49,548 nucleotides of DNA from an uncultured Desulfobacteraceae bacterium (GTDB taxonomy: Bacteria > Desulfobacterota > Desulfobacteria > Desulfobacterales > Desulfobacteraceae), in NCBI GenBank assembly GCA_913041495.1, contig CAJWHT010000018.1, positions 1-49,548 of the forward strand, given 5' to 3'. The notes under the pieces were generated by a model. It was not told the origin of the DNA and did no database searches. It saw nothing but the letters and a program-made list of their open reading frames with translations. The translations under genes and the position numbers were made by a program. Positions 1 to 49,548 of the stretch are shown here, in pieces (position 1 is the first letter of the stretch; every line of letters starts with the position of its first letter).

Positions 1-972
1 CAGGTAGAGCAGCATCCCCGCCCCCAGAAAAATGGTGTACAATTCCCGGTACTCCACCCATTTATCCACCTCTACCTCGGTCTTTTCCAATCGGTCGATC
101 ATGGCGTAGATGTCTTCAAGCCCTTTCGTGTCTTTCGCCTGAAAAAACACTCCGGAGGTGGTATCGGCAATGGTCTTGAGCGCATCAAAATCCACATCCA
201 CCTTCTGGTAGACATATTGTTTGCCGAAGAATCCATCCACCAGGAAGGGGGCCTTGCCCTTGGACCCCACGCCGATGGTGTAAATCTTCACCCCCCGTTT
301 GGCGGCGATCCGCATGCCATCCTCCCAGGAAAGCTCTCCGGCATTGGATTTACCGTCGGTGAGCAGGATAATGACATTTGATTTCGCTTCCACATCCGCC
401 AGGCGCTTCAAGGAGATACCTATGGCGTCACCGATGGCGGTGGCGGGGCCTGCCGCACCGATCTTCAGATGGTCCAGCATAAAGGCAATGGTATTGTAAT
501 CCCGGGTCAGGGGAAGCTGGGTAAAGGCATGGGAACCGAAAACCACCATGCCGATGCGATCCCCTTCCCGCTTGAGGATAAAGTCCGACACCACCCCCTT
601 GACCGCGTCAAGCCGGGTGACAATTTTCTCATCCCGCTTAAAATCCAGTGCCTGCATGGATTCCGACAGGTCCAGGGCCAGGATGATGTTCACCCCTTCG
701 GTCATCATTTTGATTTTCCGTTCACCGGCCTGGGGTCTTGCCAGGGCCAGCACCATCAGTGAAATGGCGACAACCTTCAACACCGGCAGCAGCCTGCCGA
801 CCATAAGTCCCGGGGACGGCGGCGGTCCTGCGATCCCTGATAAGGAGGGCATTTTCAGGCCGGAAGCTGTGTCCTGACGGGGAAATCCAAGCACCTGCCG
901 CCACCAGAGAATAAGATACCCCCAGGGCACCATCATGAGCAGCAGAAACCAGGGGGAGGCAAAGCGGAACAT
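1..972 (-). CDS. batA: BatA-like VWA-domain membrane protein (3' end outside window)
   Basis: Reading the minus strand from an ATG at 972 gives an uninterrupted frame of 324 codons that runs off the left edge. It starts with a hydrophobic helix (about residues 8-24), has a second one at about 61-78, then a von Willebrand A domain. The metal-ion-dependent adhesion motif DLSES lies at residues 101-105, preceded by a hydrophobic strand, and a TDG motif follows later in the domain. Near the edge the frame becomes hydrophobic again, as expected for the C-terminal anchor of BatA. The start overlaps the preceding stop codon (TGATG), so translation is probably coupled. It is the last visible member of a moxR-DUF58-DUF4381-VWA operon, the aerotolerance or stress type found in many bacteria. 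The family's exact biochemical role is not settled; an ATPase-assisted envelope or chaperone role is the usual suggestion. Confidence 0.88.
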   Translation of the reverse strand, partial: MFRFASPWFLLLMMVPWGYLILWWRQVLGFPRQDTASGLKMPSLSGIAGPPPSPGLMVGRLLPVLKVVAISLMVLALARPQAGERKIKMMTEGVNIILALDLSESMQALDFKRDEKIVTRLDAVKGVVSDFILKREGDRIGMVVFGSHAFTQLPLTRDYNTIAFMLDHLKIGAAGPATAIGDAIGISLKRLADVEAKSNVIILLTDGKSNAGELSWEDGMRIAAKRGVKIYTIGVGSKGKAPFLVDGFFGKQYVYQKVDVDFDALKTIADTTSGVFFQAKDTKGLEDIYAMIDRLEKTEVEVDKWVEYRELYTIFLGAGMLLYL

Positions 973-1556
973 CAGGATGCAGCCTCCGTTTCATTGGTTG
1001 CGTTTGCGGCTTCGGCCCGTTTGGCCTGAATGTCTTCTTCCACGGCGAAGATCAGCTTTTTGGCCTTATCCAGGTCCGCTGCGACCCGTTTCCGGTCCGG
1101 AGCAAGATCTCCTGCCAGCGGGGCATACCGGAACGGGTCACACAGATCCTGAAAGGCGGCCACTTCGCTTTTCAGGGTATCCGGCAGCGCAAGGCCTTTC
1201 AGGGACCTGATCAATTCCGGGGTGGTCATTTCAAGACAGTTCAACCCAAAAGAACCGCCAAGATAGGCTTTTAACGTATGGCCAAGGTCAAAGTAAAAAG
1301 CCTTGGCATCGTTGCCCGGATCCAGGGCCAGCCGGTCCAGGGAACGGACAGCCGCCTCATAGGGGGGGACCTGTGCCACCACATCCTCTATCTTATTCTT
1401 TTTGCGGCGCTTCCACAGGTAGCGGACGAGCAGGATGACGGCAAGTAAAACCACGGCACCGCCAAGTACCCACATCCCAAGTCTTGCCGTTTCAGGGTCC
1501 AACCCCACCATCACCGGGGGCCGGATATCGTGAATATCTGTCATGGGCTCCGACAT
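972..1556 (-). CDS. DUF4381 domain membrane protein of the moxR/bat operon
   Basis: A 194-residue protein starting MSEPMTD, chosen because GGGAGG sits just upstream; a longer reading would run back into the preceding gene. After a short periplasmic-type N-terminus there is one transmembrane helix (about residues 26-43) followed at once by a basic KRRKK cluster and a soluble helical domain. This is the typical shape of DUF4381 proteins, which sit between the DUF58 and VWA genes in such operons. Its stop overlaps the start of the VWA gene. No catalytic motif is visible, and its function beyond belonging to this membrane-associated MoxR system is unknown. The placement in the operon supports the family call more than any single motif does. 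Confidence 0.75.
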   Translation of the reverse strand: MSEPMTDIHDIRPPVMVGLDPETARLGMWVLGGAVVLLAVILLVRYLWKRRKKNKIEDVVAQVPPYEAAVRSLDRLALDPGNDAKAFYFDLGHTLKAYLGGSFGLNCLEMTTPELIRSLKGLALPDTLKSEVAAFQDLCDPFRYAPLAGDLAPDRKRVAADLDKAKKLIFAVEEDIQAKRAEAANATNETEAAS

Positions 1557-1567
1557 AGATGACCTCC

Positions 1568-2455
1568 CTACCTTAACCGCCGTTCCCGGAGCCTGAAATA
1601 CCGGGTCAGCACATCGGAAACCGATTCTTCGGTGCAAAGATCCACCAGGTCAATCCGGGACCTGGAAAAGACTTGGGCCGTATCCGCATGCGCAGTCTGC
1701 CGGGCATCGGTATACCAGCGCCGCGTGCGGGTATCGCCTGCGTCCAATACCAAAGAGCCACCGGTTTCAAAATCCGTCACCGTTACCATGCCGGTGCGGG
1801 GCAGGTGAAAGGCGCCATTATCATAGACGCGCACCCCCACCACCTCATGCCTGCGGCCAAGGATTCTCAACGCCTTCTCGTAGGTCTGCCCGCTGCGGCC
1901 CAAAAAATCGGAAATAACAAAGACAAAGCTGCGCTTCTTGGAAATCTTGGACATGAAGTCCAAGGCCTGGGCCACATCGGTACCAATACCTTCAGGCTGA
2001 AAGGTGAATATTTCCTTGATCACCCGCCAGACGTGGGAGGCGCCTTTTTTTGGCGGAATGTATTTTTCCACGCGGTCCGTAAAAAAGATCACCCCCACCT
2101 TATCGTTGTTTTTGATGGCGTTAAAGGCCAGCACCGAGGCAAGCTCCGCCGTTTTTTCAAGTTTACGGCCGAACTTTGTGCCGAAACCTAAGGAGGCGCT
2201 CATATCCACCAGTAGCATGACAATGGACTCCCGCTCTTCCCGGTAGAGCTTTACAAAGACCTTGCCACTGCGGGCGGAAACGTTCCAGTCAATGCTTTTG
2301 ACCTCGTCCCCCGGTGCATATTCCCGGACTTCCTCAAACTCAATACCCGAGCCCCGGAATACGGAACGGTACTGCCCGGCCATAAGGGTGTTCACCGTCC
2401 GTTTGGACTTGATATGAATCTGCCGGATCTTTTTTATGATGTGAGCCGGAATCAT
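1568..2455 (-). CDS. DUF58 domain protein
   Basis: A 295-residue soluble protein read from ATG at 2455 (MIPAHIIKK). The start is preferred over upstream codons because those overlap moxR, and GAGGTG at the end of moxR can serve as ribosome site. The N-terminal half carries the DUF58 signature: a GxGxEFEEVREY segment followed by PGDEVKSIDW and SAR. The second half is a degenerate VWA-like fold with LLVDMSAS, so the metal site is partly kept. DUF58 proteins are regularly encoded directly after moxR and are thought to be partners of the MoxR AAA+ ATPase. The gene lies 10 bases after moxR and 11 before the DUF4381 gene, in one transcription unit. Confidence 0.87.
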   Translation of the reverse strand: MIPAHIIKKIRQIHIKSKRTVNTLMAGQYRSVFRGSGIEFEEVREYAPGDEVKSIDWNVSARSGKVFVKLYREERESIVMLLVDMSASLGFGTKFGRKLEKTAELASVLAFNAIKNNDKVGVIFFTDRVEKYIPPKKGASHVWRVIKEIFTFQPEGIGTDVAQALDFMSKISKKRSFVFVISDFLGRSGQTYEKALRILGRRHEVVGVRVYDNGAFHLPRTGMVTVTDFETGGSLVLDAGDTRTRRWYTDARQTAHADTAQVFSRSRIDLVDLCTEESVSDVLTRYFRLRERRLR

Positions 2456-2465
2456 GTCTTGGGAT

Positions 2466-3440
2466 TTAAGGCACCTCCACCGAGTCAAACAGGCTTGCGA
2501 CCACCTGGTCCGGCGTCACCTCGTCGGCTTCCGCCTCAAAAGAGAGAAGAATCCGGTGACGGAGTACGTCCGGGCCGACCAGCTTGATATCCTGGGGGGT
2601 GACGTAGGCGCGGCCGTTGAGAAAGGCGGCCACCCTGGCCGCTTTTGCCAGGAAAATGCTGGCCCTGGGAGACGCACCGAACTCAATGTAACGGCCGGTG
2701 TCCATTCCGTATTGATCCGGCTGCCGGGTGGCGAATACCAGATCCACGATGTACCCTTTGAGTTTTTCATCCACATAGATCTGGTCCACCAAGCCCTTCA
2801 TGGCGGCAAGTTCATCGCAGGTAATAACGGGTTGAATTTCGTCCGCTGCCCCAAAACTGGTCTTTTTGAGAATCTCCAATTCCTGGCTGCGGTCCGGGTA
2901 GTCCACCAGCACCTTTAGCATAAACCGGTCCACCTGGGCTTCGGGCAGGGGATAGGTACCTTCCTGCTCAATGGGATTCTGGGTGGCCAGGACCAGGAAA
3001 GGAGACGGGAGGGCAAAAGTCTCATCACCAATGGTGATCTGCTTTTCCTCCATGGCCTCCAGGAGGGCGGACTGGACCTTGGATGGTGCCCTGTTAATCT
3101 CATCCGCCAGGATAATATTGTTGAACAGGGGACCTTTACGGGTAATGAAATCTGATGTTTTGGGGCGGTAAACTTCTGTACCCGTCAGATCCGCCGGCAG
3201 CAGGTCCGGGGTAAACTGGATACGTTTGAAGTCGGCCTGGATGGCCGCGGCAAGGGCTTTGACCGCAGATGTTTTAGCAAGTCCCGGCACCCCTTCGATC
3301 AGGACGTGGCCGGAGGTTAACAGACCGGTCAAAAGACCATCCACCAATTTTTCCTGCCCCACCAGTGCCTTGCCCACCTCACTGCGGATTCGGTTGACGG
3401 CCAGGTGGGCCTGTTCGATCGCTTTTGTTAATTCTTCCAT
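2466..3440 (-). CDS. moxR: MoxR-family AAA+ ATPase
   Basis: A 324-residue AAA+ ATPase starting MEELTKAIEQ at 3440, with AAGGAAA upstream at good spacing. A longer open frame exists back to a TTG at 3611, but that region holds a promoter, so it is not coding. Walker A is GVPGLAKT (residues 50-57); Walker B is LADEINRAP (about residue 115); ATQNPIEQEGTYPLPEAQ and the RF in QVDRFM fit the MoxR sensor and arginine-finger regions. It leads an operon with DUF58, DUF4381 and VWA genes. MoxR proteins act as chaperone-like ATPases that help mature or insert metal centres or assemble complexes; the client is not known here. Confidence 0.93.
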   Translation of the reverse strand: MEELTKAIEQAHLAVNRIRSEVGKALVGQEKLVDGLLTGLLTSGHVLIEGVPGLAKTSAVKALAAAIQADFKRIQFTPDLLPADLTGTEVYRPKTSDFITRKGPLFNNIILADEINRAPSKVQSALLEAMEEKQITIGDETFALPSPFLVLATQNPIEQEGTYPLPEAQVDRFMLKVLVDYPDRSQELEILKKTSFGAADEIQPVITCDELAAMKGLVDQIYVDEKLKGYIVDLVFATRQPDQYGMDTGRYIEFGASPRASIFLAKAARVAAFLNGRAYVTPQDIKLVGPDVLRHRILLSFEAEADEVTPDQVVASLFDSVEVP

Positions 3441-3583
3441 GGACGTGGTTTCCTTACACTGCAGGAGCCACACGTTCGGGGGGGGGTGGCCGGCCGGGTG
3501 ATTGCATCGGATGGACGCAGGTTCACGCCATACACCGCCAGCATCACGTCCCCGATGGTGCGGCTTCGTGTTTTTTGCTCTGT

Positions 3584-3611
3584 AATATAGTAAAAAAAAG
3601 GAGACTGTCAA
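3584..3611 (-). promoter_or_regulatory. Sigma70-type promoter of the moxR operon
   Basis: On the minus strand TTGACA (3606-3611) is followed after 16 bases by TATATT (3584-3589). Transcription would start near 3577, giving a leader of roughly 135 bases before moxR. Close to consensus in both boxes. Confidence 0.65.
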
Positions 3612-3643
3612 GACGACCGGGGGCAGCGCCCCGAACGTCCGTA

Positions 3644-4276
3644 TCAGGCGTCCAGGAGCTGCTTTGAATATAGGTCCGAGGTGAGGTTCACTATCTTTAT
3701 GATATGGGCTTTTACCGCATCCCGGTCTTTGATGCTGGAGTTCCTGAACGTCATCAAAATACCGGTGATGGAGGCAATAAATGCATGGGAATAAAGCCTG
3801 GCCTCTCTTAGGTCCACACCGTGGCGGACCAGAAGCTTCTGGAACAGGTCAAAGAATATCTTGGTCACGGAATCAAACTTGCCCATCACCGGATGTGCCA
3901 GGTCGTCCTTGAGCATCAGATAGGTCATCATCTGGAAACTGGATTCGTTTTCAATGAGGTGTTCGACGAACTTGACGGCAAATTGATCGATACTGGCCGG
4001 CTCATCATTTTCCACCAGTTTTTCAAAGCCTTTGCTCACTGTGGAGATATCCTGGATGAACGCCTCGTTGAACAACTCCTCCTGGCTGGGAAAATACCGG
4101 TAGATGGTGGCCGGTGAAATACCTGCTTCATCGGCAACTTCGCGCATCCCCACTTCGTAAAAGGGTTTCTTGGCAAACAATGCCAGAGCAGATTCAATGA
4201 CAATCTGTTTCCTCGCCAGCTTCTCTTTCTCTTTCAGTTCTGCGAATCTTGATTCAGCCACAAGCGCTACCTTCAA
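3644..4276 (-). CDS. TetR/AcrR-family transcriptional regulator
   Basis: A 210-residue regulator. The N-terminal DNA-binding domain (about residues 22-72) contains the typical TetR pattern: a helix ending ALALFAKK, then GMREVADEAGISPATIYRYFPSQEELF with the tyrosine-arginine-tyrosine-phenylalanine recognition region. The all-helical C-terminal ligand domain is not diagnostic. It stands alone, convergent on nothing and transcribed away from the arginine kinase region; upstream, 4304-4317 is an imperfect dyad (AACGT-N4-ATGTT) that could be its own operator. The ligand cannot be predicted from sequence. In related bacteria such TetR regulators often control fatty-acid or stress genes, but nothing adjacent supports a specific target. 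Confidence 0.9.
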   Translation of the reverse strand: MKVALVAESRFAELKEKEKLARKQIVIESALALFAKKPFYEVGMREVADEAGISPATIYRYFPSQEELFNEAFIQDISTVSKGFEKLVENDEPASIDQFAVKFVEHLIENESSFQMMTYLMLKDDLAHPVMGKFDSVTKIFFDLFQKLLVRHGVDLREARLYSHAFIASITGILMTFRNSSIKDRDAVKAHIIKIVNLTSDLYSKQLLDA

Positions 4277-4428
4277 TTCTTAAATTGTATTCATTGATTT
4301 TTTAACGTAACGATGTTCCAGATTCCCATGTATCATTTGTACTCTGTTATGACAAGGTTTTGACTCAAACTAAATTTTTTCTTTGCATAGTGCCAGCGCC
4401 CCATGGGCAAATCAAGGATATCGTTTCA

Positions 4429-4458
4429 TTGACGATCCCATCCATATAATGATATAAA
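4429..4458 (+). promoter_or_regulatory. Candidate promoter for the Cys-rich ORF and arginine kinase
   Basis: TTGACG (4429-4434) and TATAAA (4453-4458) are separated by 18 bases, about 40 bases before the start of the 62-residue ORF. No other strong promoter pair is seen between there and the kinase gene. Confidence 0.45.
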
Positions 4459-4496
4459 AGCGGTTACAATAATTTGACTTTAGAATAAGAACCGGT

Positions 4497-4685
4497 ATGG
4501 ATAATAACCCCATAAAACGCGACAGATTTGATTTTGAGATCGGCTACCTGACCAAGAGCCCCTGCCTGAACTGCGAGTTCAGAAAGGAGCTTCCCAAGTG
4601 CCACGCCCAATGCAAGCTTCTGGATAAAATCCAGACCCGTCTAGCCCGAGGCATTTCCTCCCAGTCGTCCAGGTATGAAAGCTGA
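4497..4685 (+). CDS. Small Cys-rich putative metal-binding protein overlapping the arginine kinase gene
   Basis: A 62-residue ORF with four cysteines at residues 23, 26, 35 and 39 (C-x2-C-x8-C-x3-C, within PCLNCEF and KCHAQCKLL), flanked by charged residues and with a basic C-terminus. Spacing and composition suggest a small zinc-binding module. It lies downstream of a plausible promoter, and its stop codon falls 11 bases inside the arginine kinase gene, so the two are probably translationally coupled. The ribosome site upstream is weak. Related short Cys-rich ORFs are common as free-standing peptides in bacterial genomes. In Bacillus, the protein arginine kinase McsB is encoded after the Cys-rich activator McsA, but this ORF is far shorter and the kinase next door is of the phosphagen type, so that is only an analogy. 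Confidence 0.6.
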   Translation: MDNNPIKRDRFDFEIGYLTKSPCLNCEFRKELPKCHAQCKLLDKIQTRLARGISSQSSRYES

Positions 4686-5715
4686 ACACCCCCGGTTTCC
4701 TGCCGGCGCCGACTCCCTCATCAAAAAACATTTGACACCCAAGGTGTATGCGGCGCTTTCCGGTAAAAAGACAGCCGCAGGTTTCACCCTGGATGCAGCG
4801 ATCCGGTCCGGCCTTGAAAATCCGGACTCCAGTATCGGTATCTATATTGGCGATAAGGACGCCTACCCCCTTTTTGAAAAGGTGTTGGCCCCCATTATCC
4901 GAGAGTATCACAAATTAGAGGCCGACCCGTTTCACACCCGGGTCCACCGGGATGATTTTTCTCCGGTATCCCTGCCGGCCCCCGATCCGGAAGGCAGTTT
5001 CATTCTTTCCACCCGCATCCGGGTGGCCAGAAATTTAAACTCCCTGCCCTTTTGCCCCCATATGACGGCGCAAGAACGGGTTGTGCTGGAGAAAAAAACC
5101 AGGGATGCCCTGTTACAGTTGCCAAAGGATTTGGCCGGGCGCTACATTTCATTTACGGATCTTGGCCCAGAGAATTATGACGCCCTTGTGGCACAGAAAC
5201 TCGCCTTTGCCAAAGGCGACAGATTTCAAGAGGCTGCAGGGCTGAACCGGGACTTTCCGACAGCCAGGGGAGTCTTTTTAAGCCGTGACAAGGGCTTTCG
5301 GGTCTGGGTAAATGAAGAGGACCACCTGAGAATCATGGCCCTTTCCACCAATGCGGATCTGTCTGCCGTATTCAACCGCCTGGCAAAAGGACTGGCACAC
5401 CTGAGCGCCTGCCTGAAGTTTGCATTTGATCCCGGTTTAGGCTTTTTGTCCTCCTGTCCCACAAATATCGGAACAGCCATGCGGGCCGGTGTCCATATCC
5501 GGCTTCCGAAGCTGGACCGGCAAAGGGATCGACTCAAAGAAATCGTTGCCCGCCATCACCTCCAGATCCGGGGTACCGGCGGTGAAAAAACAGCCGTGGA
5601 CGAGGCTGTCTTCGACATATCCAATGCCCTTCGCTTAGGCGTTTCCGCCAACCAGACCGTCCGGGATCTCCACGCCGGACTATTAGAGATCATCACCCTG
5701 GAAAAAAATCTCTGA
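4675..5715 (+). CDS. Phosphagen kinase, probable arginine kinase
   Basis: A 346-residue ATP:guanidino phosphotransferase, the full two-domain size. The N-terminal domain is present (LTPKVYAALSGK, then a DSSIGIY segment matching the guanidino-specificity loop of arginine kinases), which separates it from McsB protein kinases that lack this domain. The catalytic domain has STRIRVARN, NEEDHLR with the substrate glutamate at residue 215, the reactive cysteine in SSCPTNIGT at about residue 261, and RGTGGE with the second glutamate at about 304. All key residues are kept. The enzyme would convert arginine and ATP to phosphoarginine and ADP, buffering cytoplasmic ATP. Bacterial phosphagen kinases are rare but characterised, for example from Desulfotalea psychrophila. 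Substrate is inferred from loop length and sequence; taurocyamine or another guanidine is possible. Confidence 0.9.
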   Translation: MKAEHPRFPAGADSLIKKHLTPKVYAALSGKKTAAGFTLDAAIRSGLENPDSSIGIYIGDKDAYPLFEKVLAPIIREYHKLEADPFHTRVHRDDFSPVSLPAPDPEGSFILSTRIRVARNLNSLPFCPHMTAQERVVLEKKTRDALLQLPKDLAGRYISFTDLGPENYDALVAQKLAFAKGDRFQEAAGLNRDFPTARGVFLSRDKGFRVWVNEEDHLRIMALSTNADLSAVFNRLAKGLAHLSACLKFAFDPGLGFLSSCPTNIGTAMRAGVHIRLPKLDRQRDRLKEIVARHHLQIRGTGGEKTAVDEAVFDISNALRLGVSANQTVRDLHAGLLEIITLEKNL

Positions 5716-5789
5716 TCTCCGGACTTGCACCCCCAAAAAAAGTTGCTACTCTATTAATTAGTTTTACCTTATTTTTTTAGGAACTAACC

Positions 5790-6929
5790 ATGACTTTTTT
5801 CCGCATTGTGCGCAACGGGATAAAAATATTTGGGGTGGTTATTGCGGCCGCAGCCGGAATACTCCTGGTGCTCGCCGGCACCGGGTCATCCGCCCAACCA
5901 AAGGAGAAAACAATGAAAGAAAACGTCGAACAGGCAACATTTGCCGGCGGTTGTTTCTGGTGTGTGGAGTCAGCATTTGAAGGCCAGGACGGGGTGCTTG
6001 ATGTGGTCTCCGGATATATCGGCGGCCGTGTGGAAAATCCCTCCTACGAACAGGTGTCCTCGGGCACCACAGGACATGCAGAGGCTGTCCGGGTCACCTT
6101 TGACCACTCCCGGATCTCTTACCGGGAGCTGCTCAAGATTTTTTTCCAGCAGATTGACCCCACGGATGGGGAAGGATCATTCGTGGACCGGGGCAGCCAG
6201 TACAGGCCGGCCGTGTTTTATCATAGCCCGGAGCAAAAAAAACAAGCCATTGCAATGATTAAAAGAATTGAAGCGGCAAGGATTTTCAACGCCCCCTTGG
6301 CCACGGAAGTCCTTGCCGCCTCCCAGTTTTTTGAGGCAGAGGAATACCACCAGGACTACCACAGCAAAAACCCCATCCGCTACAAGTTTTACCGGGCCGG
6401 CTCCGGCAGGGACCGGTTTATCAAAAACTTCTGGCAGAACGGCAACAACCAGGTGTTTAACGAACCTGAATCAAACACCGCTGCACCAAACGTGACACTG
6501 CCTTCAGACAGTGAACTGAAAAAGCGGCTGACAGCCCTTCAGTACAAAGTGGTTCGTCAGGAGGGGACTGAACCGGCATTTGACAACGCCTATTGGAACA
6601 ACAAAGAAGAAGGGATCTACGTGGACATCGTTTCGGGAATCCCCCTGTTCTCTTCCGAAGACAAGTTCGATTCCGGTACGGGCTGGCCCAGCTTTACCCG
6701 CCCCATAGACAAGAATGAAATCCGGGAAGTGGAGGACAATTCCTTTTTCATGCGGCGGGTGGAGGTGCGCAGTAAAACGGCCGACAGTCACCTGGGCCAC
6801 GTATTCGACGACGGCCCCGCCCCTTCCGGACGCCGATATTGCATCAACTCGGCATCCCTGCGGTTTATACCGCGAGACCGTCTCGAAGCCGAAGGCTACG
6901 CTGACCTGGCACACATATTTGAAGAATAA
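5790..6929 (+). CDS. msrAB: Exported methionine sulfoxide reductase MsrA-MsrB fusion
   Basis: A 379-residue bifunctional repair enzyme. The N-terminus has a hydrophobic segment (about residues 12-31) that would export or anchor it, so it probably repairs oxidised methionine in periplasmic proteins. The MsrA domain carries GGCFWCVE with the catalytic cysteine at residue 55 and GYIGG shortly after. The C-terminal MsrB domain has GTGWPSF, the HLGHVF motif and the catalytic cysteine 351 in [10 protein letters not shown]. The usual zinc CxxC pairs of MsrB are absent, as in the zinc-free subgroup. Start chosen at the ATG with AGGA upstream; a later methionine (residue 42) would give a cytoplasmic form without the export signal. 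The two activities together handle both stereoisomers of methionine sulfoxide, fitting the nearby oxygen-handling genes. Confidence 0.93.
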
Positions 6930-6962
6930 TCAGATGAGAAGGGATGGATGCAGGAACAAAGG

Positions 6963-7880
6963 TCAGATTCTGTCCAGCACGGCGATGCCTAAAAATACCA
7001 GCATAGAAAGGTTGATCATTGCCAGACAAATCCCTGTTCTCCGGGCGGATCCGGACGGTACAAGCATCACGCCCATGGCAATGGGCAGCATCACCGCAAC
7101 GGCCATGTGACACAAGGACAATCCCGGTGAGGCAATCCATCCTTTCACCTGAAACAGGGTCATGCTGAGGCTGAACACCCCGGTCCAGATGAGAATCTGC
7201 CACCGGATTTCCTCATGGGACCAGATGGTATTGAATCCGGGGCGTTCCGGCATGCCTGCGTCAGCATCCGGGTGGCGCAGACTGATGAGCAGATAGTGGG
7301 GCAACTGCCAGAATCCAAGTGCCGCCATGACGATCCAAAGGCCGGAAACATCCGAAGCGGACATCCCTTGGGCAACAGCCGTCCATCCCATAGCCGGAGG
7401 GATCATGCCGCACAGAATCCCGGGCACCATGGCCCAGAGCGTGATTTTTTTAAGCGGGGTGTAAAGGCCGTTGTACAGTCCCAAGGCCGCAGCCCCCAGT
7501 AAAAAAGGCATGCCCCCTGCAATCCATAAAAGACCGCTTAGGCCGGAAAAAATAAGCAGGGCTGCCAGCACGGCTGCCCGTGACAACATATTGCTGTGTT
7601 TCACCAACACCCGGTCCCGGGTTCTTTCAGCGTCCTGGTCCCACACCCTGTCCTGAATATTGTTGAGAACGGCAGATCCGCAGGACAGCAGAAGGGTCAG
7701 GCCGCCAAGGGTTAAGCTATCAAGGGAAAACCTTCCGGCTGCCAGCACATGACCTGCCATCGCGGAAAGGGCAATGTAAAGGCTGAGATGAAACTTGACA
7801 AGTTCGGGTACGGCCCTGAAAGGAAACGCAACCCCGCCCTCAACAGGGTTATCCGGGAGAGTAACCGGGTTACCACGCAT
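6963..7880 (-). CDS. ctaB: Protoheme IX farnesyltransferase (heme O synthase), CtaB/CyoE
   Basis: A UbiA-family polyprenyl transferase of about 305 residues with seven to nine predicted membrane helices. The first aspartate-rich motif is NNIQDRVWDQDAERTRDR, with the tandem aspartates that bind prenyl diphosphate; the second conserved loop is in RHPDADAGMPERPGF. It attaches a farnesyl group to heme B to make heme O, the precursor of heme A. As last gene of the cytochrome oxidase operon it would supply that oxidase. The start is uncertain: 7880 overlaps the coxB stop by 11 bases, while an in-frame ATG at 7910 would overlap it by 41. No heme A synthase (CtaA) is seen in the window, so it must lie elsewhere or the enzyme uses heme O. 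Confidence 0.9.
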   Translation of the reverse strand: MRGNPVTLPDNPVEGGVAFPFRAVPELVKFHLSLYIALSAMAGHVLAAGRFSLDSLTLGGLTLLLSCGSAVLNNIQDRVWDQDAERTRDRVLVKHSNMLSRAAVLAALLIFSGLSGLLWIAGGMPFLLGAAALGLYNGLYTPLKKITLWAMVPGILCGMIPPAMGWTAVAQGMSASDVSGLWIVMAALGFWQLPHYLLISLRHPDADAGMPERPGFNTIWSHEEIRWQILIWTGVFSLSMTLFQVKGWIASPGLSLCHMAVAVMLPIAMGVMLVPSGSARRTGICLAMINLSMLVFLGIAVLDRI

Positions 7881-8481
7881 CGCCTTCTTCAACCCATTCG
7901 TCAAATTCATCCTGGGAAACCACTTTGACCACCCCGGTCATATCGGCATGACCGGTGCCGCAGAACTCCGTACACTGGAAAAAGTACTCCCCTTCTTCTT
8001 CAGGAAGGAACCAGGCATAGGTGGTAACCCCTTTCACCGCATCCACCTTGACCCTGAAGGCCGGGATGAACATGGAGTGAATCACGTCCATGGAGGTGAT
8101 ATTGAGCTTCACCGGCGTGTTCACCGGCACCACAATTTCGTTTTCGGTTTCCTTATCGTTGTCATAGATAAAAATCCAGGAAAACGACTGCCCCAGCACC
8201 TCAATTTCCATGGCATCATCCGGCACGTTCCGAAGGCCTGTGTAAGCCTGCCATCCGGATACGAACATGAACATGGCGATCACCGTGGGAATGGATATCC
8301 AGGCGATTTCCAGCCACAGGTTACCCCGGATATCCGCGGCTACCGGGTGGCGGCTTCTGCGATACCGGATGACAAAGTAAATCATCACCGCGGTAATGGC
8401 AAAGAGGAAGACAAAGGAAAACCCGATGATAAAATAAAAGGACCTGTCCACCAGGTCTGCAGGATTTATAAGATCAGTCAT
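7870..8481 (-). CDS. coxB: Cytochrome c oxidase subunit II (CuA-bearing)
   Basis: A 203-residue protein starting MTDLINP, chosen because AAGGAA lies at correct spacing. Two N-terminal transmembrane helices are followed by a periplasmic cupredoxin domain. The binuclear CuA ligands are visible near the C-terminus in CTEFCGTGHADM (C170, C174, H178, M181), with an earlier histidine in DVIHSMF. There is no C-terminal heme c domain, unlike caa3-type subunit II. Electrons therefore arrive from a separate cytochrome c or other donor. The operon order around it (SCO, I, III, IV, II, CtaB) supports the assignment. Confidence 0.95.
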   Translation of the reverse strand: MTDLINPADLVDRSFYFIIGFSFVFLFAITAVMIYFVIRYRRSRHPVAADIRGNLWLEIAWISIPTVIAMFMFVSGWQAYTGLRNVPDDAMEIEVLGQSFSWIFIYDNDKETENEIVVPVNTPVKLNITSMDVIHSMFIPAFRVKVDAVKGVTTYAWFLPEEEGEYFFQCTEFCGTGHADMTGVVKVVSQDEFDEWVEEGDAW

Positions 8482-8491
8482 AAATAATTCC

Positions 8492-8773
8492 TTACCTGAA
8501 CGCAATGTCCCAGAAAGTGAATCCGATCATGATGGCCAGAAAGCCGATGGTTGATATAAACGACAGCCGGAGCGCCTTTCCCTCGAACTTCATGTGCATG
8601 AAGATCAAAAGGACCAGGGTGCCCTTTAAGGAAGCAATCAGCAGCGCCACCCAGACGTTGAGCTGTCCTAAATCCACATAGGAGGCGCCCACCGTGATCC
8701 CCGTGAGCGCAAAAAGGGCCAACAGCGTCATCAGCAACGTCTTGTAGGATATGATATGTGCCTTGTCAGTCAT
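8492..8773 (-). CDS. Cytochrome c oxidase subunit IV family protein
   Basis: A 93-residue membrane protein with three predicted helices. The second helix carries LIASLKGTLVLLIFMHMKFE, the conserved pattern of the prokaryotic subunit IV (CoxD/CtaF-like) family, where a lysine and the FMH motif are typical. It sits between subunits III and II. These small subunits stabilise heme-copper oxidases and are not catalytic. A good AGGAGA ribosome site lies upstream. Confidence 0.88.
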   Translation of the reverse strand: MTDKAHIISYKTLLMTLLALFALTGITVGASYVDLGQLNVWVALLIASLKGTLVLLIFMHMKFEGKALRLSFISTIGFLAIMIGFTFWDIAFR

Positions 8774-8792
8774 AGCGGTCTCCTTTAACCCC

Positions 8793-9404
8793 TCAGATGA
8801 TCAGGTAAAAAAGCGGGAAGATGAATATCCAGATCAAGTCCACCAGGTGCCAGTAAAGTCCCGCATTTTCCAGCAGGGCAAACCGGGTGGGGGTGATTTT
8901 TCCGGCCTGGACATAGGCCATTGCCACGGCCAACACGGTCATGCCGATGACGATATGGATGCCGTGAAGCCCGGTGATCACGTAATAAAGGCCGAAAAAG
9001 ATATTCTGGCCGGTAGGTCCGTCCAGAAGCCGTTCGGAGTTGGGATATAGCCCGATCTCAAACTTGTGCCCCCATTCAAAGTACTTGTTGATCAAAAAGA
9101 TCAGCCCGCAGAGAAGGGAGGCGGCAAGGCTGCCCAGGGCAACGCCCTTCTGGGATTTTTGAACAGCGGTGATGGAAGCGGCCACGGCAAAGCTTGAAAT
9201 CAGCAGGATCACCGTATTGGCCAGGCCGAACAGCCGGTCAAGCTGCTTGCCCCCTTCAACGAAGTCCTCGGTGTGAACGGTCAGGTATACGGCATAGAGG
9301 ACAAAAAGACCGCCGAAAAGAATAATCTCCGTGTAGAGAAAGAGCCACATCCCCAGTTTTTTACCGGTTTCATCGTCATGTGGTGAGGTCTGATGCAAAG
9401 ACAT
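8793..9404 (-). CDS. coxC: Cytochrome c oxidase subunit III
   Basis: A 203-residue protein with five predicted membrane helices: the short form of subunit III lacking the first two helices. Diagnostic stretches are KLGMWLFLYTEIILFGG at the N-terminus and GLHGIHIVIGM, followed by YWHLVDLIWIFIFPLFYL at the C-terminus. The glutamate in the first helix and the histidines of GLHGIH match the family. Non-catalytic, it stabilises subunit I and the proton-uptake path. It begins 12 bases after coxA. Confidence 0.95.
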   Translation of the reverse strand: MSLHQTSPHDDETGKKLGMWLFLYTEIILFGGLFVLYAVYLTVHTEDFVEGGKQLDRLFGLANTVILLISSFAVAASITAVQKSQKGVALGSLAASLLCGLIFLINKYFEWGHKFEIGLYPNSERLLDGPTGQNIFFGLYYVITGLHGIHIVIGMTVLAVAMAYVQAGKITPTRFALLENAGLYWHLVDLIWIFIFPLFYLII

Positions 9405-9416
9405 ACGGCCATCCCC

Positions 9417-11072
9417 TTATGCGTTTGGTTTGCTTTGTTTATCCTGATTCGCCTGATTATCCTGGCTTTCTTTTACCCCGGTGAAGTCGTAGGGGTAGTC
9501 CAGCACCTCCGGATCACGGTCAAAGTTGTGCAGGGGCGGCGGCGAAGCGGTTTTCCACTCCAGGGTCACCCCGCCCCATGGGTCTGCCGGGGCGTTGCGT
9601 TCCCGGCGCAGGGTCACGGCCAGGTTATAGAACATCAGGGCAATGCCGATGATCATGAACAAGGCGCCGAAACCGGCCAGGAAATTGCCTGTGGCATACT
9701 GGGGCAGATAGTCGTAGTACCGCCGGGGCATGCCTTGAAGCCCCAGGATAAACATGGGCACGTAGTGGAAGATGAACCCGCCGGTGATCAGGGCAGAGGC
9801 GATGTAAGCCTTCTTGAAATCGTACATCCGGCCGAACATTTTCGGCCACCAATAGTGCAGGGCCGCAAAAAAGGCGAATCCGGTGCCGCCGAACATGGTG
9901 AAATGGAAATGGGCCACCACGAAATGGGTGTCATGGACGTGAACGTCCGGGCCGGCAGCCCCCAGCACCAGGCCGGTCAGGCCGCCCACGGAAAAAAGAT
10001 AGATAAAACACAGGGACAGAAACAGCGGCGGTGTCATCTGGATGGCCCCCTTGTACAGGGTGGACACCCAGGAAAAGACCTTGATGGCAGAGGGTATCGC
10101 CACCACAAAGGTAAGCAGGGAAAAGACGAATACCGCCGTATCACTCATACCCGAGGTGTACATGTGGTGTGCCCAGACAAGGGATCCTGCCACGGCAATC
10201 ATCATGGACGAAAAGACGATGGCCTTGTACCCGAAGATGGACTTTCTGGAGAACACCGGGATAATCTCGGAGATCACGCCCATGCCCGGAAGAATCATGA
10301 TGTACACCGCCGGATGCGAGTACATCCAGAACAGGTGCTGGTATAAAATGGGGTCCCCGCCCTTTGACGGATCAAACAACCCGATGTTCAAGAACCGCTC
10401 CACCATCACCAGCACCAGGGTGATGGAAACCACCGGCGTTGCCAGAAGCTGGACCCAGGATGTGGCGTAGAGGCTCCAGGTAAACAGCGGGATCTGCAGC
10501 CACCCCATCTTGGGGCTGCGCATCCTGTGGATGGTGGTGATGAAGTTCAGCCCCGTGAGCATGGAGGCGAATCCCAGGATAAAGGCGGCGAAAACCGCCG
10601 TGGACACGTTGGTCTGGGTGGAGACGCTGAACGGCACGTAAAAGGTCCACCCCGTATCCGGGAATCCTTCGGCGAACAGGGAGGCGATGGCGACAACGCC
10701 CCCCAGCATGTAAAGGTACCAGGACAGAAGGTTCAGTTTTGGAAAAAATACGTCATCCGTACCGATCTGCATGGGCAGGAAAAAATTCCCGAATATGGCA
10801 GGCAGGGCCGGTATGATGAACAAAAAGATCATGATCACCCCGTGGAGGGTAAAGGCGGAATTGTAAAGCTCCGCCGTGAGCACGGTTTCGCCGGGAAACA
10901 TGAGTTCCAGCCGGATCAGCCCGCCCAGCAGGATGGCCAGGCAGAACCAGAAAACAATGGCGAAAAGGTACATCAGGCCGATACGCTTGTGATCCGTGGT
11001 CAGAAGCCAGGCCCAAATACCTGTAAACCGTGAGGGTGCCGGGGTTTCAAAAAAAGATTTAACAGCTTCCAT
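9417..11072 (-). CDS. coxA: Heme-copper oxidase subunit I, A2-type
   Basis: A 551-residue catalytic subunit with twelve predicted helices. Metal ligands visible: the low-spin heme histidine in FTLHGVIM, CuB ligands in SHPAVY and VWAHHMY, and the heme ligand pair in VAHFHF. The helix VI motif is YSHPAVY rather than GHPEVY, so the glutamate of A1 oxidases is replaced by the tyrosine-serine pair that defines the A2 class (as in Thermus caa3). It reduces O2 to water and pumps protons. The C-terminal tail is a low-complexity Gln/Asn/Asp run. A GAGGAT ribosome site is upstream, and SCO ends 45 bases before. Presence in an anaerobe suggests oxygen protection or limited oxygen respiration. Confidence 0.96.
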   Translation of the reverse strand: MEAVKSFFETPAPSRFTGIWAWLLTTDHKRIGLMYLFAIVFWFCLAILLGGLIRLELMFPGETVLTAELYNSAFTLHGVIMIFLFIIPALPAIFGNFFLPMQIGTDDVFFPKLNLLSWYLYMLGGVVAIASLFAEGFPDTGWTFYVPFSVSTQTNVSTAVFAAFILGFASMLTGLNFITTIHRMRSPKMGWLQIPLFTWSLYATSWVQLLATPVVSITLVLVMVERFLNIGLFDPSKGGDPILYQHLFWMYSHPAVYIMILPGMGVISEIIPVFSRKSIFGYKAIVFSSMMIAVAGSLVWAHHMYTSGMSDTAVFVFSLLTFVVAIPSAIKVFSWVSTLYKGAIQMTPPLFLSLCFIYLFSVGGLTGLVLGAAGPDVHVHDTHFVVAHFHFTMFGGTGFAFFAALHYWWPKMFGRMYDFKKAYIASALITGGFIFHYVPMFILGLQGMPRRYYDYLPQYATGNFLAGFGALFMIIGIALMFYNLAVTLRRERNAPADPWGGVTLEWKTASPPPLHNFDRDPEVLDYPYDFTGVKESQDNQANQDKQSKPNA

Positions 11073-11116
11073 GTCATCCTCACATGAGATGTACGTCGGT
11101 TGCGTGGAGTTGCGCG

Positions 11117-12139
11117 TTAGTCTCCGTGTGGCGGCGGTCTTCGGGTCAGTCCCCTGCCCCGTTTCTTTCTTTTGGACGGTGCGATCAGGAAGACGACAAA
11201 GCCGACAACCAGAATGAGAATCGCCGTTCCGGTAATCCGGAACATCTTAAATACGTAGGTCTTGTTTTCAGGATCGTAGTCAAAGCAGAAGGAGAGCACC
11301 CCCCGCTTGATGGAGATCCCGGGTTCCCCTTTCCGGGCCTCGCTCAAGGCCATGCCCACGTCAAAGGGAAGGAAATCCGGACCGTAAAGGTAGCGGATGA
11401 TTTTGCCATCCTTGGCCAGGACAATAAGGGCATTGGGATGGATATAAAAATTTTTCTTTTTCTTGACGAAATAATAGCCTAAAGAGTCGGTGAGACGCAG
11501 GATATTTTCGCGGTCAGATGTCAAATAGTACCAGTTGTCCGCATTTATCTTTCGCTTCACCAGGTTCAGGTAATTGCGTTTGGAAGTCCTGGCGTGGGAG
11601 GCATCTTCATCGTCGGAAAAACTCACCGAAACGACATTGAAATCCTGTCCCGGAATCTCTTCAACAAGATTCAGCACATTGGCCAGTTCCGCCTGGAGAA
11701 AGTTACAGATGGATGTGCACATGAAGTAAACCGGCAGGAGCACCACAGGTTTGTCAAACACCGTTTTCAGATCAACGGGTTGATTCTTCTCGTCTTTGAA
11801 GCTGGCCGAAAAATCAATATACTGGCCCAGTTTTTCATCCACCCGGACACTTTTGGCAAGTTCCTGCTTGGCAAGTTCCTCAGCCTCGGCCATCATCTGT
11901 GCGTGATCTTGAGCGGAATGCCCCATATCACCGTTGCCGTCAGCCATTGTATGGCCGGCATGGGCGTCATCGTCAGCCATAAGGGCCGGGTCTGTCTGGC
12001 CATGGCCCATCTGGCCATTATCCATCTGGCCGTGCCCGGCATCATGGGCCGTTCCATCATCAGCCCCCATACCTGCCGGCGCGGTTAACGCCAGCAGGAG
12101 AAGGGCTGCGATCAGGTATGGCAGAATCCTTGATGTCAC
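11117..12139 (-). CDS. SCO1/SenC copper chaperone with Met/His-rich leader and C-terminal membrane anchor
   Basis: A 340-residue exported protein read from a GTG start that shares one base with the DOMON stop codon. Order: signal peptide, a long Met/His/Asp-rich segment (about residues 27-85, with repeated GQMGHGQ and DMGHSAQ blocks), the SCO thioredoxin-like domain with CTSIC (about residue 140) and the distal copper histidine in YIHPN (about 235), then a C-terminal transmembrane helix and a basic tail. SCO proteins deliver copper to the CuA site of subunit II. The Met/His stretch looks like a built-in copper scavenger and is unusually long. Position directly before coxA supports its role in oxidase assembly. 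Confidence 0.92.
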   Translation of the reverse strand: MTSRILPYLIAALLLLALTAPAGMGADDGTAHDAGHGQMDNGQMGHGQTDPALMADDDAHAGHTMADGNGDMGHSAQDHAQMMAEAEELAKQELAKSVRVDEKLGQYIDFSASFKDEKNQPVDLKTVFDKPVVLLPVYFMCTSICNFLQAELANVLNLVEEIPGQDFNVVSVSFSDDEDASHARTSKRNYLNLVKRKINADNWYYLTSDRENILRLTDSLGYYFVKKKKNFYIHPNALIVLAKDGKIIRYLYGPDFLPFDVGMALSEARKGEPGISIKRGVLSFCFDYDPENKTYVFKMFRITGTAILILVVGFVVFLIAPSKRKKRGRGLTRRPPPHGD

Positions 12140-12678
12140 TATTTGATCTTCTTGGATTCGCCGGTGGAAAAGTTGACGTCATAGACACCACGCCATCTGT
12201 GCCCGGCTCTAAAGGAGTCGCGTCCGGTGCCGTAGGCCAGCATTATCCGGTACATGCCGTCTGTTTTAATGGGTTTGTCCCACTTGTCACCGCTGTCAAG
12301 GGCCAGGGTAAAGGAAATGGTGGTCACCCCGTCCTCCTCCATGCCGTCGGCATCCATGACGTGGCTTTCGCCTCCCAGTTTTTCATCCGGAGAATGTCCC
12401 CGCTTCCGGTCGCCGTAGTGATCTTCAATTCTGACCTTGCCTTTTTTCACGGCGCCGATAATAATATTGGCCCCCTGCATGGCCGTCTCGGGATCAAATC
12501 CGATGGCCACCCAGCCCGTGGTCTTGGCTGACAGTTTAACCTTGATCTTATCACCGTCCAGTTTCCAGTGGACGTCCATATCTTCAACATTCAGGGTATG
12601 GTCGTATTCCGCTGCATACGCGTTCACAGAGAATAGAAGCAGTGCCGCAAAGAGTGTTGCAAAAAAGCGTTTTCTCAT
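12139..12678 (-). CDS. Exported DOMON-domain protein
   Basis: A 179-residue protein with a clear signal peptide (cleavage after AYA) and AAGGAGAG upstream. The mature part is a single DOMON domain: the GWVAIGFDP segment and following GANIIIG are typical of DOMON and cytochrome-domain (CDH-type) folds, which bind heme b or sugars. A methionine (AMQG) and histidine in the second half could be axial heme ligands, but this is inference. Its stop overlaps the SCO start by one base. DOMON proteins recur in oxidase and respiratory gene clusters; here it may be a periplasmic redox partner for the oxidase or a structural factor. Confidence 0.8.
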   Translation of the reverse strand: MRKRFFATLFAALLLFSVNAYAAEYDHTLNVEDMDVHWKLDGDKIKVKLSAKTTGWVAIGFDPETAMQGANIIIGAVKKGKVRIEDHYGDRKRGHSPDEKLGGESHVMDADGMEEDGVTTISFTLALDSGDKWDKPIKTDGMYRIMLAYGTGRDSFRAGHRWRGVYDVNFSTGESKKIK

Positions 12679-12709
12679 TCGTACTCTCCTTAAATTAGTT
12701 AAGATGCAA

Positions 12710-13135
12710 TTAACCGAAAATCAGCTCTCCGCCTGAAAATCCCAGGCCGACAGCCAGAAGAATCATCAAAAAGTAGAGCCCCGTCGTTTTGTCAAATGTT
12801 CTTTCTTCGGGGTTATCCATAAAGGCAACCGCAATCATGACGACACCCAGCAGACCGGCCAGCACCATCTTACCGATAATCAGGCCTTCCCAGTGCCCCC
12901 CGTACCTGTGCTGCCAATCCAGGTAGCCGCTAAAGATCGTGGGCGGCAGGCCGAGCAATCCTAGGATCACACAGTGGTAACCGGTTTTTGCCAGCATTTT
13001 GAGCCGGGGCAGAAAGGAGCCGAACCTGAACGCCACTGCACCCATTACCATTCCCATGGGGATATGCGTGAAAGCAGGATGGACCGGGTGGAAAAATCCG
13101 ATCTTGGTCAAAAATTCAAAAATCATTTCAGTCAT
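12710..13135 (-). CDS. DUF2231-type membrane protein leading the oxidase operon
   Basis: A 141-residue protein with four predicted membrane helices. The first carries HPVHPAFTHIPMG, the histidine-rich signature of the DUF2231 family (HP-x-H-x-P), and a later helix has WQHRYGGHWEG. Such proteins are regarded as small membrane cytochrome-like or redox-linked proteins, often beside oxidase or cytochrome genes; heme binding is plausible but unproven. It is the first gene of the cytochrome oxidase operon, starting 32 bases before the DOMON gene. Confidence 0.72.
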   Translation of the reverse strand: MTEMIFEFLTKIGFFHPVHPAFTHIPMGMVMGAVAFRFGSFLPRLKMLAKTGYHCVILGLLGLPPTIFSGYLDWQHRYGGHWEGLIIGKMVLAGLLGVVMIAVAFMDNPEERTFDKTTGLYFLMILLAVGLGFSGGELIFG

Positions 13136-13233
13136 GGGATCACCTTTTGTTCATTTTGGGTTGTATGATTTAAAACTTAAGAAGCTTCGACTCAATTTCA
13201 ATGGCTGTTACCCTTGTTGCCTCAAGATTTTGC

Positions 13234-13271
13234 CGGAAGATAAAAGCAACGGAGGTCCCTCCGATCTTCCG
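13234..13271. repeat. Two-part hairpin in the oxidase operon leader
   Basis: CGGAAGAT (13234-13241) pairs with ATCTTCCG (13264-13271), and inside it CGGAG (13250-13254) pairs with CTCCG (13259-13263) around a GTCC loop, leaving an 8-base bulge on one side. It lies about 100-135 bases upstream of the first gene of the oxidase operon, so it may be in its leader RNA. No known riboswitch is recognised. Confidence 0.45.
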
Positions 13272-13613
13272 CCGGGTGCCAACGCCTTTTTAAAACGCTT
13301 GGGAGCGCTGCTTTCAGCCGGTTAACTATTTATAGATTCCGTACCAGTACAAGTCAAGCAACAATTAGTCTCAAGGCCATTATCAATGTGTCTGATCCTA
13401 TGATCCGGCAATTGCGTGACCATGGTGAGCGATCCATACCCCGAACGAAAAATTCCCATCCGAGGATGCGGACAGCATGCTGTACATGGATAAGGTGAAC
13501 GGCAAGGAATACGATTATGCCTGATTGATAAAAATATGCACACCGGAAAGGCCCTGCCAGGCGCAATGTCATCCGCTATTCGACAAAAAAGTAATGCAAG
13601 CAAAACTTTTTTA

Positions 13614-13641
13614 TTGACAGCTCATATTTTTATGGTAATAT
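13614..13641 (+). promoter_or_regulatory. Strong promoter of a candidate small RNA
   Basis: TTGACA (13614-13619) and TAATAT (13636-13641) are 16 bases apart in an A+T-rich context. No protein gene follows on this strand before the terminator at 13797. Confidence 0.6.
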
Positions 13642-13647
13642 TGTTTT

Positions 13648-13834
13648 CAACATCAACAAAACACCGGTTGATGAAGCCATTTAGCCTTAGCAAAAAGTTA
13701 TAAGATCTTTGGCTCCACTGGATGCGACACTGGGGTCAAGGTAGCAGGATAAACTATAAACCCTCCTTAATATTAAGTATTTATTTTGCCTCCGATAAAG
13801 GCAGCACCCCTTGCCAAGGTGCTGCCTTTTTTTT
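13648..13834 (+). ncRNA. Candidate small RNA, about 187 nt
   Basis: Between a consensus-like promoter and a strong intrinsic terminator, with no good ORF inside (the best is about 23 codons). The 5' part can form a hairpin (CATCAAC with GTTGATG around a 9-base loop), followed by a weaker AGCCA/TGGCT pairing, then the terminator. The length resembles 6S RNA, but the 6S closing stem and central bubble were not recognised, and signature motifs of SRP RNA or tmRNA are absent. Confidence 0.45.
13797..13834 (+). terminator. Intrinsic terminator
   Basis: AAAGGCAGCACC (13797-13808) pairs with GGTGCTGCCTTT (13818-13829) followed by a T run on the plus strand. The stem core resembles the one at 25986-26030. 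It may also stop the minus-strand thioesterase transcript, although the U tract on that side is weaker. Confidence 0.8.
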
Positions 13835-14678
13835 ATTTTACAATAGGCTGGTACTTTGCGATCTGTCTTGAGATGGCGATGAGGTTGCCCGCCGGATCCC
13901 AGAGTTCTCCGTCTTCTTCCACCAGGCCACAGGAGATGAAGCGTGAGGTGAAGATGCCTTTGAGTCTTCGGGTTTTCGGGAGCATTCTGACATTGACGGA
14001 ATATTCAATGGTGGGCACCCAGGCCACCATACCGCGGCTGGCAAAGACGCAGGGGGGGAAACAATCGGCAAACAGGGTGACGGCGTCCAAATCTACGGGC
14101 CGGGGGGCTGAGAACTGTATCCAGCCTTTCATCACGGCGCGGTCGGCAAGACGGTCCTGCATCCATCCGGCGGATACAGGATCCAGCCTCAGATCAATCA
14201 TATTAAAAAGAGAGTAGCCGGGCATGGCAGGTACGGGGATGCAGTCTTCCCAGTCGGCCACGGCTTCGGGGGAAGCGTCATAGGCGGTTTCAAACCTCTT
14301 TTCTTGAGATCGAACATAGGTGCCCATGGCCTGGATACGCAGCTTGTCGTCCTGGATGAGGGAAGCCTGTTTCCTTACATAGGTACCGGAGGTGCCCATG
14401 GTCTCCACGCGGATCTGCGCAGGCGCCTTTTTACTGCGGGCCAGGTAATTGGCGGTGATAATGGCGGACCTGTTTATATGATCGCCGTCCGCCCTGCCCT
14501 GGGACGCCCTTTCAGGATCCATGGCCCGTGCCAGCAACGCCATGATAAAACCGCCGTTGGGCGTGTTGTTGATGGACCATTGGTCTGACAACTCAATGGT
14601 ATAAAGGGAATCGTCTTGAGCCTGTGCGGTGATATCCCGGTCAAACGGGTGTAGGCGTGGATCTACAGTGGAATCCAT
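13833..14678 (-). CDS. Acyl-CoA thioesterase-like double-hotdog protein
   Basis: A 281-residue protein with two hotdog halves. The N-terminal half has WSINNTPNGGFIMALLARAM, the thioesterase signature in which the asparagine-glycine-glycine turn leads the central helix; the C-terminal half repeats the fold in degenerate form (about residues 165-275). It resembles TesB-like or acyl-CoA thioesterase II-like family proteins of about 270-290 residues. It likely releases free acids from CoA thioesters made by the upstream acyl-CoA dehydrogenase pathway. It follows etfA by 6 bases in the same operon, and its stop lies in the terminator region. Substrate chain length cannot be read from the sequence. 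Confidence 0.78.
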   Translation of the reverse strand: MDSTVDPRLHPFDRDITAQAQDDSLYTIELSDQWSINNTPNGGFIMALLARAMDPERASQGRADGDHINRSAIITANYLARSKKAPAQIRVETMGTSGTYVRKQASLIQDDKLRIQAMGTYVRSQEKRFETAYDASPEAVADWEDCIPVPAMPGYSLFNMIDLRLDPVSAGWMQDRLADRAVMKGWIQFSAPRPVDLDAVTLFADCFPPCVFASRGMVAWVPTIEYSVNVRMLPKTRRLKGIFTSRFISCGLVEEDGELWDPAGNLIAISRQIAKYQPIVK

Positions 14679-14684
14679 GGTGGT

Positions 14685-15701
14685 TTAATCCCTGATCTTT
14701 TCCTTTATGGCCCTGATGATACCGGAGCAGACCTGGTTGGCATCTGCCACAATGGCCACATCCGCCATTTTCATCATGGTGGCGTTGGGGTTTTTGTTTA
14801 CGGCAACGATAAAATCCGCATCGGTGACGGCGGCGGTATGCTGGATGGCCCCGCTGATACCGAAGGAGAAGAGTACTTTTGGCCGGATATGTTTACCGGC
14901 CTGCCCCACCAGGGCATCATGGCTGATCCAGTCCGCGTAAACCACAGGGCGGGTGGCCCCGACTTCGGCGTTCATCACCCGGGCCAGATCAAAGAGCTTC
15001 TTAAACTTTCTCTTGCTGCCCATTCCCCTGCCGCCGGTGATGACAATATCTGCCTTCTCAATACCCTGGGCCTTGGCCGGCTTGTACGCGGAACGGATGC
15101 ACCGGACCCGTTCTTCGGGCAGATCCTCCGGCACCTCCAGGCGGATGATCTGCCCTTTGGCTAAATCGTCATGGGGACGTTCCTGGAACGTGCCCGGCCG
15201 TACCGTTGCCATCTGCGGCCTGGCCGCCGGGGTAATGATTTTGGCGATGAGATTGCCGCCGAAAGAGGGGGCGATCTGCACCAGGCGGTCCTTGTCATCG
15301 ATCTCCAGGTCAATGCAGTCCGCAGTCAGCCCCGTTTTCAATGCCTTGGCGGTTCGCGGAGCAATCTCCTGGCCGAACCGAGTGGCCCCGATCAAAAGGA
15401 TTTCGGGTTGATGATCGGCGGCAAGGCAGGTCAAAAGATGGCTGTAGGTCTGGACGGAGTAATCGGCCAGCCTGGGATCATCCATGACGTAAACCAAATC
15501 GGCACCGTGGGCAATATATTCTCTGGCATACTCATCCACCCCATGGCCGAATACCAGGGCACAGACCCGTCCGCCGGTGCCTTTGGCAAGGGCCCGGGCC
15601 CGGGCCAAAATCTGGAGGGTGACCCTGCTTTGAAAGTAATTGCGGTAATCCCCGAGTACCCAGATGTCCCTTAAGGTTTCCTGTGTGTTTTGTTTTTCCA
15701 T
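14685..15701 (-). CDS. etfA: Electron transfer flavoprotein, alpha subunit
   Basis: A 338-residue ETF alpha subunit. The N-terminal domain has the ADLVYVMDDPRL pattern; the C-terminal FAD domain carries GGRGMGSKRKFKKLFDLA and then SGAIQHTAA, with VAVNKNPNA and the aspartate of VAIVADANQV, all hallmarks of FixB/EtfA. It carries electrons from acyl-CoA dehydrogenase to an ETF:quinone-type acceptor or works in a bifurcating complex. Adjacent to etfB (16 bases), it forms the heterodimer with it. The operon also contains an acyl-CoA dehydrogenase, the usual electron donor. Confidence 0.96.
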   Translation of the reverse strand: MEKQNTQETLRDIWVLGDYRNYFQSRVTLQILARARALAKGTGGRVCALVFGHGVDEYAREYIAHGADLVYVMDDPRLADYSVQTYSHLLTCLAADHQPEILLIGATRFGQEIAPRTAKALKTGLTADCIDLEIDDKDRLVQIAPSFGGNLIAKIITPAARPQMATVRPGTFQERPHDDLAKGQIIRLEVPEDLPEERVRCIRSAYKPAKAQGIEKADIVITGGRGMGSKRKFKKLFDLARVMNAEVGATRPVVYADWISHDALVGQAGKHIRPKVLFSFGISGAIQHTAAVTDADFIVAVNKNPNATMMKMADVAIVADANQVCSGIIRAIKEKIRD

Positions 15702-15717
15702 AGCTGTTTTTCGGCCC

Positions 15718-16548
15718 TTACTTGGTCTTTAGATCCTTGCCCATGGCTGAACTGATCACTTTGCCGTAATCTTTGAACAATTGGTCCACCACCGTTTTTG
15801 CCGCCCCCTTGAGAATCCGGTTCTCTTTTTCCGTGGTGGGGGAGTAGACATCAATAATCCGGGTGGGGGAATCCTTGAGGGCGTTGAAGCCATCATCCAG
15901 CCCCAGTGCCGCGGCATCGAGGATACGGACGGCATCGGTGGTGTCAAAAGCCTCCTGCACCCCGCCCAGGGTGGCATAGGCCGGACTGAACGCCCCCTGG
16001 TCTACAGTAATCAGACCGGGCAGGTCCATCTCCAGGGTTTCCATGAAATCATCCACATGGCGGCAAACAGTCACGGTACGACCGGAAAGGCGGATATCAG
16101 AGGCCCATCCGATGGCCGGGATATCCAGTTCGCAAGCCAGTTGCGGCCCCACCTGTGCGGTCTCGCTGTCGCTGGTCTGTGAACCGCATAGCACAAGATC
16201 CGTGTCCGGGGCATATTTCCGGATATAGGCGGCAAGCACAAAGGACGTCAAATAGGTATCGGCCCCTGCCATGCGGCGGTCCGTCAGCAGGACACCCCGG
16301 TCCGCTCCCAGGGACAGCGCCTGGTAAAGGACCTCTTCAGCCATGGGCGGCCCCATGGATAAGGCGGTAATCGTCACCCCGTCCGACCCGGCGCTTCCGG
16401 CAAGCCGGACCGCCGCCTCAAGGGCCTGCCGTGAGGACGGATCCATCATTCCTTCCGCAAGTTCCCGTTTCAGGGTACCGGTTTTTGAATTCCACGGCAG
16501 TTCCGACACCATGGGCACCTGCTTGATACATACGAGAATATTCAACAT
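15718..16548 (-). CDS. etfB: Electron transfer flavoprotein, beta subunit
   Basis: About 276 residues, starting MLNILVCIKQVP; a GTG three codons upstream (16557) is an alternative start. The conserved beta-subunit blocks are ILVCIKQVP at the N-terminus, ADTYLTSFVLA, and LCGSQTSDSETAQVGPQLA, which binds AMP or, in bifurcating ETFs, the second FAD. Which applies cannot be decided by eye. It pairs with EtfA downstream and lies 83 bases after the acyl-CoA dehydrogenase gene. Confidence 0.95.
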   Translation of the reverse strand: MLNILVCIKQVPMVSELPWNSKTGTLKRELAEGMMDPSSRQALEAAVRLAGSAGSDGVTITALSMGPPMAEEVLYQALSLGADRGVLLTDRRMAGADTYLTSFVLAAYIRKYAPDTDLVLCGSQTSDSETAQVGPQLACELDIPAIGWASDIRLSGRTVTVCRHVDDFMETLEMDLPGLITVDQGAFSPAYATLGGVQEAFDTTDAVRILDAAALGLDDGFNALKDSPTRIIDVYSPTTEKENRILKGAAKTVVDQLFKDYGKVISSAMGKDLKTK

Positions 16549-16631
16549 GTTTTTCACGCTTTCTGTGGTCTTAGTATGGCCGGGCAGTCTCTGCCCTGTC
16601 CATTCAACGGGGTCCTGTCAACTGGGTCATG

Positions 16632-17774
16632 TCAACTGGGCCTGGTCAACAGATGCCGGGCAATGACCATTTTCTGGATTTCACTGGTCCCTTCATAAAT
16701 CTGGGTGACCTTGGCATCCCTGAAATACCGCTCCACATCATATTCCTTGGAGTACCCGTATCCCCCGTGGATCTGGACGGCCAGATCAGTGACGGTCCTG
16801 GCTGTGGCCGCACAGTGCAGCTTTGCCATGGACGCCTCGGCAGAAAAAGGGCCGCCGCCGTCTTTGGCCGCCGCCGCCCGGTAAAGGAGCAGCCGGGAGG
16901 CGTCAATGGAAGTGGCCATATCCGCCAAATAATTCTGTATGGTCTGGAACCTTGCGATGGGGGTGTTGAACTGCTGGCGCTCCTTGGCATAGGACAGGGC
17001 ATCTTCAAAGGCAGCCTGGGCAATACCCAACGCCTGGGCGGCAATACCGATACGGCCGGTGTCCAGTGCGGTAAGACCGATCTTAAGTCCCTGTCCGGGC
17101 TTGCCCAGCCGGTTGGTTTCCGGGATCTCACACTCTTCAAAAAACAGGGAGGATACCGGATTGGCCCGCATCCCGCAGAGATCTTCGATTTCCCCCACGG
17201 AAAAACCGGGCCGGGTTTTCTCTAGGATATAAACGTTTGCAGGGCCTTTGTCCCCTTCATCCACGGCAAAGACCAGGACGATGTCGCACACGCCGCCGTT
17301 GGTCACAAAGATCTTCGTACCGTTGATGACATATCCCGCATCGGTCTTCCGGGCCGTGGTTTCCACACCGCCGGCATCAGATCCGGCATTGGCTTCTGTC
17401 AGGCAGAAGGCGCCGATGTGTCGGCCGGCGGCCATATCCGGCACAAACCGCTCGATCTGCGCCTGTGTACCAAAGGCCATAATGGGATAAATACCCACGG
17501 AGTTGTGCACGGTAACACAAAGCCCCAGGGAGGCAGACACCCGGGACAACTCCTCTATGGCAATGGCATATGAAATGGAGTCCAGTCCGGCACCGCCCAG
17601 GGATTTGGGCACCTGAAGGCCAAAGTAGTTCAACGGACCCATTTTCCGGACAATCTCTTCGGGAAAACGGCCCTCTTTATCCAAATCCGCCACATGGGGC
17701 TTGATCTGGGCTTCGGCAAATTCCCGGACGGTTTTCCTGATGAGCTGATGCTTATAACAGGGATTAAAATCCAT
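16632..17774 (-). CDS. Acyl-CoA dehydrogenase, short-chain (butyryl-CoA) type
   Basis: A 380-residue flavoenzyme of standard length. Recognisable: FCLTEANAGSDAGG (FAD-binding signature 1), GRIGIAAQALGIAQAAFEDAL with YAKERQQF, QIHGGYGYSKEYDVERYFRDAKV, and the catalytic glutamate in IYEGTSEIQ, the position used by short- and medium-chain enzymes. It introduces the 2,3 double bond into acyl-CoA and passes electrons to the EtfAB encoded next. The start has AAAGAGG at correct spacing. Downstream of the stop, the intergenic sequence contains a short imperfect direct repeat of TGTCAACTGGG. Substrate likely butyryl-CoA or a similar short acyl group, by family resemblance. Confidence 0.95.
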   Translation of the reverse strand: MDFNPCYKHQLIRKTVREFAEAQIKPHVADLDKEGRFPEEIVRKMGPLNYFGLQVPKSLGGAGLDSISYAIAIEELSRVSASLGLCVTVHNSVGIYPIMAFGTQAQIERFVPDMAAGRHIGAFCLTEANAGSDAGGVETTARKTDAGYVINGTKIFVTNGGVCDIVLVFAVDEGDKGPANVYILEKTRPGFSVGEIEDLCGMRANPVSSLFFEECEIPETNRLGKPGQGLKIGLTALDTGRIGIAAQALGIAQAAFEDALSYAKERQQFNTPIARFQTIQNYLADMATSIDASRLLLYRAAAAKDGGGPFSAEASMAKLHCAATARTVTDLAVQIHGGYGYSKEYDVERYFRDAKVTQIYEGTSEIQKMVIARHLLTRPS

Positions 17775-17887
17775 ACGTGCCTCTTTACGTAACGCCGGTT
17801 TGTTTCGGGACCCGGCCGCCCTGTTGTCGTCAGACCGATACGGCCGCTATCCCTTTGTGGTTCTTCGTTCAGGCCAAGGACTATACC

Positions 17888-19075
17888 CTATTTCAAGGCA
17901 TTTTCAAGTATTTTGAGGTAATCACCCTCATCCAGATCCCTGGGATTGGAAGGATTCGAATTATTGGCTGTGGCCATGCGGGCGATGGCAGGCATCTGGT
18001 CTTCCGGAATATTCAGCTCCCTGAACTTGGGAATTCCCAACCGGGACGACAGGGCCCGGATTTCATCAATGAAAGCCAGGGCCAGGCCTTCCTTTATCTC
18101 ATCTTCCGGTATCTCATCGCCGGGGATTTCATCGCCCGGGGAGACCTTTTCGTCCAGAACAACACTTCCGGAGGCCAGGGCCAGATCCGCCATCTTCTCT
18201 TTGCAGGCCGGCAGATTGTATGCCAGGACCTCGGGAAGAAAGATGGCGTTGGCCACCCCGTGGGGCACGTCAAAAAGCGCTCCGATGGATTCGGATATAC
18301 AGTGGACCGCCGTCACATCTGAATTACCGAAGGCAAATCCGGCAATGGTGGACCCCATCATCAGCTCTTCTCTGGCCTCATGGTTCACCGCGATATCTGC
18401 CCAGGCCGTTTCAATGGACCCCAATATCAGTTGAACGGCCCGTACAGCCTGGGTATCGGTGATCAACGTTGCCGGCCGGGACAGGTAGGCCTCTACGGCA
18501 TGGGTCAGCGCGTCCAGCCCGGTGGATGCGATAACGGATTTGGGCAGGGTGGCGATCAGGTCCGGATCAACAATGGAAACCGCCGGATACATTTCCGGCC
18601 CTTTGATGCTCATCTTGAACTTCCGTCCCACATCGGTAATCACCGACACCCAGGTAACTTCCGACCCGGTACCGCAGGTGGTGGGTATGGCCAGGAACGG
18701 CAGCGGATCTGTTTTGTATTTTTTCCGCCCCTCATAGTCTTCGATTTGCCCCGGATTGGTGCATAAAAGGGCCAGGGCCTTACCGGCGTCCAAGGGGCTG
18801 CCGCCGCCAAGCCCGATAACAAGATCGGGCATATCTTCCCGCAATTCATCTGCAATGGCATTGATGGTATCCGATTTCGGATTGGCTTCGATGGTATCAA
18901 AGACCCTGGCATCCTGCAGCATTGCCGAAACACGGTCCAGAAGACCTGTTCCGGCAACACCTTTGTCCGTAATGATGACAGCCGATTCCGCCCGGAATTC
19001 GGCTTTGACAATGCGTGCAAGTTCATCGATCTGCCCCGGTCCGAAGTAAAGTTTTACCGGCATGTGAAACTGCAT
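17888..19075 (-). CDS. Iron-containing alcohol dehydrogenase
   Basis: A 395-residue group III (Fe-ADH) enzyme with AAGGAGG upstream. The cofactor-binding glycine motif is GLGGGSPLDAGK, and the metal region includes IPTTCGTGSEVT and GLDALTHAVEAY (histidine ligand). The following ligand pair appears as VHCISESIGALFDVPHGVANA, where the common first histidine of the LAHPLG block is replaced by SES, while DVPHG keeps the second. A short acidic insertion with three near-repeats of GDEIP lies near residue 320. Such enzymes interconvert alcohols and aldehydes with NAD(P). It heads the Etf/acyl-CoA operon, 113 bases before the dehydrogenase, so it may supply or remove the corresponding alcohol. Confidence 0.9.
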   Translation of the reverse strand: MQFHMPVKLYFGPGQIDELARIVKAEFRAESAVIITDKGVAGTGLLDRVSAMLQDARVFDTIEANPKSDTINAIADELREDMPDLVIGLGGGSPLDAGKALALLCTNPGQIEDYEGRKKYKTDPLPFLAIPTTCGTGSEVTWVSVITDVGRKFKMSIKGPEMYPAVSIVDPDLIATLPKSVIASTGLDALTHAVEAYLSRPATLITDTQAVRAVQLILGSIETAWADIAVNHEAREELMMGSTIAGFAFGNSDVTAVHCISESIGALFDVPHGVANAIFLPEVLAYNLPACKEKMADLALASGSVVLDEKVSPGDEIPGDEIPEDEIKEGLALAFIDEIRALSSRLGIPKFRELNIPEDQMPAIARMATANNSNPSNPRDLDEGDYLKILENALK

Positions 19076-19663
19076 CTTTCCTCCTTGCTCAAAAGATCAG
19101 GGGTTAATTTTTCCAGGAATTAAACCCTGAATCCGGGTTTCCTGCAAGGCCAAATCCATATTGATGCAGATTGCTGGGGGGTGCAATAGAGAAAGCAAAG
19201 ATGGGGATTACAGCGCCCACAACTAAAAAAGGCCGCCCGGTCTCCCCGGCAGCCCTATTTAGAAAAGGAAAAAAAGATGAAAAAATTAATCTTGGAAATT
19301 TAATAGTACAATTTGTGTGCCACCGAACACAAAAAATCACCAACAAGCACACAAACACCTAAAATTAAAAGATATTAAAAATCATTTTCTTTTTTCATCT
19401 CCATTTCACCGGCCCTTCCCCCTGTTCTCCGCTGCATTCTTCCCGGAAAAAGTTCAAAATTTTGAACTTTTAAAGACACCCACAGGCGTCAACACCCATA
19501 ACCCACTGTTATCATATACCATATTAAAATTCATTTTTTTTAACCCGGGATCAAGCCCTGCGTCCATGATATTAAACCGGGCCATTCACGCCCTTGAATG
19601 CTGCCAACTTTTTTGAGGTGTGAAAGTTAAAAAGAGAAGAATAAAACCCGGGTCGGGCCGGCA
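19076..19663. other. Long A+T-rich intergenic region
   Basis: No gene with a convincing start, ribosome site or coding pattern on either strand. The right two thirds are clearly A+T-rich. The only clear structure is the perfect palindrome at 19448-19471. It separates the iron alcohol dehydrogenase (leftward) and the end of the AsmA-like gene, so the promoter of the acyl-CoA operon should be in its left part; none was clearly visible. Confidence 0.5.
19448..19471. repeat. Perfect 24-bp palindrome
   Basis: Half-site AAAAGTTCAAAA at 19448-19459 is followed immediately by its exact complement, 12+12 bases with no spacer. It has no U tract beyond the TTTT within it, so it looks more like an operator-like dyad than a terminator. 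Confidence 0.6.
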
Positions 19664-21871
19664 TCACTTGTCCGGTGAAGCTGCCACTGAGATGTTACCG
19701 TGTGCCGCGTCAACATTCATACGAACACCTGTGAACCCTTCACCGGAAAAAACCATACGCCCGACCGTCACATCGGCGTTAAAGTCCAAATCACGAAGAT
19801 GGTGGAAGGGCAGCAGCGCCCCGATCTGAGCCACCGCATCCCCATTTGTTTCAGGCGCAGCCCGCTGTTTTCCAGGCATATGTGTTCCAGGCATACCGGT
19901 TTCCCCGTTTTGAGGCAGATAGCGGTCAAGGTTGATGTCATCCAGCACAAGTGACACCTGTGAAAACGGATCTGCGATCACTGCCCGGCCCTTTATCCGG
20001 GTATCATCCAGGTATCCGCTGATATTCTTTAAGACCCACTCCCGCCGTGTTGCCGCAATGGCGGTGTCAACCCTCACAGCGCTAAAGACATGGGGATCGG
20101 GTGGGACGGGCAGTGTCCTGTTGAATGCCGCCAAAAACGCTTTCAGATTATCATGGGAGAGGCTGAACCGCCCGTTCACGGCAGACTTTTTGGTACCGAT
20201 CTTACGGGCTTCGAGCTGCCCGTCCAGCCGCAGGCCAAGGCCGCAAATTTTGAACTCAGGGACAAGGATACGGCCCCAGGCCATATCCATATCCATGCGT
20301 ATATCCACTTCAAGGGCTCGGGAACCGGTTCGTTCCCAACGGTTCGGATCTTTTTGCGCCTGGTCATGTCGTCCCTGCAGCCGGTCCGCGATGGCAAGTA
20401 TTAGGGGCAGGTCTTTTGCACTGGCCCGGATGTCACCGAAGGCCTTGGGCATGAGGGAAAACAGGCCGTGGGTTGAAAACTTCGAGCTAGAATCCATGCC
20501 TGCCCCCCGGCCTTCCAACTTCCGGATTTCAATCCGCCCGCCGTGGAGGTCGGCGTCGAAATCAGCGTCCAAATGAAAGCGTTTATCTGGCAAACGGTCC
20601 AAATTGGCCTCAAGCGCCTCAATTTCCGGTGTTCGGCTAAAAATTCCCGCGGCAAATAAAAGAATGCCGGGAAGGTCCGGGCCTGCGGCATGGATGTCTC
20701 CCCCAAATTCGGGAAGTCCCGCCTGCCGCCCTTTGACTCCAAAATTCCCTGTAAACTCAGCCCCGAGCAGGCTGGCCCGGAAATCAGATACCTGGCTTTC
20801 TTTTCGTGAGGGCATGACATGAATCCCCATGGACATCTCCATCTGCCTGCCGGACAGATTCTCAGCTCTCATTTCAAGTGGCTTTGACAGGCGGGTAATA
20901 TCAGAACAAAACGCCCTGACCGCCCCCTGGAAGTCAGGATCATAGGCAAAAAGATCCCTTCCGTGAAGGTTGCCTTCAACCCGTATTTCCCCCAGGGATA
21001 TGGCAATATCCTCCAGCATGAACTGGCCCGCCGCAGGGTCGAGTTCGATCCTTGCACGTCCTGCAACATCAATTCCCGGTTTCGATGACATCCCCCTGCC
21101 AAGCGATCGTATACCGGCAACACCCCGGAACCTGAGCCCCATCGTTTTAATCTTCCGGCGGACTTCGGGCAGGACATGCCATTCAGATGCCCTAAGAAAA
21201 ATGCGATGTTTTTCAGTTCGCAATTCAAGATGCAGGTCCCTGGCAGTCATCCCCAGCGCCATGAGTTTCATCAGCGCTCCGGACAATCCTGGAACCGTTT
21301 GTGATGTTTTTCCGGAGGGTATAGAAGCCTCAGGTGCTTCAGATTTCCCGAAGATATCCAGATCTTCATCCAAGAGGGCAAAGCGCTCCCCCTTTTCCTT
21401 ATTCCCGGTAACCAACGCGCCAACAACAGGTGCGGCATCATTACCGCTTATTTGCCAATTCCCCCGCCCTGACGAACCCCGTTCAAACACAATCCGCACA
21501 CCCGAGACCCGGATGGGATCCATTTTCAATGACCCTCCCAACAACGTCCAGGGATGAATCCTTAATTGCACAGAATCTATCTCAAGAAAATTGTCTGATC
21601 CCATCTGCTTTGGGTTTGCCATCGTTACGCCGTTGGCGGTGATTCGAAAATCAGGAAAATAAGACAGAAGGAAAGGTCCGTTAATGTGTACCGGCCGGCC
21701 CATGTGCTTGCCGGCAGCTTTTAAGACAAAGCGTTTGACAAGCCTTGCATCCAGGTCCGCCCAGATCAATCCGGTGAAGATTGCGGCCAGAAGACATGCC
21801 GCCGGGATGACCCTACGGCCTTTCGCTATGAGGTATGATTTCTTTGCTGCCAATAAAAGCTCTCCTTGCAT
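19664..21871 (-). CDS. AsmA-family membrane-anchored protein
   Basis: A 735-residue protein with one N-terminal transmembrane helix (about residues 18-36) and a long periplasmic region. The first domain has the AsmA pattern: VLKAAGKHMGRPVHINGPF, then FPDFRITANGVTMANP, LEIDSVQLRIHPWTLLGGSL and IRVSGVRIVFERG, as in YhdP/TamB/AsmA-like proteins. The C-terminal part (about residues 590-735) repeats the beta-rich pattern. AsmA-like proteins are thought to act in lipid transport or envelope assembly. It stands alone. The start codon is not well supported by a ribosome site, so a slightly later start is possible. Confidence 0.83.
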   Translation of the reverse strand: MQGELLLAAKKSYLIAKGRRVIPAACLLAAIFTGLIWADLDARLVKRFVLKAAGKHMGRPVHINGPFLLSYFPDFRITANGVTMANPKQMGSDNFLEIDSVQLRIHPWTLLGGSLKMDPIRVSGVRIVFERGSSGRGNWQISGNDAAPVVGALVTGNKEKGERFALLDEDLDIFGKSEAPEASIPSGKTSQTVPGLSGALMKLMALGMTARDLHLELRTEKHRIFLRASEWHVLPEVRRKIKTMGLRFRGVAGIRSLGRGMSSKPGIDVAGRARIELDPAAGQFMLEDIAISLGEIRVEGNLHGRDLFAYDPDFQGAVRAFCSDITRLSKPLEMRAENLSGRQMEMSMGIHVMPSRKESQVSDFRASLLGAEFTGNFGVKGRQAGLPEFGGDIHAAGPDLPGILLFAAGIFSRTPEIEALEANLDRLPDKRFHLDADFDADLHGGRIEIRKLEGRGAGMDSSSKFSTHGLFSLMPKAFGDIRASAKDLPLILAIADRLQGRHDQAQKDPNRWERTGSRALEVDIRMDMDMAWGRILVPEFKICGLGLRLDGQLEARKIGTKKSAVNGRFSLSHDNLKAFLAAFNRTLPVPPDPHVFSAVRVDTAIAATRREWVLKNISGYLDDTRIKGRAVIADPFSQVSLVLDDINLDRYLPQNGETGMPGTHMPGKQRAAPETNGDAVAQIGALLPFHHLRDLDFNADVTVGRMVFSGEGFTGVRMNVDAAHGNISVAASPDK

Positions 21872-21968
21872 TTAAACCGGGTCAGGATAAGCGAGCCCGT
21901 CCGCTAAAGTCAAGCGGGGGAAAACGATTGGCAGCGATACGCGTGAAGTTTTAATAAAAGGAGGGAAT

Positions 21969-21998
21969 CGGCATCCGTCCGGTAAAGGACGGATGCCG
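21969..21998. terminator. Hairpin downstream of ahcY, probable terminator
   Basis: CGGCATCCGTCC (21969-21980) pairs perfectly with GGACGGATGCCG (21987-21998) around a 6-base loop. On the minus strand it follows ahcY by 10 bases; the U tract after it is weak, so efficiency is uncertain. Confidence 0.6.
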
Positions 21999-22007
21999 GG
22001 CAAAAAT

Positions 22008-23453
22008 TTAGTACTTGTAATGATCCGGTTTAAAGGGGCCGTTTACCGAAATCCCCAGATAATCCGCCTGTTCCTGGGTCAGTTGGGTCAGGTTCACGGA
22101 CAGATTTTTAAGATGGAGCCTTGCCACCTCTTCGTCCAGTTCCTTGGGCAGGGTGTACACCTGGACGTCAAGGTCTTCCTGGGCCAGCTTAATCTGGGCC
22201 AGGGTCTGGTTGGAGAAGCTGTTGCTCATCACAAAGCTGGGATGTCCCGTGGCGCAGCCCAGGTTCACCAGGCGGCCTTCGGCCAGGACGATCACAGACC
22301 TGCCGGATTCCAGGGTCCATTTGTCCACCTGGGGTTTGATGTTGATCTTTGTGGCTTTGGAATTTTTTTCCAGGTAGGCCATGTCGATTTCATTGTCAAA
22401 ATGGCCGATGTTGCAGATGATGGATTCGTCTTTCATCTGTTCCATGTGTTCACCGGTGATGACATGGTAGTTGCCGGTGGCGGTCACAAAGATATCACCG
22501 CGGGAGGCCGCTTCTTCCATGGTCACGACTTCGTACCCTTCCATGGCCGCCTGAAGGGCGCAGATGGGATCGATTTCCGTCACCAGAACGATGGCCCCGT
22601 AGCCTTTCATTGAAGCGGCGCAGCCCTTGCCCACATCACCGTAGCCGGCAACCACAACGGTTTTGCCTGCGAGCATAACGTCGGTGGCCCGCTTGATGCC
22701 GTCGGCCAGGGATTCCCGGCAACCGTAAAGGTTGTCAAACTTTGACTTGGTGACGGCGTCATTCACATTGATGGCCGGAAATAATAATTCTTTCTTGGCC
22801 GCCAGCTGGTACAGGCGATGAACGCCGGTGGTGGTTTCTTCGGAAACGCCACGGATCTTTTCAGCGATCCGGGTCCATCGCTGGGGATCGTTCGCCACAG
22901 AAACTCTCAGACGGTCCACCAGGCAGATTTCATCCTGGCTGCCCTTGTTGCCTTCAAGAATTGAGGGGTCTTTTTCCGCCTTCACACCCTGATGGACGAA
23001 CAGGGTGGCGTCACCACCGTCATCCACGATCAGGTCGGGACCGGAGCCGTCAGGCCAGATCAGGGCCTGCTCGGTACACCACCAGAATTCTTCAAGGGTT
23101 TCCCCTTTCCATGCAAATACGGCGGCGGAGCCTTTTTCCGCAATGGCGGCAGCGGCATGATCCTGGGTGGAGAAAATGTTGCAGGAGGCCCACCGGATAT
23201 CCGCCCCAAGTTCGTAAAGGGTGTCGATGAGCATGGCCGTCTGGATGGTCATGTGCAGACTGCCCATGATCTTCAGACCCTTCAGGGGTTTTTCAGGGCC
23301 GTATTTTTCCTGGATGGCCATGAGGCCGGGCATCTCTTTTTCAGACAACTGCATATCTTTATGGCCGTCTTCGGCCAGGGAAATATCTGCGACCTTATAC
23401 TTAAGTGTCAGGTCCAGATCGAGAAAATCTTGCGATTTGCTGGGTTGTAGCAT
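22008..23453 (-). CDS. ahcY: S-adenosylhomocysteine hydrolase
   Basis: A 481-residue enzyme. Key blocks are [38 protein letters not shown] (substrate site), [16 protein letters not shown] with the catalytic lysine and aspartate, and the NAD-binding [18 protein letters not shown]. The C-terminal tail PDHYKY carries the lysine and tyrosine that reach the NAD site of the neighbouring subunit. It splits S-adenosylhomocysteine to adenosine and homocysteine, clearing the product inhibitor of methyltransferases. It follows metK by 21 bases in the same operon, with AAGGAACCC before the start. The neighbouring divergent adenosine-kinase-like gene would dispose of the adenosine. Confidence 0.97.
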
Positions 23454-23474
23454 ATTGGGTTCCTTTTTTTATAT

Positions 23475-24647
23475 CTATAATCCGGCCAGACGTCTAATTT
23501 CGTCGGCCTTGATGGTTCTTTCCCAGTAAAAGTCAGGGTCTTTGCGTCCGAAATGTCCGTAGGCGGAAGTTTTTCTGTAAATCGGGCGCAGCAAGTCCAG
23601 TTCCTGGATAATACCGGCCGGTCTCAGGTCGAACACCTCTTTGACAATGTCAACGGCCTTGGCTTCGGCAACCTTGCCGGTTCCCATGAAGTCCACGAGT
23701 AAAGACACGGGTTCCGCCACGCCAATGGCATAGGCCACCTGGACTTCACACTTGTCGGCAAGCCCTGCCGCCACCAGGTTTTTGGCCACATAACGGCCCA
23801 TGTAAGAGGCGGAGCGGTCCACCTTGGAGGGGTCCTTGCCGGAGAAGCAGCCGCCGCCGTGGCTGCCCTGGCCGCCGTAGGTATCCACGATGATTTTACG
23901 ACCGGTCACCCCGCAGTCACCCATGGGTCCGCCAACCACAAACCGGCCGGTGGGGTTGATGAAAAAGCGGGTGTCCCCGTCCATCATCTCTCCGGGAATA
24001 ACCTTTTTAATGACTTCCTTGACAATGGCAGCCTTAAGGTCGTCGTAAGATACATCCGGGGAATGCTGGGTGGAAACCACCACGGTATCCACGCGCTGGG
24101 GCTTGCCGTCCACGTATTCGATGGTCACCTGGGATTTGCCGTCGGGCCGCAGGAAGTCCAGGGCACCGTTCTTACGGACCTGGGTCAGCCGCTTGGTGAG
24201 TCTGTGGGCATAAATGATGGGCATGGGCATGAGTTCTTCGGTTTCATTGGTGGCGAAACCGAACATCAGGCCCTGGTCACCGGCACCTTGTTCCTTGAAA
24301 AGGCCAGCCCCCTCGTCAACGCCCTGGGCAATATCAGCGGACTGCTGGTCAATACTTGTGATGACGGAGCAGGTCTGCCAGTCAAAGCCCATGTTAGAGG
24401 AGTTGTATCCGATTTCCTTGATGGTATTTCTGACCACCTCGGGGATATCCACGTAGCAATCGGTGGTGATTTCACCGGCCACCATGGCAAGACCTGTGGT
24501 CACAAGCGTTTCGCAGGCCACACGGCAGCGTTTGTCTTCTGCCATGATGGCGTCCAGGATGCTGTCTGAGATGGCGTCGGCCACTTTATCCGGATGGCCT
24601 TCGGTAACAGATTCAGAGGTAAATAGGGAGGTTTGTTTTTCTGACAT
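23475..24647 (-). CDS. metK: S-adenosylmethionine synthetase
   Basis: A 390-residue enzyme starting [10 protein letters not shown], chosen because AAGGAG lies 6 bases upstream; a longer open frame reaching back to 24740 would overlap the promoter. Diagnostic motifs: [20 protein letters not shown] (methionine and ATP site), [12 protein letters not shown], the phosphate-binding [17 protein letters not shown], and GHFGRKDP near the C-terminus. It makes SAM from methionine and ATP. Expressed with ahcY from the promoter at 24740-24768. No SAM riboswitch motif was recognised in the roughly 85-base leader. Confidence 0.97.
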
Positions 24648-24739
24648 GCTGTCTCCTTCTATTGCGTGTATATTGTTTGAATTCTTTGCAACTTTCCTGA
24701 TAGTCGTTGTCTGTTTCGCGTTTGGAAATTGTCCTATCA

Positions 24740-24768
24740 CTAATAGAGGGTTTGGCCCTTTTTGTCAA
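24740..24768 (-). promoter_or_regulatory. Promoter of metK-ahcY
   Basis: On the minus strand TTGACA (24763-24768) and TATTAG (24740-24745) are 17 bases apart, giving a start near 24733 and a leader of about 86 bases before metK. Confidence 0.65.
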
Positions 24769-24895
24769 TGAAAAGAAAAAATATATCAATATATGTTCAT
24801 ATTTTAATAGCCGCATTGGAATTTCCTTGACAAGCCACCCGGTATGATGCAGAACCGTAATAAACCGAATGCACAGAACCAGAGACGGAGAAAAT

Positions 24896-25870
24896 ATGAC
24901 CGAGACACGAATTACCGGCATTGGCAACACCCTGGTGGACATCCTCATCAATGAAACCGATGCATTTTTAGACCTGTTTGGCAAAGAAAAAGGCGGCATG
25001 ACCCTGGTGGGCCCCGAAGTTCACCAGCAGATTCTGGCGAAAACGGATCAGATCCCGGCGGTTGTTCCCGGGGGAGCCGCCTGCAACACCATTGTGGGAA
25101 TCGGCCGGCTGGGTGGCGAGGCCAGATTTATCGGCTGCCGCGGCAGGGACGATTTCGGGGAAGACCTGGAGGATCAGATCACGGCCTGCGGGGTAAAACC
25201 CCACTTTTTTCATTCAGAGGACACCCCTACCGGCAAGGCCCTGTCCGTTGTAACCCCCGATGCCCAGCGCTCCATGTTTACCGATCTTGGGGCATCTGTA
25301 AAACTGGATCCGGCCTGGGTGACAACGGATCTGTTTGCAGATACGGCCATCGCCAATGTCGAGGGGTATCTGCTCTTCAATCCCGCCCTGATGAACGCCG
25401 CCGTCCGGGCGGCAAAGGAAGCGGGTACCCGTATCGCCCTGGATCTTGCCAGCTTTGAAGTGGTTGAAGCCGCCAGGGACATCCTGCCAGCTCTGATCCG
25501 GGATTACGTGGATATCCTGATTGCCAACGAAGACGAGGCAAAAGCCTATACCGGCCACACGGATGAAGCCAAAGCCCTTGAGGCGCTGTCCAAAGATGTG
25601 GACTATGCCGTGCTCAAGGTGGGCAAACGGGGCAGTTATGTCTCATTTGAAGGAAAAACCTACCGGATCCCGCCGGTGTCCGGCAATGATCCGGTGGACA
25701 CCACCGGCGCCGGCGATCTCTGGGCCGCAGGCTTTCTTTACGGTATTGCCCACGGATTATCCATCGAAAAATCAGGAGAACTGGGATCGGTTTGCGGTTA
25801 TGAAGTCTGCCAGGTCATGGGCGCCCAGATCCCCGATGACGGCTGGGAGCGCATCCGCAAACTGCTCTAA
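24896..25870 (+). CDS. PfkB-family kinase, probable adenosine kinase
   Basis: A 324-residue sugar/nucleoside kinase starting MTETRITGIGNTLVD, with CGGAG six bases upstream. PfkB signatures: VPGGAACNTIVGIGRLGG (substrate site) and the C-terminal DTTGAGDLWAAGF with the catalytic aspartate at about residue 275. The lid region and insertion pattern (DAFLDLFGKEKGGM near the N-terminus) resemble adenosine-kinase-like PfkB enzymes more than ribokinase. Divergent from metK-ahcY: AhcY releases adenosine, and adenosine kinase would return it to AMP, completing the cycle. The substrate is inferred from context and needs biochemical proof; fructokinase or another sugar kinase remains possible. Confidence 0.8.
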   Translation: MTETRITGIGNTLVDILINETDAFLDLFGKEKGGMTLVGPEVHQQILAKTDQIPAVVPGGAACNTIVGIGRLGGEARFIGCRGRDDFGEDLEDQITACGVKPHFFHSEDTPTGKALSVVTPDAQRSMFTDLGASVKLDPAWVTTDLFADTAIANVEGYLLFNPALMNAAVRAAKEAGTRIALDLASFEVVEAARDILPALIRDYVDILIANEDEAKAYTGHTDEAKALEALSKDVDYAVLKVGKRGSYVSFEGKTYRIPPVSGNDPVDTTGAGDLWAAGFLYGIAHGLSIEKSGELGSVCGYEVCQVMGAQIPDDGWERIRKLL

Positions 25871-25985
25871 ACACCGTCCCATCAACGGCCATGGGCCGCC
25901 CATGAACGTCATGCGCCGTGCCCACAACAAACCATGAAAGAATTCAACGAGTTGCTTTGTTCTTTCATATAAAAATTTCGCCAAT

Positions 25986-26030
25986 AAAAAAGGCAGCATC
26001 CCGCGAACTTCACAGGTGCTGCCTTTTTTT
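25986..26030 (+). terminator. Intrinsic terminator, likely bidirectional
   Basis: Six A's plus GGCAGCA (25986-25998) pair with TGCTGCC plus T's (26017-26029), flanked by A and T runs on both sides, so it can end the kinase gene on the plus strand and lon on the minus strand. Same stem core as at 13797-13834. Confidence 0.85.
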
Positions 26031-26049
26031 AGCTTAACGATAAAGGGGT

Positions 26050-28443
26050 TTATTTAAATACCACCTTGTACACGTCCTTATAGGTTTTGGCAAAGTGGAA
26101 GTCGATGCCCTCCTTGATGTGATCAGGCAATTTCTTGAATGCGCTGGAGCAGCCGTCCGGAAGGATAATTTCCTTGATCCCGACCCTTCTTGCGGCAATG
26201 ATCTTTTCCTTGATGCCCCCCACCGGCAGGACTTCTCCTGTCAGGGTCACCTCACCGGTCATGGCCAGGGGCCGGTCGATAGCACGCCCCGAAGCCAGTG
26301 ACACCAGGGCCGTCGTCATGGTGATCCCGGCACTGGGACCGTCTTTGGGGGTGGCGCCTTCCGGCACGTGAAGATGAAGGAAAGTGTTGTCAAAGTAATC
26401 TTCTTCAACCCCGTAGGCCTTGGCATTTGACCGGACGTGGGAATGGGCGATGGCCGCGGACTCCTGCATGATGTCACCCAGCTTGCCCGTCAGTTTGAAC
26501 CCGGAATTTTTTCCGTGCACCCGGACCGCTTCAATGGGCAGGGTCGCCCCGCCCATCTGGGTCCAGGCAAGCCCGGTGACGATTCCCACACCTTTCATCT
26601 GCTTTTCAGCCTTGAACACCGGCGGCCCCAGAAGTTTTTCCAGGGATTTGATATTGATCCGGATCTTTTCCGTTCCCTCCTTGAGGATCTGGACAATACT
26701 CTTTCTGATGATCTTGTTCAGCAGTTTCTCAAGGTTCCTTACCCCGGCTTCCCGGGCATAGCCTTCCACCAGGTGGCGGATGGTGGGATCCGTGATGGTA
26801 ATGATGTTGGCGTTCAGCTTGTTGCGCCGCAGCAGCCTGGGCCACAGATGCTTTCTGGCGATCTCCACCTTTTCCTGGGTGATATAGCCGGAGAGGTTGA
26901 TCCGGTCCATTCTGTCCAGCAGCGGTCCCGGAATGGTATCCAGGGTGTTGGCCGTGCAGATAAAAAGGACCTTGGACAGATCGATTCTCAGATCCAGGTA
27001 ATGGTCCAAAAATTCCGAATTCTGTTCCGGATCAAGGACTTCAAGCAGGGCGGATGCGGGATCACCCTGGTAGGAGGCACCGATCTTATCGATCTCGTCC
27101 AGCATGACGACGGGATTGGCCACCTCAGTATCCTTCAGGGCCTGGACCAGCTTGCCGGGCAGCGCCCCCACATAAGTACGGCGGTGCCCCTTGATTTCCG
27201 CCTCATCTCTCATGCCCCCCAGGGAGAACCTGTAGAACTTGCGCCCCAGGGCCTCGGCAATACTCTTGCCTATGGAGGTTTTGCCCACACCCGGCGGGCC
27301 CACGAACAGGATGATGGAACCCGAGATATCCTTTTTATATACGCCAGCGGCAAAAAACTCGATGATCCGCTCCTTGACGTCGGTGAGGCCGGCGTGGTCC
27401 CGGTCCAGAATCTCTTCAGCCCGCTGGATGTCGATATTGTCTTCGGAAAATACCCCCCAGGGGAACGAGGTCACCCAGTCCAGGTAATTCCGGGTCACCC
27501 CGTACTCGGATGATCCCGTTTCCAGAACCGACAGCTTTTCAATCTCCTCGTCAAACCGCTTGACCACATGTTCGGGGGGATCTAGTTCGGCGAAACGCTC
27601 CTTGAATTTATCCACATCAGAGGTTTTATCGTCCTTTTGAATCCCCAGCTCTTTCTGGATGGCCTTGAGCTGCTCCTTGAGGAAAAACTTGCGTTTGTTT
27701 TCATCCACCTGGGTGTTGATGTCCTTCTGGATCTTTGTCTGGAGCTTGGCGATCTCGATTTCCTTTTGCAGAAGCATCATCACTTTTTTCATCCGCTCCA
27801 GGATGGACTCTTCTTCCAGGATGTCCTGGAGTTCGTCCCCGTTGGCCGTGGTAATGCCGGCGGCGAAATCGGTCAGCGGCGACGGCTGATCCGGGGAAAA
27901 CCGTCCCAGGTACTGCTTGAGGTCCTCGGAATACAGAGGGTTTAAAGAGAGCAACTGCTTGATGGCGGATATGATGGAAATGGCATAGGCCTTGACCTCA
28001 TCCTTTTTATCATCGGAGGACTCAAGATACTCCACCTGGACCACGAAGGGCGGTTTGTCCGAAAGGAACTTTTTGATCTTGAAGCGCTCAAGTCCCTGGG
28101 CGATGAACTGGAGGTGACCTTCCACATCGACGATGTTCAGCATCCGGACCACGCAGCCGATTTGCGGAAAATCCTCCTTGTACACGTATTTTCCCTTCAC
28201 CTCTTTCAGATAGGACAGCCCCAGAAGGTTGCGGGACTCTTTGGTGGCCTTCATCAGGGTTTCTTCCCAGCGCTGTTTGGAGACCATCAAGGGCTGGACC
28301 TGTGCAGGCAGATGGGGACGGCCGGTAATGGGCACCAGATACAGGATATTGGGTTTCTCACTCTGGGGGATCAGCTGGCCCTTGGCATTCTCTTCATCAT
28401 CTATCACGACTTCGGGTGTAATGGGTTTGCTTTCATCGCTCAT
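26050..28443 (-). CDS. lon: ATP-dependent protease La (Lon)
   Basis: A 797-residue LonA protease with all three parts: N-terminal substrate domain (about residues 25-215), AAA+ ATPase with Walker A GPPGVGKT at about 380 and Walker B VVMLDEIDKIG, then the protease domain with catalytic serine in KDGPSAGITM (about 702) and catalytic lysine in GGIKEKIIAARR (about 745). Full family length. It degrades misfolded and regulatory proteins in the cytoplasm. It lies alone behind a good promoter at 28504-28531. The ribosome site GAGGTG is present before the ATG. No heat-shock sigma or CIRCE-like element was recognised. Confidence 0.97.
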   Translation of the reverse strand: MSDESKPITPEVVIDDEENAKGQLIPQSEKPNILYLVPITGRPHLPAQVQPLMVSKQRWEETLMKATKESRNLLGLSYLKEVKGKYVYKEDFPQIGCVVRMLNIVDVEGHLQFIAQGLERFKIKKFLSDKPPFVVQVEYLESSDDKKDEVKAYAISIISAIKQLLSLNPLYSEDLKQYLGRFSPDQPSPLTDFAAGITTANGDELQDILEEESILERMKKVMMLLQKEIEIAKLQTKIQKDINTQVDENKRKFFLKEQLKAIQKELGIQKDDKTSDVDKFKERFAELDPPEHVVKRFDEEIEKLSVLETGSSEYGVTRNYLDWVTSFPWGVFSEDNIDIQRAEEILDRDHAGLTDVKERIIEFFAAGVYKKDISGSIILFVGPPGVGKTSIGKSIAEALGRKFYRFSLGGMRDEAEIKGHRRTYVGALPGKLVQALKDTEVANPVVMLDEIDKIGASYQGDPASALLEVLDPEQNSEFLDHYLDLRIDLSKVLFICTANTLDTIPGPLLDRMDRINLSGYITQEKVEIARKHLWPRLLRRNKLNANIITITDPTIRHLVEGYAREAGVRNLEKLLNKIIRKSIVQILKEGTEKIRINIKSLEKLLGPPVFKAEKQMKGVGIVTGLAWTQMGGATLPIEAVRVHGKNSGFKLTGKLGDIMQESAAIAHSHVRSNAKAYGVEEDYFDNTFLHLHVPEGATPKDGPSAGITMTTALVSLASGRAIDRPLAMTGEVTLTGEVLPVGGIKEKIIAARRVGIKEIILPDGCSSAFKKLPDHIKEGIDFHFAKTYKDVYKVVFK

Positions 28444-28503
28444 GGGTCACCTCAAATTTATCAAATTCAGATTGTCTGATACGTTGGATTGACACTTCTT
28501 CAT

Positions 28504-28531
28504 ACTATAATCAAAAATCCCGGGCTTACAA
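28504..28531 (-). promoter_or_regulatory. Candidate promoter of lon
   Basis: TTGTAA (28526-28531) and TATAGT (28504-28509) are 16 bases apart on the minus strand, about 60 bases before the lon start. Confidence 0.5.
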
Positions 28532-28578
28532 TACCTCGTCCCGTTTTAACCCGGTGTGAATATTTTTTTGTTGGTGCC

Positions 28579-28629
28579 CCATAAAAACAGCAAGATCCAT
28601 ACCATTGCCCTGAGGCAATGGTATGGATC
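28579..28629 (-). terminator. Terminator of the feo operon
   Basis: A perfect 16-bp stem, GATCCATACCATTGCC at 28594-28609 pairing with its complement at 28614-28629 around CTGA, followed on the minus strand within a few bases by TTTTT. It lies 47 bases after the last feo gene. Confidence 0.75.
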
Positions 28630-28675
28630 CGCGTTTGATATGAATCCGGTCTATCTTAAGATCGGAGGTGTATTT

Positions 28676-28855
28676 TTATTTACAGATGAACTCCTTTTGC
28701 TCATCACATCCGTCATCGGTTCTTGAGGCGCAGCCACTGCAGTTTGAGGCACTGCCGCAGCCGCATTCTCCCTTGCCTTTGTACATCCTTACAAAACTTC
28801 TGACGGTGAATGCCAGTGCGGCGGCAACGATCAGGCCCACAAGTAAATTTTCCAT
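28676..28855 (-). CDS. FeoB-associated Cys-rich membrane protein
   Basis: A 59-residue protein with AAGGAG before its ATG. One N-terminal membrane helix (about residues 3-20) is followed by a basic stretch and then a Cys-rich cytoplasmic tail with CGCG, NCSGC, DGC and a C-terminal ICK. This is the standard shape of the FeoB-associated Cys-rich protein that replaces FeoC in many bacteria. It starts 23 bases after feoB. A role in iron or iron-sulfur sensing or in stabilising FeoB is suggested for the family but is not proven. Confidence 0.87.
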   Translation of the reverse strand: MENLLVGLIVAAALAFTVRSFVRMYKGKGECGCGSASNCSGCASRTDDGCDEQKEFICK

Positions 28856-28878
28856 GGATAGCGTCTCCTTGTACCGGA

Positions 28879-31083
28879 TTAAAGGATGAGTTTGCCCGCC
28901 TGGTACACGGCCACAGAGAGACCGAATGCCAGTGCGGTGTTGAAAACCACGGAGAATCCCGCCCATTTCCAGGACCCTGTCTCCCTGGCGATACATACCA
29001 CGGTGACAAAGCAGGGGGCATAGAAAATGGTGAATATCATGAGAGAAAAGGCCGTCAGGGGGCTCCACCCGGGTGCGGATTGCAGTCTCTGGGCCAGAGA
29101 GGTATTTTCCTCAGGATCCACCTCACCCAGGGAGTAGGCAGTCCCCAGGGTGGACACCACGACTTCCTTGGCAGCGAAACCGCCCACCAGGGCGATATTG
29201 GTCCGCCAGTCAAACCCGGCCAGGCGTGAAATGCCCTCCAGTGCCACACCGATACGGCCGGCAACAGAATTCTTCAAGGCAGCCTGGGCCTCTTCCCCGT
29301 CGATGAGAAGCAGGTCCTCTTTCACGGCCAGGGCAGCTTCGGAAAGCCCGTCATCACCTTCTGCCGCACTGATCTCATTCAATAGGGCCGGTGAGACATT
29401 ATCCGTCACGGCGGACCGTTTTGCCTCAAACTGAGTCAGTGTTGTATCATCCAGGCCGGGAAAGGTCATCATGGCCCAGAGCACAATGGAAATCCCCAGA
29501 ATCACGGTGCCGGCCTTTTTCATATACTGCCAGGTCCGCTCCCAGGTATGAATCAGAAGGCCTTTAATGGTGGGCAGACGATACGGGGGCAGTTCCATGA
29601 CAAAAGGCGTGGCCTCTCCTTTGATCACGGTGGACCGAAGCAGACGGGCCACCAGAAGGGCACCGATCCAGGAAATCAGTGTCAGGATCAGCATCACCCT
29701 GGCCTGGTTCTCGGCAAAGAAAGCCGCCACCAGCAGGGCGTATACCGGCAGCTTGGCCCCACAGTTCATAAAAGGTACCGTCAGCAGCGTGGCCAGACGC
29801 TCCTTGGGGGATTTCAGGGTTCTGGCGGCCATAACCCCGGGCACGGCGCAGCCGCCGGCGATGCCGCCGGAAACGATGAACGCCATCACCGAAGAGCCGT
29901 GAAGACCGAACAACCGGAACACCCGGTCCAGCATAAAGGCCATCCTGGCCAGGTAACCGGAGTCCTCCAGAAAAGAGATGCCTAAAAACATGAACATGAT
30001 CAGCGGAACAAAACCAAGTACGCCACCGACCCCGTCAACGATCCCGGAGATTATCAGCGACTTCAAAAGGCCCTCGGGCAAGGCGGCTTCGGCCATACCG
30101 CCGATCCATCCGAACAACCCTTCAAGCCATTCTGTGGGCAGCACGCTGTAGGTGAAGGTAAAGTTGTACAATCCCATGAGGACCCCCACCATGATGATGG
30201 GTCCAAGGAAGCGGTTGGTAAGTACTTTGTCAATTTTATCGGACTGCTGAAGCCGGTTCCGATCTTCAGCATACCGGACCACGTTCTGCTTGAGCACACC
30301 GCTGATAAACCCGTAGCGTTGATCGGCGATCATTCCTTCCGGATGGGCGTCCTGGGTGGCGGCCAGATGGCTGGTGAGCCGCTGGACAATACCGGCCAGT
30401 CTCGTGGCCACCTCTTTATTTTCTTCCGCTCCCAGTTCAAGGATCTGCTTGTCGTTTTCCAGGTATTTTAAGGCCACCCAGCGGGCCGGGTAGGTTTTGG
30501 TAAGAAAACCTGCTGCCTTGATTTCAGCTTCCATTTCGTCCAGGGCGGTATCGATATCCAACCCATAGGAGATCTTCAGGGCACGGTTCCCCTGTTTTGC
30601 CCTTGCGGCGACTGTTTCCAGCAGCTCTTTTTTGCCCTGGCCGGTTCTGGCCACCGTGGGCACCACCGGCACGCCGAGCAGTTCGGACAACCTGTCAATA
30701 TTAATGTCAATGCCCCGTTTTTTTGCCACATCCATCATATTCAGGGCAATGCAGACCGGGATGCCCATTTCCATGAACTGAACGGAAAGATAGAGGTTTC
30801 GCTCCAGGTTGGAGGCGTCCACAATGTTAACGATCATGGCAGGCCGTTCGTTCACCAGAAAATCCCGGGCCACCACCTCCTCCAGGGAATAGGCGGTGAG
30901 GGAATAGGTGCCCGGCAGATCAACAATATCAAAGGCGCCGGTATCGGTGATGCAGGTCCCCTGCTTCTTTTCAACCGTCACACCGGGGTAATTGCCCACG
31001 TGCTGGCGGGCGCCGGTGAGTTCATTAAAGAGGGTGGTCTTTCCGGAGTTGGGATTGCCGGCCAAAGCGATTGCTGTGCTCAT
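28879..31083 (-). CDS. feoB: Ferrous iron transporter FeoB
   Basis: A 734-residue protein: N-terminal G-protein domain with GNPNSGKTT (residues 9-17), GNYPGVTVEKK switch I, DLPGTYSL switch II and NMMD; a helical GDI-like domain; and a C-terminal membrane part with two Gate-type repeats, including CAVPGVMAARTL and MNCGAKLPVYALL. These cysteine-containing segments are conserved in FeoB. It imports Fe(II) across the inner membrane. It lies 5 bases after feoA and before the Cys-rich protein. A promoter with overlapping inverted repeats precedes feoA. Confidence 0.97.
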   Translation of the reverse strand: MSTAIALAGNPNSGKTTLFNELTGARQHVGNYPGVTVEKKQGTCITDTGAFDIVDLPGTYSLTAYSLEEVVARDFLVNERPAMIVNIVDASNLERNLYLSVQFMEMGIPVCIALNMMDVAKKRGIDINIDRLSELLGVPVVPTVARTGQGKKELLETVAARAKQGNRALKISYGLDIDTALDEMEAEIKAAGFLTKTYPARWVALKYLENDKQILELGAEENKEVATRLAGIVQRLTSHLAATQDAHPEGMIADQRYGFISGVLKQNVVRYAEDRNRLQQSDKIDKVLTNRFLGPIIMVGVLMGLYNFTFTYSVLPTEWLEGLFGWIGGMAEAALPEGLLKSLIISGIVDGVGGVLGFVPLIMFMFLGISFLEDSGYLARMAFMLDRVFRLFGLHGSSVMAFIVSGGIAGGCAVPGVMAARTLKSPKERLATLLTVPFMNCGAKLPVYALLVAAFFAENQARVMLILTLISWIGALLVARLLRSTVIKGEATPFVMELPPYRLPTIKGLLIHTWERTWQYMKKAGTVILGISIVLWAMMTFPGLDDTTLTQFEAKRSAVTDNVSPALLNEISAAEGDDGLSEAALAVKEDLLLIDGEEAQAALKNSVAGRIGVALEGISRLAGFDWRTNIALVGGFAAKEVVVSTLGTAYSLGEVDPEENTSLAQRLQSAPGWSPLTAFSLMIFTIFYAPCFVTVVCIARETGSWKWAGFSVVFNTALAFGLSVAVYQAGKLIL

Positions 31084-31088
31084 ATTTT

Positions 31089-31331
31089 TTACCTTTCCTG
31101 GCTGACTTCAACTTGAATGTGATCGGCTTCATTGTTTCGAAGCGTTAATGTAAAGCCCATAATCCTCAAGGATACCGGATCATAAAGCGGGGCCCTGCCC
31201 TGCACCTTGATTTCCTTGCCGGGCACGAGGCCCATATCCCGAATTCTGCGTCCCAACTCACCGTCTGCCTTAACCGATGCAATGGTGCCGGTCTGGTCTA
31301 CCTGCATCTGTCTTAAGTTGATTTTCACCAC
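31089..31331 (-). CDS. feoA: FeoA-family ferrous iron transport protein
   Basis: An 80-residue SH3-like protein starting with GTG (31331), with GGAGG six bases upstream; a second GTG follows at once. The pattern RIRDMGLVPGKEIKVQGRAPLYDPVSLRIMG is typical of FeoA, including the leading glycine-leucine-proline-glycine turn and the LRIMGF strand. FeoA proteins work with FeoB in Fe(II) uptake. First gene of the feo operon, next to a divergent DtxR-type regulator that probably controls it. Confidence 0.93.
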   Translation of the reverse strand: MVKINLRQMQVDQTGTIASVKADGELGRRIRDMGLVPGKEIKVQGRAPLYDPVSLRIMGFTLTLRNNEADHIQVEVSQER

Positions 31332-31404
31332 TGTTTTCCTCCATCGTTTTTCCGGCTCAGGGTTTGCCCAAGCAATGCGGGTTATTTACATGATAAATTG
31401 TAAT

Positions 31405-31441
31405 TTCTAAAGTTCGAAGTTTTATAAACCTAACTTTAGAA
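31405..31441. repeat. Inverted repeat overlapping the feoA promoter
   Basis: TTCTAAAGTT (31405-31414) and its exact complement AACTTTAGAA (31432-31441) flank a 17-base spacer that contains the feoA -10 box and further AAGTT half-sites. Placement over the promoter fits an iron-regulator operator, most simply for the divergent DtxR-type protein. Confidence 0.5.
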
Positions 31442-31449
31442 TGAGTCAA
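31421..31449 (-). promoter_or_regulatory. Promoter of the feoA operon
   Basis: TTGACT (31444-31449) and TATAAA (31421-31426) are 17 bases apart on the minus strand, with the inverted repeat 31405-31441 covering the -10 box and spacer. Confidence 0.6.
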
Positions 31450-31482
31450 TCATTTTTTTCAAGACAGCACAAAAATAATAAA

Positions 31483-31509
31483 TTGACTTACTAATTAATC
31501 AGGTATAAA
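31483..31509 (+). promoter_or_regulatory. Candidate promoter of the DtxR-family gene
   Basis: TTGACT (31483-31488) is followed after a short 15-base spacer by TATAAA (31504-31509); the surrounding TAATTAA-rich stretch is also partly symmetrical. About 30 bases before the start codon. Confidence 0.4.
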
Positions 31510-31539
31510 AAAGCGCTATACATTTAATGGAGATTAGTG

Positions 31540-31929
31540 ATGACAAAAGAACTTGCCCTGTCCGAAAGCCTGGAAGACTACCTTGAAACCATACTGGAAC
31601 TTCAGACCACCAACACCGTGGCACGGTCCAAGGATATCGCGGAAAAGCTGGATATCAAGCGCGGCTCTGTCACCGGTATGCTCAAAAAACTGGCAGCCCA
31701 GGAACTGATCAATTACGAACCATACGGCTACGTGACCCTGACTCCGAAAGGGGAGAAAATCGCCAAGGAGATCGAAGGCCGCCATATCGTCTTCAAAGAT
31801 TTTTTGCAAACCCATATCGGTGTGGATGAAGAAACCGCCGACCAGACGGCCTGCCGCATAGAGCATGCCATGGATGCAGCCACCTTTAAAAAATTCAAGG
31901 CGTTCATCAACGGGCTGGACAAGGCCTGA
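31540..31929 (+). CDS. DtxR-family metal-dependent transcriptional repressor
   Basis: A 129-residue regulator, read from ATG at 31540 with GGAG at good spacing (a GTG one codon earlier is equally open). The N-terminal winged helix reads ESLEDYLETILEL, then ARSKDIAEKLDIKRGSVTGMLKKLAAQELI, typical of DtxR/MntR/IdeR. The dimerisation and metal domain keeps the histidine and the ETADQTACRIEHAMD segment. It lacks a C-terminal SH3 domain, as in short MntR- and TroR-like members. Divergent from feoABC, so it probably represses ferrous iron uptake when metal is sufficient. Whether iron or manganese is the effector cannot be decided from sequence. Confidence 0.93.
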   Translation: MTKELALSESLEDYLETILELQTTNTVARSKDIAEKLDIKRGSVTGMLKKLAAQELINYEPYGYVTLTPKGEKIAKEIEGRHIVFKDFLQTHIGVDEETADQTACRIEHAMDAATFKKFKAFINGLDKA

Positions 31930-31948
31930 TAAGCAGTATTAAAAATTT

Positions 31949-31984
31949 ATCCCCGCACAGGTATGCCGGTGCGGGGATTTTTTT
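31949..31984 (+). terminator. Intrinsic terminator
   Basis: ATCCCCGCAC (31949-31958) pairs with GTGCGGGGAT (31969-31978) followed by a T run. It lies between the convergent DtxR-type gene and the P-type ATPase gene; an A run before it suggests use in both directions. Confidence 0.85.
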
Positions 31985-31990
31985 CGTGGT

Positions 31991-33826
31991 TCAATCCTCC
32001 TTGTGAAACCGGATGGAGGCGGCCAGGGCAACCACCAGGATGGAGCCGATATTGTGGGTGACGGCCCCCATCACCGGTGTCAGCCATCCCAGAGCGCCCG
32101 CCCCAACGGCAAGAAAATTAATCAGAAAACTCAAGGCAATGTTTATCCGGATCAACCGGGACATGGTCCGGCTCAGGCGAATGAGAAACGGAAGCTGGGA
32201 AAGCGTATCGTTCATCAGGACCACATCGGCTGTCTCCAGCGCCACTTCCGCCCCTTTGAAGCCCATGGCAATTCCGGTATCCGCAGCCTTCAAGGAAGGA
32301 GCATCGTTTACCCCGTCCCCCACATAAACCACACCGGTGGTGCCAAACTCTGACAGCCGCGCAAGTTTTTCTTCAGGACGCTGCCCGGCAAAATACCTGC
32401 GTATCCCTACGGATTCCGCCACCTGTTTTACAGCCGCTTCCCGGTCCCCGGAAATCATGGCCACATCCGGGCCTTCCCCCCGGATGCCCCGGATCCCCTT
32501 TGAGGCTTCCGGCCTCGGTTGGTCCGCCAGGCAGATGACTGCGGCATGGTTCCCGTCCATGTGGACATCCACCAGGGTATCGCTGCGGTCCGGCCTGCCG
32601 GTGCTGGTTTTAATCTCCACCCGGCGGCCTTCCACCATCCCGCTGATACCGATACCGGGTTCGGATTCAATCCCTGTGGCATCATCAATGGCAAGCCCTC
32701 TGTCTTCCGCACAGGCGACAATGGCCAGGGCCAGGGGGTGCAGGCTTTTGCGTTCCACAGCGGCGGCCAGGGCCAATACCTCATCGGCATCCACTCCGTC
32801 CGCCGGTATAATTTCAGTGACCACGGGCTGCCCTGTGGTAATGGTACCGGTTTTGTCGAAGCAGAACAGCGTTGCCCCGGCAATATTCTCCAGATACTGC
32901 CCCCCCTTGACCAAAATGCCGGATCTGGCGGCCCGCCCCACCGCAGCCACCGTGGTAACCGGCCCTGCCAGAAGGAATGAACAGGGGCAGCCCACGATCA
33001 GCACTGTAATCGCACGGTTGATATCCCCGGTCACAAGATAGGTGATCAGGCCGGCCGAAAGAATCACCGGGGTGAACCAGGCCGCATACCGGTCAACGAT
33101 CCGTGCCCCCTTTGTCTGTGACTGCTCCGCCCCCTGGACCAGGGTGATGATTTTACCGATGGCGGCATCCTTACCCACTTTCACCGCCTGGATTTTAATA
33201 TAGCCTTCGGCACAGGCCGTACCGGCAAAGACCTCGTCTCCGGCCTCCTTTTTCACCGGCAGGGGTTCACCGGTGAGGCTGGCTTCCTGGACCGCCGCCC
33301 TGCCCTCAAGAACAACGCCGTCCGCAGCAATCACCTCCCCCTCCCGGACGGGCAGCACATCTCCGGGGCGGATTTTTTCAACCGGCAGCTCAACGGCCTT
33401 TCCGCCCCGCTCCACCAGTGCTGTTTTCGGCGTGACTTCCACCAGCTTTTTAATGGCATCCCTGGCACTGTCGCTCACCGCTTCTTCCACGAGGGCACCG
33501 AAAACCATGATGGCGGACACCACCGCCGCCTCCAGGAAATTTCCGTTCAACACACAGGCGATAATGGCGATACTCACCAGTTCATCCACATTCACCTCAC
33601 GGGCAATCAATCCTTTCACGGCTTCCACGACAATGGGAAATCCGTTCACCGCCACAGACACCAGAAGAATGACTTGGGTAAGAGATATTCCTGCCACAGG
33701 AGAGATATCCAAAGCGTGAATCATCATGGCCACCGGTATCAGGGCGGCACCGCCCGCCAGTTTGAAAAAGTCTTCCTGGTTGAAAATCTCCTGGTACACG
33801 TTGAGTTTTGCATATCTGCCGATCAT
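31991..33826 (-). CDS. P1B-type heavy-metal-translocating ATPase
   Basis: A 611-residue P-type ATPase without an N-terminal metal-binding domain. Motifs in order: TGEPLPV in the actuator, membrane CPC metal site in VGCPCSFLLAGP (about residue 280), phosphorylated aspartate in DKTGTIT (about 324), HPLALA nucleotide-binding motif, and GDGVNDAPSLKAADTGIAMG. The last helix has GAVTHNIGSILVV, a histidine-asparagine pattern seen in some P1B subgroups rather than the classic copper or zinc ones, so substrate (zinc, manganese, iron or other) is open. It exports metal from the cytoplasm. It is transcribed divergently from a MarR-type gene with repeated dyads between, so that regulator probably controls it. 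Confidence 0.92.
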   Translation of the reverse strand: MIGRYAKLNVYQEIFNQEDFFKLAGGAALIPVAMMIHALDISPVAGISLTQVILLVSVAVNGFPIVVEAVKGLIAREVNVDELVSIAIIACVLNGNFLEAAVVSAIMVFGALVEEAVSDSARDAIKKLVEVTPKTALVERGGKAVELPVEKIRPGDVLPVREGEVIAADGVVLEGRAAVQEASLTGEPLPVKKEAGDEVFAGTACAEGYIKIQAVKVGKDAAIGKIITLVQGAEQSQTKGARIVDRYAAWFTPVILSAGLITYLVTGDINRAITVLIVGCPCSFLLAGPVTTVAAVGRAARSGILVKGGQYLENIAGATLFCFDKTGTITTGQPVVTEIIPADGVDADEVLALAAAVERKSLHPLALAIVACAEDRGLAIDDATGIESEPGIGISGMVEGRRVEIKTSTGRPDRSDTLVDVHMDGNHAAVICLADQPRPEASKGIRGIRGEGPDVAMISGDREAAVKQVAESVGIRRYFAGQRPEEKLARLSEFGTTGVVYVGDGVNDAPSLKAADTGIAMGFKGAEVALETADVVLMNDTLSQLPFLIRLSRTMSRLIRINIALSFLINFLAVGAGALGWLTPVMGAVTHNIGSILVVALAASIRFHKED

Positions 33827-33845
33827 TACTCTATTTCCCTTTTTG

Positions 33846-33917
33846 TTTGACTATCAAAATACTCGAAGGGCAATATAAAGAACACTGCTTTGATTGTCAA
33901 CAAGTTTGAGGATCAAA
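33846..33917. promoter_or_regulatory. Three TTTGA-N3-TCAA dyads between the ATPase and MarR genes
   Basis: Copies at 33846-33858 (TTTGA CTA TCAAA), 33889-33901 (TTTGA TTG TCAAC) and 33905-33917 (TTTGA GGA TCAAA). The last extends to a perfect 8+3+8 repeat (33902-33920, half-site AAGTTTGA). The shared half-site and position between divergent genes suggest operators for the MarR-type regulator. Confidence 0.6.
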
Positions 33918-33988
33918 CTTATTTCAATTGTGGAATTCGGTCTCTTTATGATAGGGTTGCCCGCAAACGAGCCAAAGGAACTTAAACT

Positions 33989-34402
33989 ATGGATATCCAG
34001 CATCTGTCAAAACTCATTGTGGAATTCTTCGAGAAACTGGCCTCCTGGGAGGACTCGGTGGTCAGGGACTCCGGCCTCACCACGGCCCAGGCCCATGCCG
34101 TGGAAATCGTGGGCCACTCAGGCCCCGTCAAGATGAAAGATCTTGCCCAGAAAATAGGCGTGACCACCGGCACCCTGACCGTGGCAGTGGACCGCCTGGA
34201 AAAAAAAGGCCTGATGCGGAGAAAACCCCATGAAACAGACCGGCGTTCCTACCTCATCGAATTGACGCCGGCAGGTGAGGCCGTGTTTGAAGAGCACCAC
34301 AACTTTCACATCCGGATGACCCAGGAGATCGTGGCCGGCCTGACGCCCGAAGAGCAGGACGAATTCTCACGTATTATAGAAAAGGTGCTTGCCCGGATCT
34401 AA
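33989..34402 (+). CDS. MarR-family transcriptional regulator
   Basis: A 137-residue winged-helix regulator with AAAGGAAC upstream. Core: TTAQAHAVEIVGHSGPVKMKDLAQKIGVTTGTLTVAVDRLEKKGLMRRKPHETDRRSYLIELTPAG, the classic MarR DNA-binding helices and wing with the DRR motif. Length and helical ends fit the family. It faces away from the P1B ATPase, across three TTTGA-N3-TCAA dyads, and probably represses itself and the ATPase. A related, less perfect half-site set overlaps the next promoter at 34434. The ligand is unknown. Confidence 0.93.
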   Translation: MDIQHLSKLIVEFFEKLASWEDSVVRDSGLTTAQAHAVEIVGHSGPVKMKDLAQKIGVTTGTLTVAVDRLEKKGLMRRKPHETDRRSYLIELTPAGEAVFEEHHNFHIRMTQEIVAGLTPEEQDEFSRIIEKVLARI

Positions 34403-34433
34403 GTATTTTTTCATCCCGCCTTTAACTTTTCTC

Positions 34434-34462
34434 TTGACCGTCCAAAAAGTTTGGTATATCTA
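34434..34462 (+). promoter_or_regulatory. Promoter of the Com-like gene with overlapping dyad
   Basis: TTGACC (34434-34439) and TATCTA (34457-34462) are 17 bases apart. An imperfect repeat AAGTTTGGT / ACCAAAACTT spans about 34447-34474 and overlaps the -10 box; its half-site resembles the AAGTTTGA of the MarR-gene dyads. Confidence 0.45.
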
Positions 34463-34503
34463 ACACCAAAACTTAAAACACACTTTAAAAGAACAAGCTG
34501 CAA

Positions 34504-34695
34504 ATGATTGCCCACACCTTAAGATCACACACAGAAAAAACAGGTACCATGCCGCAACTATCCGGCCAAATCAGGTGTTGCTGCGGCAAGTTGCTGGCAA
34601 AACAGGTGGGAGACCACATTGTCATCCGCTGCACCCGATGTAAACAGGAAACAAAAATACACCTGACAAAGGACGGCCCAATACCAGATACGTAA
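34504..34695 (+). CDS. Com-like zinc-finger protein (small)
   Basis: A 63-residue ORF, or 48 residues if the ATG at 34549 is used. The central part reads IRCCCGKLLAKQ then IRCTRCKQE, a CxCG...CxxC arrangement like that of the Mu Com family of small zinc-finger translational regulators, which also occur as isolated host genes. No phage genes are nearby. It lies between its own promoter and a strong terminator, so it is transcribed separately from the porin. Function here is unknown; RNA binding is a family-based guess. Ribosome sites before both possible starts are weak. Confidence 0.6.
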   Translation: MIAHTLRSHTEKTGTMPQLSGQIRCCCGKLLAKQVGDHIVIRCTRCKQETKIHLTKDGPIPDT

Positions 34696-34741
34696 ACGCC
34701 TCCCCTGACATTGTAAGAGACCAGAGGTCAAAAGAGAACCC

Positions 34742-34796
34742 AAGAGTCCGGACATTTTTTTCACTTATTGTGAATTGTCCGGACTCTTTTTTTTTA
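34742..34796 (+). terminator. Strong intrinsic terminator
   Basis: A 13-bp perfect stem, 34742-34754 pairing with 34776-34788, with an inner TTCAC/GTGAA stem and a run of T's. It ends the Com-like gene upstream of the porin gene. Confidence 0.85.
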
Positions 34797-34840
34797 TCAT
34801 AACCCACATTAATTTTTTAAAAAGGAACCAGAAAAATAAG

Positions 34841-35971
34841 ATGAAAACATCCAAAGTAAAACTCACACTTGTCTCGGTATTACTGCTCGGTATTATCGGC
34901 CTGCCGTCCGCGTTTGCAGCCACCAACGCAGAACTGGAAAAACGCATAGACGCACTTGAGAAAGAAAAAACCCTGTCCGACGGCAGTCGCCTCTGGGACA
35001 GATTTTCCCTGTCGGGTGCTATTGAACTGGATTACTCCAGTGCGGACACCGAAGATCCGGCCGACAAAACCATAGATGCCTCCACCTCTGATCTTGACGT
35101 GGGCACCCTTGAGCTGGGTATTGAAGCCACCCCCCATGAGTATGTGACAGCGTTTGCCCTGCTCAAAGGAGAAAATCTGGCCGGAGATGACAACGTTTTC
35201 TGGGATGAAGCCTACTTCACACTGGCCAAAGAGGGCCTGCCGGTCTATTTTGTGGGCGGTAAGCGCGCCCAGCCCTTCGGCCTTTTTGAAAGCCTGTTTA
35301 TTAACGATCCTATCACCCAGGATCTCTATGAGGTCAACGATACCGGTGCCACAATAGGCTTCACCAGTGATACCTGGATGAATATGGACCTGTCATTTAC
35401 AGTTTACAAAGGAGAAACCCTCATCGCCCGGGTAGACGAAGCCGGATACGGCTGGACCCGGGACACATCCGCAGGATACCAAGAGACAAAAACCGTGGGT
35501 TCCTACATTTTCAATGCGACCTTTGAACCGGTCGAAGGCCTTACCATCGCCGCATTTTTGAACTCCGAACCCGGTGATTCCGACCGGAACACGACACTGG
35601 GTGGAGCCTTCCACTTTGAACATTCCGGATTTATTCTGGACTTTGAAGCCATGAAAGCCGTTTCCCGGGAAAAAAATACCACGGCCAACGAAGAATACGA
35701 GGAATCAGCCTGGGTTGCCTCTTTGGGCTACCAGGTCACCGATCCCCTGGTACTTGCCGTCCGCTACGAAGATTTTGACGCAGACAACGATGACGACGGC
35801 AACCTGGACAACCGGTACAGTATCGGTGCAGACTACCTGTTATTTGAGAACAGCCACTTTGCCTGCAACCTCATGGGTGAATTCAGAAGAAGCGAATACA
35901 CAGGTGATGACACCTCTGCCAACGACCTGGATATGAACGAACTTTTTGCCCGGATCGCCATAAGCTTCTAA
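34841..35971 (+). CDS. LbtU-like outer-membrane porin
   Basis: A 376-residue protein with a clear signal peptide (SAFA-A cleavage near residue 26). The mature N-terminus has a short coiled-coil (ELEKRIDALEKEK), and the rest shows alternating beta-strand pattern ending in phenylalanine, as expected for an outer-membrane barrel. Segments such as LSGAIELDYSS, LELGIEATPHEYVTAFALLKGEN and YFTLAKEGLPVYFVGGKRAQPFGLF resemble the LbtU siderophore-porin family. Specificity is not proven. Its placement near feoABC and a DtxR-type gene would fit an iron-related role. Start chosen for AAGGA upstream; the reading frame is open further up, but that sequence is the terminator. Confidence 0.75.
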   Translation: MKTSKVKLTLVSVLLLGIIGLPSAFAATNAELEKRIDALEKEKTLSDGSRLWDRFSLSGAIELDYSSADTEDPADKTIDASTSDLDVGTLELGIEATPHEYVTAFALLKGENLAGDDNVFWDEAYFTLAKEGLPVYFVGGKRAQPFGLFESLFINDPITQDLYEVNDTGATIGFTSDTWMNMDLSFTVYKGETLIARVDEAGYGWTRDTSAGYQETKTVGSYIFNATFEPVEGLTIAAFLNSEPGDSDRNTTLGGAFHFEHSGFILDFEAMKAVSREKNTTANEEYEESAWVASLGYQVTDPLVLAVRYEDFDADNDDDGNLDNRYSIGADYLLFENSHFACNLMGEFRRSEYTGDDTSANDLDMNELFARIAISF

Positions 35972-36017
35972 GCACTGATTCTTATCGGCAAAGAACGCCT
36001 AGCTTTCCAAACTCTTC

Positions 36018-36057
36018 CCCCGGCCCTTTCAATCAAAGCGCCGGGGAATTTTTTTTT
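36018..36057 (+). terminator. Terminator of the porin gene
   Basis: CCCCGGC (36018-36024) pairs with GCCGGGG (36040-36046) followed by a long T run. Confidence 0.75.
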
Positions 36058-36068
36058 CACAGGTACAA

Positions 36069-36935
36069 TCAAATCAAGGGATCGACGAAGAACACTGCGG
36101 TGGCAGTCAGCCCTTTCTGCCGCTTGTTCAATTGATTGTCAGATACCAACCCTTCCAGGTAGGTCCGGATTATCGGTTCAAGGTCCTCTTCCGGCCGACC
36201 GCTCACCCGCGTAAAAAACGCCAGTTGATTGTCCAGTTCCTTTTCCAGGCTGACGGTCTGGTCCCATTCCACCACATCAAAATTGACATCCGGGAACAAC
36301 CCCTTTGAGATGAGCAGGTTGATCTTATAAAGGATGCTCTGGGGCTTGTCATCCAGCGGACGATCCATAATTTTTTGCCACAGATTCATCAGAATGGGAT
36401 GCTGCCGTCTTGCCGCCCATCCCCGTATGGCGCAGCCTTTGACCGAACACCGGATCATTTTGTCAAAGGCGTCGGGACTTGCCACCCCAGGCGACATAAA
36501 GGCCACCACCAGGTCAAAGGCATTTTCCCAGCCCCGCTCCCGGATATCCACCTTATGCCAGTCCTCTTCAAGCAGGGTCACCCGGTCTTCCAGGTTCGCG
36601 GGCAGATCGGCCCTCACCCGGTCCAGCATCCCCTTTGAAAAATCCAGGGCCGTCACCTGTGCCCCCCGCTCCGCCAGGGCAATGGCCAGCATTCCGGTAC
36701 CGCATCCGATATCCAGCACCCGCATGCCCTCAAACAACAGCCCTTTTTCCTTAAGCACCGAAAGGACCTTATCCTGCCGCCGGCCCCTTACCTCTTTTTT
36801 ATTCGTATTATAGGTGGCCGATGCCTTATCCCAGTACTCCGGGGTTGCAAAGCCCTTGTGCACGGCATAGGTATCCCCGGTGGTATCTCCTGTCCATACA
36901 TCCGTCCAGAATTGTTCGGTAAATATCTTGTCCAT
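36069..36935 (-). CDS. Class I SAM-dependent methyltransferase
   Basis: A 288-residue Rossmann-type methyltransferase. Motif I is VLDIGCGTGMLAIALAERGA (about residues 72-91), motif II is the acidic LDFSKGM, and the region LLEEDWHKVD and FDLVVAFMSPGV cover motifs III and IV. The C-terminal part is not diagnostic of any substrate. The N-terminal portion YWDKASATYNTNK is typical of a family often found near cobalamin or heavy-metal genes in anaerobes, but no corrinoid gene is adjacent. Function unassigned beyond methyl transfer. It converges on the porin gene. Confidence 0.85.
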   Translation of the reverse strand: MDKIFTEQFWTDVWTGDTTGDTYAVHKGFATPEYWDKASATYNTNKKEVRGRRQDKVLSVLKEKGLLFEGMRVLDIGCGTGMLAIALAERGAQVTALDFSKGMLDRVRADLPANLEDRVTLLEEDWHKVDIRERGWENAFDLVVAFMSPGVASPDAFDKMIRCSVKGCAIRGWAARRQHPILMNLWQKIMDRPLDDKPQSILYKINLLISKGLFPDVNFDVVEWDQTVSLEKELDNQLAFFTRVSGRPEEDLEPIIRTYLEGLVSDNQLNKRQKGLTATAVFFVDPLI

Positions 36936-36977
36936 TTGCTTCTTTCTATTGTGGTATTTGAATATGCAGTATCTTGC

Positions 36978-37109
36978 TCAGCCAACAGTATACTGAATTA
37001 TAACTTCATCAGCCAGGGAATCTCTGAAATGTCGTAAATCATCCAGTTCTACAATTGATGCCAACCTTTGGTTATATTGTTTAATGGTGTGCAAAGAAGG
37101 AGGTATAAC
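36978..37109 (-). pseudogene. Possible C-terminal remnant of a lost gene
   Basis: The minus-strand frame ending at a TGA (36978-36980) reads like the C-terminus of a real protein, for example LASIVELDDLRHFRDSL and EVIIQYTVG at the end. Upstream the frame stays open into the palindrome but loses protein-like character, and no good start is seen. The parent family is not recognised. Confidence 0.35.
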
Positions 37110-37116
37110 GACCACC

Positions 37117-37295
37117 GGTCCGGCCGGGATGTCCGGGCTGGACGATCGATTTCCAAGTGGCTCTAAGCTTGCTCCACTACACGCCGTGAACTCCGGTCCA
37201 ATAGGTCCTCAAACAGCACGTCGTGCTTAACGTTACGCTTCGCTAAGAGCCACTAAGAAATCGCGCCCTTATGCCTCGGCCACCCCGCCCGGACC
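37117..37295. repeat. Long imperfect palindromic element
   Basis: The left arm (about 37117-37164) and right arm (about 37246-37295) are imperfect inverted copies: each has GGTCCGG, then CGATTTC, then AGTGGCTCT in the same order when one strand is reversed. The middle contains the smaller palindrome AGCACG-T-CGTGCT (37215-37227). The element is more G+C-rich than the A+T-rich gene next to it. It resembles a palindromic repeat, a miniature mobile element or a large folded attachment site; no transposase or integrase is adjacent. Confidence 0.5.
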
Positions 37296-37387
37296 TATGC
37301 GGTTTAAGAACCCCTGTTGCTTATTCCAAACGGAATTTGTGGTAAAATATTTATGATAAGCCGAATACTTTGAGAGGGAGGAATATA

Positions 37388-37516
37388 ATGTATAAACCTG
37401 ACTTTTTAACGCCAAGGCTTAGCTGCGTTAGTTTACGAGCGTTTACTGCGGCACCTTTATTTTGTATTTTTATGCGAATATTGCAATTGGCAGCACTTGG
37501 ATTGCAGGGCCTTTGA
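37388..37516 (+). pseudogene. 42-codon ORF with strong ribosome site, possible truncated gene
   Basis: ATG at 37388 is preceded by GAGGGAGGAAT, a near-perfect ribosome site, but the frame (start MYKPDFLTPRLS) ends after 42 codons inside the 3' end of the opposite-strand gene. It may be the beginning of a gene cut off when the A+T-rich neighbour arrived, or a chance start. Confidence 0.3.
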
Positions 37517-38345
37517 TCTCCCATTCTAATTCTGGAAAATCCATTTCTGCTAATGCAGGTGCTTGAAAAGCTTTCTTAAATTCTTCAAGAACAGAAATTG
37601 GCAAACGATTAAATGCAGACTTTCGATTAAGGCTAATTGAATCATTAGAGTTTTTTATTGAGCGAGTCACTTTTCCAACTACTCTGAAAGTCCCGTCAAC
37701 CAGATCAGACATTGATGGGTCATTCAAATTCTTAGTTTCGATTGAAACAACTGCCCGATGGGATGATTTCAAAGGTGGGGTTGTTAAATCTAATGATTCA
37801 CTATTTTTCAATGAGGAGAGCAGAGTGACGATCTGATTTTTTATCCGGTAAAATTCATCATTTTGTTTTCCCTTGCCTTTGTTTGGTTTTCTTTCGAACA
37901 CTTTCACCATGTCAATTAATTCGACAAAAGATTCTAAGGTTTCAACAAGAGGATTTCTTTTTAAAACAGTTGAAAATTCAATAAGGTCACCTGGTACGAC
38001 TTCTTTCTCTGATTCGATATTTTTTAAGTATTTTTTCTCATGCAAAATCGAACGAAGTGCAATGAAAAGTGATACTGGAGTATGAATCCTATCTTCTGTT
38101 GTTGTCTTACTCGATTCATCAGATGATTGATTAGCTCGTTTCCCGGTTAGATCAATTTTTAGTAAAGAAGATAATGCGTTACTTACACCAAAGGAAGCAC
38201 CAATTTGTTCTCTCTGTCCTTCCAATTCAGTTTGGGTTTTTGAAACTTGTGTAACTGAGGCAATACCACCTTCCAAAACAGCAACAAGATCAAATACAAC
38301 TCGTTGGTTTAGATAAACAGGAATTATAAGATCATTTTGATCCAT
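37470..38345 (-). CDS. DUF6414-like protein of unknown function in an A+T-rich island
   Basis: A 291-residue protein with AAGGAGAG before its start. The N-terminus LIIPVYLNQRVVFDLVAVLEGG followed by VTQVSKTQTE resembles the DUF6414 family, whose function is unknown; this match is from memory and moderate. The middle is polar and variable; a segment SIETKNLNDPSMSDLVDGTFRVVGKV and a C-terminal hydrophobic strand (GPAIQVLPIAIF) follow. No catalytic motif or membrane helix is evident. Base composition and codon use are visibly more A+T-rich than all neighbours, which together with the adjacent palindrome and gene remnants suggests horizontal acquisition. It stands alone. A defence or stress role could be imagined, but nothing in the sequence shows it. 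Confidence 0.7.
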   Translation of the reverse strand: MDQNDLIIPVYLNQRVVFDLVAVLEGGIASVTQVSKTQTELEGQREQIGASFGVSNALSSLLKIDLTGKRANQSSDESSKTTTEDRIHTPVSLFIALRSILHEKKYLKNIESEKEVVPGDLIEFSTVLKRNPLVETLESFVELIDMVKVFERKPNKGKGKQNDEFYRIKNQIVTLLSSLKNSESLDLTTPPLKSSHRAVVSIETKNLNDPSMSDLVDGTFRVVGKVTRSIKNSNDSISLNRKSAFNRLPISVLEEFKKAFQAPALAEMDFPELEWEIKGPAIQVLPIAIFA

Positions 38346-38767
38346 TTAGGGCTCTCCTTTGATACAGAACAGTAAAATCGACGGAATCATTAAATATGGT
38401 GCTATACGGAATTCATCGATTACAGAAATCTAAGGTTAAATTAATAGCACCTCAGTCAACTTTATTGGACATAATCACGATTCTGGTGGAAATGCAAGGC
38501 CCCACTCTTTGCTTCATAAACAGATGACTTGGAAAACATCTGTCGCAAACCAGGAGGACCAGGCAGCCGGTGGCGGAGATGGCCCAGAGCGGCGTAAATT
38601 TCCGGGGCGTCAGGACCGACAGAACCGGAAATTTCCGCTACCCTGCCGCTCATGGACGAGCGGCAGGGTTTTAGCGGCGGGTCACTCCGGTGCCGGCTGC
38701 CGGGTAGATACCTCCCCCTCCCCAAAAATTCAGTTCAAATCGCCTTTAAATTTCAAATCTCTCCGAC
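38346..38767. other. Intergenic region with two hairpins
   Basis: No gene seen. AAATTTCCGG (38596-38605) and its complement CCGGAAATTT (38625-38634) form one inverted repeat. Directly after, ACCCTGCCGCTC (38640-38651) pairs with GAGCGGCAGGGT (38658-38669) followed by TTTT on the plus strand. The second may act as a terminator for plus-strand transcription; on the minus strand, downstream of the RND gene, it has no U tract. Confidence 0.55.
38596..38669. repeat. Tandem pair of perfect inverted repeats
   Basis: Two adjacent hairpins: 10-bp arms at 38596-38605/38625-38634, and 12-bp arms at 38640-38651/38658-38669 with a 6-base loop. Confidence 0.6.
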
Positions 38768-41700
38768 TTACAGCGTCACCGATTCTTTCTGTCCGGATGG
38801 TTCATCTGATCCGTCTGATTCGTCTGATCCATCTGCTGCACTTGCCGGCACCGGCGGCGGTGCAAATATCCTGGTGATATCCTTGATCACAACATACAAG
38901 GACGGCACAAATACCAGTGTCAGAGCCGTTGCCGCCACAAGGCCGAAGCTGATGCTGACCGCCATGGGGATCAGGAACTGGGCCTGGAAACTGGTTTCCG
39001 TCAGCAGCGGGGCAAGGCCGGCCACTGTGGTGACCGAGGTTAAAAGGACTGGGCGGAACCGGTTCCGGCCGGCATCCATGACGGCCTCAAAGAGGTTGAC
39101 ACCCAGGCGGACCTTGCTGTTGATGAAGTCAATCAGGATGAGGGAATCGTTGACCACGATTCCGGAAAGGGCCACGATGCCGAAGATGGAGATCATGGTG
39201 ATGTCAAGGTCCATCACGTAATGGCCGACAATGGCGCCGATCAGGCCAAAAGGAATGGCGGTCATGATGATCAGGGGCTGGATGTAAGACCGGAACTGAC
39301 TGGCCAGCAGCAGGAAGATGATCATGGCGGCGATGTAAAAGCCTTTCATGAGGCTTTCCATGGACTCTTTGCTTCGCTTGGCCTGGCCTTCCAGGTCATA
39401 GGTAATGCCAGGGTAATGGCTGACCATTTTATCCAGATAGTTTTCCTTGAGGTCATCTACGATCTTGCTTGCGTTAGCCCTGTTCTCGTCAAGGTCTGAA
39501 ATCACGGTGATGACCCGGCTGCGGTCCACCCGCTGAATGGTGGAATAGCCCCGGTTGGTTTCGATACGGGCCACCTGGCTCAGGGGGATTTCCCGGTTGT
39601 CCCGGGTTCTGATCCTCAATTCGTCTATGGAACCTTCGGTTTCCCGTTCCCTGCTGGAATACCGGACCATTACCTTGATATCATTTTTGCCCCGCTGAAC
39701 CTTTAACACCTCGTCCCCGTAATATGCCTGGCGGATCTGCATGGCAATGTCGGCCATGGTGACGCCGATGGACTCGGCACCGGGCTTGATATAAAGCTGC
39801 TTTTCCATTTTACCGGGCCTGAAATCATCGGTGATGTCATAGGTGCCCGGGTAGGTGGAAATCTCATCCTTGAGTTCATCTGCTGCCCTTTGCAGCTCCT
39901 CCAAATCATTTCCCACCAGACGGATTTCAATGGGGTTGCCCCCGGGACCGCCGCCGATAACGTTGAAGGTAAGCTGTTCCGTACCCAGGACATCCCCGGT
40001 GAACTCCCGCCACTTGGCAACGACTTCGGATGCGGCAATGTCCGGCCGCATGGAGGCCGGCTGGATCTCGATCCAAGCCTCACCGCAATGGGCGCCGAAA
40101 ACAGGGGGTTTCCAGTCACGGCGGGCAATGTGTCCCACAAGAGAGAAGGTATTGACGACCAGATCTTCTCCCCCATCTACCCGGTCCCTGAAATACTCGT
40201 TCAGTTTGAAGGCACCGGTTTCGATCTGCTTAATGGTCTTTTCCGTGGTGTCAAACGGGGTTCCCAATGGATAAATGGTTTCTGAAATCAGCCAGTTGGA
40301 GTCGTTTTTCGGAAAAAAGGTGAAGGGCACATGGCCGCCTGCAATGAGTCCCAGACAGACGATGAGGAAGCCGCCCGCGATGGCCAGGGTGAAATATCGG
40401 TTTTTCACACAGTATTTGAGCAGGGGCAGATATATGGTGTGAATGACCCAGTTCAACCCTTGCTCCACCCGTGCTCTGACCCGGTCATGCAGAAAGAAGA
40501 TATCGGTTTTCAACCATTCCAGCCAGAAAAACACGATTTTATAAACCTTTGAGTGGCTTTTTTTCGACGGGGTCAGTGTCCCCTCCAGATGGGCCGGCAA
40601 AATCAGGAAGGCTTCAAACAGGGAGATGGCCAGGATACAGATGACGGCCTGGGGCATGATGGCGATGAATTTGCCCATGATGCCGACAATGTGCATCAGC
40701 GGCATAAAGGCCACGATGGTGGTGGTTACGGCCATAACCACGGGCCAGCCGATCTGCGCCATGGAATCAATGACGGCCTGTTTGGGGGTTTTGCCCTGGG
40801 AATAATGGGTGTATACGTTTTCTCCCACAATAATGGCGTCATCCACCAGGATACCCAGGGTCATGATGAAACCGAAAAGGGAAAGCATGTTGACCGAAGC
40901 CCCCATGTAATCCAGCACCAGAAAGGCCCCCATAAAGGTGATGGGAATGCCTGAGGCCACCCAGAAGGCCAGGCCCAGATCCAGGAAAACGGCAAGTACC
41001 ACAAACACCAGAAGGATGCCCTGGAGGCCGTTTTTCAGCAAAAGATCGATGCGCTCCTGGACCAAATCGGCCATGTTGTACCAATGGCCAAGGCTGACAC
41101 CCTCCGGCATATCTTTGCGGTGTTCCTCCATGTAAGCCAGTACCCGTTTTGAAATGGCGATGGTGTCCTGGGAGTCGGTGCGGTTCACCACGATAAGGGC
41201 GGCGGGCTGCCCGTTGAAGCGGGGTTCGATGTCGGTGTCTTCAAACCCGTCTACCACACGGGCCACATCCCCGAGCCGTATGACGGTGCCGTCCTCCCGG
41301 GTGACCAGGGGGATCCGGGCGAACTCATCTCCGGTGTATTTTTTGCCTTTGGCCCGGACCAGGAACTCCCCGCCCGGGGTTTTGATCTTGCCGCCGGGCA
41401 GCTCCAGACTACCGGTTTCCACCGCCCGGACCACGTCGTCAAAAGAGAGGTTATAGGTCCTCAGATCCGCTTCGGATATCTCCACGGAGATCTCAAAATC
41501 CCTGACACCCACCAGGGAGGCCAGGGAAATTTCTTCCATTTCCACCAGGTCATCCCGAATTTTCTCAGCCGTATTCCGCAGCAGCAGTTCCGGCACATCT
41601 CCGTATACCGCAAGGTAGATGGCGGGTTCATTGTTCTTGATCTCAACGATAACAGGATCTTCCGCCTCTTCGGGAAATGAGTCGATCAGATCGATTTCTG

Positions 41701-42031
41701 TTCGTACCTCATCCAGTTTCACGTTGATATCGGTGCCCGCATTCAGCTCAAGGGTGACCGACCCGGATCCCTCAATGGCGGTGGAGTACATGGTTTTGAC
41801 ATCTTCCAGGCTTTTGAGCTGCTCCTCGATCTTGATGCATATCCCCTCTTCCACTTCCTCCGGGGACGCGCCGGGATACGGCACGGAAATGTCGATCATG
41901 TCCAGGGAAAACTGGGGAAACATTTCCCGTTTCATGTTGATGGCGGTGAACCAACCTGCGACAATGAGGAAGACCATGACCAGGTTTACGGTCACCCGGT
42001 GTTCGACGGACCATTTTCCCAATGCTTTCAT
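38768..42031 (-). CDS. RND-family efflux pump inner-membrane transporter
   Basis: A 1087-residue pump of AcrB/HAE1-like architecture: twelve membrane helices and two large periplasmic loops. Visible: the N-terminal helix followed by MFPQFSLDMIDISVPYPGASPEEVEEG, the VDDAIIVGENVYTHY region with the proton-relay aspartates in helix 4 and GIVVNDSLILIDFIN in helix 10. It exports hydrophobic compounds, using the proton gradient, as part of a tripartite system. The C-terminus is a Ser/Asp/Gly-rich low-complexity tail (GSDESDGSDEPSG). It starts 10 bases after the adaptor gene. No TolC-like outer-membrane factor is encoded nearby. Substrate unknown. Confidence 0.95.
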   Translation of the reverse strand: MKALGKWSVEHRVTVNLVMVFLIVAGWFTAINMKREMFPQFSLDMIDISVPYPGASPEEVEEGICIKIEEQLKSLEDVKTMYSTAIEGSGSVTLELNAGTDINVKLDEVRTEIDLIDSFPEEAEDPVIVEIKNNEPAIYLAVYGDVPELLLRNTAEKIRDDLVEMEEISLASLVGVRDFEISVEISEADLRTYNLSFDDVVRAVETGSLELPGGKIKTPGGEFLVRAKGKKYTGDEFARIPLVTREDGTVIRLGDVARVVDGFEDTDIEPRFNGQPAALIVVNRTDSQDTIAISKRVLAYMEEHRKDMPEGVSLGHWYNMADLVQERIDLLLKNGLQGILLVFVVLAVFLDLGLAFWVASGIPITFMGAFLVLDYMGASVNMLSLFGFIMTLGILVDDAIIVGENVYTHYSQGKTPKQAVIDSMAQIGWPVVMAVTTTIVAFMPLMHIVGIMGKFIAIMPQAVICILAISLFEAFLILPAHLEGTLTPSKKSHSKVYKIVFFWLEWLKTDIFFLHDRVRARVEQGLNWVIHTIYLPLLKYCVKNRYFTLAIAGGFLIVCLGLIAGGHVPFTFFPKNDSNWLISETIYPLGTPFDTTEKTIKQIETGAFKLNEYFRDRVDGGEDLVVNTFSLVGHIARRDWKPPVFGAHCGEAWIEIQPASMRPDIAASEVVAKWREFTGDVLGTEQLTFNVIGGGPGGNPIEIRLVGNDLEELQRAADELKDEISTYPGTYDITDDFRPGKMEKQLYIKPGAESIGVTMADIAMQIRQAYYGDEVLKVQRGKNDIKVMVRYSSRERETEGSIDELRIRTRDNREIPLSQVARIETNRGYSTIQRVDRSRVITVISDLDENRANASKIVDDLKENYLDKMVSHYPGITYDLEGQAKRSKESMESLMKGFYIAAMIIFLLLASQFRSYIQPLIIMTAIPFGLIGAIVGHYVMDLDITMISIFGIVALSGIVVNDSLILIDFINSKVRLGVNLFEAVMDAGRNRFRPVLLTSVTTVAGLAPLLTETSFQAQFLIPMAVSISFGLVAATALTLVFVPSLYVVIKDITRIFAPPPVPASAADGSDESDGSDEPSGQKESVTL

Positions 42032-42041
42032 GGCCCCTCCC

Positions 42042-43337
42042 CTATTTTGTTTCGGATTTTATGGTAACGGCCATACCTGCCACTGCGCCTGGCAGCGGAG
42101 AGGAGATGATCTGATCCCCCGTGGCAAGGCCACCGTCGATAAAGACCTCGTCATCGAACTTCCTGAGCACCGATACTTCCCGGATCTCAAGTTTTTCATT
42201 GACCGCAAGAAACAGGGTATCGTCCTCCCGCAGCAGGTAACGCGGGATACGGAAAAGGTTTTCCCGGGTGTCGCCCACGATACTGCATTTGACAAAGGTG
42301 CCGGGCTTCAGCCGGATCAGGGGATTGTCGGCGTCGGATTGGTTTCCGTTCTTTTTTTGCAGGCCCTGGATCTCCAGAGTAATGGGCAGGGTACGTGTCT
42401 TTTCATCGATTCTGGCATGAATCCGGGCCACCCGGGCATTCCAGGCCGGAAGGGAAACGCCCTCAAGGTTGGCGATGGTGACCCTGGCCTCCGGCATCTG
42501 CCCGTTGTCAAACAGGGGGCGGATCCACTTGATCTGCTCTAAAGGGATACGCACATCCACGTCCAGGGCACCGGTTTCGTATATGGTTCCAAGGACCTGT
42601 CCGGGGTTTACGTATTCTCCCAGCTCCGCCTGCTTGGAGAGGACGAACCCGTCAAATCCGGCCCGGATCTCAGATTTTTCCAGAATCAATTCCGCCTTTG
42701 CCAGGTCTGTCTTTGCCATGGCCAGGGATGCCCGTTTCTGGGCCATCCGGGAGGGGGTCAGGGCCAGTTGATTTTCCGTGGACTGGAATTGAATCTTTGC
42801 CCCCACATAGCTTTGTTCCGCTTTGTCCAGGCTTGTCTTGGAGGCAAACTGATTTTTATTCAGGGCCTTGAGGCGATCCCTTTCTTTCAGGCTCAGCGCC
42901 ATGTTCGTTTTGGCAAGGCCGGCATCTGCCTTCAGATTTTCAATTTCCTGGGTCAGGTGGCGGATATCGGCGGCAGCCTGTTCCACCCGTACCCTGGCAG
43001 CATCCCTGTCCAGACGGAAGTTCCGCTGATCGATACGGATCAACACCTCGTCTTTTTTGATGGCCCCGCCCTCACGGAACCTAGGATGGATATAATCAAT
43101 ACGGCCGGCCACCTCCACCGCCACATCCACCTTTTTCCTGGGGGCAATGGTGCCAAACGCCTCCACGGTCATGGCCTCGGTGGCGGAGACGGCACGGATC
43201 ACCCGGACTCCCGGCGGTGTGCGCACCACCTCTACCTTATGGGGTTTTTCACGAATGGAAAAAAGCCAGAAAGCGGCAGCGCCTGCAATGGAAAATACGA
43301 TGAGAACCCGAATCAGTCTGAACAGAAAAGATGCCAT
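42042..43337 (-). CDS. RND efflux periplasmic adaptor (membrane fusion protein)
   Basis: A 431-residue protein with an N-terminal membrane anchor (about residues 7-26), then barrel-sandwich (lipoyl) halves around a coiled-coil hairpin: VDVAVEVAGRIDYIHPRFREGGAIKKDEVLIRID, a long helical hairpin (about residues 105-205) with KADAGLAKTNMALSLKERDRLKAL, then IRAGFDGFVLSKQAELGEYVNPGQVLGTIY. This is the HlyD/AcrA-type adaptor linking the RND pump to an outer-membrane channel. It is the first gene of the two-gene operon, transcribed toward the pump. Confidence 0.93.
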   Translation of the reverse strand: MASFLFRLIRVLIVFSIAGAAAFWLFSIREKPHKVEVVRTPPGVRVIRAVSATEAMTVEAFGTIAPRKKVDVAVEVAGRIDYIHPRFREGGAIKKDEVLIRIDQRNFRLDRDAARVRVEQAAADIRHLTQEIENLKADAGLAKTNMALSLKERDRLKALNKNQFASKTSLDKAEQSYVGAKIQFQSTENQLALTPSRMAQKRASLAMAKTDLAKAELILEKSEIRAGFDGFVLSKQAELGEYVNPGQVLGTIYETGALDVDVRIPLEQIKWIRPLFDNGQMPEARVTIANLEGVSLPAWNARVARIHARIDEKTRTLPITLEIQGLQKKNGNQSDADNPLIRLKPGTFVKCSIVGDTRENLFRIPRYLLREDDTLFLAVNEKLEIREVSVLRKFDDEVFIDGGLATGDQIISSPLPGAVAGMAVTIKSETK

Positions 43338-43549
43338 GGCAAAAGCCCCTTTGTTGTTGGTTGAATGTCCCTGGCGCTTCTTTGAACCTTTAAGCTCACC
43401 CCTTATATAACAGGTGTACTTTTTTGAAAAGGGGTAGTTCCAAATATTTGCAACATACCGAAAAATTAATGTGTTTCAAAGGGTAAAGCCGCAATGACCC
43501 ATCCCAATCAAAGGCCTGCAATCCGAACGATAACAGCGTTCACCCCACC

Positions 43550-43578
43550 TTGACATTTAAAAGTATCCATGGTTAAGT
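43550..43578 (+). promoter_or_regulatory. Candidate promoter of panG-panB
   Basis: TTGACA (43550-43555) and TTAAGT (43573-43578) are 17 bases apart. The -35 box is consensus; the -10 box is weak. Confidence 0.4.
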
Positions 43579-43632
43579 TTGCTTGACTTTGACCCGGAGA
43601 AACGCCCGGACGGCGGCAGGCGGATATTTTTC

Positions 43633-43677
43633 TTTAAACCACCGGACTTTAAACTACCGGATTTTAAATCACCGGAG
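43633..43677 (+). repeat. Three 15-bp tandem repeats before panG
   Basis: TTTAAACCACCGGAC, TTTAAACTACCGGAT and TTTAAATCACCGGAG follow each other without gap. The last ends in GGAG, which forms the start of the panG ribosome site (GGAGAGG). Confidence 0.75.
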
Positions 43678-43685
43678 AGGATAAG

Positions 43686-44570
43686 ATGGAAGACCCGAAA
43701 TTTTCAATTGTGGGCTGCGGCCGGGTGGGGGTGACCCTGGCCCGGATGCTTAAGCAAAAGGGATATTCCCTTCTGGGCGTGTCTTCCAGGACCCAGGCCT
43801 CGGTAAACAACGCAGTAAAGGTGCTGGATGCGGACAGGGCCAGCCTGACACCAAAGGACGTCACCAAAGAGGCGGATCTTGTGTTTATCACCACCCCGGA
43901 TGATGTCATCGAACCGGTCTGCTCGCATATTGCAGACAATAACGGGTTCAAGGAAGGGGCCATCGTGCTTCACTGCAGCGGTTCGCAACCGTCCACGATC
44001 CTGTCGGCAGCCACCCGGTGCGGGGCCGTCATAGGCTCGGTCCACCCCCTGCAGAGTATCGCGGCCATCACCCTGGACAGCAATCCATTTGACGGCATCA
44101 TTACGGCGGTGGAAGGGGAACCGGAAGCGGTCAAACTGGGCAAGCAGATATCCCGGGATATCGGGTCCACCTGCATTGAAATCAAGACCCATGCAAAATC
44201 CCTTTACCATGCCTCCGCCGTGGTGGCATCCAATTACCTGGTGACCCTGATCGATGCGGCCTGTAAACTCATGGCCTGCTCCGGCGTGGATCCCAAATCC
44301 GGGTATCAGGTGCTCAAACCGCTGCTCAAGGGATCCTTTGACAATATTGACCGGATGGGTATCCCAGGAGCCCTCACCGGCCCCATTGCCAGGGGGGATC
44401 ACAACGTCGTGAAAACCCATCTGGAGGAAATCGGTAAACAGGCCCCGGAGCTTTTGGATTTTTATAAAACACTGGGCTACTATACCATTGATATCTCCCA
44501 GGCCAAAAACGGCATCACCCCGGAGGCCGCCCAGGTATTTAAATCCATGCTGGCACCGGACCAGGCCTGA
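43686..44570 (+). CDS. panG: Rossmann-like/DUF2520 protein, probable ketopantoate reductase PanG
   Basis: A 294-residue protein with GGAGAGG upstream. The N-terminus is a dinucleotide-binding fold (FSIVGCGRVGVTLARML), then ITTPDDVIEPVC and VLHCSGSQPSTIL, followed by GSVHPLQSIA; the C-terminal half has YHASAVVASNYLVTLIDAA, the DUF2520 domain. It lies 34 bases before panB. PanG is an alternative ketopantoate reductase of this domain type, often encoded beside panB, so it probably makes pantoate from the ketopantoate produced by PanB. No PanE is visible here. This functional call rests on domain type plus neighbourhood. Confidence 0.8.
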   Translation: MEDPKFSIVGCGRVGVTLARMLKQKGYSLLGVSSRTQASVNNAVKVLDADRASLTPKDVTKEADLVFITTPDDVIEPVCSHIADNNGFKEGAIVLHCSGSQPSTILSAATRCGAVIGSVHPLQSIAAITLDSNPFDGIITAVEGEPEAVKLGKQISRDIGSTCIEIKTHAKSLYHASAVVASNYLVTLIDAACKLMACSGVDPKSGYQVLKPLLKGSFDNIDRMGIPGALTGPIARGDHNVVKTHLEEIGKQAPELLDFYKTLGYYTIDISQAKNGITPEAAQVFKSMLAPDQA

Positions 44571-44604
44571 ACCCGGCCCCCACCATTAACCTAAGAGGTG
44601 AGAC

Positions 44605-45462
44605 ATGAAAAAAAACAAGGTAACGGTTTTAGATGTTCAGAACGCCAAGGCAGAGGGCCGCAAACTGGTCATGGTAACGGCCTACGACTATCCTTTCGGC
44701 CTGATTGCCGATGAGGCAGAGGCGGATATTGCCCTGGTAGGCGACTCTTTGGGAATGGTGGTCATGGGGCTGGAAGGAACCGTCGAAGTGACCATGGAAC
44801 ATATGATCCACCATATCCGGGCGGTGGCCAGGGGCTGCAAAAAGGCAATGATTGTCGGGGATATGCCCTTCATGAGCTACAACACCGGTATAAGGGACGC
44901 CGTCATCAATGCCGGACGCCTGATGAAAGAGGGGGGATGTGACGTGGTGAAGCTGGAAGGCGGCACCGACTTTGCCCCAGTGGTTGAAGCCATTGTCAAG
45001 GCGGGCATTCCGGTTCAGGGCCATATCGGCCTTACGCCCCAGACCGCCAGTGCCCTGGGCGGATTCAAAATCCAGGGAAAAAATGCCGACGCCGCCCTTC
45101 AGATCATCAGGGATGCCAAAGCCCTGGAAAAGGCGGGGGCATTCTCCCTGATTCTCGAAGCCGTTCCCGCCCCCTTGGGCAAACTTGTGTCCGAGGCTGT
45201 CAACATACCCGTCATCGGCATCGGGGCTGGCAAGGATGTGGACGGCCAGGTACTGGTCACCCATGATATGCTGGGGTTATTCGACCGGTTTGTCCCCAAA
45301 TTTGTCAAACAATACACCAGGCTTCGCCCCACCATTATCGAGGCCATGGCCGAATACGGCAAAGAGGTTCAGACCGGGGCATTCCCGGCAGAGGAACACA
45401 GTTTTTCCATGCCCGATGACACCCTTTTGGCGCTGAAAAAAATGATAGAAAAAGACAATTAG
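44605..45462 (+). CDS. panB: 3-methyl-2-oxobutanoate hydroxymethyltransferase
   Basis: A 285-residue TIM-barrel enzyme with AGAGGTGAG before the ATG. Conserved: VMVTAYDYPFGLIADEAEADIALVGDSLGMVV, the catalytic loop DMPFMSYNTG, KLEGG, GHIGLTPQ and the metal and ketoacid site in LILEAVPAPLGKLVSE, then GIGAGKDVDGQVLVTHDMLG. It transfers a hydroxymethyl group from methylene-tetrahydrofolate to 2-oxoisovalerate, the first step toward pantothenate and CoA. With panG it covers ketopantoate and pantoate synthesis. It is followed by a terminator at 45489-45516. Confidence 0.97.
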   Translation: MKKNKVTVLDVQNAKAEGRKLVMVTAYDYPFGLIADEAEADIALVGDSLGMVVMGLEGTVEVTMEHMIHHIRAVARGCKKAMIVGDMPFMSYNTGIRDAVINAGRLMKEGGCDVVKLEGGTDFAPVVEAIVKAGIPVQGHIGLTPQTASALGGFKIQGKNADAALQIIRDAKALEKAGAFSLILEAVPAPLGKLVSEAVNIPVIGIGAGKDVDGQVLVTHDMLGLFDRFVPKFVKQYTRLRPTIIEAMAEYGKEVQTGAFPAEEHSFSMPDDTLLALKKMIEKDN

Positions 45463-45488
45463 AAAAATTTAAATATCAGTGGTATTTA

Positions 45489-45516
45489 AAAGGGGGCGCG
45501 TCAAAGCGCCCCCTTT
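45489..45516 (+). terminator. Intrinsic terminator after panB
   Basis: AAAGGGGGCGC (45489-45499) pairs with GCGCCCCCTTT (45506-45516) around a 6-base loop. A short T tract follows; the A run on the other side may let it act for yebG too. Confidence 0.75.
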
Positions 45517-45537
45517 GCTATTCTGGAAAGGCAGGGA

Positions 45538-45936
45538 TCAGGCTTTTTTGGCAGCGATTTTAGGTTTTGCCGCAGGCTTTTTTGTGGATCGCACAGCTGT
45601 TTTGGCAGAGGTCTTGGCAGTTTTCGATGGGGAAGCCCCTCCCGCCTGCTTGGCTGCCGGTTTAGCTGCTGTTTTTGCTGCCGGTTTGGCCGGCGCTTTT
45701 TTATTTGGCTTCACGCCCCTGAGAATGGGCATGACCTCATCTCTCTTTTCAGCCATGAGCAGACAGAGTTCTTCCTGCTGGCGTTCGTCAAGCTTCAGGT
45801 CGGAAGTATCGAGGAAATCAAACAATCTGTCGGCAATATCAAGCATCTTGTCATAGGCGTCTGCTTCTTTTTTTGTCGCAAATGTCATCTTTTCCTCTCC
45901 ATTCCTGACAACAATGTATTTGACGATTACAGCCAT
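45538..45936 (-). CDS. yebG: YebG-family protein with Lys/Ala-rich tail
   Basis: A 132-residue protein. The first 80 residues match YebG closely in pattern: MAVIVKYIVVRNGEEKMTF, then TKKEADAYDKMLDIADRLFDFLD and ERQQEELCLLMAEKRD. YebG is SOS-induced by LexA in E. coli; its role is unclear. Here a lysine/alanine/proline-rich tail of about 50 residues (blocks of PAAK and KPAAK) is added, similar to histone H1-like C-terminal tails, suggesting nucleic-acid binding. The upstream region (46,000 side) has a GTTAGTACGTTAAG motif that could be a regulatory site, but no known LexA box was recognised. Confidence 0.8.
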   Translation of the reverse strand: MAVIVKYIVVRNGEEKMTFATKKEADAYDKMLDIADRLFDFLDTSDLKLDERQQEELCLLMAEKRDEVMPILRGVKPNKKAPAKPAAKTAAKPAAKQAGGASPSKTAKTSAKTAVRSTKKPAAKPKIAAKKA

Positions 45937-46007
45937 GTTTTCTCCTTCAAAGATTTATCCATTCGGTGTCAGCCCTTTTTGTCAGCGTTAGTACGTTAAG
46001 TCATAAT

Positions 46008-46053
46008 AAAAAAACAGGTCCCGGTAAAGGAAATTTTCCTGAACCGGGACCTG
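46008..46053 (-). terminator. Terminator of the hdrA-mvhD-metV-metF operon
   Basis: CAGGTCCCGGT (46015-46025) pairs with ACCGGGACCTG (46043-46053), with an inner AGGA/TCCT stem. On the minus strand a T run (the A run at 46008-46014) follows directly. It lies 38 bases after metF. Confidence 0.85.
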
Positions 46054-46090
46054 CAGTTTATTCACGTATCAATATATACGAACCGGTTTC

Positions 46091-47023
46091 CTAAACTTCG
46101 GGTCTGGGATACAGTCCGCTTCTTTCAACAATCTCAGGCACTTTTTCTTCCCACTCAATGGCCATGATGTGGAAACCTGCCACCCCTTCCACTTCCTTGA
46201 GCTGCTGGATATGCTCCACACAGATATCGATGCCTTCCTGGGCCTGCGCCTTCTTGTCCACACCGGCCAGGCGTTTGATGATCTCTTCGGGCACGTCCAT
46301 GCCGGGGACCTTGTTCTTCATGTACTTGGCCATGCCCACGGATTTCATGGGGGTCATGCCGGCCATGATAAAGGCCTTTTCAGTCAGTCCTCTGTCCACG
46401 GCCCGTTTCATCCACTCTTTGAACTTGTCAATGTTGTAGATACACTGGGTCTGGATGAATTCGGCACCGCAGGCGATCTTTTTGGCAAGACGGGGAATCC
46501 GGATTTCAAACGGGTCGGCAAAGGGGTTGGCTGCCGCGCCCACGAACATCTTGGGGGGGCGCTTGATGTCGGCACCGCCCAGGAACTTGCCCTCGTCTCT
46601 CATGTGGCGGGCGGTCTGAACCAGCTGCATGGAGTCCAGATCGTGGACGTTCTGCCCCTGGGCACAGTCACCGAAACTCTGGTGGTCGCCGGAGAGGCAG
46701 AGCATATTGTTGATGTCAAAGGAGGCTGCGCCCAGGATATCACTCTGCAGGGCCACCCTATTTCTGTCACGGGTGACCATCTGGAGTACCGGTTCAATGC
46801 CTTCCAGTTTGAGATGGACGCAGGCGGCCAACGACGACATCCGGGTCATGGCGGTCTGGTTGTCGGTGACGTTGACGGCATCCACATGGTCTTTGATCAG
46901 CGCACCCTTCTCACGTACCTCTGCAGGATCCGAGCCCCGGGGGGGACCGCACTCGGAGGTTACACCCAGGTGGCCGGCTCTCATCACCTTTTCAAGTCTG
47001 CTTTCCGTTCTGCACTCGCTCAT
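46091..47023 (-). CDS. metF: Methylenetetrahydrofolate reductase, catalytic subunit
   Basis: A 310-residue MTHFR of the MetF family, read from ATG at 47023, which overlaps the metV stop (ATGA). Conserved: HLGVTSECGPPRGSDP, DAVNVTDNQTAMTRMSSLAAC, QMVTRDRNRVALQSD, and NMLCLSGDH, the folate and FAD sites; AGAEFIQTQ-like segment ACGAEFIQTQCIYNIDKF near the C-terminus. It reduces methylene- to methyl-tetrahydrofolate, the last step of the methyl branch of the acetyl-CoA pathway. The gene pair with metV, and HdrA-MvhD just upstream, indicates the multi-subunit type described from Moorella and other acetogens. Confidence 0.93.
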   Translation of the reverse strand: MSECRTESRLEKVMRAGHLGVTSECGPPRGSDPAEVREKGALIKDHVDAVNVTDNQTAMTRMSSLAACVHLKLEGIEPVLQMVTRDRNRVALQSDILGAASFDINNMLCLSGDHQSFGDCAQGQNVHDLDSMQLVQTARHMRDEGKFLGGADIKRPPKMFVGAAANPFADPFEIRIPRLAKKIACGAEFIQTQCIYNIDKFKEWMKRAVDRGLTEKAFIMAGMTPMKSVGMAKYMKNKVPGMDVPEEIIKRLAGVDKKAQAQEGIDICVEHIQQLKEVEGVAGFHIMAIEWEEKVPEIVERSGLYPRPEV

Positions 47024-47688
47024 ATCTTCACATCCTCCCTGGTTACGGTTCTGGGGCCGCCGGCTCTGTCGGTTGACCAATCTTTGATGGGGGCCACTTT
47101 TTCATAGTCATCCATTTTATCCAGCGCTTTGAGGCGGTCAACGATAAGCTGCCACGCGCAGTCCGTATCCTTGGAGATTTCGCACTTGCCGCCGGTGGAG
47201 CCGCCGCAGGGGCCGTTCAGGACGCGTTTGGCGCACCTGGATACAGGGCAAATGCCGCCGGTCCTGGCCAGCACACAGGTACCGCAGGCCTGGCAGCGTT
47301 CGGTCCAAAGTCCCCTGTCCTCATTGGCTCCGAGGCAGACAGTGTTGACGCCGGGCAGCAACGGCATTTCAAGGTACTTCTCAGCGCAAAACTGAACGCC
47401 GACACCACAGGCCAGAGATATGACGGCATCGTAATCGTCGATGTTGCCGCGGATCTCTTCTAAATACTCGTGGTCGCACTGGCGTTCCAGGGTTCTTTCC
47501 CCGATGGTTTTTTCCTTGCCCTGGGTGATGAAATACATGCGCAGGGCCGAGGCCAGGACTTCCACTTCCTTTTTGCCCCCTGCCTCGCACACCGTCACAC
47601 ACTCATTGCACCCGAGGACGAGAATACGATCGAAATCTTTGACTTCCTCAATGATTTCTTCAATGGGTTTTTTCTCTGCTATGATCAT
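47020..47688 (-). CDS. metV: MetV, Cys-rich partner of MTHFR
   Basis: A 222-residue protein with GAGGTAAG before its ATG. The C-terminal half carries the cysteine-rich MTHFR_C pattern: CQACGTCVLARTGGICPVSRCAKRVLNGPCGG, and an earlier pair of CNECV and SLACGVGVQ. MetV is the iron-sulfur/zinc partner of MetF in acetogens and sulfate reducers using the reductive acetyl-CoA pathway. It overlaps metF by 4 bases and follows mvhD by about 73. It probably carries electrons between HdrA-MvhD and the flavin of MetF. Confidence 0.9.
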   Translation of the reverse strand: MIIAEKKPIEEIIEEVKDFDRILVLGCNECVTVCEAGGKKEVEVLASALRMYFITQGKEKTIGERTLERQCDHEYLEEIRGNIDDYDAVISLACGVGVQFCAEKYLEMPLLPGVNTVCLGANEDRGLWTERCQACGTCVLARTGGICPVSRCAKRVLNGPCGGSTGGKCEISKDTDCAWQLIVDRLKALDKMDDYEKVAPIKDWSTDRAGGPRTVTREDVKI

Positions 47689-47761
47689 ACGCTTACCTCA
47701 TTATTCAGCTGTTATAGTGTTAACTTGTCGCTGTTCACTGCTTGGCTTTGCTGCTTCGCAT

Positions 47762-48208
47762 CTAGGCTGCTGCCGCGTCAGTTTTTTTTTGTTTCATCTG
47801 CTTGATGGGGTTGGGCCCCAATTTTTTTATCAGCTCAACCATTTCAGTGGCATACTGGGCAAACAGGGGGCCTTCACCGGAAGACAGGTTGTACATCCGG
47901 ACCCGCTCTCCGCCGACCCCGACCTTGTCTAAAAGCTGAGCCGCCTGTTCAATGCGCTTTCTGGCCCTAAAGTTGCCCTGGTTGAAATGACAGTCGCCTT
48001 CCATACAGCCCACGGCAAAGACCCCGTCAGCGCCCTTCTCAAAGGAACGCAGGACATGGATGAGGTCCAGTTTGCCCGTACACGGCAGACGAACGATTCT
48101 AAAATTTGTGGGTATCTTCAATCTCATGGAACCTGCCAGGTCCGCAGCTGAGTACCCTCAGAAATTACAGCAGAATGCCAGGATGACCGGCTCGAAATCT
48201 TTTGTCAT
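47762..48208 (-). CDS. mvhD: MvhD/FlpD-type hydrogenase Fe-S subunit, selenoprotein with in-frame UGA
   Basis: Read from ATG at 48208 (overlapping the hdrA stop as ATGA), this is 148 residues with one in-frame TGA at 48158-48160, codon 17. The sequence around it is AFCCNF-U-GYSAADLAG; in cysteine homologues the motif is CCNWC-SYAGADLAG, so the UGA falls exactly on the conserved cysteine. After it the frame continues with VRLPCTGKLD, GADGVFAVGCMEGDCHFNQGN and a Lys/Ala tail, a complete MvhD. Reading without selenocysteine would leave only a truncated 121-residue product from 48127 that lacks the CCNxC motif. Selenocysteine forms of MvhD are known in related anaerobes. It carries electrons between HdrA and a partner such as MetV-MetF. 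Confidence 0.9.
48123..48160 (-). promoter_or_regulatory. Candidate bacterial SECIS region downstream of the mvhD UGA
   Basis: Just after the UGA (48158-48160) the mRNA can pair CTCA (48149-48152) with TGAG (48123-48126) and CTGC (48144-48147) with GCAG (48133-48136) around a GGACCTG loop at the distance expected for a bacterial selenocysteine insertion element. An alternative GGACCT/AGGTTCC stem is also possible. No single fold is clearly superior by eye. Confidence 0.4.
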
Positions 48209-49548
48209 ATTACCCCCTCCAGCAAGGATTCCACCTTGCTGAGCAATGATTCATCTTCATACCAGTTGAGTTTAATGGTTTTAGCCGGACATTCGGATGC
48301 GCAGACCCCGCATCCCTGGCACAGGGCCGGATCGATGTAGGACACGCCCATCTCGTTGATCACGGGTACGTTGTAGGGACAGGATCTCACGCAGACCAGA
48401 CAGGATGCGCAGTTGGTCTGGTTCACCTCGGCCACCACCGCTGACAGGGTCAGATATTCCTGGGCCAGGAAGGTGGTCGCCCTGGAGGCGGCCGCCATGG
48501 CCTGGGAGATAGTTTCCGTGATCAGTTTGGGACCGTGGGCCGTACCGCAGATGAAGACACCTTCGGTGGCGGCATCCACCGGACGCAGCTTGACGTGAGC
48601 TTCCATGAAGAACCCTTCGGGATTCCGCTGGGTCTTGATGATAGTGGACAATTCCTCTGTGTCGCTGGCAGCAACGCCTGCACTCAGGGCCACAAGATCA
48701 CACTCTGCTTCCACCATCTGTCCTAAAACATGATCGCGGAAAGTAACGGACAATCCGTCGTCGGTCTGGTTGACCTGGGGCGGATTCGCCTTATCAAACC
48801 GGGAGAAGATTACCCCCAGATTCCTGGCCTTGGTGTAGTACTCTTCCATCATGGAATACATCCGCATGTCACGGTAGAGGATGAAAACATCCGTATCCGG
48901 ACTCTTTTCCTTGATGGCAATGGCGTTCTTCACCGCATTCTGGCAGCAGATCCTGGAACAGTTGGGGTTGTCGTCGTTTCTGGAACCAACGCATTGGATC
49001 ATCACCACACGGTTCGGATCACCCAGTTTTCCCTCTTCCATCATGTCGGCCAGCTCAAGCTGGGTGACAACCCGCTCGCTGTCGTTGTAAAGGTACTCTT
49101 TGGGCTGATATTCGGTGGCGCCCGTGGCAACGATCATGACGCCATGGTCGATTTTCTTTTCCACCATGGAGGAACCCACCAAAACTTCTGTCTTGAAGTT
49201 GCCCTTGTAGCCGCCAAAACCCACCACAAGGCCTTGTTTGAGGACGTCTATCTTGTCGTGGTCTTCCACATAGTTCACCAAACCGTTTACATAGGCCTGG
49301 ACGTCGTCGCCTTCTATGGTGTGGTGGAGACGGGCTCCCAGACCGCCCAAACGGTCTTCCTTTTCCACCAATGTGACGTGGAATCCCTGGTCGGCAAGCC
49401 CTTTGGCTGCCGTCATGCCGGCGATGCCGCCGCCGATGACCAGGGCCTTGTCAATGATGGAAATCTTCTTGTCATGAAGGGGGCCTAAGGTGGAAACCCT
49501 GGCCACGGCCATGCGGATAAGGTCCTTGGCCTTTTCCGTGGCTTCCTC
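48205..49548 (-). CDS. hdrA: HdrA-like heterodisulfide reductase subunit A (5' end outside window)
   Basis: The C-terminal 447 codons of an HdrA-type iron-sulfur flavoprotein; the frame runs off the right edge without a start, and the ATG at 49512 is internal (the preceding codons read EEATEKAKDLIR, normal HdrA sequence). Visible: the FAD-binding GGGIAGMTAAKGLADQG, ATGATEYQP, a cysteine segment CVGSRNDDNPNCSRICCQNA, and near the C-terminus two ferredoxin clusters in CASCLVCVRSCP and CQGCGVCASECP. Its stop overlaps the mvhD start. HdrA carries the bifurcating flavin in Hdr complexes; here it probably couples to MetF via MvhD and MetV. Confidence 0.94.
   Translation of the reverse strand, partial: EEATEKAKDLIRMAVARVSTLGPLHDKKISIIDKALVIGGGIAGMTAAKGLADQGFHVTLVEKEDRLGGLGARLHHTIEGDDVQAYVNGLVNYVEDHDKIDVLKQGLVVGFGGYKGNFKTEVLVGSSMVEKKIDHGVMIVATGATEYQPKEYLYNDSERVVTQLELADMMEEGKLGDPNRVVMIQCVGSRNDDNPNCSRICCQNAVKNAIAIKEKSPDTDVFILYRDMRMYSMMEEYYTKARNLGVIFSRFDKANPPQVNQTDDGLSVTFRDHVLGQMVEAECDLVALSAGVAASDTEELSTIIKTQRNPEGFFMEAHVKLRPVDAATEGVFICGTAHGPKLITETISQAMAAASRATTFLAQEYLTLSAVVAEVNQTNCASCLVCVRSCPYNVPVINEMGVSYIDPALCQGCGVCASECPAKTIKLNWYEDESLLSKVESLLEGVI

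Follow-up and report, generated by a model that had tools for sequence, protein, structure and literature searches.

A predicted selenocysteine at an in-frame UGA of mvhD in an hdrA-mvhD-metV-metF module from an uncultured Desulfobacteraceae bacterium

The window analysed here is a stretch of 49,548 nucleotides that makes up the entire contig C18 in the draft genome (5.77 Mb, 328 contigs, 4.63% contamination) of an uncultured Desulfobacteraceae bacterium. On its minus strand lies an hdrA-mvhD-metV-metF module with the following features, where signed codon numbers are counted from the in-frame UGA:

48205..49548, minus strand: hdrA, C-terminal 447 residues; its UGA stop codon and the start of mvhD overlap
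48213..48220, minus strand: Shine-Dalgarno-like GGAGGGGG read from the sequence, with 4 nt between it and the mvhD ATG
47762..48208, minus strand: mvhD (FlpD family), 148 residues, with the predicted selenocysteine (Sec) as residue 17
48158..48160, minus strand: in-frame UGA, codon 17, predicted selenocysteine, context CCNF-U-GY
48131..48145, minus strand: five codons, +5 to +9, in which 54 of 54 distinct orthologues, and L115 as well, show no synonymous change
48129..48143, minus strand: SECIS-like apical hairpin GGACCU-GGC-AGGUUC, its GGC loop starting 20 nt after the UGA
47020..47688, minus strand: metV (PF12225, methylene-THF reductase C terminal)
46091..47023, minus strand: metF (MTHFR family); its start is probably ATG 47023, which forms an ATGA overlap with the metV stop

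Because the window is the whole contig, hdrA is truncated by the contig end; the full-length HdrA of a Desulfotignum relative (L064) has 1,416 residues with an N-terminal Fer4_20/Pyr_redox_2 part. The mechanical ORF for metF (46091-47080) begins at TTG 47080, and we prefer the ATG at 47023 because of the ATGA overlap, which is also seen in L064 (5487..6155 and 6152..7084). A collection of named genomes contributed 28 related loci, all of which show the order hdrA-mvhD-metV, with metF next in 27; the stretch of L086 stops short of metF, and the metV of L084 and L085 lies about 1.4 kb further downstream. Upstream of hdrA, where about 750 bp (L064), 800 bp (L082) and 1,160 bp (L152) were at hand, no plus-strand ORF is listed, and neither hdrB nor hdrC, both part of the Moorella and Sporomusa clusters, was seen in these short stretches. 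A plasmid search with the mvhD-metVF stretch gave no match.

The mvhD frame (48208..47762, minus strand) comprises 149 codons counting the final stop and translates as MTKDFEPVILAFCCNF, a stop and then GYSAADLAG...; its single internal TGA is codon 17, placed between MTKDFEPVILAFCCNF and GYSAADLAGSMRLK. The sequence-only reading had assigned this UGA to the site of the last Cys in the CCNxC motif of homologues, and the frame translation and an alignment to solved structures agree on it. One solved MvhD chain matches the window protein with an E value of 5.9e-42 in a sequence search of solved structures, and codon 17 aligns with a Cys of the CxxC motif in solved MvhD chains. In PDB 9sfi_K the residue opposite codon 17 is written X, as is one at the second motif; the alignment with Cys-containing MvhD proteins proposed earlier has placed the UGA opposite a Cys of CxxC and, in this chain, opposite an X. 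A literature search for PDB 9SFI found no paper. At the 5' end, the mvhD ATG (48208-48206) overlaps the hdrA stop TGA (48207-48205) as ATGA, which is seen directly in the sequence and confirms the start proposed previously. The mechanical ORF list begins mvhD at 48127 with 121 residues, exactly what had been foreseen for an automatic caller. With read-through, the PF02662 profile scores 155.4 bits over positions 1-123 of 123, versus 121.5 bits and positions 21-123 for the short ORF, and the domain spans the UGA. The observation made by the sequence-only reading is confirmed. Chance is excluded as an explanation for the frame across the UGA.

We defined an orthologue as a match of at least 66% identity and searched 86 genomes of the family, the source genome included. 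Among the matches listed, 56 of the 86 genomes carry such an mvhD orthologue, and the UGA occupies the CxxU codon in all 56 (55 found by pattern, whereas the 56th, L115, was read individually); below these rows the remaining matches listed are at most 55% identical. G034 provides an extra CCNYUGY case, its mvhD match being broken in two without a row reaching 66%. Possible Cys exceptions were inspected in the metF-bearing stretches of G034, G048, G003, G004, G068, G033 and G085. G004 retains only mvhD residues 60-146 (69%), its contig ending before the UGA codon; an mvhD match is absent from the fetched metF stretches of G003, G068, G033 and G085; and G048 was counted as another module because its MvhD is 49% and its adjoining HdrA 41% identical. 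No Cys form was found among orthologues of at least 66% identity. The named loci, which include Desulfotignum, Desulfobacula, Desulfocicer vacuolatum and an Olavius endosymbiont, have CxxU at the same codon in 26 of 28 cases; 17 of the 28 are identical to an unnamed orthologue over 216 nt, so that the two sets overlap. In two metV-adjacent mvhD genes (L086:5001-5408 and L087:1205-1612) the first motif reads CxxC and the UGA is found at the second, as AGULEGDC. The predicted Sec site is not the same in these related modules as in that of the window.

The mvhD codons upstream and downstream of the UGA are under purifying selection. Across 54 distinct orthologues we obtained uncorrected nonsynonymous/synonymous ratios of 0.080 (codons -12 to -1) and 0.118 (codons +12 to +107); L115, which the pattern had missed, stands outside the codon counts and ratios and was read separately. 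Synonymous differences per site amount to 0.763 before the UGA and 0.719 after it, and drop to 0.077 in codons +4 to +10. Within this segment codons +5 to +9 read GCG GAC CTG GCA GGT, identically in all 55 distinct orthologues. Among 85 degenerate columns with a conserved amino acid only six are invariant, five of them consecutive, and a run of five invariant codons arose in 1 of 200,000 column shuffles. As a control we used 23 segments of Cys paralogues, 20 from relatives and three from the source genome, and these do vary at the hairpin codons (e.g. GAT in 13 and GAC in 10).

The five invariant codons make up most of the hairpin GGACCU-GGC-AGGUUC. According to the accessible parts of a 2026 review (PMC13188914), bacterial SECIS elements have a loop of 3-9 nt with a G in the first two loop positions, a spacing of 16-37 nt, an upper stem of 4-16 bp and an energy of at most -7.5 kcal/mol. 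The mvhD hairpin agrees with the shape rules (loop GGC, spacing 20 nt, 6-bp stem). Its energy is -10.0 kcal/mol when the 45 nt after the UGA are folded and -4.5 kcal/mol for the apical hairpin alone, against the limit of -7.5. For the window copy, a fold of equal or greater stability is reached by 5,277 of 20,000 synonymous shuffles. A scan for loop and spacing passes 7 of 7 UGA sites in the MvhD proteins of the genome, but also 14 of 23 Cys controls, and adding the energy limit leaves 2 of 7 UGA sites and 6 of 23 controls. A GG loop is absent at two of the seven UGA sites (L025 and the second site of L020), and ACCTG follows all seven UGAs at a fixed offset, 20 for the first motif and 23 for the second. 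Rfam gave no match at the gathering threshold anywhere in the window. Because folding energy by itself does not discriminate, the case for the hairpin rests on comparative conservation. The check for a bacterial SECIS element that the sequence-only reading had proposed for 48120-48160 yields a conserved hairpin at 48143-48129, inside that range, although its energy alone is not decisive.

All four components of the Sec machinery to be looked for, selA, selB, selC and selD, were found in the source genome. The tRNA-Sec (selC) lies on C85 (74.6 bits at a cut-off of 47) and is called tRNA-SeC with anticodon tca by ARAGORN. SelA was recovered on C22 with 605 bits. SelB is present in two pieces at contig ends (C20:45243-46211 and C313:46-981), a split that is probably an assembly-end artefact; the pieces have a short LDREEL stretch in common, after which they diverge. 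There are two selD genes (C31:12717-13640 and C39:2378-3307), each with an in-frame UGA in the contexts AAGUAAK and TCGUAAK. Both SelD copies probably contain Sec themselves, and their GUAAK context fits the UxxK that the review gives as the Sec motif of SelD (PMC13188914, accessible parts). In the family, SelB is detected at an E value of 1e-60 or better in 77 of 86 genomes and in all 42 genomes with a completeness of 90% or more and a contamination of 5% or less. From the machinery, the conservation of the UGA and the hairpin codons we infer that the window mvhD almost certainly encodes a selenoprotein with codon 17 decoded as Sec, as was originally suggested. SelB carrying Sec-tRNA would read the UGA as Sec, directed by the short hairpin 20 nt downstream, and Sec would replace the last Cys of the N-terminal CCxxC motif.

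What else could account for the UGA? If it were a real stop, translation from the internal ATG at 48127 would yield a short MvhD lacking the CCxxC motif. The mechanical caller does find this ORF, and AGGTTC-N-ATG, which resembles a weak ribosome-binding site plus start, follows the UGA in 54 of 54 distinct orthologues and may serve for internal initiation in most orthologues. However, in L115 the internal ATG is replaced by ATT while the UGA and the five hairpin codons are all retained, and internal initiation is for this reason disfavoured as the cause of the codon conservation. The invariant stretch moreover starts 18 nt upstream of the internal ATG, the low ratio of 0.080 marks the 12 codons before the UGA as selected coding sequence, solved MvhD chains retain the N-terminal motif, and CxxU occurs at the same codon in three more FlpD paralogues of the genome. 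With the Sec machinery present, and given the upstream purifying selection and the behaviour of L115, we consider it very improbable that the UGA is a real stop followed by internal initiation, and rejected this reading.

A reading of the UGA as some other amino acid, by code reassignment or near-cognate read-through, has the open frame as its sole point in favour. Against it, hdrA itself terminates in UGA, codon 17 aligns with Cys in homologues, the in-frame UGAs of FlpD proteins are confined to two Cys motifs, and tRNA-Sec occurs together with SelA, SelB and SelD; on the hdrA stop, the Cys alignment and the machinery we consider this explanation extremely improbable and rejected it. A sequencing error or a decaying pseudogene might be suspected in a draft of 328 contigs with 4.63% contamination, but the frame is intact with purifying selection on either side, and the UGA also appears in 55 orthologues from other genomes and in the 26 of 28 named loci (overlapping sets). 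Since independent assemblies share the UGA, this account was discarded as next to inconceivable. The sequence-only reading had listed a genome without selB or selC, an erroneous UGA and a decayed gene as outcomes that would speak against Sec; selB and selC are present, and the retention of the UGA in other genomes under purifying selection points to neither error nor decay.

The predicted decoding of codon 17 as Sec also has parallels elsewhere in the genome, which holds 12 FlpD domains, six of them with an in-frame UGA and one of these six with two. The UGAs fall at two Cys motifs, the N-terminal CxxU and a second motif, GU-x3-(D/E)C. CxxU copies are those of C18 (the window), C28, C69 and C9:6400, and second-motif copies those of C9:2635, C120 and C9:6400 (the last with SEC). 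Besides the window, the UGA-containing FlpD/MvhD copies are:

C9:2635-3003 (L016)
C9:6400-6768 (L020), which has both motifs
C28:6577-6945 (L022)
C69:19707-20078 (L025)
C120:8453-8821 (L019)

HdrA-like stretches of C9 and C120 likewise show a TGA in frame within DCA(I/M)U (L116:3225-3227, plus strand; L117, on C120, minus strand), and probably contain Sec as CxxU.

Sec forms of MvhD were taken as known by the sequence-only reading, and the accessible parts of three papers agree (PMC2702500, PMC5109826, PMC13188914); such forms have been published for related sulfate reducers and for methanogens. Desulfobacterium autotrophicum HRM2 has Sec in mvhD1, 2, 3 and 5 (PMC2702500), and Desulfococcus multivorans has a Sec MvhD, dmul_C28840/50 (PMC5109826). 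Both are, like the organism of the window, sulfate-reducing Desulfobacteraceae in which an mvhD with an in-frame UGA occurs together with Sec machinery, and in D. autotrophicum an mvhD comes after nearly every hdrA/hdrL gene, as in the window (PMC2702500). The review lists FrhD/MvhD/VhuD (PF02662) with the motif CxxU, two Sec residues and experimental verification (PMC13188914). This family and PDB 9sfi_K share family and CxxU position with the window protein, which differs from the review's form in having one Sec instead of two, and archaeal SECIS elements are of another type than the hairpin described here (PMC13188914). The mvhD case is therefore a gene-annotation correction rather than a new phenomenon. 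What we add is that the MvhD of the MetVF module is a predicted Sec form in every orthologue examined; a statement that MetVF-linked MvhD is a selenoprotein was not found in the accessible parts of PMC2702500 and PMC5736913.

The gene order HdrA-MvhD-MetV-MetF is shared with the HdrCBA-MvhD-MetVF systems of Moorella thermoacetica and Sporomusa ovata, and the extra N-terminal pyridine-nucleotide-oxidoreductase domains in the HdrA of L064 resemble Moorella HdrA (PMC9430772). A pull-down with tagged MvhD in Sporomusa recovered HdrA, HdrB and MetF (PMC9430772). The MvhD described here is a predicted selenoprotein, whereas 'selen' occurs 0 times in the Moorella/Sporomusa paper. Structurally studied MvhD relatives carry one [2Fe-2S] cluster, which feeds electrons to the bifurcating FAD (PMC12350162, PMC6019823, accessible parts). 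On the basis of gene order and of the Moorella and Sporomusa systems, MvhD most likely serves as the electron relay in an HdrA-MvhD-MetVF reductase, where it would pass electrons within the methylene-THF reductase of the Wood-Ljungdahl pathway. We hypothesize that Sec tunes or protects the [2Fe-2S] cluster of MvhD.

Four hdrA-mvhD-metV-metF modules are present in the genome, two of the Sec type (C18, C28) and two of the Cys type (C129, C142). The module at C142:3704-7211 (L121) resembles that of the window most in MetF (85% identity) and MetV (77%), versus 43% for HdrA and 52% for MvhD, and the MvhD of its HdrA-MvhD pair is all-Cys. The same pattern of similar MetVF with different HdrA-MvhD is seen in G019, G060 and G062. 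Of the 56 genomes in which the Sec orthologue occurs, at least 28 additionally encode, no more than 1.5 kb from a metF, an MvhD free of UGA.

Could Sec and Cys HdrA-MvhD relays be kept for the same MetVF and be switched by selenium supply? Methanococcus is known to switch isoenzymes in response to selenium (PMC11097638), and for D. autotrophicum a replacement when selenium is limiting has been suggested (PMC2702500), both according to the accessible parts of these papers. For the present modules, the side-by-side gene sets make such a switch conceivable, though we regard it as somewhat doubtful. If it is true, Methanococcus with its selenium-regulated isoenzymes would have a bacterial counterpart in the Wood-Ljungdahl pathway, and the MetVF-linked clade would be an MvhD lineage dependent on selenium.

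For annotation, the consequence is that gene callers stopping at UGA truncate mvhD at the internal ATG, as they probably do in the orthologues too. Because the N-terminal Cys motif is lost in this way, electron-transfer models built on truncated mvhD annotations would be wrong at the MvhD step. The combination of Sec-only orthologues, coexisting Cys modules and an invariant hairpin makes two ideas testable, namely that the HdrA-MetVF relay may need Sec and that sulfate reducers may swap relays according to selenium supply.
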